Assembly (NCBI GenBank): GCA_007695095.1
Contig: REEL01000096.1
Span: forward strand, 1 to 43,033
Reading direction: 5' to 3'
DNA length: 43,033 nt
Origin: Chitinophagaceae bacterium
Lineage (GTDB): Bacteria; Bacteroidota; Bacteroidia; Chitinophagales; REEL01
Notes under the pieces: model-generated
Databases searched by the model: none
The model's input: the letters and a program-made list of their open reading frames with translations, nothing else
Told to the model about the DNA's origin: nothing
Translations under genes and position numbers: made by a program
Part shown: positions 1-43,033 of the stretch, piece by piece
How positions within the stretch are numbered: the first letter of the stretch is position 1
How the letters are laid out: each line of letters starts with the position of its first letter

Positions 1-467
1 TTGAATTTTTGGAATTTGGCCTTCTTGGGTTTTGGTCTCTTGAGGCTTTTATCCTGCCTACTGCCTACTTTCCTTCTTGGGTCATGCGGAACTATCTAAT
101 TATACCTTTCCAAGCAACCTTTCTAATTTTAGAGATGGAATATAGATTATTATATGATTTAACTTTTAATTATAGAATGAAAAGTTGTTAATTTTTTTCA
201 TTTTGACGATAGTCAACTTATGGTAAGAGCAATTATTATTTATAATTTAAAACATTGCATAAAAAAATAATACATTATCTGTTTTTTTGACTAAAAGTCA
301 ATATATGAAAGGGTTTGGTAGCTTTTGTAATAAAAGCTCAAGTAAGATATGGATGCAAAATTTAAAAAAATACTCATCATTTTATTTTACCTTTAACTAA
401 TATTATTACGTAAGTATTTCATTAATAAGAGCTTATTGCATATTTCTAAAACATAAAAAATTGAATC
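1..467. other. AT-rich stretch without a recognisable gene
   Basis: No convincing coding region is visible. A 60-codon open frame near the left edge has no signal, motif or compositional support. The DNA becomes strongly AT-rich after about base 180 and leads into the decayed beta-helix gene at 468. A short inverted repeat (TTGACT / AGTCAA) lies near 287-300; it has no clear role. Confidence 0.5.
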
Positions 468-1158
468 ATGAAGAAAATTATTTATTTTCTATTATCACCC
501 TGTTTGTTTTGCTGACCGAATCACTAAATGCTAATGTTTGGCGGGTTAATAACATCCCGGATTTCGATGCAGACTTTTCTGCCGTTACTACAGCAATTGC
601 TGCTGCTTCTCCCGGAGATCCCCTCTAAATAGAGGGTTCGTAAATTAGTTATGGTTCTATTACCATTAATAAAAGTTTAGTGTTGATTGGCCCCGGGTTT
701 TTCTGGGTCAAAACGATTCTACCCAGGCAAATCTAAATTCTGCCAGATTTGATAATATAACAATTAGTGCTACAAATGTTACAGTTAAAGGACTTTATAT
801 CACTCAAAATGCTAGCACTCCTTCTTTAACAATTGCTGCCAATAACACAATTGTTAACAGATGTTATATTCAAAACACTCACAACTCAACTTTATCTTCA
901 ACAAATGCAAATGCTGTGAGAATAAATTCAGGAATTACAGGATTTGTTCTGAGCAGAAATATCCTTAGAACAAGTGCAACTCACACTTCTACTACATATT
1001 TATTATACTTATTGGGGAATAATAATGGTATTGTTATTTATAACATTTTTTTAGCCCATGGAGATTTGCCTTGTTGCATGCTCACGTTCAAATCACTGAC
1101 GGATTTGGCAGGGCTGCGGCTTTGCCACCACACCCCCCCCAATCCCCGAATTATATAA
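468..1158 (+). pseudogene. Decayed secreted right-handed beta-helix protein
   Basis: The reading starts with a signal-peptide-like ATG at 468 (MKKIIYFLL), and the frame breaks within about 45 bases. A second frame then reads a mature N-terminus (NANVWRVNNIPDFDADF) up to a TAA at 626, followed by another stop near 640. After a further shift near 700 a third frame gives a clean beta-helix style stretch (ARFDNITISATNVTVKGLYI, NNTIVNRCYIQ) to about 1060. Such an N-terminus followed by NITI/VTVKGL/NTIV rungs is typical of Bacteroidota pectin-lyase-fold surface proteins. At least two frameshifts and two stops separate the parts. The last 100 bases, with a run of nine Cs near 1132-1140, no longer resemble the fold and may be foreign or rearranged DNA. 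I read it as a dead remnant. Confidence 0.75.
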
Positions 1159-1200
1159 ACTAATATAGAAATTGTATAAACTTTTGCTTACAGCTATAGG

Positions 1201-1208
1201 TAACTTTG
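1201..1208 (+). promoter_or_regulatory. Possible -7 box (TAACTTTG) before the DUF3347 lipoprotein gene
   Basis: The octamer matches the Bacteroidota -7 consensus TAnnTTTG. A TTTG lies upstream at 1183-1186, but the spacing of 14 bases is shorter than the usual 19 or so, so the match is incomplete. A transcript from here would have a leader of about 60 bases before the ATG at 1274 and could carry the copper island. Confidence 0.35.
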
Positions 1209-1273
1209 TCGTTGAGCAAGCAGATGTTTGATGTTAAGCAGCCTGCATTTTTTTTAACAAAATCAATTTTAAA

Positions 1274-1852
1274 ATGAAAAATTTAATTTTACCAATCGTA
1301 CTCCTTTTTGGAGCATCAACACTTTTTTCCTGTGGAGGCTCACATGAACACGACTCGGAAGGAAATCATACGCATGAACATCTTGACGAAAATACAGAAG
1401 TGAATCATACAGAAGGTCATGCATCTCATGCAGAAATGGGACAAACCTTAAAACACTATTTCGACCTGAAAGACGGTTTGGTACGGTCAGATGCAGCAGA
1501 AGCCAAAGCAGGGGCAAATGCATTAAAGGCGCATCTTGCAGTTACAGAAATTACTGTCAAGGGGCACGAATCGCATATCAGGGGAATTGTCAGTGAAATC
1601 GGTGAACATTTAGAGCAAATCTCGCTTACTGAAGATTTGGAGGTACAGAGAAAACATTTTGAAACGGTTTCAGATCAACTCTATGCTTTAATTCAAGTTA
1701 CGGGAACATCCGGAAAAACTGTTTATCGCCAATACTGCCCGATGGCTTTTGATGACAAAGGTGCTTACTGGCTTTCGGCTGAAGAAGAAATAAGAAATCC
1801 CTATTTCGGTGATGCAATGCTGACATGCGGTAGTGTGGAAGAAAAAATGTAA
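1274..1852 (+). CDS. DUF3347-domain lipoprotein of the copper island
   Basis: The 192-aa protein begins with a hydrophobic segment ending in a lipobox-like LFSC (Cys20), so it is probably a periplasm-facing lipoprotein. Next comes a histidine- and acid-rich linker (residues 23-55, many His) that could bind metal. The rest is a helical DUF3347 domain ending in a CPMAFDDKGAYWL stretch and a GDAMLTCG stretch, which supply Cys and Met typical of Cu(I)/Ag(I) ligands. The same two motifs close the CusB-type adaptor at 7939-9723, so the two proteins share a domain. DUF3347 proteins are repeatedly found with Cus-type pumps; a role as copper chaperone or sensor is inference. A candidate -7 box lies at 1201. 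The gene stands before the GxxExxY gene, about 825 bases from cusA. Confidence 0.85.
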   Translation: MKNLILPIVLLFGASTLFSCGGSHEHDSEGNHTHEHLDENTEVNHTEGHASHAEMGQTLKHYFDLKDGLVRSDAAEAKAGANALKAHLAVTEITVKGHESHIRGIVSEIGEHLEQISLTEDLEVQRKHFETVSDQLYALIQVTGTSGKTVYRQYCPMAFDDKGAYWLSAEEEIRNPYFGDAMLTCGSVEEKM

Positions 1853-1876
1853 AGGGGGTTAGCAAATATTCTATAA

Positions 1877-2044
1877 ACTCAAAAATGAAAATTATTGAAC
1901 CACATAGAACACATAGAAAGTCACAATAGAAATTTCTATGTGAAACCTATATGAACTATGTGCCTATGTGGTAAAAAAACACTAATGGAATTAACTAAAA
2001 AATACATTGATGACTTGACCTGTAGGGTAATTGGTTTTGCTATT
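1877..2044. repeat. Direct repeat, copy 1 (partial duplication of GxxExxY leader and start)
   Basis: This segment matches 2101-2277 almost base for base. It lacks 8 bases in the ACATAG-rich left arm and one A in an A-run, and has a few substitutions. It includes the same ATG context and the first 20 or so codons of the GxxExxY gene, after which similarity stops apart from a short CATAAACAG at 2063-2071. The copied coding part is therefore a dead fragment. It also carries the palindromic leader described for copy 2. Confidence 0.9.
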
Positions 2045-2100
2045 AAAAGCCCTTCAAGGAAGCATAAACAGAACTTTGTATATTTGAAAGCACTTCAATA

Positions 2101-2277
2101 ACTCAAAAATGAAAATTATTGAACCACATAGATACATAGAACACATAGAAAGCCACAATAGAAATTTCTATGTGAAACCTATGTGAACTATGTGCCTATG
2201 TGGTAAAAAAAACACTAATGGAATTAACTAAAAAATACATTGATGACTTGACCTATAGAGTGATTGGTTGTGCTATT
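2101..2277. repeat. Direct repeat, copy 2, with imperfect palindrome of CATAG/CTATG units
   Basis: The copy spans the leader and first codons of the intact GxxExxY gene. Within it, 2124-2203 forms an imperfect palindrome. The left arm begins CCACATAG and repeats ACATAG units; the right arm repeats CTATG units and ends CTATGTGG at 2196-2203. A transcript would fold into a long hairpin that ends about 15 bases before the ATG at 2218. The same palindrome is present in copy 1. Confidence 0.88.
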
Positions 2278-2640
2278 GAAGTTCATAAACAGTTAGGTCC
2301 CGGTCTTTTAGAAAGCGTTTACGAAAAATGTTTTATAAGAGAGTTAGCTTTACAAGGGTTAAGGTATAAACAACAATTATGGGTACCACTGGAGTACAAA
2401 GGATTAGAATTGGATACGGAATTAAGATTAGATGTACTTGTAGAAGATGTTTTATGTGTTGAATTAAAATCAATGGACGGTTTATTACCAATACATGATG
2501 CTATTTTATTAACTTATATGCGAATGCTACAGAAACCTAAAGGCGTATTGATAAATTTTAATTGTGTTAATATATTTAAGGAAGGACAAAAAACTTTGGT
2601 TAATGAAATATATGCTGCATTACCTAATGAAAAAAACTAA
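2218..2640 (+). CDS. GxxExxY family protein (PD-(D/E)XK-like)
   Basis: The protein is about 140 aa. It shows the family signature G-x-x-E-x-x-Y (GLLESVY) near its N-terminus and the nuclease-like core LDVLVEDVLCVELKS, where an Asp and a Glu-x-Lys fit a PD-(D/E)XK fold. The start is placed at the ATG at 2218 (MELTKKYIDDL) because this ATG is conserved in the upstream partial copy, whereas the GTG at 2200 lies inside the palindromic arm. Family members are common in Bacteroidota and Proteobacteria and their function is not settled. A link to DNA or RNA processing is only inferred from the fold. The gene ends 37 bases before cusA but has no evident link to copper; it looks like a passenger inserted between the lipoprotein and the pump. 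Confidence 0.85.
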   Translation: MELTKKYIDDLTYRVIGCAIEVHKQLGPGLLESVYEKCFIRELALQGLRYKQQLWVPLEYKGLELDTELRLDVLVEDVLCVELKSMDGLLPIHDAILLTYMRMLQKPKGVLINFNCVNIFKEGQKTLVNEIYAALPNEKN

Positions 2641-2677
2641 TCACCCAAAAAATTACAAGCCATTTTAAAAATGCGTT

Positions 2678-5600
2678 ATGCTCGATAAGATTATACGGTA
2701 CTTTCTTGAAAACCGTTTAGTTGCTTTCCTGTTAACACTGATTTTTGTTGTTTGGGGAATTGCTACGGCACCATTTGCGTGGGACATAGACTGGCTTCCG
2801 CGGGACCCGGTACCGGTAGATGCTATACCAAACTACGGTGAAACACAACAGATCGTGTTTACAGAATGGCCGGGACGTTCACCACAGGATATTGAAGATC
2901 AAATCACTTATCCGCTTAGCACTTACCTGCTTGGTGTTCCCGGTGTCAAAACCATCCGCAGCACGACGATGTTTGGGTTCTCCAGTATTTTCATTATTCT
3001 GGAAGACGACATAGATTTTTACTGGAGCAGGGCAAGGATACTCGAAAAACTCAATGCCTTGCCTGACGGGCTTTTACCACAAGGTGTACAGCCCGCATTA
3101 GGCCCGGATGCTACGGCTTTGGGCCAGATTTTCTGGTACACCATTGAAGGCCGCGACCCGGATGGCAATCCAACCGGTGGATGGGACTTGCATGAATTAA
3201 GAACAATACAGGATTTTCATGTAAAATTTGCTTTGGCGACAGCAGAAGGCGTAGCTGAAGTTGCATCTATCGGCGGGCATGTAAAAGAGTACCAGATAGA
3301 TATCAATCCGGCTGCCATGCGCGGGTATGACATCAGTTTGCGTGAAATCGCCAATAGTGTCCGCAACAGCAATCTGGATGTAGGTGCCCGTACCATTGAA
3401 CTAAACAGGATAGAGTATTTTGTCAGGGGATTGGGCTATATCAAAAGCCTTGAAGATATTGAAGAATCTGTAGTTGCCGTGAGGGATAATGTGCCGGTGC
3501 ATGTGCGTGATATTGCAAAGGTAACAATCGGGCCGGCTCAAAGGCGTGGGGCATTAGGCAAGGGCGGAGCGGAAGTTGTTGGCGGTGTAGTTACTGTCAG
3601 GCATGGTGAAAATCCGATGCAGGTAATAGAAAATGTAAAAGCCGAACTCCCCGGAATAGAACAGGGCCTGCCTTCGCGTACACTCGAGGACGGAACAGTG
3701 TCACAACTAAAAATTATCCCTTTCTACGACCGGACCGAATTAATTCAGGAAACCATAGGTACGCTGGAACATGCCATTTCCCTGCAAATCCTGATTACGA
3801 TTATTGTGATTATCATCATGCTGCTCAACCTGAAAGCATCTTTGTTTATTTCAGGCTTATTGCCAATGGCAGTGCTGATGTGTTTTATTATGATGAAATA
3901 TGCCGGTGTGGATGCCAATATCGTGGCACTTTCCGGTATTGCAATTGCCATTGGGACGATAGTGGATATGGGGATTATCATGTCAGAAAACATGGTTTTG
4001 CATTTAAAAGAAGCCCGTAAAAAGGAACCCAAACTGGAAGTAATTCACAGGGCATGTGTGGAGGTGGCTCCGGCAATTTTGACTGCCGTTATGACTACCA
4101 TCGTCAGCTTTCTCCCGGTATTTACCCTTCAGGCAGCAGAAGGAAAACTCTTTTCCCCATTGGCATATACAAAAACCTTTGCATTGATAGCTGCCATATT
4201 TTTTACTATCGTTGTCATTCCCGCGGCTGCTTATGTGCTTTTTTCCGTAAAAATCAATTTCAAATGGATACGCGTTGCTGCCAATGTTTTACTGCTTATC
4301 GCAGGCATACTGGTAGCTGTTTTGTACTTCCCGCTGGCAGGTATTGTACTGCTGTTATTTGGCGTAAATAACCTGCTTGATGAGTTTACTGATGTTTTCA
4401 GTTCTGATGTGCATTCATACATCACAATTGCCATTTCTGTAATTTTTATCACTTTAATATTGGCAGAAAGCTGGCTGCCACTTGGCCCTGCACGTTCTTT
4501 GCTGATGAATACCATTTTTGTATTCCTGATTATTGGCTTTGTGTTGGGATTCTTTTTAATTTTTATTCGTTTTTACCGGGCGATATTAAAATGGTGCCTG
4601 GCAAACAAAGGATTATTCCTGCTTTTACCGGCTTTTTCCATCTTGCTTGGTGTTACAATTTGGTTGGGATTTGGAAATGTTTTTGGCTTTGTAGCAAATA
4701 GTTTTGATAAAACCGGAATGAACATTCGTACAACAAAAGTATGGCATAATTTGTATTCGACTTTTCCCGGTATTGATAAAGAATTCATGCCCCGGCTGGA
4801 TGAAGGTTCTTTTTTACTCATGCCCATTCTGATGCCGCATGCCGGAATAGAGGAGAGTCTGGAAACGCTTAAATATCTGGACAAGGCAGTGCAGTCTATT
4901 CCGGAGGTTGAACTTGTTGTCGGAAAAATCGGACGTGCGGAATCGGCATTAGACCCGGCACCGGTTACCATGTTTGAAAATGTGATTAATTATAAAAGTG
5001 AATACAAACTGGATGACAGGGGCAGGCGGGTGCGTTTTGCTACGGACAATGAGGGCGAATTTATTCGTGATGAAAACGGGAATCTCGTTCCGGACAGCAG
5101 GGGCAGCTACTACCGGCAATGGCGGGATCATATCCGGTCTCCACGCGATATTTGGGATGAAATAGCTGCTGTTGCACGTTATCCCGGCCTCACTACTGCT
5201 TCCATGTTGCAGCCTATAGAAACCAGACTGGTGATGCTGCAAACCGGTACACGAGCTTCAACGGCTATGTTGGTTCAGGGGCCAGACCTGCAAACCATAG
5301 AAGATTTTTCCCTGGAAATGGAAAATATTTTGCAGGACGTTCCGGGGGTAAATCCGCCAACTGTTTTTGCCGACCGTATTGTTGGCAAACCCTATCTTGA
5401 AATTGACATTAACCGCCGTGCAATTGCCCGGCATGGTTTGACGATACGCGATGTACAGGATTATGTAGAAGTCGCTATCGGGGGCATGACGCTCACAACA
5501 ACTGTTGAAGGCAGGGAGCGGTATCCGGTGCGTGTACGCTATGCCCGTGAATTCAGGGACAATCCGCATGATATAGAACGGATTTTAGTTTCCACTCCTT

Positions 5601-6478
5601 CAGGTGCTCAAATCCCATTGGGGCAACTGGCTGATATTAATTATGTGCAAGGGCCGCAGGCAATCAGGTCAGTGAATACATTTCCTGCCACTTATGTAAT
5701 TTTTGACATACTGGAAGGTAGTTCAGCCGTAGCTGTTGTTGAAAACGCACAAAACCATCTGGACGGGTTGCTTCAGTCGGGTGAACTTGAACTGCCGGAA
5801 GGAGTGAGTTACCGCTTTATTGGTGAATACGAAAATCAGGTAAGGGCAGAAAAAAGGCTTAGCATTGTCATTCCTTTAGTCTTGCTTATTATTTTAATGT
5901 TGTTATATTTTCAGTTCCGTTCGCTGATTACATCTTTTATGATTTTTTCTGCCATTGCCGTAGCATTTTCCGGTGGTTTTATCATGATTTGGTTTTACGG
6001 TCAGGATTGGTTTATGAACTTCTCCCTTTTTGGTGCCCACATGCGGGATTTATTCCAGATACACCCGATTAATTTAAGTATTGCTGTCTGGGTAGGCTTT
6101 TTGGCACTTTTTGGCATTGCAACTGATGACGGGGTAGTGATGGCGACGTATTTGAAACAATCTTTTGCACGCAACCAACCTGAAAACATTCAACAGATCA
6201 GGGAATCCGTAGTTGAAGCGGGCAGCCGCCGGGTGAGGCCATGCCTGATGACAACCGCCACTACTTTACTGGCATTGTTGCCCATTTTGACTTCTACCGG
6301 AAAAGGCTCCGATATTATGATACCGATGGCAATTCCGGCTTTTGGAGGCATGACGATTGTCATCATGACTTTATTTGTCATACCGGTTTTGTATGCACTT
6401 TGGCAGGAAACGCTTTTAAAAAGTAAAAAAACAGAAGATGAAACACCCATGTCAAAAGCTTTTGACACAAAGGAATAA
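2678..6478 (+). CDS. cusA: CusA/CzcA-family RND copper/silver efflux pump
   Basis: This inner-membrane proton-driven pump would move Cu(I)/Ag(I) through the adaptor and outer membrane channel encoded next to it. At 1266 aa it is some 200 residues longer than E. coli CusA. Two insertions explain this: an extra membrane-rich block of about 100 residues around 520-650, and a charged loop of about 40 residues around 780-825. The three CusA pore methionines (573, 623, 672) align with Met715, Met765 and Met853; the 50-residue spacing of the first two is kept, which favours monovalent copper/silver over zinc or cobalt. TM4 keeps the Asp (GTIVDMG), and TM10 has ATDDG where CusA has its Glu. The position of CusA Lys984 is Cys here (RVRPCLMTT). 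The gap to the TolC-type gene is 77 bases. Confidence 0.95.
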   Translation: MLDKIIRYFLENRLVAFLLTLIFVVWGIATAPFAWDIDWLPRDPVPVDAIPNYGETQQIVFTEWPGRSPQDIEDQITYPLSTYLLGVPGVKTIRSTTMFGFSSIFIILEDDIDFYWSRARILEKLNALPDGLLPQGVQPALGPDATALGQIFWYTIEGRDPDGNPTGGWDLHELRTIQDFHVKFALATAEGVAEVASIGGHVKEYQIDINPAAMRGYDISLREIANSVRNSNLDVGARTIELNRIEYFVRGLGYIKSLEDIEESVVAVRDNVPVHVRDIAKVTIGPAQRRGALGKGGAEVVGGVVTVRHGENPMQVIENVKAELPGIEQGLPSRTLEDGTVSQLKIIPFYDRTELIQETIGTLEHAISLQILITIIVIIIMLLNLKASLFISGLLPMAVLMCFIMMKYAGVDANIVALSGIAIAIGTIVDMGIIMSENMVLHLKEARKKEPKLEVIHRACVEVAPAILTAVMTTIVSFLPVFTLQAAEGKLFSPLAYTKTFALIAAIFFTIVVIPAAAYVLFSVKINFKWIRVAANVLLLIAGILVAVLYFPLAGIVLLLFGVNNLLDEFTDVFSSDVHSYITIAISVIFITLILAESWLPLGPARSLLMNTIFVFLIIGFVLGFFLIFIRFYRAILKWCLANKGLFLLLPAFSILLGVTIWLGFGNVFGFVANSFDKTGMNIRTTKVWHNLYSTFPGIDKEFMPRLDEGSFLLMPILMPHAGIEESLETLKYLDKAVQSIPEVELVVGKIGRAESALDPAPVTMFENVINYKSEYKLDDRGRRVRFATDNEGEFIRDENGNLVPDSRGSYYRQWRDHIRSPRDIWDEIAAVARYPGLTTASMLQPIETRLVMLQTGTRASTAMLVQGPDLQTIEDFSLEMENILQDVPGVNPPTVFADRIVGKPYLEIDINRRAIARHGLTIRDVQDYVEVAIGGMTLTTTVEGRERYPVRVRYAREFRDNPHDIERILVSTPSGAQIPLGQLADINYVQGPQAIRSVNTFPATYVIFDILEGSSAVAVVENAQNHLDGLLQSGELELPEGVSYRFIGEYENQVRAEKRLSIVIPLVLLIILMLLYFQFRSLITSFMIFSAIAVAFSGGFIMIWFYGQDWFMNFSLFGAHMRDLFQIHPINLSIAVWVGFLALFGIATDDGVVMATYLKQSFARNQPENIQQIRESVVEAGSRRVRPCLMTTATTLLALLPILTSTGKGSDIMIPMAIPAFGGMTIVIMTLFVIPVLYALWQETLLKSKKTEDETPMSKAFDTKE

Positions 6479-6494
6479 ACATTTTTGGGTGTTC

Positions 6495-6518
6495 CACCTG
6501 CCTGTTCGGCAGACAGGT
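6495..6518. repeat. Small palindromic (REP-like) element
   Basis: The sequence ACCTGCCTGTTCGGCAGACAGGT is an imperfect palindrome with a CCTG/CAGG core and a GC-rich loop, lying in the cusA to TolC gap. Short palindromes of this CCTGCCTG...CAGGCAGG type recur in many Bacteroidota genomes. It may act as a processing hairpin within the operon transcript. It lacks a T-run and is unlikely to be a terminator. Confidence 0.6.
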
Positions 6519-6555
6519 CGAATACCATTAAAGAAAAAAATTAAAATATGATGAG

Positions 6556-7815
6556 ATGAATAAACAAGTCAATACAATCTGTACCGCTTTGCTTTTGGCC
6601 GCGATTTTGATCGTTTGCATTTTGCCGGTAAAGAAGGCTGTTGCACAGGATAATATGCTTGAAACTTATCAGGATGAAGCAGCATCAAATAATGCGAATT
6701 TGCAGGCGTATTATTACCAATATCTGGCCGGTGTGGAAAAAATAGTGCAAACCCGGCTTTTGCCCATGACAGAGCTATCTGCGATTTATTTTCCGCAGCC
6801 ACTTGTCTTACAAATGGATCAACAGCTTGCAGGAGTTCGGGCGATGCAGTCATTTCCCTGGTTTGGGACAAGAAAAGTCATGCAGGAAAGTGCTGCATAC
6901 AATGCTCAATTTGCTTTGGAACAATATCAGCAAATCAGAAACCAACTGTTTTTTGATGTTGCCGGGACTTTCTATGAGTTAATGCAATTAGAAGAAGAAA
7001 TCCGCCTGATGCGGTCTAATATTGAATTGCTTGAAAGCATTGAGCAAATTGTAATCACTCGTTATGAAACAGGCCGGGCCAGTATGGCAGATTTGATTTT
7101 GATAGAGGTGGAAAAAGAAGATTTGAAAATCCAATTATTGAAACTTGAGGAAAAGAAAAATCCGCTTCATAATCGTTTTGCAGCACTACTTAACCGGGAG
7201 TATGAAGGTTTTTTTGCTCTGCCTGACACATTTGAAGCCCGGCAGTTAACCGATCCAATGGCAGAATTGAAAGACAGCATGCTTTTGCAACACCCTGGTA
7301 TAGAATCTTATATTTACAAAGAGTTAGCTTATGCAGAACAACAGCAACTTGCCCGAAAATCAGGTTTGCCTTCTTTTGGCATTGGCGTAGAATATATGGC
7401 GATGCAAAATCTTGAAAATAATAATCATTCGGCCATGTTTATGCCGATGGTGAGTCTCCGCCTGCCTTTTCAAAGAAAGGTGTATCAGGCAAGAGAACAG
7501 GAAGCCGTATTTAATCGCAAAGCAGCTTCTTTTCAAAAAGTACAGGCACAAAATCAGTTGATTACTAAATGGGAGGAATGGGTAAGCCGCTATCAGGATG
7601 CACAAAGGCGAATACCATTGTATATCAACCAATTGGACAGAATGGAACAAGCTTTGAGTATTATTCTGGAAGATTACAGTGCGGGCAGAAAAACTTTTGA
7701 TGAAATGCTGAATGTGCAGAGACGCATACTGGAATTTGAAATGGAATTAGTAAACGCAAAAAAAGATAACAATACGGCTGTAGCCGGTTTAACATATTTA
7801 TACCGGCGGCCATGA
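6556..7815 (+). CDS. TolC-family outer membrane efflux protein of the Cus system
   Basis: The 419-aa protein has a signal peptide (hydrophobic core to about residue 28, then AVAQDN). Two long helical outer-membrane-efflux-protein repeats follow, rich in Gln, Glu and Leu, with the typical PxxSFPW-like stretch near residue 95 (AMQSFPWFGTRKV). Its length and its place between cusA and the adaptor gene identify it as the outer membrane channel of the tripartite pump. Bacteroidota Cus-type channels are usually annotated only as TolC family, and sequence alone does not show metal specificity. The downstream gap of 123 bases holds a GC-rich hairpin and short ATGAAAC-type repeats. Confidence 0.9.
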   Translation: MNKQVNTICTALLLAAILIVCILPVKKAVAQDNMLETYQDEAASNNANLQAYYYQYLAGVEKIVQTRLLPMTELSAIYFPQPLVLQMDQQLAGVRAMQSFPWFGTRKVMQESAAYNAQFALEQYQQIRNQLFFDVAGTFYELMQLEEEIRLMRSNIELLESIEQIVITRYETGRASMADLILIEVEKEDLKIQLLKLEEKKNPLHNRFAALLNREYEGFFALPDTFEARQLTDPMAELKDSMLLQHPGIESYIYKELAYAEQQQLARKSGLPSFGIGVEYMAMQNLENNNHSAMFMPMVSLRLPFQRKVYQAREQEAVFNRKAASFQKVQAQNQLITKWEEWVSRYQDAQRRIPLYINQLDRMEQALSIILEDYSAGRKTFDEMLNVQRRILEFEMELVNAKKDNNTAVAGLTYLYRRP

Positions 7816-7821
7816 GCACCC

Positions 7822-7855
7822 ACCCGTCGGTACGCTTCTAAAGCGTCCGACGGGT
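7822..7855. repeat. Long perfect-arm hairpin between TolC-type and cusB genes
   Basis: Arms ACCCGTCGG (7822-7830) and CCGACGGGT (7847-7855) pair perfectly, and an inner pair CGCTT/AAGCG closes a 3-base loop. No T-run follows, so it may be a REP-like element or an RNA-stabilising hairpin rather than a terminator. It is one of two GC-rich palindromes found inside the copper island. Confidence 0.75.
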
Positions 7856-7877
7856 TTGGGAGTAGAAAGATGAAAAG

Positions 7878-7920
7878 ATTAAACAATGAAACAATAGAAC
7901 CATGAAACCATGAAACAATT
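7878..7920. repeat. Short tandem ATGAAAC/ATAGAAC repeats
   Basis: Five near copies of a 7-10 base unit (AACAATGAAAC, AATAGAACC, ATGAAACC, ATGAAAC) lie between the hairpin at 7822 and the ATG of the cusB gene. They create several small ATG codons that open no meaningful frame. The role is unknown; slippage-prone repeats of this kind are often variable between strains. Confidence 0.6.
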
Positions 7921-7938
7921 TATCAAAAATCTAAACAG

Positions 7939-9723
7939 ATGAAAAAACAAATTGCAATCATCATCCTTGTCTTTACCGCAGGCATAGTTGCCGGGTGGTA
8001 TTTCTTTGGCACAAGCGATGATGAACATACGCATGAAGCTGTCGTGGATAAAGACGAAGTTCATACTTGTCCGATGCATCCGCAGATCAGGCAGGATGGT
8101 TTTGGCAGTTGTCCGATTTGCGGAATGGATCTGGTGCCGGTAGATGCAGTTGACGAAAGTGAATCTTTCACGGAAATCAGGATGTCTGAAACAGCCATCA
8201 GATTGGCACATATCAGGACAATGAAGGTAAGTTCTCAAATACCGGAAAAAAAGCTGGAACTGAACGGGCGCATAGAAACAGACGAACGCCGGACATCCAC
8301 ACAAACCGCTCATTTACCCGGCAGGATAGAAAGGCTGTATATCACCTACACAGGTGAATTTGTCCGCAGGGGGCAACGGTTGGCTTCCATTTATTCACCG
8401 GAATTAGTTGCTGCTCAACGCGAACTTTTTGAAGCATTGAAACATGAAGAAACACGTCCAGTACTTGTCAGGGCAGCCCGCCAAAAACTCAAACAATGGA
8501 AGCTAACCGATGAACAGATTAGACAGATAGAAGAAAGAGGCGAAGTACAGTCTGAAATAGATATTTATGCCGATGTCAGTGGCGTTGTGGTCCGGCGGAA
8601 TGTCACAACCGGCGACTATTTCAGTGCAGGAACGGTATTGTTTGAAATCAGTGATTTGAGTAAGGTATGGGTTGTGTTTGAAGCTTATGAAGAAGACCTT
8701 TCCTGGATAAATGTTGGTGATACCGTAACTTTTAGTGCAGGTGAAAGGCCGGGGCAAAAAATGACAGCCCGGGTGGAGTTTGTTGACCCTTATGTTGACG
8801 AGCGTACAAGGATAGCAAGAGTCAGGACAAGCTTAGATAACCGCGATGGAAGGTTCAGGCCGGGCATGTTCCTGAATGGTGTAATCCATAGCAAATTTGA
8901 CCAATTCGGAAAAGTGATAACCGTTCCCAAGACAGCCGTGTTGTGGGGCGGAAAAACATCTGTGGTTTATGTAAAAAAGCCTGGAGTTGAGGAAACGATT
9001 TTTCAATTCCGGGAAGTTGTACTCGGGGAGCATTTGGGTGATAGTTACATCATTCTGGATGGGCTGAAGGAAGGTGAAGAAATTGCTGTTCACGGTGCTT
9101 TCAGCATAGATGCTGCTGCACAGTTGTCAGGCAAAGCCAGCCTGATGGGCAGGCATTTACTCGAAGTTGAAGAAATAGAATTTATTGTGGATGTTGGTGA
9201 TTTTAAAGATGAAACACCGGAAGCATTCAAAGCACAGTTAAGCAAGCTTTTTACAGCATATCTTAGCTTGAGTGAAGCTTTAATCGAAACAGATTACGCT
9301 GCCGCAAATAATGCACTGCCCGATGTGGAAGCGGCTTTGAATGAAATGGACATGACACTTTTAGCTTCAGATGCTCATGACTTATGGATGGAACATTTAG
9401 ATGCATTGGAAAAAGCAATGCATGACATGAAAGATGCCGGAGATATAGAGCATTTACGGCATGCCTTTGAACCCTTTTCAGATGTGTTGGCAGCGTCAGT
9501 AGAAAGTTTCGGGGTGAAAGACATAGAAGTGTATCATCAGTTTTGCCCGATGGCTTTTGACGACAGAGGTGCCTGGTGGCTAAGCGATACAGCACTAATA
9601 GCCAATCCCTATTTCGGGGATGTCATGCTTCGCTGCGGTGAAGTAAAAGAAAGGGAATTTAAAAAAGCCGCTCCCGAAAAGGAAAGTGCAAGAAGACAGC
9701 AGGAGCCGGGGCATGTGCATTAA
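7939..9723 (+). CDS. cusB: CusB-type periplasmic adaptor with heavy-metal-binding and DUF3347 domains
   Basis: The 594-aa membrane fusion protein would bridge the RND pump and the outer membrane channel. An N-terminal membrane anchor (residues 4-23) is followed by a His/acid linker and a heavy-metal-binding domain (HTCPMHPQI ... SCPICGMDL) with Cys44, Cys58 and Cys61 plus Met. Barrel-sandwich halves lie around residues 118-160 and 190-225, and a beta-barrel and membrane-proximal region run to about 400. The C-terminal part (about 430-570) is a DUF3347 domain with Cys536 in FCPMAFDD and Cys566 in MLRCGE, matching the lipoprotein at 1274-1852. The protein thus has putative metal-binding modules at both ends. 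The gene is 14 bases upstream of the ATPase gene, so the two are probably co-transcribed. Confidence 0.94.
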   Translation: MKKQIAIIILVFTAGIVAGWYFFGTSDDEHTHEAVVDKDEVHTCPMHPQIRQDGFGSCPICGMDLVPVDAVDESESFTEIRMSETAIRLAHIRTMKVSSQIPEKKLELNGRIETDERRTSTQTAHLPGRIERLYITYTGEFVRRGQRLASIYSPELVAAQRELFEALKHEETRPVLVRAARQKLKQWKLTDEQIRQIEERGEVQSEIDIYADVSGVVVRRNVTTGDYFSAGTVLFEISDLSKVWVVFEAYEEDLSWINVGDTVTFSAGERPGQKMTARVEFVDPYVDERTRIARVRTSLDNRDGRFRPGMFLNGVIHSKFDQFGKVITVPKTAVLWGGKTSVVYVKKPGVEETIFQFREVVLGEHLGDSYIILDGLKEGEEIAVHGAFSIDAAAQLSGKASLMGRHLLEVEEIEFIVDVGDFKDETPEAFKAQLSKLFTAYLSLSEALIETDYAAANNALPDVEAALNEMDMTLLASDAHDLWMEHLDALEKAMHDMKDAGDIEHLRHAFEPFSDVLAASVESFGVKDIEVYHQFCPMAFDDRGAWWLSDTALIANPYFGDVMLRCGEVKEREFKKAAPEKESARRQQEPGHVH

Positions 9724-9737
9724 AAAATAATAGGATT

Positions 9738-11747
9738 ATGCAAAACAATCATCATAACGAACATCATGAAAAAGGCCATTCGGACGATAACGGCCACGAT
9801 AAACATGCGGGGCATCATATTGAGGACTTCAAAAAAAGGTTTTGGATAAGCCTTGTGATTACCATACCGATACTTGTCCTTTCACAGATGATACAGGATT
9901 GGTTTGGTTTTGAAGTTTCATTTACGGGCGATAGTTATGTATTGGCTGCTTTAAGTACATTTATCTTTTTCTATGGAGGCTGGCCTTTTCTGAAAGGTCT
10001 TTATGAAGAAGTGCGCCAAAATGCTATTGGCATGATGACGCTGATTGGTGTGGCAATCACAGCCGCATGGGCTTACAGCTTTGCCGTTACGCTCGGACTG
10101 GAAGGAATGGATTTTTATTGGGAAATGGCTACGCTTATTGTGATTATGTTACTGGGCCACTGGATAGAAATGAAATCTATTATGGGTGCTTCCCGGGCTT
10201 TAGAATTGCTGGTAAAATTGATGCCTTCAACAGCACACCTTGTCGTTAACGGGGAAACAAAAGAAGTCAAAATTGACGAGCTGAAAAAAGGAGACGTTGT
10301 ACATATCAAGCCCGGAGAAAAAATCCCGGTTGACGGTGAGGTCACGGAAGGGCAAAGCCATCTGAATGAAAGCATGCTCACCGGCGAAAGCAAACCTGTC
10401 AAAAAGGAAAAAGGACAAAAAGTAATTGCAGGTTCAGTCAATGGCAATGGTACATTGAAAGTAAAGGTCCAAAACATAGGCAAAGACAGTTATTTGAATA
10501 AAGTAATCAAATTGGTTGAGGATGCGCAAAAAATTAAATCCAAAACGCAAAACCTTGCTGACCGGGCAGCTAAGGTACTTACTTTTGTGGCATTAGGCGG
10601 AGGTGCAATTACATTGATTGTCTGGCTGGCACTTGGTTTTGAATTTGTTTAAGCCCTTGAAAGAATGGTCACTGTAATGGTAATCTCCTGTCCACATGCA
10701 TTAGGTTTGGCAGTTCCCCTGGTCGCTGCCATTTCTACGACGGTTTCAGCACAAAACGGCCTGCTGATTCGCAACCGTACCGCTTTTGAAAATGCCCGTA
10801 AAATCACCACTATTGTTTTTGATAAAACCGGTACGCTCACAAAAGGCTCACATGAAGTGTCGGAAGTAAAATCACTGAAGGACAATTTTGACAAAAATGA
10901 GTTACTGCGTCTTGCAGCAGGCGTTGAGCAGGATTCCGAACACCACATTGCAAAAGGGATTTTGAAAAAAGCAAAAGAAGAAAACATCAGTGTACCCTCC
11001 TCAACAGATTTCAATTATCTTCCCGGGCAGGGATTAGAAGGTAAAGTAGAGGATCAATCAGTAAAAGTTGTTGGTCCCGGATATTTAAAAGACAATGAAA
11101 TTAAACTACCGGAACATCAATTGGATGAAGCAATAGAAACCGTTGTGTATGTAATTGTCAATGATGAGGCTGTGGGTTACATCACTCTTGCCGACCAGAT
11201 TAGAGAAGAAAGCTATCAGGCCATAAAAACGCTTAAAAAGAAAAACATCAAAAATCTTTTACTCACCGGGGATAATGAAAAAGTAGCAAAGCATGTATCG
11301 GAAGAACTTGGGATGGACGGATATTTTGCTGAAGTATTACCTGATGAGAAACAGGATAAAATCAAAGCTTTGCAGGACAAAGGAGAGTTTGTGGCTATGA
11401 CCGGGGACGGAGTGAACGATGCACCTGCACTTGCACAGGCAGACGTTGGTATAGCCGTTGGATCAGGTACAGATGTAGCTGCCGAAACAGCAGATATTAT
11501 TCTGGTTAATTCCAATCCCGCTGATATTGCAAATCTGATTTTATTCGGCAGGGCAACTTACCGGAAGATGTTGCAAAATCTGGCATGGGCAACTGGATAT
11601 AATGTATTGGCAATTCCCCTGGCAGCAGGCGTGTTGTACAATTTCGGTATCGTCTTAAGCCCGGCAGTAGGTGCAGTCCTTATGAGCCTCAGTACAATCG
11701 TAGTTGCCATCAATGCGCAGTTGTTGAGAAAGGGGATGGGAGGATAG
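9738..11747 (+). pseudogene. copB: CopB-type (P1B) copper ATPase interrupted by an in-frame TAA
   Basis: The two open frames 9738-10652 and 10665-11747 lie in the same frame and together make one ATPase of about 668 codons, the usual length. The only break is a TAA at codon 305 (10650-10652). N-terminal features are a His-rich tail (residues 4-27, about ten His), four membrane segments and the actuator motif TGES (215-218). After the break come the metal-site motif CPH (318-320), the phosphorylation motif DKTGTLT (Asp362) and the hinge GDGVND (556-561). CPH together with a His-rich tail marks the P1B-3/CopB class (Cu/Ag export). The break falls in the membrane helix that carries CPH. A Met at codon 310 could restart translation, but each half alone should be inactive. 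It is a recent nonsense mutation, a sequencing error, or a two-part protein. Confidence 0.85.
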
Positions 11748-12100
11748 TGGAATATAATACTGATAAGGCTACAATTTTTTCTGTCACAATATTTAAACTC
11801 TCCGGCAACTTCTAAAATACCTAAAAAGTGTCTTTTATTTACCCGTCAAAGTATTTTGACTTCGCTATTTTCTTTTTTATTTAATTAAAATTCTTTAATA
11901 AATCCTGTTGACAAAAATCTTGAAAGACTTCTCACCTAATTGGATAGTTAAAGTAGCTTTTTATTTATCAAGAAATCAGCTTCAATTTTAGCTTGTTATT
12001 TTATTAAAAAACTAAAAACAGCTTTCTCTTTTATATATATTTGTTTAAAGATGGTTAAATTTAGTTATACCATTCGATCGCTTAAACTAAACTTGTATAA
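11748..12100. other. Noncoding gap between the copper island and the flavocytochrome gene
   Basis: About 350 AT-rich bases without a supported gene, terminator or tRNA. A TATATTTG octamer at 12036-12043 fits the -7 consensus TAnnTTTG, but no TTTG is found at the expected distance upstream, so a promoter for the gene at 12101 is only a possibility. Base composition drops here relative to the island on its left. Confidence 0.5.
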
Positions 12101-13411
12101 ATGAAATACACCTATAAAAGTGCAGCTATATGGCTTGTAATATACTTATTTTTAGCACTTTTACCCTTACTTTTAGCTGTAACCGGAAGTATACCTGAAT
12201 ACAGAGATTTTGGGACTGAACTTGGAGTGGCTTTTGGCTTTATTGGTTTGGGTTTGCTGGGACTGCAATTTTTGATTTCCGGACGTTTTAAACAAGTTGC
12301 ACCTAAGTTTGGTATGGACAATATCCTGCAATACCACCGGGAAATGGGAATCATCGCATTTGTTTTAATACTGGCTCATCCCTTAACGCTCATACTTTCT
12401 AATAGTGATTTTTTGTCTTTTTTTAATCCTTATGAAAATTTACCCAGAGCATTGGCATTGATTTTTGTCATCCCTGCAATAATTCTTCTCATGTTAAGTA
12501 GTCTTTGGCGTTTAAGTCTGGGACTTAGCTATGAAAATTGGCGTTTATTACACGGTGTGCTATCTCTTTCAATAATTTTCATAGGCTTAACTCATACCAT
12601 ACAAGTGTCACACTATATTGAGCCTTTATGGAAGAAAACCTCATTAGTTGTATTGTTTGCTTTTTATGCATATTTACTACTTCACAGTCGCTTGATCAGA
12701 CCCTGGCTAAATCTTCGCAAACCCTATAAAGTTAAAGAGGTTGTTGAGGAGCGTGGAGATTGCAGTACATTACATCTTGAACCTGTGGGACATAAGGGTA
12801 AGAGCTTTAAATGCGGACAGTTTATGTGGATTACAATCGGCAATACGCCCTTTTCACTTCAACAGCATCCTTTTTCTATAGCTTCAGATTGTCTGGGCAA
12901 AACAATTTCTTTAACGGCAAAAGCTATGGGTGATTTCACATCAAAATGGAAAGATATCAAGCCCGGAACCACTGCATATCTTGAAGGCCCTTATGGGTCA
13001 TTTACCCCTGAAAAGGGAAAAAATTTATTTATGATTAGCGGTGGTATCGGGATAACAGCTATGATGAGTACTCTCAGGACTATGAGAAAAGAAAAAGATA
13101 TGCGCGAAGTAGTGCTGATTTATGGTAATTCTTCTTTTGAGGAAATAACTTTCAGGGAAGAACTCGAAGATATGAGTAAATTGATGAACCTCCAATTAGT
13201 CCTTGTGTTGGAAGAAACTCCCGATGATTGGGGTGGAGAAGAATGTTATATTGATTCTGACAAAATCAGTAAATACTTTCCATCAAATCCTGATACTTTT
13301 GCTTTTTATATTTGTGGACCAATGCCAATGCAAGACGCAGCTGAGCTTTCACTAAGAGATTTGGGTGTTGATTGGCGGTTAATTTATTCAGAAAGGTATA
13401 AAATCATTTAA
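12101..13411 (+). CDS. Ferric-reductase-like transmembrane flavocytochrome
   Basis: The 436-aa protein combines a six-helix ferric-reductase-like haem domain (residues 1-210) with a cytosolic FAD/NAD(P)H reductase domain. Candidate haem histidines are in QYHREMG, LAHPLTL, RLLHGVL and LTHTIQVSH. In the reductase half, HPFSIAS is the FAD-binding motif, GGIGITAMMS the nicotinamide-binding loop, and CGPMPMQ the terminal motif of the ferredoxin-reductase/NOX fold. The likely reaction moves electrons from NAD(P)H across the membrane to a metal or other acceptor. Substrate is not shown by sequence. Standing beside a copper island, it might reduce Cu(II) or Fe(III), but the 350-base gap and change in composition argue against one operon. 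Confidence 0.88.
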   Translation: MKYTYKSAAIWLVIYLFLALLPLLLAVTGSIPEYRDFGTELGVAFGFIGLGLLGLQFLISGRFKQVAPKFGMDNILQYHREMGIIAFVLILAHPLTLILSNSDFLSFFNPYENLPRALALIFVIPAIILLMLSSLWRLSLGLSYENWRLLHGVLSLSIIFIGLTHTIQVSHYIEPLWKKTSLVVLFAFYAYLLLHSRLIRPWLNLRKPYKVKEVVEERGDCSTLHLEPVGHKGKSFKCGQFMWITIGNTPFSLQQHPFSIASDCLGKTISLTAKAMGDFTSKWKDIKPGTTAYLEGPYGSFTPEKGKNLFMISGGIGITAMMSTLRTMRKEKDMREVVLIYGNSSFEEITFREELEDMSKLMNLQLVLVLEETPDDWGGEECYIDSDKISKYFPSNPDTFAFYICGPMPMQDAAELSLRDLGVDWRLIYSERYKII

Positions 13412-13412
13412 A

Positions 13413-13529
13413 ATGAAAAAACTCAAAAAACACAAATATTTATTTTATATCCTGATACGGAGAGTGGCAGACATTATAGGTGTACTGCTGGTAGTAATTT
13501 CAATCCTGTTTGCTTTACGCTTTTGGTAA
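13413..13529 (+). CDS. 38-aa putative small membrane protein
   Basis: A 38-codon frame starts one base after the flavocytochrome stop codon and reads MKKLKKHKYLFYILIRRV, then a hydrophobic segment (DIIGVLLVVISILFALRF), ending in W. The Lys-rich head followed by one membrane helix fits a small single-pass protein with its N-terminus in the cytosol. Close coupling to the preceding gene suggests an accessory subunit or small regulator. I do not recognise a family. Sequence alone cannot show that it is translated. Confidence 0.5.
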   Translation: MKKLKKHKYLFYILIRRVADIIGVLLVVISILFALRFW

Positions 13530-13606
13530 AAGCCCTTTCAGAATATAATATCCGGATTTTATGCAATCTATTGTTTTGCAGTAAATCTCTACGGCTTCAA
13601 AACTTA

Positions 13607-14218
13607 TCAGCTAATTTGCGATTTCATCATTTGGGCAATATACTTGCCAACTACATCAAATTCAATATTTACGAAATCCCCTGCTTTTAACCTTTGTAAA
13701 TTCGTATTTTCCCAGGTATATGGAATAATGGATACGGAAAAAATTAAATTCGTAGTATTTATCTTTGCATCTACTAAGGTTAAGCTCACACCGTTTATGC
13801 AAATGGATCCTTTGGGTACAATAACCCCTCTGTTTAAATGACTGGCTGTAAAATGCAAATCCCAGCTTCCATTTTTGTTTTTAATTGATTTACATACAGC
13901 AATTTGATCGACATGCCCTTGCACTATGTGACCGTCAAACCTCCCATTTGCCGGCATGGCTCTTTCTAAATTGACGATATATCCTTTTTCCCACTGCTGA
14001 AGCGATGTTTTATCCAATGTTTCGTCTATGGCAACAACCGTATGTATGCCTTCTTTTTTATCAATGTCAGTTACCGTTAAACAAACTCCATCGTGAGATA
14101 CACTTTGATCGACTTTTAACTCTTTTGAAATGGCACTTTTAATTTTGAAAATATAATTGGTACCTTCAGTTGAAACAGATACTATTTCACCAAGCGTTTC
14201 TATTATTCCTGTAAACAT
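13607..14218 (-). CDS. ribE: Riboflavin synthase alpha chain
   Basis: The 203-aa enzyme dismutates two 6,7-dimethyl-8-ribityllumazine molecules to riboflavin in the cytosol. It starts with the family N-terminus MFTGIIETLGEI and contains two lumazine-binding repeats, each with a GVCLTV/GVSLTLVD-type motif (SHDGVCLTV near residue 44, CINGVSLTLVD near 145), plus FDGHIVQGHVD in the first repeat. Length is normal. It lies 27 bases downstream of the 910-aa secreted-protein gene on the same strand, so it may be read from that transcript, although the two have no functional link. No FMN riboswitch is visible in front of it. Confidence 0.95.
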   Translation of the reverse strand: MFTGIIETLGEIVSVSTEGTNYIFKIKSAISKELKVDQSVSHDGVCLTVTDIDKKEGIHTVVAIDETLDKTSLQQWEKGYIVNLERAMPANGRFDGHIVQGHVDQIAVCKSIKNKNGSWDLHFTASHLNRGVIVPKGSICINGVSLTLVDAKINTTNLIFSVSIIPYTWENTNLQRLKAGDFVNIEFDVVGKYIAQMMKSQIS

Positions 14219-14245
14219 GAATTAAATTTTTACGAAAAGAAGTTT

Positions 14246-16978
14246 TTATCTGAATAAATGAATGTAACCCGAAAGTACTTCAAATTGTTTACTGCCCTCA
14301 AGACTTTGGCTAAAAACTTCACAGCGGTAGTAGTAAACACCCTCTTCTAAAACTCTGCCACTCCTCAAATCAGTACCGTCCCAGTTTAACATAGGGTCTG
14401 TCGTTTCAAAAACTTTCACACCCCAACGATTAAATACCTGAAAATTAACTTTGTCTACAAATCTGTAGGGGAGTATAGGGGTGAAAATATCATTTTGACC
14501 GTCATTATTTGGAGTGAAAGTATTCGGAAGTAAGTAACAAGGACAACTTTCAACACAAACTACATTGCTGAAATCACTTTCATTTCCGGCTGAGTCAATG
14601 GCTGTAATGGCATAACATCCGGAAATTGAAAGTTCAGGCATATGCTGGTAAGTAGTATCTGTAATATCATCTATAGATGCTATTATACTATATTCACCCT
14701 CCGGAAATCTTGAAAAATAAATATTATACTCAACGGCATCTTCATACTCACAATTATTATTTGGATTTGTCCATCGCAAGTTATTAATATTCAATTCTTC
14801 TGAAATTGAACAGGCATTTTCTTCAGGACCTATTTCATCACAAAGATTTGTAACATCCAAAAAGGGCCTGCATGGAGGAATTGTATCCATTGGTTCTGCA
14901 CAAGTTTCCTGAGACAGATTTATAATAGGGGATGGTACATTTGAACCGGAATACTGACCAACACTAACAACATAGTAGCAATACTCCTGATTGTTTTCCA
15001 GATTAAAATCAGTATAAGAGCTACCGTCAACTACCGTTGCTATAGAGTCATATTGTTGTAAAACATCATCGTAGCGGTACACAAAGAATGAATCATTTCT
15101 CCAGGGTACATCTACTTCCCATTCGAGTTGGAGCTGTTGATCACTTGGATTTATGCTTAAGAAAATGGATGATGCATTTTCAGTGTTTCCTACTAAAACA
15201 TCATTATTAGACTTAAAAGTTACTTTATAATTATAAGGGCTGTTTTCTGTATTCAAACCGGTATCGGTAAAGGTTGTATCATTAAGTCCTCCGAAAGTTG
15301 GAGATGTAAAAGAAGCGATTTCTACGGGATTATTTTCTGTAAATCCAACTGAGCGGTAAAGTTTAAATTCATATGGACCTGGAAATTGTAGCGTATCGAG
15401 ATTGTCAACAGTTACTAACGGTTTTGCCCAAGAAACGAAGATTTCTCCATTATTTACACCTGTGCTAAGTACGCTGGCATTAAGTATAACAGGGATGTCT
15501 CTTCTAAGTTCTCCACAAGATTCGTTGGAAGGCATGCTGGAATACTCATTGTAAGTAAAGCCGGCCGGAGTTGTTTCAGCAAATTCAGCTCTGATTCTGT
15601 AGCAATACAAAATTCCGGGCACTACATCTTCATCTGTAAATGAATTGCCACTTACACCACTTGCAATTTGAATGTATCCCTTATCTGCTAAAGAAGTGTC
15701 ACAAGTGTCGGGTGTAAAAGGGTTCGAACCGTCTCTTCTCCAAATACTAAAGCCTTTAAACTTACTGATATGTGCACAATCATAATTAGCATCCCATTCC
15801 AACTCTACAGTATTTTCAACCGGTGTAGCAACCAGATTTTCAGGTGGTGGCGCAACAATTTTTATTTGCCAGGTTTTAAGTGCTGTAAGTGGAATCGGAT
15901 GGTTGTCAACTGCTCTAAAAACAACCTGATAGGGTTGTCTTCTGGCGTGTTCACAAACTGAATTCCAGCTAAAAAAACCATTTGCAAAAGCCTGGTTATT
16001 ATTTGCTGTAAAATCAGCCGGGCTGATATCTACCTCAAAAGGAAAGCCACTGGCTTCTAAAGTAATTGTCTGATTTAAATTTTGATCGGTAGCATTTACA
16101 ATTTGCTCAAGAGTTGTTCCGGCAATAATACAGGTGTCTGAAAATTCAGCAATTTCAGGAACTATATTGTCGGTATCTTCAACAATTATTTGCATATCCC
16201 TTAAAATAGTACCCATTGGGATGTTATTTCTATATTCAGAAATAAGAATAGCTATATTATAGATGCCTCTTTGTTTGGGCACGTCCCATACAATTTCTCC
16301 GGTTTGAGAATCAATCGTCATATTATTATCAGGGCCCGGATTTACTTCATCCGGATAAAGATATCCGGGAACTTGAGTCCCCTGTTGCTGTAAAGGTGGG
16401 ACTAACTGAAAATGTAAGCTGTCTCCATCTACGTCAAATGCTAAAGGATTGTGATAAAATACCTGATTTATATTAGCAAAATCTATAGGTGGATATTGAA
16501 GAATCGGACTATTATTAAAACCGTATATTGAAGGATCTTTAATTTTAATAGTATCTTCTAAATAAAACTGAACGTTTACTGATGTTGTCATGTTCTCAAT
16601 TCCTGCAATACGGTTTGGATCTGTCATGGAAATTACATAAAAAGGTACTATTCCACTATAAGTATGTGTGCCGGAATATACATTATATTTAATGCCGGCA
16701 ACTCCGGTAGGTTCTCCCTGTGGGATTCCTCCTGCACCAACAGGACCGTTTATTCTGGTCAATTGAGAAGAAGTGCCATCTCCCCAGTTTAAAGTCAGTT
16801 CATCCCTGTCTACCCCTCCCGTAGGGTCTGTATAAGTAATTATAGAAACATTATATGTTAGAGGTTGTCCGGGAACTGCCGAGTAATATATTTCACCTGC
16901 TCTGTTGTGGGTAGCAAAAACTTGTATGCAACTCAAAAGAAATACGAAGATGAAAAAAAAATATTTTTTTAAGGTCAT
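14246..16978 (-). CDS. Large secreted protein with gliding-motility-type (CHU_C) C-terminus
   Basis: The 910-aa protein has a signal peptide (hydrophobic core at residues 5-20, cleavage near VFATHN). The N-terminal half holds beta-rich domains starting THNRAGEIYY and an acidic stretch near residue 190 that resembles cadherin/PKD-like folds (VDGDSLHFQLV). The middle holds several fibronectin-III-like repeats with ENTVELEWDANY-type strands. The last 90 residues are the type IX secretion type-B sorting domain: LLPNTFTPNNDGQND, FNRWGVKVFE, NWDGT and GVYYYR. It is therefore exported and probably surface attached or released. Similar THNRAGEI proteins are widespread in Bacteroidota, and their ligand is unknown. 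Confidence 0.92.
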   Translation of the reverse strand: MTLKKYFFFIFVFLLSCIQVFATHNRAGEIYYSAVPGQPLTYNVSIITYTDPTGGVDRDELTLNWGDGTSSQLTRINGPVGAGGIPQGEPTGVAGIKYNVYSGTHTYSGIVPFYVISMTDPNRIAGIENMTTSVNVQFYLEDTIKIKDPSIYGFNNSPILQYPPIDFANINQVFYHNPLAFDVDGDSLHFQLVPPLQQQGTQVPGYLYPDEVNPGPDNNMTIDSQTGEIVWDVPKQRGIYNIAILISEYRNNIPMGTILRDMQIIVEDTDNIVPEIAEFSDTCIIAGTTLEQIVNATDQNLNQTITLEASGFPFEVDISPADFTANNNQAFANGFFSWNSVCEHARRQPYQVVFRAVDNHPIPLTALKTWQIKIVAPPPENLVATPVENTVELEWDANYDCAHISKFKGFSIWRRDGSNPFTPDTCDTSLADKGYIQIASGVSGNSFTDEDVVPGILYCYRIRAEFAETTPAGFTYNEYSSMPSNESCGELRRDIPVILNASVLSTGVNNGEIFVSWAKPLVTVDNLDTLQFPGPYEFKLYRSVGFTENNPVEIASFTSPTFGGLNDTTFTDTGLNTENSPYNYKVTFKSNNDVLVGNTENASSIFLSINPSDQQLQLEWEVDVPWRNDSFFVYRYDDVLQQYDSIATVVDGSSYTDFNLENNQEYCYYVVSVGQYSGSNVPSPIINLSQETCAEPMDTIPPCRPFLDVTNLCDEIGPEENACSISEELNINNLRWTNPNNNCEYEDAVEYNIYFSRFPEGEYSIIASIDDITDTTYQHMPELSISGCYAITAIDSAGNESDFSNVVCVESCPCYLLPNTFTPNNDGQNDIFTPILPYRFVDKVNFQVFNRWGVKVFETTDPMLNWDGTDLRSGRVLEEGVYYYRCEVFSQSLEGSKQFEVLSGYIHLFR

Positions 16979-17089
16979 TATAATCTGATTGGTTACACCA
17001 AGATAAATATTTTAAATGATTTAACGGTAATTTTTAATCACTATTCAATTAAACTTTCTAAATCAATAATTATTATACAGTTTATGTTT

Positions 17090-17524
17090 TTATTTTATTT
17101 GAATATTGTGAACAGTATTTTGTCTGTTAAATAGAAATGAAGCATCATCAAATGAAGGCGCTCCAAATCTGCCTCTTTGATTATTTGAAAATCCATAGGG
17201 CTCACGGGGGATTCCTATAAAATTTGTGTCTAATTTTCCATTGCTGTTCTTGTCTTGATAAATGGCAATTGCATAGCGACCATGAGGAATGTTAAGTTTT
17301 ACATCCATTTTATTTTGGTCAACTCTTACAGTTTTTCTCAATAAAGCCTTTTCATCATCTGAAGGAAATCCATTGGCATTAGTAAAAACAGCAATCATCA
17401 AACTCCCTTTTGTTTCTTCAATACCTTCTACTTTTAAGGTTAATTCCTCATTTTCAGGTGCAGCTTTTAGTTCACAAACCATTATGAGCATAAGTATAAA
17501 GAGGATAAAAGGTTTTTTTTGCAT
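17090..17524 (-). CDS. DUF2141 exported protein
   Basis: The 144-aa protein has a signal peptide (residues 1-21, ending ELKAAPEN) and a single DUF2141 domain. The domain begins LTLKVEGIEETKGSLMIAVF and contains the family signature YAIAIYQDKNSNGKLD followed by GIPREPYGFSNN. The fold is a small beta sandwich of unknown role, probably periplasmic or surface located. It begins 6 bases after the valS stop codon on the same strand, so it almost certainly shares the valS transcript. No functional link between the two is known to me. Confidence 0.9.
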   Translation of the reverse strand: MQKKPFILFILMLIMVCELKAAPENEELTLKVEGIEETKGSLMIAVFTNANGFPSDDEKALLRKTVRVDQNKMDVKLNIPHGRYAIAIYQDKNSNGKLDTNFIGIPREPYGFSNNQRGRFGAPSFDDASFLFNRQNTVHNIQIK

Positions 17525-17530
17525 AATCTT

Positions 17531-20164
17531 TTACATATTTGATAAAGACTCGGTGATAGCTTTTAATTTTTCTTCACTATCTGACAATTTTTTCTTTTCA
17601 AGTTCAATAACCTTTGCAGGAGCATTTTGAACGAACTGTTCATTTTTCAGTTTCTTTTGAATACTTAGTATGAAACGTTCAGCATGAGCTTTTTCTTTTA
17701 AAAGTTTCTCTTTTATTTCATCTAAATTCAAAGTCTGCTCAGTAATTATGTAAAAAGTGTTTTTACCGGAGACAAAAGAAGGGGCTCCCTGCACTTCTTC
17801 CTTTCCTTCTGTAAAGTCGTTTATACCACTCAGCTTCATGATAGTTTGCTGAAACTTTTTTATACTGCTAAAGTCATTACAAAGAGCTACGCAAGAAACT
17901 TTGTCTGTCTTTTTAAGCTTTAACTGAATTTTGATTTCCCGTATACCGGTAATAATTTTTTTAACTTCTTCTCCGGCCTCGGTTAGCTCACTGTCAAATT
18001 TTTCTATAGCCGAATATTTTTGTTTACAGATACTGTCTTCAGCTTGTCTTTCTCTTAGTTGCTGCCATATTTCTTCTGTAATAAAAGGCATAAAAGGATG
18101 CAGTATAAGCGTAATTTTTTCATAAATTTCAATTACTTTCTGATGTGTTTTGCTGTCAATTTTTTCTCCGTAAGGAGGTTTGATCATTTCCAGATACCAG
18201 GAACAAAAATCATCCCAAACAAAATTATAAAGGCTCATCAAAGCTTCAAAAAGCCGGTATTGCTCAAAAGAGTTTTCAATCTCCTGAGTAACCTTTTGTA
18301 ATTTTGCCTCTATCCAGGCGGTTTCAATTTCTAAAGTAGACTCTGCTTTTTCGTCAATTTCCCAGTTTTTAATCAGTTTTAAGGCATTCCAAAGTTTATT
18401 TGTGAAATTTCTGCCTTGCTCACATCTTTTTTCATCAAAAAGTAAATCATTGCCTGCCGGGGCACTCATCATCATCCCGACACGGGTACCGTCAGCGCCA
18501 AATGATTCTATTAAGTCCAGCGGATCGGGAGAGTTACCAAGAGATTTTGACATTTTACGTCTTTTTTTATCTCTCACCATACCGTGGAAATAAACATCTT
18601 TGAAAGGAATTTGATTTTTAAATTCAAGACCTGCCATAATCATTCTTGCCACCCAAAAGAACATAATGTCCCAGCCGGTAACTAATACATTGGTGGGATA
18701 GTAGTAATTAAACTCTTCTGTGTTTTTACTGTCAAAACCGTCAAAAACTGAAATAGGCCATAACCAAGAAGAAAACCAGGTGTCAACTACGTCCTCATCC
18801 TGCTTTAAATCCTCAGCCGTTAAGCTGCTGTTTCCGGATTTCTTTCTGGCTAATTCTAAAGCTGCTTCTTTCGTTTCTGCAACCACATACTCTGAACCAT
18901 TATAAAAATAAGCCGGTATTCGCTGTCCCCACCACAATTGACGCGAAATACACCAATCTTTGATGTTTTCCATCCAGTGTTTGTAAGTGTTTTTAAATTT
19001 TGGAGGAAAAAAGCGAATTTCATCTTCCATTACTTTTTTAAGTGCCGGATCAGCCAGTTTTTTCATATCTAAAAACCATTGCTCAGTCAGGCGGGGTTCA
19101 ATGACAGCTTGTGTCCTTTCTGAATACCCTATTTTATTCTGAATGTTTTCAACTTTTTCAAGCAGATTGTTCTCTTCCAGTGCAATGACTATTTCCTTAC
19201 GGGCTTCAAATCTGTTTTTACCGACAAACAAAACGGCTTGTTCATTTAAAACAGCATTTTCATCGAATATATCGATTACCTTAAGGTCATGTTTTTGTCC
19301 TAACTCATAATCATTCGGGTCGTGAGCGGGGGTTACTTTTAAAACACCTGTACCAAATTCAATTTCTACATAGGTATCTGTAATAACCGGTACACGGCGA
19401 TTAACTAAAGGAACAAATACTGTTTTGCCGTGCAAATGTTTGAACCGTTCATCATCCGGATGTACGCAAATGGCAGTGTCACCTAAAAGCGTTTCGGGTC
19501 TGGTTGTAGCTATAGTAACTGTTTCATTAGTTTTGTTACCATCTTCATCAGCTACGATGTAATTTATAAAATAAAGCTTTGAATCTTCTTCTTTGTAAAT
19601 AACTTCCTCATCTGATAAGGCTGTTTTAGCTTCCGGATCCCAGTTCGTCATCCTTTTACCTTTGTAAATCAGGCCTTTGTTGTGCAAATCGATAAACACT
19701 TTTACTACAGACTTGGAAAGATTTTCATCCATTGTAAAACGAGTTCTGCTCCAGTCACAGGAAGCTCCCAGTTTTTTTAACTGTTCAAGAATTATATTGC
19801 CGTAGTTTTCTTTCCATTCGTAAGCATGTTCCAAAAAAGCTTCTCTACCAACCTTTGATTTTGATAAGCCTTTTTCTCTCAGCTGGTGAACAACTTTTGC
19901 CTCAGTAGCGATAGAAGCATGATCTGTACCCGGAACCCAACAAGCATTGTAGCCTAATAAGCGGGCTCTTCTAATCAAAACATCCTGAATGGTATTGTTT
20001 AGCATATGCCCCATATGAAGCCTGCCGGTAACGTTTGGTGGTGGGATGACTATTGTATAGGGAGTTCTTTCATCCGGTTTAGATTCAAAAACCTTTAAGC
20101 TTTCCCAGTGTTTGTACCATTTTTTTTCTAATGAAACGGTATCTAATTGTTTTTTATCAGACAT
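17531..20164 (-). CDS. valS: Valyl-tRNA synthetase
   Basis: The class I aminoacyl-tRNA synthetase charges tRNA-Val in the cytosol. Visible features are PPPNVTGRLHMGHML (HIGH motif), an editing domain with TTRPETLLGDTA, the zinc-free core with TDHASIATE, and the signature KMSKSLGNSPDPLD. The C-terminal 60 residues form a Lys/Glu-rich coiled coil typical of ValRS. I start it at the ATG at 20164 (MSDKKQLDTV), giving about 877 aa. The longer frame begins with a TTG at 20185 that overlaps a consensus -7 box (TATCTTTG on the minus strand, 20190-20183). DUF2141 follows 6 bases downstream. Confidence 0.96.
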   Translation of the reverse strand: MSDKKQLDTVSLEKKWYKHWESLKVFESKPDERTPYTIVIPPPNVTGRLHMGHMLNNTIQDVLIRRARLLGYNACWVPGTDHASIATEAKVVHQLREKGLSKSKVGREAFLEHAYEWKENYGNIILEQLKKLGASCDWSRTRFTMDENLSKSVVKVFIDLHNKGLIYKGKRMTNWDPEAKTALSDEEVIYKEEDSKLYFINYIVADEDGNKTNETVTIATTRPETLLGDTAICVHPDDERFKHLHGKTVFVPLVNRRVPVITDTYVEIEFGTGVLKVTPAHDPNDYELGQKHDLKVIDIFDENAVLNEQAVLFVGKNRFEARKEIVIALEENNLLEKVENIQNKIGYSERTQAVIEPRLTEQWFLDMKKLADPALKKVMEDEIRFFPPKFKNTYKHWMENIKDWCISRQLWWGQRIPAYFYNGSEYVVAETKEAALELARKKSGNSSLTAEDLKQDEDVVDTWFSSWLWPISVFDGFDSKNTEEFNYYYPTNVLVTGWDIMFFWVARMIMAGLEFKNQIPFKDVYFHGMVRDKKRRKMSKSLGNSPDPLDLIESFGADGTRVGMMMSAPAGNDLLFDEKRCEQGRNFTNKLWNALKLIKNWEIDEKAESTLEIETAWIEAKLQKVTQEIENSFEQYRLFEALMSLYNFVWDDFCSWYLEMIKPPYGEKIDSKTHQKVIEIYEKITLILHPFMPFITEEIWQQLRERQAEDSICKQKYSAIEKFDSELTEAGEEVKKIITGIREIKIQLKLKKTDKVSCVALCNDFSSIKKFQQTIMKLSGINDFTEGKEEVQGAPSFVSGKNTFYIITEQTLNLDEIKEKLLKEKAHAERFILSIQKKLKNEQFVQNAPAKVIELEKKKLSDSEEKLKAITESLSNM

Positions 20165-20182
20165 AGAAGTTTTTTTGCATTG

Positions 20183-20190
20183 CAAAGATA
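20183..20190 (-). promoter_or_regulatory. Candidate -7 box of the valS promoter
   Basis: The minus strand reads TATCTTTG, matching TAnnTTTG exactly, about 19 bases before the ATG at 20164. The expected upstream TTTG is not exact (CTTAAAG lies near the right distance). A start site near 20178 would leave a short leader, as is common in Bacteroidota. Confidence 0.5.
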
Positions 20191-20310
20191 GTTTTTTGAA
20201 TTTATCTTTAAGCGATTTAAAGATTAGCTTTCTGAATAAAAATGATATTATTTTAATCGGGGAAAGTATAATTTAATTATGCCGTTTCTTGTTTCACAAA
20301 GCTTTTAAAT

Positions 20311-20345
20311 AAAAAAAGCCTGCATTTAAAAAAAATACAGGCTTT
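20311..20345 (-). terminator. Intrinsic terminator of the 51-aa minus-strand gene
   Basis: Stem AAAGCCTG (20315-20322) pairs with CAGGCTTT (20338-20345). Read on the minus strand, the hairpin is followed by a run of seven Ts. It lies 34 bases after the stop codon of the small gene at 20379-20534, which supports that gene as a real transcript. Confidence 0.75.
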
Positions 20346-20378
20346 GAAGAGGTCTAAGCAAATGAGTGCCGGCTATTG

Positions 20379-20534
20379 TTATAATTCGTATAAATCCTGA
20401 TCAAGGTATCCTTTGATTCTTTTCTTTTTGTATTTATTTTTCATGGCTTTACGCCTTTTTATTTTAAATGAGTTGTCATCCTCGAAATCCTCATTTTTTT
20501 TATTGTTAAAGTTATTTTGCTTGCTTTTTTTCAT
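20379..20534 (-). CDS. 51-aa lysine-rich basic protein
   Basis: The frame encodes 51 residues: a Lys/Asn-rich head, a short acidic patch (NEDFEDD), then a strongly basic segment (KIKRRKAMKNKYKKKRIKGY) and a tail LDQDLYEL. The charge suggests nucleic acid or ribosome binding, but I recognise no family. Support comes from the terminator just downstream on the same strand, the absence of any overlapping gene, and a well-formed charged pattern. It sits between valS and the CDF transporter and is probably its own unit. A second ATG at 20544 opens a frame that stops after ten codons and is not used. Confidence 0.6.
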   Translation of the reverse strand: MKKSKQNNFNNKKNEDFEDDNSFKIKRRKAMKNKYKKKRIKGYLDQDLYEL

Positions 20535-20664
20535 CTTTTTTCATTTTAATTTTTAATTAATTATTTGTTTATAGACATTCTAAATTCTTTTCAATCTGCG
20601 CATATATATCCGGAAAAGATTTAAATTTACCTTTACATATTGCTTTTACGTCTAAAAAATAATC

Positions 20665-21678
20665 GTGTTTCAAAATAAAAACACTAATTCTAAAGATTTC
20701 CAATATAATGAAAAGATTAAGTATCTTAGGATAGTCTTAGTTGTTGGTTTTTTTTTGATGTTGGTAAAGTTTACCGCCTACTTCTTAACAAACTCAAATG
20801 CAATTCTGACAGATGCTTTAGAGACGATCATTAATATCTCTACCAGTATTTTTGCTTTGTACTCCATTTATCTTTCTGCAAAACCCAAAGACAAGGATCA
20901 TCCCTATGGTCATGGGAAAATTGAATTCTTTTCGTCCGGTTTTGAAGGTTTTTTAATCACATTTACAGGCTTAGCTATGATAGCAAAAGCTATTTATTCA
21001 TTTTTTCATCCTCATGAATTAGCTAATTTTGAAATTGGTATCTTAATTACTGCCGGAGCCGGAATGGTTAATTTTTTTATGGGTAGAATGTTGGTTAAAC
21101 ACGGGAAAAGACTCAATTCTATCGTGTTGATTGCAGATGGTAAACACTTACTTACAGATACTATTTCTAGTGTAGGCCTTGTTCTGGGTTTAATTATAAT
21201 TTGGGCAACAGGTCTTTATTGGTTAGATAATGTTTTGACAATAATTCTCGGAATATTGATTATGTATACCGGCTTTCAATTGCTGAGAAACGCCTATGGC
21301 GGACTTATGGATGAAGCTGACGAGGAAATGCTAAAAAATATTTCTAATGTCTTAAATGAAAACCGAAAAGAAAAGTGGATAGATATTCATAACCTGAGAA
21401 TCCTTCGGTTTGGTTCAAAGCTGCATGTTGATTGCCATATCACCATGCCTTATTATGACGATTTAAAAACAATACATCATGAAATTGATGAATTAGAGTC
21501 AATAGTTTCCGGAAAAATCTCAGAAGATGTAGAATTGTTTGTTCATGCAGAACCTTGCAGTGAAAATTCATGCCCTCATTGCTTAATTAAAGATTGCCCG
21601 GTGCGTAAACACAAATTTGAGAAAAAAATTGAGTGGGGCTCAGAAAATCTAACACAATTAAATAAGCATAAGCTTTAA
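20665..21678 (+). CDS. Cation diffusion facilitator family metal exporter
   Basis: The 337-aa inner-membrane antiporter has six predicted helices and a cytosolic C-terminal domain. The family motifs are visible: LTDALETIIN in TM2, HPYGHGKIEFF in the loop, and ADGKHLLTD in TM5, where His and Asp (HxxxD) form the transport site. In TM2 the usual second Asp of DxxxD is replaced (D-A-L-E-T), so the site differs from FieF. The tail after the CDF domain carries a Cys-rich segment (PCSENSCPHCLIKDCPVRKH) with four Cys and two His, a plausible regulatory metal site. It starts with GTG. Substrate could be Zn, Fe, Co or Mn. No neighbour points to one. Confidence 0.9.
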   Translation: MFQNKNTNSKDFQYNEKIKYLRIVLVVGFFLMLVKFTAYFLTNSNAILTDALETIINISTSIFALYSIYLSAKPKDKDHPYGHGKIEFFSSGFEGFLITFTGLAMIAKAIYSFFHPHELANFEIGILITAGAGMVNFFMGRMLVKHGKRLNSIVLIADGKHLLTDTISSVGLVLGLIIIWATGLYWLDNVLTIILGILIMYTGFQLLRNAYGGLMDEADEEMLKNISNVLNENRKEKWIDIHNLRILRFGSKLHVDCHITMPYYDDLKTIHHEIDELESIVSGKISEDVELFVHAEPCSENSCPHCLIKDCPVRKHKFEKKIEWGSENLTQLNKHKL

Positions 21679-21872
21679 TGTAAGTAATAATTGAAATTGA
21701 GCTTATTCAAGTAATATTTCGAGTGTTTTTTTACTGGTTTTAACACATGTATATGCTGAATATTAATGTTTAATTAAGTTGTTGTTAATAAAATGTAAAA
21801 AAATAATTAACTTTTTTTCAGACTAATTATATAGAAATCCGTATTTTTATATTCAAACTAAAGTAAGAAATT

Positions 21873-24029
21873 ATGAAAAAAATCTACTTCTTTTCCTCCG
21901 TTATTTTAACCTTCATTTTTGCTTGTTCCCAAAGCTTACAAGCCCAAAATGTGGGTGTCGGGACTACGAGTCCTGCTTCTAAACTATCAGTAGAGGGTGG
22001 TCTTTCAATAGGCTCTTCCTATGCTGATACTTACGCATCTCCTGTAAACGGTGCAATTATACAGGGAAATGTGGGTATCGGGCTTCACAACCCTACACAA
22101 CGATTACACGTTAGCGGGAATGCTCGTTTTAATGATTATATAGGTGTGAACGTAAATCCTAATACATCTTACAGAATTTATGCCTATAACTCAGCCAATA
22201 ATTATGCTCGCCTGGCAAGCAATAATTACGGTGTTTATGCGAAAGGCACAGATGCTGCAATATGGGGTTGGAATGATACGCAGAATGGTTTTGCAATTCG
22301 TGCTCAGCAAACTTCTTCCGGATATGGAATATATTCTGATGGTGAGGATAGTCGAAACTATTTCGAAGGAAATATTGGAGCCGGTGTGTTAAATCCTCAA
22401 GCTCAACTACATGTGAATGGAACTGTTCGCTTAGAAGGCTTAAATTTATCTACTGCTTCTCAGGCATTAATGATAGATGGTAGTGGTAATTTATCCCGCA
22501 GGAATTTGAATATTAATGATTGGGATGCAGCTTACGGCTGGGGAGATCATTCAACACAAGGTTATTTAGATGAGGAAGTTGACCCAAGTTGGAATGGTGC
22601 AATAACTCCAACAGGAATTATTCACAGAACAGGTAATGTGGGTATAGGTTTAAACGATCCGGTTGCAAAGCTTCAGCTGCGTGATGGAAGCGGTCAAAAT
22701 TTAATTTTAGAAAACTTTACTACTTCAACAGGTGCTTTTGTCGGACAATATTTCAAGGTACATACAGTAAATAGTTCAGGAAACAGAAAAGGAGCTATAT
22801 TTTATGAACGCAGAGGAAGTTTTGGTAGAGGTAGCCTGCATTTTGCAACAAATAATGCCGGAGACAATGCAAATGCTACTTTAAGCGATGCCAGAATGAC
22901 TATAGATATGAATGGGAATGTGGGTGTGGGAACTACCTCACCCGGAGCTTTATTTGAAGTCAGAACTTTAGGTCCCGGTGTAATAGCAAACTTTAACGCA
23001 TACAATAATTCCAACCCCAGCGTAGTGATTGAAGCTGAAAGTGGCGCACCGGGCTATGGAGTTGTCAGAATGAGAAATGCAGCAGATAATACAGACAGGG
23101 TTGTATTTGCGGCAAACTCAAATTCATTTATCCATCCGGATGCCGGTAATTTTGGAGTAGGTCTTACAAATCCTTCTGAAAGATTACATGTGAATGAAAA
23201 TGTGAGAATTGACGGTAATGGTATAGCTTTAAATTCGAGTAATAAAGCTAATGCTAACATTATTTTAGGTGAGAATTCATTAGTGGGAAGAATAGGATTT
23301 AAAAATGTCGCGGGAACGGGTTTTATAGATGATGTTTATGAACCAATGATTTATGCATTGCATTCAGGGACCGTTAGTGGCAGTGGAAGTTCATCTTTGG
23401 TAATGCAGGCCGGCGGAACATCTCATTCAAATAGAAATATTTATATGAGAACATCAAATCAAACAAGACTTTATATCGACGATGGAGGAAATGTAGGAAT
23501 CGGAACAACAAACCCTCAGGCACTTTTACACCTTAACGGAGATATGGCAGTTCCCTGGAATTTTGTTTTGAATCATCAAAATGATGCTTTTGGTGCTAAT
23601 TCTTCGAGACCTATATTGAAGAAAGGGTGGACTTCACCAACAAGTGATTTTTTATATTTTGGTGCTACCGGAAATACAGACAATAGTATTCAGGCAGCTA
23701 TGTTTATGTCTCGTTTTCAAGGTATTTCTTTTGGAAAAGGGCATAATAACGGAGATCAGTTAAGTCAGACTCACCTTACAATTAAAGAAGATGGTGATGT
23801 GACTATGCATGATAATTGGTTGGAAGATGGTTATTTGAAGCATAATGACTGCTTTTGGTCTGAAAATCTTGGTCATAGTGCTCCTTCAAGTTATGAATTG
23901 CCCGGAGACAGTGGAAGGCAAACGGAGTTTATTTGCCCTGATGGATACTATATGACCGGCACAAGAGCAAGAGTAAATAGCAATAAAGATCGTATGATGT
24001 CTATTCAAATAAGATGTTGCAGATTCTAA
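21873..24029 (+). CDS. Exported fiber-like protein with repeated NVGIGTTxP motifs
   Basis: The 718-aa protein has a signal peptide ending near QAQ (about residue 25). It then carries at least seven copies of a [GN]VG[IV]G-x(2)-[NTS]P-x(3)-LHV[NS]G unit, for example NVGIGTTNPQALLHLNG and NVGIGLHNPTQRLHVSG. These are spaced irregularly between beta-rich stretches and resemble phage-tail-fiber-like trimeric shafts. Unlike its relative at 37293, it has no S74 autocleavage domain. It ends instead in a small Cys-containing module (EFICPDGYYMTGTRAR ... IQIRCCRF) that could be a disulfide-stabilised adhesive or cap domain. The two proteins share a GAIxFER...LHFAT...RMTI segment. A surface adhesin or structural fiber is likely. 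A strong terminator lies 20-50 bases downstream. Confidence 0.82.
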   Translation: MKKIYFFSSVILTFIFACSQSLQAQNVGVGTTSPASKLSVEGGLSIGSSYADTYASPVNGAIIQGNVGIGLHNPTQRLHVSGNARFNDYIGVNVNPNTSYRIYAYNSANNYARLASNNYGVYAKGTDAAIWGWNDTQNGFAIRAQQTSSGYGIYSDGEDSRNYFEGNIGAGVLNPQAQLHVNGTVRLEGLNLSTASQALMIDGSGNLSRRNLNINDWDAAYGWGDHSTQGYLDEEVDPSWNGAITPTGIIHRTGNVGIGLNDPVAKLQLRDGSGQNLILENFTTSTGAFVGQYFKVHTVNSSGNRKGAIFYERRGSFGRGSLHFATNNAGDNANATLSDARMTIDMNGNVGVGTTSPGALFEVRTLGPGVIANFNAYNNSNPSVVIEAESGAPGYGVVRMRNAADNTDRVVFAANSNSFIHPDAGNFGVGLTNPSERLHVNENVRIDGNGIALNSSNKANANIILGENSLVGRIGFKNVAGTGFIDDVYEPMIYALHSGTVSGSGSSSLVMQAGGTSHSNRNIYMRTSNQTRLYIDDGGNVGIGTTNPQALLHLNGDMAVPWNFVLNHQNDAFGANSSRPILKKGWTSPTSDFLYFGATGNTDNSIQAAMFMSRFQGISFGKGHNNGDQLSQTHLTIKEDGDVTMHDNWLEDGYLKHNDCFWSENLGHSAPSSYELPGDSGRQTEFICPDGYYMTGTRARVNSNKDRMMSIQIRCCRF

Positions 24030-24050
24030 CGGCTTGAAAATTTAATTTTA

Positions 24051-24084
24051 AAGGGAAGGTAGGTTACTGCCTTCCCTTTTTTAT
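24051..24084 (+). terminator. Intrinsic terminator after the fiber-like gene
   Basis: AAGGGAAGG pairs with CCTTCCCTT around a 9-base loop and is followed by a run of Ts. It separates the fiber gene from the metabolic run that starts at 24101. Confidence 0.85.
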
Positions 24085-24100
24085 TTTTGCTTAAAAAAAA

Positions 24101-25282
24101 GTGAAAGAACCTAAACATTTATCTCAAAAGCTGGAGGGTAGAAAGTCTTTAAATCTTTTGAGAAAACTTTCTGTAAATGATGCTTCTATTGACTTTTGTT
24201 CCAACGACTATCTGGGTTTAGCGAAATCTGTTTTTTTTCAAAAACTTTGTCAGAAGAATTATGAAAAATTAATTCAAACCGATTCAATAAAGCACATAAA
24301 TGGTTCTTCAGGCTCACGGCTAATCAGCGGAAATAATACTTTAATTGAAGATTTAGAAAAGCAGATAGCAGACTTTCACAACAATGAAGAGGCCTTAGTT
24401 TTCAATTCGGGTTATACGGCTAATCTTGCTGTTTTATCATCTGTTCCAAAAAGAAATGATATCATACTGTATGATGAATTAATACACGCCTCATTAAGAG
24501 ACGGTCTGAAGCTTTCTAAAGCCTTTTCGGCCGGCTTTAAACATAACAGCATAGAGGAGGTTGAAAAACTCATAAATGAGCATGCCGGTAAAAAAGAAAA
24601 CATTTACATTGTTTTGGAAGCAGTCTATTCTATGGATGGAAAAATAACAGATTTGCACTCTTTCGTACAATTGAAAAATAAGTTTAGTAATGTTTTTATA
24701 ATACTCGATGAAGCACATTCTGTTGGTGTAATCGGTGAAAAAGGGGAGGGGCTTTCTGCTTCATTGAATTTACAAAATGAAGTTTTTATTTGCATCTACA
24801 CTTATGGAAAAGCTTTTGGTTTATACGGTGCATCTGTTGTTTGTTCGCGTTTAACAAAAGCCTATTTAATAAATTTTGCCAGACCACTCATCTATTCAAC
24901 TGCTTTACCAATTTATAGCATTATATCCTTGAAAACTGCTTATGACAAAATGTCACAACTTAATAATAGAAGATTAAAAATCAGTCACTTGCAAGAGTTA
25001 TTTGTTAAGATGTTACAAGTTTATAAAAGCCACTTATTAAATGATGGTGAACACCCGATTCAGGGGATAAAGTTGTCAGGGAGTTCAAAAGTTTTTGAGT
25101 TGGCAGCTTATTTAAGGTCCCAAAATTTAAATGTAAAAGCAATCGTTTTTCCAACTGTCCCCCGAAATATGGAGTTGATTAGAATCACTTTTCATTATTA
25201 TAATTCCAAAAAAGAAGTTTTGCATCTTGCGGAAAGTTTGGAAAAATATTTAAAAAAATACCATGCCGAATCCAGCTCCTGA
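24101..25282 (+). CDS. bioF: BioF-like alpha-oxoamine synthase (8-amino-7-oxononanoate synthase family)
   Basis: The PLP enzyme of 393 aa joins an acyl thioester to an amino acid with loss of CO2; the best-known member makes the biotin precursor from pimeloyl-thioester and alanine. Motifs are FCSNDYLGLA, GSSGSRLISG, DELIHASLRDG, ILDEAHSVGVIG and TYGKAFGLYGA, in which Lys237 is the PLP Schiff-base residue. It begins with GTG. No other bio gene is present, and the last 20 bases overlap the glycosyltransferase gene. A different acyl-CoA condensation, as in lipid or KBL-type chemistry, therefore cannot be excluded. The motif pattern fits BioF best. Confidence 0.8.
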   Translation: MKEPKHLSQKLEGRKSLNLLRKLSVNDASIDFCSNDYLGLAKSVFFQKLCQKNYEKLIQTDSIKHINGSSGSRLISGNNTLIEDLEKQIADFHNNEEALVFNSGYTANLAVLSSVPKRNDIILYDELIHASLRDGLKLSKAFSAGFKHNSIEEVEKLINEHAGKKENIYIVLEAVYSMDGKITDLHSFVQLKNKFSNVFIILDEAHSVGVIGEKGEGLSASLNLQNEVFICIYTYGKAFGLYGASVVCSRLTKAYLINFARPLIYSTALPIYSIISLKTAYDKMSQLNNRRLKISHLQELFVKMLQVYKSHLLNDGEHPIQGIKLSGSSKVFELAAYLRSQNLNVKAIVFPTVPRNMELIRITFHYYNSKKEVLHLAESLEKYLKKYHAESSS

Positions 25283-26276
25283 GATTTCTGTTTTAATGCC
25301 CGTGAAAGATGAATCTTTGTACTTAGAGGATTGCCTCATTAGTATTATAAATCAAAGTTTTGAAAACTGGGAATGCATAGTTATTGATGACAGCTCAATG
25401 GATAATACTCCTGATATTTTAGAAAGCTTCAGCAAAACAGACAAACGAATCAAGTGGTACCGGAATGAAGGCAAGGGAATTATTCCTGCATTGCAAATGG
25501 CTTATAAAAAGAGTACCGGTAAGTTTTTAACCAGAATGGATGGAGATGATTTAATGCCAAAGGAAAAGTTAAAGCTTTTATATCAAAAGTTGATACACTC
25601 TGATGCACAGATATCAACCGGTTTGGTTAAGTATTTTCCGGAAAACGAAATTAATGAAGGTTATCAGAAGTATCAAAATTGGTTAAATGATATTCAGGTA
25701 AGAGATTTGCATTATGAAGAAATCTACAGAGAATGTGTAGTTGCATCGCCAAACTGGCTGATAAGCAGGGAGGATTTTGATGCAGCGGGAGCCTTTTTTA
25801 GCGATATTTACCCGGAAGATTATGAATTAGTGTTTCGCTGGTACAAAAAGCAATTTAAAATAGAGGCTGTTCAAGAGATTACTCACCTTTGGAGAGATCA
25901 TCCCAAAAGAGTTTCCAGAACACATCAACATTATAAAGACCAGCATTTTTTCGATCTAAAATTCCGGTATTTTCTTGAATTAGATTATCGGGAAGATAAG
26001 GAATTAATCCTTTGGGGTGCGGGTTTAAAAGGCAAATTAGGGGCTAAAATTCTGAAGAGAAATAATATAAAATTCAGATGGTGCTGTAATAATGAAAATA
26101 AAGTGGGGCATATTGTAAATGGGGTAAAAATGGAATACTTTGACATAGTTGAAAATCCGATTAAACCCATTCAGATTATTGTTGCTGTTTCACAAAGAAA
26201 TCAGGGAGATTCGATTAGTGAGTATTTTAGCCGATTAGGTTTCCAAAAGATGAAAGATTATTATTTTTTCTGTTAA
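25263..26276 (+). CDS. Family 2 glycosyltransferase with C-terminal Rossmann-like domain
   Basis: The 337-aa protein begins with a GT-A fold: SVLMPVKDESLYLEDCLISI, then IDDSSMDNT and the metal-binding TRMDGDD. It would transfer a sugar from a nucleotide donor. Residues from about 235 on form a separate module starting ELILWGAGLKGKLGAKIL, whose GxGxxG-like pattern suggests a nucleotide-binding Rossmann-type domain. It lacks a membrane segment. The start overlaps the end of the BioF-like gene by 20 bases, so translation is probably coupled. Acceptor and product are unknown. Confidence 0.85.
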   Translation: MPNPAPEISVLMPVKDESLYLEDCLISIINQSFENWECIVIDDSSMDNTPDILESFSKTDKRIKWYRNEGKGIIPALQMAYKKSTGKFLTRMDGDDLMPKEKLKLLYQKLIHSDAQISTGLVKYFPENEINEGYQKYQNWLNDIQVRDLHYEEIYRECVVASPNWLISREDFDAAGAFFSDIYPEDYELVFRWYKKQFKIEAVQEITHLWRDHPKRVSRTHQHYKDQHFFDLKFRYFLELDYREDKELILWGAGLKGKLGAKILKRNNIKFRWCCNNENKVGHIVNGVKMEYFDIVENPIKPIQIIVAVSQRNQGDSISEYFSRLGFQKMKDYYFFC

Positions 26277-26294
26277 AAGCATAACTTTAAACCT

Positions 26295-27311
26295 ATGAAC
26301 AGAAGTGTATACTCATTAAAAAAGGCGGGTTCATTTAAAAATCTGCATCTCACAACTGAAAATTTAGCTGACCCGCAAAAGGATGAGGTACAAATTTCTG
26401 TTAAAGCTATAGGGTTAAATTTTGCTGACATATTTGCTATTCAGGGCTTATACAGCGCAACGCCCAAAGGTATTTTTATCCCGGGACTGGAATTTTCCGG
26501 TATGATTCATAAAGTAGGTAAGGATGTTACCGACTATAAAATAGGCGATAGAGTAATGGGCGTAACCCGATTCGGCGCTTACGCAGATTTTTTAAATATA
26601 GATGCAGATTATGTATTTCGCTTACCGGAGGATTGGTCATTCAGCGAGGGTGCAGCTTTTCCGGTACAGGCTATAACTGCTTACTATGCTTTGTTTAATC
26701 TTGGCGATCTTCGGGCTTCTGATACTGTATTAATTCATAGTGCAGCCGGAGGGGTTGGGCTTTTGGCAAACAGATTAGCTAAAAAGGCAGGTGCTTATAC
26801 TATTGGCACTGTGAGTTCTGTTGAAAAAATCGAGCTGCTAAAAAAAGAAAACTATGATGCTTACATAGTTAGGGATAAAAACTTTGAAAATAATCTTCAG
26901 CAAGCAATTAAAGGTCGCGAGTTAAATCTTATTTTGGAGTGTATAGGTGGAGAAATTTTTAAGACCGGATATAAATTACTGACTCCAATGGGTAGAATAG
27001 TGGTTTATGGAGCGGCAACTTTTGCACAAAACTTAAACAGTCCCAACCCATTGAAATTATTGTGGAAATATCTGAACAGACCGGTTTTGGATCCTTTAAA
27101 AATGATGAGTGAAAACAAATCTGTAATGGCATTCAATTTGATTTGGCTATATGATAAAAAAGCATTTTTAAAAAGTGTTTTTCGGGAGGTTGTAAATCAA
27201 AATCTACAACAACCGCTTGTCGGTCATGAATTTGAATTTAAAAATATGATGCAGGCACTCGAACTGTTCAGAAGTGGAAAAACATCAGGAAAAGTAATTG
27301 TAAAAGTATAA
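26295..27311 (+). CDS. Zinc-independent MDR oxidoreductase (quinone-reductase/VAT1-like)
   Basis: This 338-aa medium-chain dehydrogenase/reductase probably uses NADPH to reduce quinones or enones. GLNFADIFAIQGLY and PGLEFSGMI mark the GroES-like half. The cofactor loop reads SAAGGVGLLANRLAK. The Cys/His zinc ligands of alcohol dehydrogenases are absent, which places it near quinone oxidoreductase and the eukaryotic VAT1 branch. It lies 18 bases after the glycosyltransferase gene and 13 before the BASS transporter, so all four genes from 24101 on look co-transcribed. Confidence 0.88.
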   Translation: MNRSVYSLKKAGSFKNLHLTTENLADPQKDEVQISVKAIGLNFADIFAIQGLYSATPKGIFIPGLEFSGMIHKVGKDVTDYKIGDRVMGVTRFGAYADFLNIDADYVFRLPEDWSFSEGAAFPVQAITAYYALFNLGDLRASDTVLIHSAAGGVGLLANRLAKKAGAYTIGTVSSVEKIELLKKENYDAYIVRDKNFENNLQQAIKGRELNLILECIGGEIFKTGYKLLTPMGRIVVYGAATFAQNLNSPNPLKLLWKYLNRPVLDPLKMMSENKSVMAFNLIWLYDKKAFLKSVFREVVNQNLQQPLVGHEFEFKNMMQALELFRSGKTSGKVIVKV

Positions 27312-27324
27312 ACTAAATAGAAAA

Positions 27325-28224
27325 TTGTTCTTAAGCATACAAGATATTCAACTCAACTACAATGAAAGCGCAGGCTGGTTATTAAATATAATACTGGCTT
27401 TTGTAATGCTAGGGGTGGCTTTGGGGTTAAAAATATCTGATTTTAAGCAGGTAATGTTATTTCCTAAAGCTTTTCTGACAGGTGTTTTTGCACAATTTAT
27501 TTTACTGCCATTCCTTACCTTATGTTTGGTGCTTCTTTGGAACCCTCATCCTGCCATAGCTTTAGGGATGTTTTTAGTAGCTGCATGTCCCGGGGGAAAT
27601 GTTTCTAATTTTATAAGCAGATTGGCCGGTGCCAATACAGCACTTTCAATATCTCTGACGGCTACAGCAACCGCTTTAAGTGCTTTTATGACACCAATCA
27701 ATTTTGTATTTTGGGGAAGTCTTTACGAGCCTTCGTCATTATTGATGCGCTCAATTGAAATGGATGTTTGGCAACTTTTTGTATCTATATTTTTGGTGCT
27801 GGCACTTCCTCTGACAATGGGTTTAATTATTACCAGATTATTCCCCTTATTTGCTCAAAAAGCAGGAAAAGCAATTCGCTTAATATCTTTTTTTGTTTTT
27901 GTTCTATTTATAGTAATAGCTTTTTCTGCTAATTACAGAAATTTTATAGATTTTATTGACTATGTTTTTGGGTTGGTTTTAATTCATAATTTTTTAGCAC
28001 TTTTTGGAGGATTTTTATTAGCAACGCTCAATGGTTTAAGTATGAAAGACAAAAAATCAATCACAATAGAAACCGGAATTCAAAATAGTGGACTTGGTTT
28101 ATTAATCATTTTTTCATTTTTCGGGGGCATGGGTGGAATGGCAATTGTAGCTGCCTGGTGGGGCATTTGGCATATTATTGCCGGTTTACTGATATCTTTT
28201 GTGTTTTCAAGAATTAAATCCTGA
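27325..28224 (+). CDS. Bile acid:sodium symporter (BASS) family transporter
   Basis: The 299-aa protein has about nine to ten hydrophobic helices and the BASS family motif ACPGGNVSNFISRLAGANTA, where the broken helix and Asn/Ser side chains bind sodium. A second conserved stretch is ETGIQNSGLGLLI, the crossing helix of the family. It would import an organic anion, such as a keto acid, together with sodium. Substrate cannot be read from sequence. A TTG start at 27325 is chosen because no ATG or GTG gives a full first helix. About 124 bases of AT-rich DNA without a clear terminator follow. Confidence 0.88.
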   Translation: MFLSIQDIQLNYNESAGWLLNIILAFVMLGVALGLKISDFKQVMLFPKAFLTGVFAQFILLPFLTLCLVLLWNPHPAIALGMFLVAACPGGNVSNFISRLAGANTALSISLTATATALSAFMTPINFVFWGSLYEPSSLLMRSIEMDVWQLFVSIFLVLALPLTMGLIITRLFPLFAQKAGKAIRLISFFVFVLFIVIAFSANYRNFIDFIDYVFGLVLIHNFLALFGGFLLATLNGLSMKDKKSITIETGIQNSGLGLLIIFSFFGGMGGMAIVAAWWGIWHIIAGLLISFVFSRIKS

Positions 28225-28348
28225 CTTTAGAATTCATTTCATTTTTTTTATCATTAGATTTAATTTCATTTAGATTTTATTAATGATTTTAAGGATTTAG
28301 CTTAAGTTCGTTGAATATTTTTTTAGAAAATCTATAAACAAATTACAT

Positions 28349-29380
28349 TTGAAAGTTCTGAAAAGGCTATGGTATAGGTTTTTTCAAATTTGGGTTGGTA
28401 TAGGCCTGAGTTTTTATTTTAGAAAAATTCTGATAGAAGGAAAAGAAAATCTTCCACAAAATGAACCGGTACTTATTTTGCCGAATCATCAGAACTCCTT
28501 AGTGGACGCTATTTTACCTACTTGTAAGGTAGATGGACAAATGCATTATTTAGTAAGAGCAGATGTTTTTAAAAATAAGTATGCCGATAAATTTCTTCGA
28601 TCTTTGAATCTGATGCCTGTTTACAGAAAAAGAGACGGTATCTCCGAACTTTCAAAAAATGAAATCATTTTTAATGAATGTGTAAAGCTTTTAGAGAACA
28701 AAGAACGAATTATTATTTTCCCTGAGGCAGGTCAGGTGATGGCCAGGAGCTTACGAAGTTTATCGAAGGGGTTTACCCGGATAGCATTCAAAGCCATGGA
28801 AAAAAGTGATTTTAAAACAGAAGTATGGTTAGTGCCATTGGGTATTAGCTATGAGAGTTATTTTTGTTTTCATTCAGTGGTCAGAATTCGTTTTGGAAAA
28901 GCCGTAGCTCTCTCTGAATATGTTGATTTATATAAAGAAAATCCGCAAAGAGCCGCTATAAAGCTTACGAATGAGATTTATCAAAAAATAAAACCCCTTA
29001 TGGTACATTTTGATAGCTATGAAGAAGAAAAAAAACGCTTTCATCCAAATTTACCGGGTGAATTAGCAACACTGCCCGAGTATTTTCAAAACCCAAATAA
29101 TCCACAGGAAAGAGATTTTGAATTAATAAAAAAAAGAGGAGAGGGCTTACTGGTAAAAATTACTCATTTCCCGGTTTTACTACTGCAGAATTATATATTG
29201 GTTACATTTATGCCTAACAAAAATTTTAAGCCTGCCGTCACCATAGTATCGGGATTAATTTTGTTTACAATCTATTATATTCTAATCTTATTGATTTCAT
29301 TTTTAGTATTTTCTAATATTTTATCAGGAGTTCTCATTGTAGCTTTATTTTTGGGAATCATAAAATTCAATCCTAAATGA
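28349..29380 (+). CDS. PlsC-like 1-acyl-glycerol-3-phosphate acyltransferase
   Basis: The 343-aa protein carries the acyltransferase motifs NHQNSLVDA (NHxxxxD, catalytic His and Asp) and IIFPEAGQVMARSL (substrate-binding FPE-type block), and would acylate lysophosphatidate or a related lipid at the inner membrane. A hydrophobic N-terminal segment (about residues 10-25) and two membrane helices at the end (about 280-340) make it longer than minimal PlsC. The TTG at 28349 is the likely start. Its stop overlaps the next gene by 4 bases (ATGA), a sign of translational coupling. Confidence 0.88.
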   Translation: MKVLKRLWYRFFQIWVGIGLSFYFRKILIEGKENLPQNEPVLILPNHQNSLVDAILPTCKVDGQMHYLVRADVFKNKYADKFLRSLNLMPVYRKRDGISELSKNEIIFNECVKLLENKERIIIFPEAGQVMARSLRSLSKGFTRIAFKAMEKSDFKTEVWLVPLGISYESYFCFHSVVRIRFGKAVALSEYVDLYKENPQRAAIKLTNEIYQKIKPLMVHFDSYEEEKKRFHPNLPGELATLPEYFQNPNNPQERDFELIKKRGEGLLVKITHFPVLLLQNYILVTFMPNKNFKPAVTIVSGLILFTIYYILILLISFLVFSNILSGVLIVALFLGIIKFNPK

Positions 29381-30669
29381 TAGACGATGACAACCATAAA
29401 AATAAACTTGCAATAGCTGACGAAGTCTATGACTTGATAGTCGTTGGAGGAGGAGCTGCCGGTTTTTTCACTGCTATACGGACTAAAGAACACAATCCTT
29501 CGATGAAAGTATTGATATTGGAAAAGTCTGATAAGATTCTATCAAAAGTTCGGATTTCCGGTGGAGGAAGATGCAATGTAACGCACAACTGTTTTAATAA
29601 TACTGAATTGCTCAAAGCCTATCCACGGGGTAACCGCTTTCTGAAAAAGGTTTTTCCAGAGTTTGGTGTAAAAGAAACGGTAAATTGGTTTGAGAAAAAT
29701 GGAGTCCCCCTAAAAATCGAGAAAGACGGTCGTATGTTTCCGGTTTCGGATAATTCTGCAGATATTATTAACTGTTTTTTAAAAAAATGTAATCAGCATT
29801 CAATTGAGATTGTGCTAAAAAGCCCCGTATCCGGTATTAAAAAGCAAGATGAGCTATTTTATATTCAAACGAAAAATAAGACTTATACTGCACGAAAGTT
29901 AATGGTTGCTGTGGGTGGTTATACCAAAATTGAACAGTATAAGTGGATACAAGAGCTCGGACATAAAATAATAAACCCTGTACCATCTCTTTTTACTTTT
30001 AACATACCCGAAAAAAAATTACATAATCTGGCAGGTGTGTCTCTTGAAAATTCAGAGGTTTTTCTTGAAAATAGTAAATTTACTTCAAGCGGCCCTCTCC
30101 TAATCACTCATTGGGGCTTGAGTGGACCGGCTATTTTAAAATTGTCTTCATTAGCTGCTGAATATTTGAATGAAAAAAAGTATAACTTTAATATACGAGT
30201 AAACTGGAATAAGGACTTTACAGAAAAATTTCTCAGTGAAAAAATGGAAAATTTTCAGAAAACACATAAAAACAAAAAGATTCGTAACACTTCAATAGAG
30301 CCTATTCCAAACAGGCTTTGGCTTTATTTGCTTGAAAAAGTTCTGCAAGGAAAAGATAAAAGCTGGGGTGAGTTGGCAAAAAAAGAAAAGAATAAATTAA
30401 TTGAGATTTTGTTTCGCAGCCCTTATAATGTTGAAGGTAAAACAACTTTTAAAGAAGAGTTTGTCACCTGTGGAGGAATAGATTTACAAGAGATAAATTC
30501 TAAAAATATGGAAAGTACTCTCCATAAAGATTTGTATTTTTCCGGTGAAATTCTGAATATAGACGCAGTAACCGGAGGGTATAATTTTCAGGCGGCATGG
30601 TCATGTGCGGCTATAGCTGCAAAACATATTGCACAACTGAATAACAATGGAAAAAGTACGACTAGATAA
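29377..30669 (+). CDS. HI0933-family FAD-dependent oxidoreductase
   Basis: The 430-aa flavoprotein has the FAD-binding start LIVVGGGAAGFFTAIR and the family signature KVRISGGGRCNVTHNC. The C-terminal FAD contact reads FSGEILNIDAVTGGYNFQAAWS. HI0933 (BaiN-like) proteins are cytosolic, and reduction of enoate or steroid-like substrates is known for a few relatives; for this member the substrate is unknown. It overlaps the acyltransferase gene by 4 bases and the S4-domain gene by 23 bases. Confidence 0.9.
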   Translation: MIDDDNHKNKLAIADEVYDLIVVGGGAAGFFTAIRTKEHNPSMKVLILEKSDKILSKVRISGGGRCNVTHNCFNNTELLKAYPRGNRFLKKVFPEFGVKETVNWFEKNGVPLKIEKDGRMFPVSDNSADIINCFLKKCNQHSIEIVLKSPVSGIKKQDELFYIQTKNKTYTARKLMVAVGGYTKIEQYKWIQELGHKIINPVPSLFTFNIPEKKLHNLAGVSLENSEVFLENSKFTSSGPLLITHWGLSGPAILKLSSLAAEYLNEKKYNFNIRVNWNKDFTEKFLSEKMENFQKTHKNKKIRNTSIEPIPNRLWLYLLEKVLQGKDKSWGELAKKEKNKLIEILFRSPYNVEGKTTFKEEFVTCGGIDLQEINSKNMESTLHKDLYFSGEILNIDAVTGGYNFQAAWSCAAIAAKHIAQLNNNGKSTTR

Positions 30670-31015
30670 ATGGTTATGGGCAGTTCGGATTTTTAAATCC
30701 AGATCAATAGCTTCTGAAGCCTGCAATGGTGGAAAAGTAAAGGTTGACGGAAATTCTGTCAAACCGGCTTTTACTTTAAAGGGAAGTGAAAAATTAATGA
30801 TTCGAAAAAATAAAGCGAATATGGAGCTGAAAGTTTTGAATCTTATTGAAAAGAGGGTCTCTGCTGATAAAGCAGCAAATTGCTATGAACTGATAAAGCT
30901 CACTCAGGATGAGGAAAATGCGGGAATCTATCAAAAATATCCAAACAGAGAAAAAGGAGAGGGGCGTCCAACCAAAAAAGACCGTAGAAACCTGGGAAAG
31001 TATTTAGATAAATAA
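30647..31015 (+). CDS. S4-domain RNA-binding protein (Hsp15-like)
   Basis: The 122-aa protein starts with an S4 RNA-binding domain: VRLDKWLWAVRIFKSRSIAS, then GKVKVDGNSVKPAFTLKGSE. A basic tail ends GRPTKKDRRNLGKYL, a form typical of the Hsp15/HslR group, which helps rescue stalled 50S subunits carrying peptidyl-tRNA. Its start lies inside the last codons of the flavoprotein gene, so it is probably translated by reinitiation. Alanine racemase follows 41 bases later. Confidence 0.88.
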   Translation: MEKVRLDKWLWAVRIFKSRSIASEACNGGKVKVDGNSVKPAFTLKGSEKLMIRKNKANMELKVLNLIEKRVSADKAANCYELIKLTQDEENAGIYQKYPNREKGEGRPTKKDRRNLGKYLDK

Positions 31016-31056
31016 TTTTAGGAAAAGTAGAGTTAGTACAAGTTAAAAAATAGTTA

Positions 31057-32229
31057 ATGAAGCATACATCTTATTTAGAAATTGATAAATCGGCATTTAA
31101 AAAGAATTTAAATTTCTTCAAAAAACTCTTAGGTCCCGGCGTACTGTTTTCTTCCGTAGTAAAATCAAATGCTTACGGTCATGGCATTAAAGAGTATGTA
31201 ACTATGGCAAAATCTTGTGGAGTAAAACACTTTTCAGTTTTTTCAGCACATGAAGCCCAGGAGGTTATAGAAACCGGTGTTTGCGATGAGGATGCTGACA
31301 TTATGATTATGGGTTATCTTGAAGATGTAGAAATTAAATGGGCTATTGAGCAGGATATCGAAATTTATATTTTTCATCTTGAACGATTGAAATACGCCAT
31401 TAAAATGGCCGAAAAGCTTAATAAAAAAGCCAGAATCCACATTGAGGTTGAAACAGGCTTAAACAGAACCGGTATTGATTATGATGAACTGGACGACTTG
31501 ATTCCTTTAGTACAGGAAAATGCTGATAAATTGATTTTAAAAGGTCTGTGTACTCATTTTGGAGGAGCTGAAAGTATTGGCAACTACTTTCGTATAATGC
31601 AGCAAATTGAGACGTATAAGAAAATTAAAGAAAAGCTTTCTTCTCATGAACTTAGTTTTGAGTATTATCATCAGGTGAGTTCTGCGGGTGTTTTTAGTTA
31701 TCCGGAAGCTATCGGAAATATGGTCCGAATTGGAATTGCTCAATACGGCCTTTGGCCGAGCAGAGAAGTTTATATGTCTTACATTACTAAAAATAAACTA
31801 AAAAGTGACCCTTTAAAAAGGCTAATCAGCTGGAAAAGTAAAGTTATGGAGATTAAAAATGTGAAAGCCGGAGATTTTGTCGGTTATGGCATGAGTTATA
31901 TGGCTCCAAAAAATATTAAAGTTGCTTTGGTTCCGGTAGGTTACGCCTACGGATATAGCCGCTCATTAAGTAATTTGGGCCGGGTTCTTTTACATGGAAG
32001 AAGAATTGGAGTCATTGGTACGATTAACATGAATATGATGGCAATAAATATCACAGATGTGCCTAATGTAAATTTAGGAGATGAAGTGGTGCTGGTAGGT
32101 AGACAAGGAAGACAAGAGATATCAATCGGGTCATTCGGAGAAATGAGTAATCAGCTCAATTATGAACTTTTGAGTCGTCTTCCAACCAAAATTCCCCGGT
32201 ATATTATTGAAAAACAAAAGCCGATTTAA
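31057..32229 (+). CDS. alr: Alanine racemase
   Basis: The 390-aa PLP enzyme makes D-alanine for peptidoglycan. The PLP lysine is Lys36 in SVVKSNAYGHG. The second catalytic residue is the Tyr of VGYGMSYMAP. Other conserved blocks are VETGLNRTGI and INMNMMAINITD. Length is normal and the start is an ATG. It closes the run of genes that began with the acyltransferase. GltX follows after 109 bases with its own possible promoter. Confidence 0.95.
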   Translation: MKHTSYLEIDKSAFKKNLNFFKKLLGPGVLFSSVVKSNAYGHGIKEYVTMAKSCGVKHFSVFSAHEAQEVIETGVCDEDADIMIMGYLEDVEIKWAIEQDIEIYIFHLERLKYAIKMAEKLNKKARIHIEVETGLNRTGIDYDELDDLIPLVQENADKLILKGLCTHFGGAESIGNYFRIMQQIETYKKIKEKLSSHELSFEYYHQVSSAGVFSYPEAIGNMVRIGIAQYGLWPSREVYMSYITKNKLKSDPLKRLISWKSKVMEIKNVKAGDFVGYGMSYMAPKNIKVALVPVGYAYGYSRSLSNLGRVLLHGRRIGVIGTINMNMMAINITDVPNVNLGDEVVLVGRQGRQEISIGSFGEMSNQLNYELLSRLPTKIPRYIIEKQKPI

Positions 32230-32315
32230 GGTTTTAGTTTAAAAAATGAATAAATTTTAGTTTATCGGTGATAGCTTTTTCTATGGTTTAAAACAGCTTT
32301 AAAGGCAATTTTCCT

Positions 32316-32323
32316 TATTTTTG
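32316..32323 (+). promoter_or_regulatory. Possible -7 box (TATTTTTG) before gltX
   Basis: The octamer fits TAnnTTTG and lies 15 bases before the ATG at 32339. A GGTTTAAAAC stretch upstream is only a weak -33 match. A very short leader would result. Confidence 0.35.
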
Positions 32324-32338
32324 TAGCAAATAATATAT

Positions 32339-33883
32339 ATGTCAGATAAAAATAAAATAAGAGTTCGTTTTGCTCCAAGCCCTACAGGACCTTTACACAT
32401 TGGTGGAGTGAGAACAGCATTATATAACTACTTATTTGCGAAGCATAATGGAGGGACTTTCATTCTTAGAATTGAAGATACAGATCAGACGCGCTATATA
32501 GAAGGTGCAGAGAAATATATCATAGAATCACTGGAATGGTGCGGTATAAAATGTGATGAAGGACCTCATGTTGGCGGGAATTATGGACCTTACAGACAAT
32601 CTGAACGAAAAGATACTTACCGGGTTCATGCTGAAAATTTAGTGGCAAAAGGACATGCCTATTATGCATTTGATACCCCGGAAGAATTGGAAGCCATGAG
32701 AGAAAGGCTCAAGGGGCAGGGTGTTCCTTCGCCTCAATACAATCATCTTTCAAGAGAATATATGCGAAACAGTTTAACCCTGTCAGCAGATGAAACCCAA
32801 AAATTGATAGCAGATGGCACGCCCTATGTTATCCGAATCAAAATGCCCCGAAACGAAGAAGTTAAGTTTGAGGATGTAATCCGCTCATGGATAGTTTTTC
32901 AGACCAATCAGCTTGATGACAAAGTTTTGTACAAATCTGATGGAATGCCCACTTATCATTTGGCCAATGTGGTGGATGATTATAATATGGAGATATCTCA
33001 TGTAATAAGAGGAGAAGAATGGTTACCATCCGCTCCGCTTCATGTAATGTTGTATAAATATTTGGGATGGGAAGACAAAATGCCTCGTTTCGCTCATGTA
33101 CCTTTAATTCTAAGACCTGACGGAAAAGGAAAATTAAGTAAAAGAGATGGTGACAAGCTGGGTGTTCCGGTATTTCCACTCGATTGGGAAGATCCTACAT
33201 CTAAGGAAAAAGCAATGGGTTTTCGTGAGCAGGGCTATTTAAAAGAGTCTTTTTTAAATATTTTATTGTTTTTGGGATGGAATCCCGGTACAGAAAAGGA
33301 AATTTATCAGTTAGATGAAATGATTCAGGATTTTAGTCTGGAAAGAGTGGGTAAGGCCGGAGCAAAATTTGACGTAGACAAAGCTAAGTGGTTTAATCAG
33401 CAACACTTAAAAATAAAATCAAATGAAGACTTACTTGAATTGGTAAAACCCTATTTGAATGATACTATCAAACAAAAACCGGAGCAGTTTTTACTGAAGT
33501 TTATTGAGTTGATGAAAGAAAGAGCAACTTCACCACAGGATTTTTATGAATCCGGGAAGTATTTCTTTGGCTTACCTGAGAGTTATGATGAAAAAATGAT
33601 TGCTAAAAAATGGAATGATAAAACCGAAGTCTTTTTTAAAGAGTTGCTTGATCAATTGAGTAGTTCAGCCATGTTTGATGCAACACAGTTTGAAAACCAG
33701 TTAAAAGTACTTATGGACAAGCAACAAATGAAAATGGGGGAGGTTTTGCCGGTTTTGCGAATAATGCTTTCGGGCACTATGCAGGGACCACCGGTTTTTG
33801 AATTAGCTGAACTACTGGGAAAAGAAGTTGTTGAAGAAAGAATAAAACATGCTATAGTATCATTTCCGGCGTTGATTAATTAA
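32339..33883 (+). CDS. gltX: Glutamyl-tRNA synthetase
   Basis: The class I synthetase of 514 aa charges tRNA-Glu. The HIGH motif reads SPTGPLHIGGVRTALYNY, the KMSKS counterpart GKGKLSKRDGDKLG, and RIEDTDQTR lies between them in the usual place. A helical anticodon-binding half follows to the end. Length and order match the bacterial family. Whether it is discriminating (tRNA-Glu only) cannot be judged; no gatCAB gene lies in the window. Confidence 0.96.
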   Translation: MSDKNKIRVRFAPSPTGPLHIGGVRTALYNYLFAKHNGGTFILRIEDTDQTRYIEGAEKYIIESLEWCGIKCDEGPHVGGNYGPYRQSERKDTYRVHAENLVAKGHAYYAFDTPEELEAMRERLKGQGVPSPQYNHLSREYMRNSLTLSADETQKLIADGTPYVIRIKMPRNEEVKFEDVIRSWIVFQTNQLDDKVLYKSDGMPTYHLANVVDDYNMEISHVIRGEEWLPSAPLHVMLYKYLGWEDKMPRFAHVPLILRPDGKGKLSKRDGDKLGVPVFPLDWEDPTSKEKAMGFREQGYLKESFLNILLFLGWNPGTEKEIYQLDEMIQDFSLERVGKAGAKFDVDKAKWFNQQHLKIKSNEDLLELVKPYLNDTIKQKPEQFLLKFIELMKERATSPQDFYESGKYFFGLPESYDEKMIAKKWNDKTEVFFKELLDQLSSSAMFDATQFENQLKVLMDKQQMKMGEVLPVLRIMLSGTMQGPPVFELAELLGKEVVEERIKHAIVSFPALIN

Positions 33884-33895
33884 AAATACACAGTT

Positions 33896-34123
33896 ATGCC
33901 TAAGAAAAAGTCAAAAGAAGGGAAACCTCAAGTAAATAAAGATCTGGAAGGATTTGAAATTCACATTAATGAATTTGGACAGATTATCTCTAATTATCCG
34001 GTTCATAAATTAAATACATTTCTCAATAAGAATGTAGATGATAAAAAATTGAGAGACAGAGAAGATTTGGAAGAATTAAAAGAAGGCAAAAAGTCAAAAG
34101 AAAGCAAGAAGAAAAAAAAATAA
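33896..34123 (+). CDS. 75-aa lysine-rich charged protein of unknown function
   Basis: The 75-residue protein has a basic head (PKKKSKEGK), a short ordered centre (GFEIHINEFGQIISNYPVHK, LNTFLN), and a Lys/Glu-rich tail ending in a run of Lys. It begins 13 bases after the gltX stop, so it probably shares that transcript. The IxxxEFGxI core looks conserved in style, but I do not recognise a named family. Nucleic-acid contact is a guess from charge alone. Confidence 0.7.
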   Translation: MPKKKSKEGKPQVNKDLEGFEIHINEFGQIISNYPVHKLNTFLNKNVDDKKLRDREDLEELKEGKKSKESKKKKK

Positions 34124-34160
34124 CTTCTTCCGGCAAAATCACGAAATCTAAACCTAATTT

Positions 34161-34568
34161 ATGAAAAGACCTGTAAGAGTATTAGTTGCAAAAATTGGAC
34201 TTGACGGTCATGACCGGGGAGCGAAAATTATTGCTTCTGCATTGAAAGATGCCGGTATGGAAGTAATTTATACAGGATTAAGGCAAACCCCAGAGATGGT
34301 TGTTCAGGCAGCAATGCAGGAAGATGTTGATGCTATTGGCGTGAGTATTTTATCAGGAGCCCACATGACTGTCTTTCCAAAGCTTATCCAAATTATGAAA
34401 GATAAAGGAGTTGATGATATTTTATTGACCGGAGGTGGAATAATACCTGAAAATGATATTATAAAATTAAAAGAAATGGGCGTGGATGAACTTTTCCAAC
34501 CCGGAACCCCAACGGTTAATATTGCCAATTATATTTATGAAAAAGTTAATCAAAAACGAAAAAAATGA
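34161..34568 (+). CDS. Stand-alone cobalamin-binding protein (methylmalonyl-CoA mutase C-terminal type)
   Basis: The 135-aa protein is a complete B12-binding Rossmann-like domain. The cobalamin base-off motif is LDGHDRG, with Asp15 and His17 (DxH), and the distal parts are SILSGAHMT and LTGGGIIP. It matches the small-domain end of methylmalonyl-CoA mutase without the catalytic barrel. It overlaps the enoyl-CoA hydratase gene by 4 bases, so the two are translated together. It may serve a mutase subunit encoded elsewhere or act as an independent corrinoid protein. The sequence does not decide. Confidence 0.9.
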
Positions 34569-35350
34569 TGACAGATATTACACAATTACTTATTGAAAAA
34601 GACAATGGAATAGCGGTAGTTACCATAAATAAAGAGCAAAAAATGAATGCTTTAAACCGCAAATTAGTTGAAGAACTTAATCATGTTTTTACGGAGTTAA
34701 AGCAAGACAAAGAAGTGGTGGGTGTTATACTTACCGGGAAAGGCCAAAAAGCTTTTGCTGCCGGTGCAGATATAAGTGAGTTCACCGGATTGGATGAGTC
34801 TCAGGCTTATAATATGAGTAAAGAAGGACATGATACTTTTAATTTAATAGAAAATTTTCCCAAGCCGGTAATTGCTGCTGTAAATGGCTTTGCATTAGGT
34901 GGAGGTTGTGAATTAGCAATGGCCTGTCACTTTAGATATGCTTCTGAAAATGCAAAGTTTGGACAGCCGGAAGTAAATCTGGGTATAGTGCCCGGTTATG
35001 GTGGTACTCAGCGCTTGATTGCTTTAGTTGGAAGGGGAAGAGCAGCTGAGCTAATGATGACCGGTAATATGATTGATGCGCAGGAAGCCTATCGAATTGG
35101 ATTGGTCAATAAAGTTACAGATATAGAAAACCTGTTGGAAGCTTCAAAGAAAACGATAAATACGATAGCTGCAAAAGCTCCTTTAGCAGTTACCGGTGTG
35201 ATAGAGTGTGTTAATGCATTTAGTGACAGAACCCTGGATGGAATGGAAAGAGAAAGAAATGTTTTTGCCGGTTGTGCATCAACAGAAGATTTTAAAGAGG
35301 GAGCTACCGCCTTTATGGAAAAAAGAAAAGCAAATTTTAAAGGAGCATAG
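34565..35350 (+). CDS. Enoyl-CoA hydratase/isomerase family enzyme
   Basis: The 261-aa crotonase-fold protein has the oxyanion-hole motif [10 protein letters not shown] and the block [19 protein letters not shown]. Glu116 and Glu136, 20 residues apart as in rat enoyl-CoA hydratase (Glu144 and Glu164), are the catalytic pair, so it is likely a true hydratase. The next codon (34568) is also ATG, so the exact start is open by one residue. It is coupled to the B12-binding gene and precedes fumarase by 51 bases, which suggests fatty or branched-chain acyl-CoA breakdown leading toward the TCA cycle. Confidence 0.92.
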
Positions 35351-35401
35351 ACACAGCATTTAAATATTATTAAATTAAAAAAACCAGAAATTAAATTTAG
35401 A

Positions 35402-36799
35402 ATGGATTACAGAATTGAAAAAGATACCTTAGGTGAACTTAAAGTTGCAGCAGATAAATATTGGGGAGCTCAAACGCAGCGCTCAATTCAAAATTTTCCG
35501 ATTGGAAATGATAATATGCCGATTGAGATTATCAGAGGTTTTGCTGTTTTGAAGAAAGCTGCAGCTATAACTAACCATCAAGCAGGTATTTTAGATGAGG
35601 AAAAGAAAAACCTGATTGTAGAAGTTTGCGATGAAATTTTAAGTGGAAAGCTTGACGATCAGTTTCCGTTAGTTGTATGGCAGACCGGTTCCGGAACTCA
35701 GAGCAATATGAACGTAAATGAAGTGATTGCAAACAGAGCACATGTTTTAGCCGGTGGAAAGCTAACGGATTCGGTTAAAAAAATTCATCCGAATGATGAT
35801 GTAAATAAATCTCAGTCTTCTAACGATACTTTCCCAACAGCTATGCATATTGCGGCTTATACATTAATCGTCAGAAACACCTTGCCAAATATAGCTTTGC
35901 TTAGAAATGTTTTGCAGGAAAAGGCAGAGAAAAACATGCATATAGTAAAAATTGGCCGGACACACTTTATGGATGCAACTCCATTGACATTAGGACAGGA
36001 GTTTAGCGGATATGTGTCGCAATTGGATCATGCAATAAAAACCATCAGTAATTCATTAGACCACCTGGCAGAACTGGCATTAGGTGGAACTGCAGTAGGG
36101 ACAGGAATTAACACACCGGAAAACTATGCAGAAAATGTAGCAGAAGTGATTGCAGACTTAACGGGACTTCCTTTTCGCACAGCAGAAAATAAATTTGAAG
36201 CTTTAGCAGCTCATGATGCTATAGTTGAATGTTCCGGAGCCTTAAAAACAGCAGCTGTTAGTTTAATGAAAATTGGAAATGATATCAGAATGTTATGCTC
36301 CGGTCCACGCTGTGGAATTGGTGAAATAAATATTCCTGCCAATGAACCCGGCTCATCTATAATGCCCGGAAAGGTAAACCCGACTCAGGCAGAGGCATTG
36401 ACAATGGTTTGCGCTCAGGTGCTGGGAAATGATGTAGCTATAAATGTTGGTGGTACAAATGGACATTTTGAATTGAATGTGTTTAAGCCCATGATGATTT
36501 TTAATTTGCTGAATTCAGCCAGACTTTTGGGAGATGCCTCAAAAGCTTTTAATGACAACTGTGCAGCCGGTATTGAACCCAATCTTGAGCGTATTGACAC
36601 TAACTTAAAGAACTCTTTGATGTTAGTTACTGCCCTAAATCCGGTTATTGGCTATGAAAATGCAGCTAAAATTGCCAAAAAAGCTCATGCTGAAAATAAA
36701 ACCTTGAAAGAAGCAGCTATGGAATTGGAGTTAATTGATGCAGCTAAATTTGATAAAGTAGTAGACCCTGCAAAAATGATTGGAAAAATTAAAGAATAG
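35402..36799 (+). CDS. fumC: Class II fumarate hydratase
   Basis: The iron-independent fumarase of 465 aa interconverts fumarate and malate in the TCA cycle. Visible blocks are [12 protein letters not shown] near residue 21, [38 protein letters not shown], and the superfamily signature [13 protein letters not shown], which holds the catalytic Ser loop. Length is normal. The promoter and initiator-tRNA gene start just after its stop codon. Confidence 0.96.
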
Positions 36800-36800
36800 T

Positions 36801-36831
36801 TTTGCATAGTCATTTTTAAAACTTAACTTTG
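36801..36831 (+). promoter_or_regulatory. Consensus Bacteroidota promoter of the initiator tRNA
   Basis: TTTG at 36801-36804 and TAACTTTG at 36824-36831 are separated by 19 bases, a full match to the Bacteroidota -33/-7 consensus. Transcription would begin near 36838, a few bases before the tRNA at 36846. Confidence 0.75.
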
Positions 36832-36845
36832 CAGTCACAATATAT

Positions 36846-36918
<73 letters not shown>

Positions 36919-36920
36919 CG

Positions 36921-36957
36921 AAAAAACCCGGTTTAAATTAAGCCGGGTTTTTTATTT
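36921..36957 (+). terminator. Intrinsic terminator after tRNA-fMet
   Basis: AACCCGG pairs with CCGGGTT, the flanking A and T runs extend the stem, and the T-run completes the signal. It begins 2 bases after the tRNA. Confidence 0.9.
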
Positions 36958-37292
36958 TATACCCCTCTTGTCTTTTGTTTTAATTTTTTATAAGGACTCA
37001 TACTCTTTGGTCATCTTTTTAATTTTAATAAAACTTTTAACAGAAAAAAAACTGCATTTTCATCACAGACTAATAGATATGTAATATTTTTTTGTATTTG
37101 TAGAAATCTTTAGAAATCCTCCAACTAGATGAAAGGCTTGTTAGAATAAGAGTTAAAGAATAATTGTAGAAATGCAGACGCAATTAAGTAGGATTAATCT
37201 CTATATGACATTATAATTAAGTATCACAAAGCAGTTATTTTGTGTTTTTTACTCTTCAATCTTTATTATAGATTTGAAAAAAAAAATAAGTT
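36958..37292. other. Noncoding gap before the S74 fiber gene
   Basis: AT-rich DNA of about 335 bases with no supported gene. A TAGATTTG box at 37269-37276 fits the -7 consensus; the nearest TTTG (37239-37242) is 26 bases upstream, longer than usual. It may be the promoter of the gene at 37293. Confidence 0.5.
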
Positions 37293-39035
37293 ATGAATTT
37301 ATCTACAAAAGTATTATCAGCATTTTTGACATTTAGCCTGCTGTTTTTATGTGGCAGTCATTTGGAGGCACAGACCCCTCAGGGCATTAATTATCAGGCA
37401 GTAGCCCGGGATGCAGATGGAAATCCCATCACAAACTCTAATATTGATGTGCAGTTTTCCTTATTATCCGGAAGTGCTAACGGTACTCTGGTTTGGGAAG
37501 AAACGCATTCAGCGAATTCAAACTCTTTGGGTTTATTCAATCTGGTGATTGGAGATGGTACAAATACCGGTGGCTCTGCCGCTTCATTTTCAGATATTGA
37601 TTGGAGCGGTGACGATCACTTTTTAAAGGTCGAAGTAGACTTTGGAAGTGGTTTTACTGAGATGGGTACAACTCAGTTTATGAGTGTTCCTTATGCATTA
37701 TCAGCACAAAGTGTTGTTGATATGCCGGTTATGGAACTGGGTGAATTAGATGATGTAAATACCTCAGGTGCATCTAATGGAGACGTATTACAATGGGATG
37801 GAAATAATTGGGTACCGGCTGCAGTAAGTGGTGGCGGTGGTGCACCAAGCGGACCGGCCGGCGGAGATTTAAGTGGAAGTTATCCTGATCCGGTTATAGC
37901 TGACAACGCAGTAACAGCTGATAAGTTGGATCAAATGGGAGCTTCAAGTGGACAAGTTCTACAGTGGGACGGTTCTTCATGGACTCCGGAAGATGTACCC
38001 GGAAGTAAATGGTCAGAAGACGGAAGTGATATTTATTATGATGACGGAAAAGTAGGTATAGGAACTGATGAGCCATATACAACATTGCATGTAGAAAACA
38101 ATGAGGATATGGCCGGTTCAACTGCAGGAGAAGTTGATGGCGAAAATGCTGCGCTTACATTAGTGAATCCAGTAAATCTCGGTGCCGGAGCAATGACTGG
38201 TATTCGGTTTAATGTTAGTAGTGTATCTAATACAGGTGGGGCAATCGCTTTTGAAAGAACAGGTGGTCAATCGCAAGGTCGACTACATTTTGCAACAAAA
38301 TCATCAAATGCAGTATCAAATGAAATACCAATTCGTATGACAATAAGTCAAGATGGAAATGTTGGTATTGGAACCACAAGTCCAAATACTTTGCTGGAAA
38401 TAGCTAACCCATCCGGATCAGATACTGTTGGATTGCATATGCTTGGTAGTGATAACTACATAAGATTAAATAGCTGGAGAATTGGGGACCTAGGATCAGG
38501 AGGTATTGGCCCCGGTTCATTTGGTGGCGATATGGCAATTACACGAAATAATGTACCTCATTATACTTTTTGGATGTCTTATTTTAGACCAATGCCTGAC
38601 AATACTGTTGCTTTAGGAGGTCTATCTAATAGATGGACAAGTGTTTTTGCATCAAATGGTACTATTAACACTTCTGACATGCGTGAGAAAACAAATATTC
38701 AAAACTCAACTTACGGTCTTAGTGAAGTAATGCAAATGCGTGCTGTAAATTTTGAATGGATAGATCGTCCGCAGGATGGAACTAAAATTGGTTTTATTGC
38801 ACAAGAACTACTTGATATAGTGCCGGAAGTTGTAGTAACAAAAGAAAAAGTTGAAAATCGTGAAACCGGTGAAGTGACTTATGTAGAAGCAGAAAATTAC
38901 GGTGTATATTATTCTGATTTACTCCCTGTTTTTTCAAGAGCCATTCAGGAACAACAAGCTATCATTGAGGCACAAAAAGAAGAATTAGATAAAATCAAGC
39001 AGGTATTGAAAGAGGCCGGATACTCTATAGATTAA
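37293..39035 (+). CDS. Exported fiber protein with C-terminal S74 autocleavage chaperone domain
   Basis: The 580-aa protein has a signal peptide (hydrophobic core 8-22, ending SHLEAQ), then a beta-rich head (GINYQAVARDADGNPITNSN ... SVPYALSAQSV) common in Bacteroidota surface fibers. A Gly/Pro-rich hinge (GGGGAPSGPAGGDLSGSYPD) and NVGIGTTSP-type shaft repeats follow. Residues from about 458 form an S74 intramolecular chaperone. Its catalytic dyad Ser461 and Lys466 lies in SDMREK, with the five-residue spacing of the phage endosialidase chaperones, and IGFIAQELLDIVPEVV follows. It should trimerise, fold and cut off its own tail. No phage genes surround it, so a cell-surface role is likely. The last 25 residues are a coiled coil. 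Confidence 0.88.
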   Translation: MNLSTKVLSAFLTFSLLFLCGSHLEAQTPQGINYQAVARDADGNPITNSNIDVQFSLLSGSANGTLVWEETHSANSNSLGLFNLVIGDGTNTGGSAASFSDIDWSGDDHFLKVEVDFGSGFTEMGTTQFMSVPYALSAQSVVDMPVMELGELDDVNTSGASNGDVLQWDGNNWVPAAVSGGGGAPSGPAGGDLSGSYPDPVIADNAVTADKLDQMGASSGQVLQWDGSSWTPEDVPGSKWSEDGSDIYYDDGKVGIGTDEPYTTLHVENNEDMAGSTAGEVDGENAALTLVNPVNLGAGAMTGIRFNVSSVSNTGGAIAFERTGGQSQGRLHFATKSSNAVSNEIPIRMTISQDGNVGIGTTSPNTLLEIANPSGSDTVGLHMLGSDNYIRLNSWRIGDLGSGGIGPGSFGGDMAITRNNVPHYTFWMSYFRPMPDNTVALGGLSNRWTSVFASNGTINTSDMREKTNIQNSTYGLSEVMQMRAVNFEWIDRPQDGTKIGFIAQELLDIVPEVVVTKEKVENRETGEVTYVEAENYGVYYSDLLPVFSRAIQEQQAIIEAQKEELDKIKQVLKEAGYSID

Positions 39036-39112
39036 CATCGGGTGTTATATTTTTTAAACAGGTAATTGGTTGTTTTTGAAAAAAAATGACAATCACCAAA
39101 AAATTGATTAAA

Positions 39113-39622
39113 ATGAAAAAAATAATATTAACAACATGTGTTTTCTTTATGAGTGCTATGCTTCTAAAGGCTCAGTCACTTAGCCCGACAGTAATCAGCT
39201 CATTAGGTGGTTTTTCTGAAAGCGGAGATTACAGCTTGAGTTTTACAGCCGGTGAAGCCGTGACAGAAACATTTTCTGCGAACGAGCATATACTTACTCA
39301 AGGGTTCCAGCAACCAATGCTTGTCTCTGTGAGTGTTCGGGAGAATGAAATGAATGAAAACTTCTCGGTAAATGCCTATCCTAACCCTACTTCTGATAAA
39401 GTCTTTATTGACATTAACAGTGATATGGGTGAAGATTTGTATTTGCAATTGTATGATATACTCGGACAAAAAATTCAGCACCCAATGCATATCAGTATGC
39501 AAAGTGGAAATTATGTACATGAATTAGACCTTACAGGATTGAGTTCAGGTATGTATATGGTAGAATTAAAGAATGAGTCGGGATTGCTAAAAGAAGTAAT
39601 TAGAATTCAAAAAATACGTTAG
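39113..39622 (+). CDS. Small secreted protein with type A T9SS sorting domain
   Basis: From the ATG at 39113 the protein is 169 aa with a signal peptide (MKKIILTTCVFFMSAMLLKAQ). The earlier ATG at 39086 would add nine residues before this signal and is less likely. The middle segment (SPTVISSLGGF ... SLSFTAGEAVTETF ... HILTQGFQQP) is a head seen in many Bacteroidota T9SS cargo. The last 80 residues are the type A sorting domain: AYPNPTSDKVFID, LQLYDILGQKI and LSSGMYMVELKN. Cargo of this size is usually of unknown function. A bidirectional terminator follows. Confidence 0.88.
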   Translation: MKKIILTTCVFFMSAMLLKAQSLSPTVISSLGGFSESGDYSLSFTAGEAVTETFSANEHILTQGFQQPMLVSVSVRENEMNENFSVNAYPNPTSDKVFIDINSDMGEDLYLQLYDILGQKIQHPMHISMQSGNYVHELDLTGLSSGMYMVELKNESGLLKEVIRIQKIR

Positions 39623-39649
39623 TCTTTTTTAGTTTACACATAACTAAAA

Positions 39650-39688
39650 CCAAAAGGCCTCAGTTTTTTAAACTGAGGCCTTTTTTCT
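39650..39688 (+). terminator. Strong terminator between convergent genes
   Basis: AAAAGGCCTCAGTTT pairs with AAACTGAGGCCTTTT around a 3-base loop, with A and T runs on both sides. It can serve both the plus-strand gene ending at 39622 and the minus-strand gene ending at 39719. Confidence 0.9.
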
Positions 39689-39718
39689 TCTAAGTTAGTA
39701 TAGACGAAAATTAATTTT

Positions 39719-40120
39719 TTAAAAGCTTAACAAACCACTGTATACAGAGTTTTTACTTTGTAAATTGTAGATGTATTCTCCTTCGGGTAAGTATCCTTTT
39801 TCTGTAGAAACTTTGTTGCCGGTGATGTTGTAACGAGTATCTACGATTTCTCCCTTTAGGTTGTATACATGAAGTGTATATGTATTGTTAAAGTTATTTT
39901 CAAAGTTGAAAGTGTAAGTGTCTTCTGATTTTTCAATTTCAAAAGCCGGTAATTTATCTAAAAGCATCGCCTCGTCAACTGAAGTATTAATGTCTAATTT
40001 CTTTAAATAAGCAGCCATTTCATCAGAATCTAAATGGAAACTTTTATCATTTTCTGAAGCAATTGCGATATTTAAAAATAAACTGATAATGATGCTAACT
40101 GATAATACTAACTTTTGCAT
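39719..40120 (-). CDS. Small exported protein with sorting-domain-like C-terminus
   Basis: From the ATG at 40120 the protein is 133 aa with a signal peptide (MQKLVLSVSIIISLFLNIAIA, then SENDK). A longer frame to 40189 only adds residues before the signal. The last 70 residues (YTLHVYNLKGEIVDTRYNI ... YLPEGEYIYNLQ) have the strand pattern of a type A T9SS domain, although the usual YPNP start is missing. It could be a sorting domain with almost no cargo, or a free-standing domain of related fold. It lies convergent to the T9SS cargo gene and divergent from the hydrolase gene. Confidence 0.7.
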   Translation of the reverse strand: MQKLVLSVSIIISLFLNIAIASENDKSFHLDSDEMAAYLKKLDINTSVDEAMLLDKLPAFEIEKSEDTYTFNFENNFNNTYTLHVYNLKGEIVDTRYNITGNKVSTEKGYLPEGEYIYNLQSKNSVYSGLLSF

Positions 40121-40257
40121 AAAAAATGTTTTAAAATGAATAAAACGGAGAAAATTTGGAGGAGAGAGGCTGTTTCTTAATGGAAACAATGGTAAATTAG
40201 TATGTTATTTTTTATTTGTCAAGTTTTTTTTAAAAAAAATATTAATCCACAACAAAA

Positions 40258-41265
40258 ATGAAGAAATGGATTTTTAGAATTTCGGGTCTTTTTGTAAGCG
40301 TTATACTGCTGTTTTACATCTATTTTCAGTTTGTTTATGAAATTAAGCTCATGGATTTTGATATGGAGTTTGAATATGCATATACTGATTTTCAGAGCGT
40401 AGATAAGTTTGATACACAAGACGGATATATGCTTTACTACCCTAATGACTTTGAACATGATTCTATTTCAGTTATAGTTTTTAATCATGGTTGGGCTGCT
40501 CATGATCCGGTAGCTTATGGTGCCTGGTTAAAGCATTTAATATTACAGGGTAATGCAGTTATTTATCCGAGATATCAAAATAGCATATTCACCTTGCCAT
40601 CTGTTTTTACAGATAATGCAGCTAAGGCAGTTAAAGATGGATTGGAATATCTTGAGACTGAAATTGGTATCGCTCCCCGCAAGGATTTTATGGTTTATAC
40701 CGGTCATTCATTTGGGGGAGTAATCTCTGTGAATTTGGCTGTAATGCATGAGGAATATGGTTTGCCTAAGCCGGTTTCTGTTTTTGCCGTACAAGCGGGA
40801 CACGGTTCTTTTGGTATGGGAGAGGAAATAGATTATAGCAGATTTCCCGAGGAAACTAATCTCATTTTTGTTGTTAGTGAAAAGGACAGAATAACGGGGG
40901 ATGTTTTTGCAAAAGAAATTTATGAGCTGAATGAGGGTTTGGATAAACGTATTTATGGCTATAAAATGTTTTATGATTCTCATAATGATGAAGTCTTAAA
41001 AGCCACACATGCTGACCCAATTGCCATGCATCCGGATTTTAGAATGAGAACAGCTTTTTGGATTTTAATTCATGCAACTATTGCCAATGAAATTAATCAG
41101 GCAGATATATACGGATTTTGGAGAATGTTTGATATAATTACTGATGCTGCATTTTCTAATGTGGGTTTAGAGGAAATTTTAGATAATCACACACCGGATG
41201 GTGAATTTTATATGGGTACATGGACAGATGGAACACCGGTAAAGCCCATGCAAAGAATATTTTAA
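40258..41265 (+). CDS. Alpha/beta hydrolase with N-terminal membrane anchor
   Basis: The 335-aa protein has one hydrophobic segment (residues 8-27) and an alpha/beta-hydrolase fold. The oxyanion-side stretch is VIVFNHGWAAHDP, the nucleophile elbow is TGHSFGG with Ser151, and a late His lies in the YDSHNDEV or THADP region. It is probably tethered to the membrane with its domain in the periplasm. Dienelactone-hydrolase or lipase-like activity is possible; substrate is not shown. The next gene begins 9 bases after its stop, so the two are co-transcribed. Confidence 0.82.
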   Translation: MKKWIFRISGLFVSVILLFYIYFQFVYEIKLMDFDMEFEYAYTDFQSVDKFDTQDGYMLYYPNDFEHDSISVIVFNHGWAAHDPVAYGAWLKHLILQGNAVIYPRYQNSIFTLPSVFTDNAAKAVKDGLEYLETEIGIAPRKDFMVYTGHSFGGVISVNLAVMHEEYGLPKPVSVFAVQAGHGSFGMGEEIDYSRFPEETNLIFVVSEKDRITGDVFAKEIYELNEGLDKRIYGYKMFYDSHNDEVLKATHADPIAMHPDFRMRTAFWILIHATIANEINQADIYGFWRMFDIITDAAFSNVGLEEILDNHTPDGEFYMGTWTDGTPVKPMQRIF

Positions 41266-41274
41266 ACAAAATTT

Positions 41275-42441
41275 ATGAAGCATTTATATTTGGTACTTAT
41301 TGTTTTGTTCGTGGCCACTTCCTGTAAAACCTATTTAAGTAAAATTACGGAAGTTGAAGTTGGCGAAGTCCCACAGCAGGTGGAAGATGTTTTTATTGAA
41401 AATCCGGAAGGTATTCAGGTGGAAGTTTGGCAGGAGAATTTAGTAATACCCTGGTCACTTGTATTCTTACCGGATGGAAGTGCATTAGTCAGTCAGAGAA
41501 CCGGAAGCATTATTTATATTAAAGATGGAGATATGCAAAACCAACCTTATGCTGTCATGCCTGATATTAGGCAAAAACACGGTACTGAAGGAGGTTTAAT
41601 GGGACTGGCGGTGCACCCGGACTTTGAGAATCAACCCTATGTTTATGCTAAATATACTTTTGACGATGGAGAAGAATTTGACAATAGAGTTGTTCGATTT
41701 CGTCATGCCGGCAACAGGGGGATCTTTGATAAAGTTATTTTAAAAGGAATGCCGGCGGCAAATAATCACAACGGAGGTCGCATAAAATTTGGACCGGACG
41801 GAATGTTATATATAGCTACCGGTGAAATTTTTGACAGAAGTTTACCTCAGGATATGAATAGTCTGGGTGGCAAATTCCTGAGAGTCAAACCGGATGGGGA
41901 TATTCCCCCGGATAATCCTTTTCCGGACTCTCCGATTTACACTCTGGGACATAGAAATGCACAGGGAATAGCGTGGCATCCTGAAACCGGTGATTTATTT
42001 TCATCAGAGCATGGTCCATCCGGAGAAATGCTTATTACGGGGAATGACATCATTAATATAATTTATCCGGGTAAAAACTATGGCTGGCCGAGAGTTGTCG
42101 GGCAGATGAATTACCCTGAGTTTGAAGATCCTATTATAATGTGGTCAAATGCTACGCCGCCCTCAGGCATGGATTTTTGGAATGGTGATTTGTATGTTGC
42201 TACATTACGCAGCCGCACACTTATCCGAATAGAATTAGAAAAAGACAGTAATTCTGATGATTACTCAATTCTAAATATCGAACGTTGGTTTTCGGCAAAG
42301 AGAAATGAAGGGACTTATGGTCGATTAAGGGATGTAGTTGTTGGTCCGGATAATGCGCTTTACGTTCTTACAAGCAACAGAGATGGACGAGGAAGTCCTC
42401 AGGAGGGAGATGATAAAATTCTCAGAATTACTAAAAAGTAA
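41275..42441 (+). CDS. PQQ-dependent sugar-dehydrogenase-like lipoprotein (Gdh/Asd family)
   Basis: The 388-aa protein starts with a lipoprotein signal (Cys17 in VATSCK) and a six-bladed propeller of the soluble aldose/sorbosone dehydrogenase family. Motifs are WSLVFLPDGSALVSQR, GLMGLAVHPDF, NNHNGGRIKFGPDGMLYIA (with the His expected to serve in catalysis), TLGHRNAQGIAWHP and SSEHGPSGE. These proteins oxidise sugars or related alcohols in the periplasm using PQQ, when that cofactor is available. No PQQ synthesis gene is in the window. Coupling to the hydrolase suggests joint action on an extracellular sugar or lactone; this is inference. Confidence 0.88.
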   Translation: MKHLYLVLIVLFVATSCKTYLSKITEVEVGEVPQQVEDVFIENPEGIQVEVWQENLVIPWSLVFLPDGSALVSQRTGSIIYIKDGDMQNQPYAVMPDIRQKHGTEGGLMGLAVHPDFENQPYVYAKYTFDDGEEFDNRVVRFRHAGNRGIFDKVILKGMPAANNHNGGRIKFGPDGMLYIATGEIFDRSLPQDMNSLGGKFLRVKPDGDIPPDNPFPDSPIYTLGHRNAQGIAWHPETGDLFSSEHGPSGEMLITGNDIINIIYPGKNYGWPRVVGQMNYPEFEDPIIMWSNATPPSGMDFWNGDLYVATLRSRTLIRIELEKDSNSDDYSILNIERWFSAKRNEGTYGRLRDVVVGPDNALYVLTSNRDGRGSPQEGDDKILRITKK

Positions 42442-42482
42442 AAAAGCAGCCGATATTTACCTGCTGCTTCTAATTTTTTTTT
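42442..42482 (+). terminator. Intrinsic terminator after the dehydrogenase gene
   Basis: AAGCAGC (42444-42450) pairs with GCTGCTT (42463-42469), followed shortly by a run of nine Ts. It ends the hydrolase-dehydrogenase unit. Confidence 0.85.
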
Positions 42483-42580
42483 GTTGAAAATTTTGTAAAG
42501 TCTTTTGATATTAGTGCTTAGGTAGCGACGATGTCTAAATGAGGGAACTCTCACAACATTTTCCATTTATATTCCTTTCT

Positions 42581-42606
42581 AACCCTTTTTTTTAAAAAAA
42601 AGGGTT
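42581..42606. repeat. Perfect 26-base palindrome
   Basis: AACCC and eight Ts are followed by eight As and GGGTT with no loop, giving perfect two-fold symmetry. It could be a bidirectional terminator remnant or a protein-binding site. Confidence 0.8.
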
Positions 42607-42878
42607 AACAAAAAAATCGCGGCTGAATTCCTCCTTGACCCGCTAAGCTTTCACTTGCTAAAAATTTTAAACTCCTTGCGTCGAACAGTAAAATTTTTCA
42701 CGCAAGATTCAAGCAGCGGGTACCCCAAGTCCGGAATAAAGGCCGCATCCCCTGCTGCGAATTGGCTTCTTTATGGTCTTTAAGCGTGTAGTTTGCTAAA
42801 AATATAAATACAAAAACCTTTCGTGCCGTTAGTCGGGCCTTGAGGGGTTGTCCAATAAAACAAGAAAACCGGAACGCG

Positions 42879-42958
42879 ATCACGACAACTGTCTGAAGCA
42901 CAGCTATCTGAAAATTTGGAAAATTTTCAGCGAATAGCGTAGCGAGTTTTGTCGTGAT
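42879..42958. repeat. Nested inverted repeat of 80 bases
   Basis: Outer arms ATCACGACAA (42879-42888) and TTGTCGTGAT (42949-42958) match perfectly. An inner hairpin CTGAAAATTT (42908-42917) and AAATTTTCAG (42921-42930) has a 3-base loop. The intervening parts pair partly (CTAT/ATAG). The element is bounded and symmetrical, as in a small non-autonomous mobile repeat or a structured RNA. Confidence 0.7.
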
Positions 42959-43033
42959 AGTGTAGGTTTTCGTAGTTTTATTAGGGCAAGGTCTCACAGC
43001 CCTTGATTTTTCTCTTTTATCTTTTTTATCAAG

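Follow-up and report, generated by a model that had tools for sequence, protein, structure and literature searches.

The GxxExxY gene and the palindrome that precedes it probably belong together as the components of a mobile-DNA system of the REPtron kind, in which a small nuclease would be the mover of the palindromes. This reading is carried by the bracketing of the gene by inverted arrays, the specificity of the repeat unit for the protein clade, the genome-wide co-occurrence of gene and palindromes, their presence or absence at orthologous sites, the predicted nuclease fold of the protein and the purifying selection acting on it. The palindrome family is large and apparently previously undescribed: in the open literature, no description was found linking GxxExxY/PF13366, or the repeat strings themselves, with flanking palindromes.

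The window, that is, the whole stretch of 43,033 nucleotides analysed, contains two copies of a CACATAG/CTATGTG palindrome followed by the start of a GxxExxY gene (Table 1). A preliminary description of this DNA had reported that the palindrome and gene start are repeated and that the first copy ends in mid-gene; the alignment of both copies, which is possible from end to end with 93-100% identity by block, bears out the repetition, and copy 1 indeed holds a truncated, decayed GxxExxY remnant. Homology of the two copies starts precisely at AACTCAAAAATG, and copy 2 contains one additional 8-base unit relative to copy 1. In each copy, a 24-base leader (AACTCAAAAATGAAAATTATTGAA) is followed by CACATAG units facing CTATGTG units and then by the gene start. 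The distance to the start codon had been given as 15 bases; the palindrome does lie just before the start codon, with the stem ending 13 bases ahead of it. The stop codon of the remnant falls where copy 2 starts, a profile search of the remnant gave no NCBIfam match, and the stretch between the copies (CATAAACAG..TTTGAAAGC) looks, by its sequence, like a decayed piece of GxxExxY gene body.

Table 1. Features of the duplicated palindrome and gene unit in the window.
Feature	Position	Strand	Basis
Copy 1: leader (AACTCAAAAATGAAAATTATTGAA), palindrome and opening codons of the GxxExxY remnant	1876..2047	+	copy alignment
Palindrome 1: CCACATAGAACACATAG ... CTATGTGCCTATGTGG	1900..1972	.	array pattern, RNA and single-stranded DNA folding
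GxxExxY remnant, truncated and decayed, with a stop after 38 codons; comprises the stretch between the copies	1985..2101	+	open reading frame, copy alignment
Copy 2 of the unit	2100..2280	+	copy alignment
Palindrome 2: ACCACATAGATACATAGAACACATAG ... CTATGTGAACTATGTGCCTATGTGGT	2123..2204	.	array pattern, RNA and single-stranded DNA folding
Intact GxxExxY gene, ATG to TAA, 140 aa, window-type (IFKEGQKT) clade	2218..2640	+	TIGR04256/PF13366 profile matches

Compared with shuffled sequences, both palindromes fold strongly, whether as RNA (palindrome 1, -28.3 kcal/mol, z -7.3; palindrome 2, -38.2 kcal/mol, z -9.3) or as single-stranded DNA (z -5.6 and -7.7, respectively). The array pattern CACATAGN{1,3}ACATAG has 5 matches in the window, against a chance expectation of 0, and all of them lie inside the duplicated unit. 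As these are also all 5 matches of the window's genome, the direct duplication is a local event, and a search with this pattern found no dispersed palindrome copies in that genome. No inverted arm follows the stop codon of the intact gene. The local tandem duplication left one decayed and one intact unit of hairpin and gene, with the 3' arm missing. The same genome holds a second GxxExxY gene, which belongs to another clade and has flanks different from those of the window gene. The element itself sits inside an apparent metal-efflux operon (window 1274-9723), between a gene for a His-rich lipoprotein and one for a CusA/CzcA-like RND pump, the latter followed by genes for outer-membrane and membrane-fusion proteins.

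To define the surroundings of related genes, 80 GTDB loci were retrieved with the protein alone as query. Across these loci, CACATAG occurs 86 times in the 100 bases upstream of the gene and CTATGTG 89+30 times in the 200 bases downstream, while the background of these units beyond 1 kb from the gene is mostly ~0-4 per 100-base bin. The usual layout is therefore array, gene and inverted array; in a variant, present in the window and in loci L035-L037, the whole hairpin stands before the start codon and no arm follows the gene. A motif-free control compared the 200 bases upstream of each gene with the reverse-complemented 200 bases downstream, using neighbouring genes as comparison: the inverse flank match exceeded the threshold in 52 of 76 GxxExxY genes versus 4 of the 222 other genes taken from these loci (p ~1e-26). 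Moreover, the two arms change together from locus to locus, since swapping arm partners lowers the share above the shuffle threshold from 70/94 to 27%. Separately, in L094 and L100 (~4412-4450) the next gene, encoding an acetyltransferase, appears to take its start codon (in L100, ATGTCTCTATGTGGTCAA) from the downstream CTATGTCTCTATGTGG arm; the inserted array may therefore have turned into coding sequence at these loci.

The repeat unit differs between GxxExxY lineages. Among the GxxExxY genes of the window's order, picked by family score, the arms of other clades are built from CACAGAG, CACGGAG, CGCAAAG, CACGAAG, GCGGATT, TAGGATT, TCTGAATTAGGATT or CATATAAG units, and a single genome may hold several GxxExxY copies, each with different units, so that paralogues carry wholly different unit sequences. 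Arm similarity correlates with protein identity at r 0.59, versus 0.28 for the similarity of sequence 600 bases off. On a tree of 174 proteins, built without the flanks, the unit classes, whose post hoc definition from inspected flanks is a weakness, change 14 times, versus at least 53 times in shuffles; CATAG and other units are separated by 3 changes. When labels were shuffled within each genome only, 10 changes were observed versus at least 17 in shuffles, and 0 of 500 shuffles were as low. These flank and tree comparisons indicate that the unit tracks the enzyme and not the host; a repeat determined by the host is ruled out because the unit stays tied to the protein tree under the within-genome shuffle. 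Beyond the window's order, other phyla were sampled through protein-fetched GTDB loci and plasmid records. The plasmid search returned 6 GxxExxY records; those of Bacteroides and Bernardetia have arms made of other units, while Sphingomonas and Gemmatirosa show a half array. Outside Bacteroidota, the GxxExxY genes of L197 (Sphingomonas) and L199 (Gemmatirosa) have half arrays of the CGCGAAG or CTCTGCG type upstream.

Palindromes of ~50-200 bases without a gene occur between genes in several genomes, and in L260 tandem clusters of ~100-base repeats lie on both sides of the gene. Among 299 genomes of the window's order, GxxExxY is present in 201: 47 carry the window-type gene and 154 other GxxExxY types only, leaving 98 without GxxExxY. 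At least 10 CATAG arrays were found in 16 of the 47 window-type genomes, 5 of the 154 with other types and none of the 98 (p=1e-10 for window-type gene versus palindrome richness); this threshold mostly reflects extra copies, because the gene's own arms yield only few matches. CACAGAG arrays, by contrast, favour the genomes with other GxxExxY types, the corresponding counts for at least 4 of them being 4/47, 23/154 and 1/98. Under the strict score, 8 of the 28 genomes with at least 4 palindrome matches have no window-type gene, these being either draft assemblies or orphans left after gene loss, and 27 of the 47 window-type genomes have fewer than 4 exact palindrome matches. The expectation that GxxExxY genes elsewhere are preceded by similar palindromes, and that the two travel together, is thus strongly supported by the loci of relatives, the protein tree and the co-occurrence in 299 genomes; the proposed genome search did find an association, in bracketing, in unit and clade, and genome-wide. 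Two further repeat arrangements were seen. In G140, which carries a window-type gene, the CACATAG half arrays of L145, L146 and L149 terminate with a small ATGCTTCGCAT hairpin and form tandem units of ~130-150 bases with no inverted arm, which is a different repeat design. In genome G187, the three gene-less palindromes L152, L154 and L155 share longer flanks (CTCAGTTTGAAATCAGG ... TTTCAAACTGAGATACTAC), which suggests either a larger repeat containing the CATAG palindrome or one entered by it.

Two orthologous sites show gain or loss when species are compared. At the sufD-sufS junction of one genus, 5 species carry GxxExxY with CACAGAG-type arms, in one case with an in-frame stop, 2 species retain array remnants alone and others have nothing; gain is not separable from loss with certainty at this site. 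Meanwhile, one genome (G094) has a gene-less palindrome between its dksA-like gene and lspA, where 6 sister species lack one. Empty sites, which the preliminary description had proposed to seek, therefore exist at both places; the clear target-site duplication sought along with them was seen at neither, a weak GAAAAAAT/CAAAAATC repeat being the most that the lspA site showed in a comparison of species too distant for a firm reading. No transposition event within one species was seen. The idea of a unit that copies itself is supported for the family by its dispersed gene-less copies and its presence or absence at orthologous sites, but the doubling in the window arose locally. Other insertions into operons occur at fabD-fabG (Sphingomonas) and between rpiB and a 2-oxoacid dehydrogenase gene, and a further one adjoins radA in a Bacteroides record. 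In L208 (genome G305), an unrelated palindrome (CGTCAGACGCCCTCGTCGGACG...) occupies the sufD-sufS site that holds GxxExxY in sister species.

The window protein belongs to the GxxExxY family, scoring 123.6 bits with TIGR04256 (cut-off 35) and 122.2 bits with PF13366 (PDDEXK_3; cut-off 22). Across 40 sequences, residues E31, D71, E81 and K83 (numbered on the 139-aa stretch 2221-2637) never vary; they correspond to the PD-(D/E)XK catalytic set. The AlphaFold model has a pLDDT of 96, and its best PDB matches in FoldSeek are Cas4 SSO0001, lambda exonuclease and LHK-Exo, with modest E-values (best 0.004); a sequence search of the PDB found no relative. Together, the conserved catalytic set and the predicted Cas4/lambda-exonuclease-like fold place the protein in the PD-(D/E)XK nuclease superfamily. 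The dN/dS of close pairs is 0.02-0.12, and therefore the protein has been kept functional by purifying selection. As for other origins, 50,697 phage records contained no GxxExxY relative and there was no credible PHROG match, so a phage origin was rejected, as was an anti-phage defence gene, no PADLOC model matching up to E 0.1.

The closest model for such a system is provided by the REP/RAYT (TnpA-REP) elements, REPtrons and REPINs. In these, each palindrome type has one gene, often with inverted palindromes on both sides, and a genome may hold several types; palindromes without the gene lie in intergenic positions, also in tandem clusters, and gene and repeat co-evolve (PMC6006769, PMC3733652); CGTC REPs without a dedicated transposase have also been reported (PMC3733652). 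The GxxExxY gene is likewise bracketed and accompanied by gene-less palindromes in related genomes, although the window's own genome has no dispersed copies. Membership in REP/RAYT nevertheless fails, because the enzyme is a PF13366 protein of predicted nuclease fold and not an HUH/Y1 tyrosine transposase, and because its palindromes are built as arrays of 7-9 base units, in which inspection by eye showed no 5' GTAG/CGTC foot; in addition, the Y1 genes of these genomes are not flanked by CATAG palindromes (0/20). A small open reading frame (ORF) within a stem of terminal inverted repeats and a patchy spread are shared with the 23S rRNA intervening sequences (IVS) that carry an S23p/four-helix-bundle ORF (TIGR02436), but the GxxExxY protein is unrelated, the insertions lie in protein operons instead of rRNA, and gene-less copies are amplified. 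As with MITEs and their parent insertion sequence, gene-less short copies share their ends with a coding copy, yet this coding copy has no known transposase, and neither fixed ends nor a clear target duplication were found. The TIGR02436 (S23p) genes at L165-L194 (e.g., L168, L170, L173, L181, L190 and L191) have their own short tandem flank units, of ACCAATCA, AATACTT, CGCAATA and CTAGTTA types, which are inverted across the gene in 11 of 27 tested; TIGR02436 is possibly a second family with the layout of array, gene and inverted array.

Other explanations assign the palindromes to a different enzyme or to RNA. That GxxExxY is a passenger between REP/MITE-like palindromes moved by a RAYT (Y1 HUH transposase) is unlikely: a Y1 transposase does occur in all 21 genomes with at least 10 CATAG arrays (223/299 overall; p=0.002), and the Bacteroidetes RAYT subclass 2.6 is flanked by atypical secondary structures (PMC6006769), but CATAG arrays lie within 400 bases of 0/20 Y1 genes versus 9/9 window-type GxxExxY genes in palindrome-rich genomes. 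With Y1 in 75% of genomes, it is a weak predictor (p=0.002), the window-type gene being the stronger one (p=1e-10), and within genomes the unit tracks the GxxExxY tree. A RAYT acting in trans is therefore unlikely, while a Y1 transposase is possible as a helper, since all 21 palindrome-rich genomes contain one. The chances of an IVS-like RNA element also appear small. RNase III processes 23S rRNA intervening sequences, and on this reading the arms would pair around the gene in the transcript and the stem-loop would be excised or processed, hence its neutrality in operons. An ORF in the loop of a long stem recalls the Coxiella IVS with its S23p ORF (PMC4990558), operons such as sufD-sufS and fabD-fabG do contain insertions, and the IVS family TIGR02436 has its own short-repeat arms (11/27); against this, no example within rRNA was seen, the predicted fold is of a DNA-nuclease type, and in many complete palindromes the loop holds no gene, one such palindrome lying between a stop codon and a terminator.

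The remaining alternatives concern the window more closely. Simple local slippage without wider meaning is improbable: it accounts for the direct repeat, the sole duplicated segment of its kind in the genome with 5/5 array matches, and for that repeat the slippage proposed earlier still stands, but it is refuted for the palindrome family, since the dispersed copies and the tie to the gene clade would be left unexplained. Least probable is the suggestion that the hairpin is a regulatory leader controlling translation or stability of the GxxExxY mRNA. The complete hairpin directly before the start codon in the window and in L035-L037, with its strong RNA fold, fits such a role; nonetheless, most relatives have a second arm after the stop codon, gene-less copies are dispersed with many palindromes having no gene behind them, and the units of paralogues are wholly different in sequence. 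A leader or riboswitch was therefore rejected, the region also having no Rfam match.

In the REPtron-like system favoured here, each GxxExxY lineage has its own palindrome type of tandem 7-9 base units facing each other; the gene normally lies between two inverted arrays, and gene-less palindromes are amplified where the genome has retained the corresponding gene. The small Cas4/lambda-exonuclease-like nuclease would recognise its own hairpin, probably in single-stranded form on the lagging strand or during transcription, and cut at or near it; the hairpin, or the hairpin-gene-hairpin unit, could then be copied to new sites through strand transfer or repair. More tentatively, GxxExxY proteins may be the engines of previously unrecognised minimal mobile elements spanning multiple phyla, in which a stand-alone Cas4-like PD-(D/E)XK nuclease would copy, both in cis and in trans, the array-type palindromes that belong to it, and in which unit and enzyme have co-evolved into many orthogonal pairs coexisting in one genome. 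An enzyme with dispersed palindromes is a known kind of system, and there is a fair chance that a new class is represented here.

GxxExxY is a common 'unknown' gene for which no described role was found, and the sequence-specific match between enzyme lineage and palindrome directly provides a substrate that can be tested. If the proposal is true, it would explain the CACAGAG-, CACATAG- and CGCAAAG-type repeat families of many genomes, REP-like systems would also have arisen with an enzyme unrelated to HUH transposases, and the coexisting enzyme-palindrome pairs would constitute a natural set of hairpin-recognition specificities.
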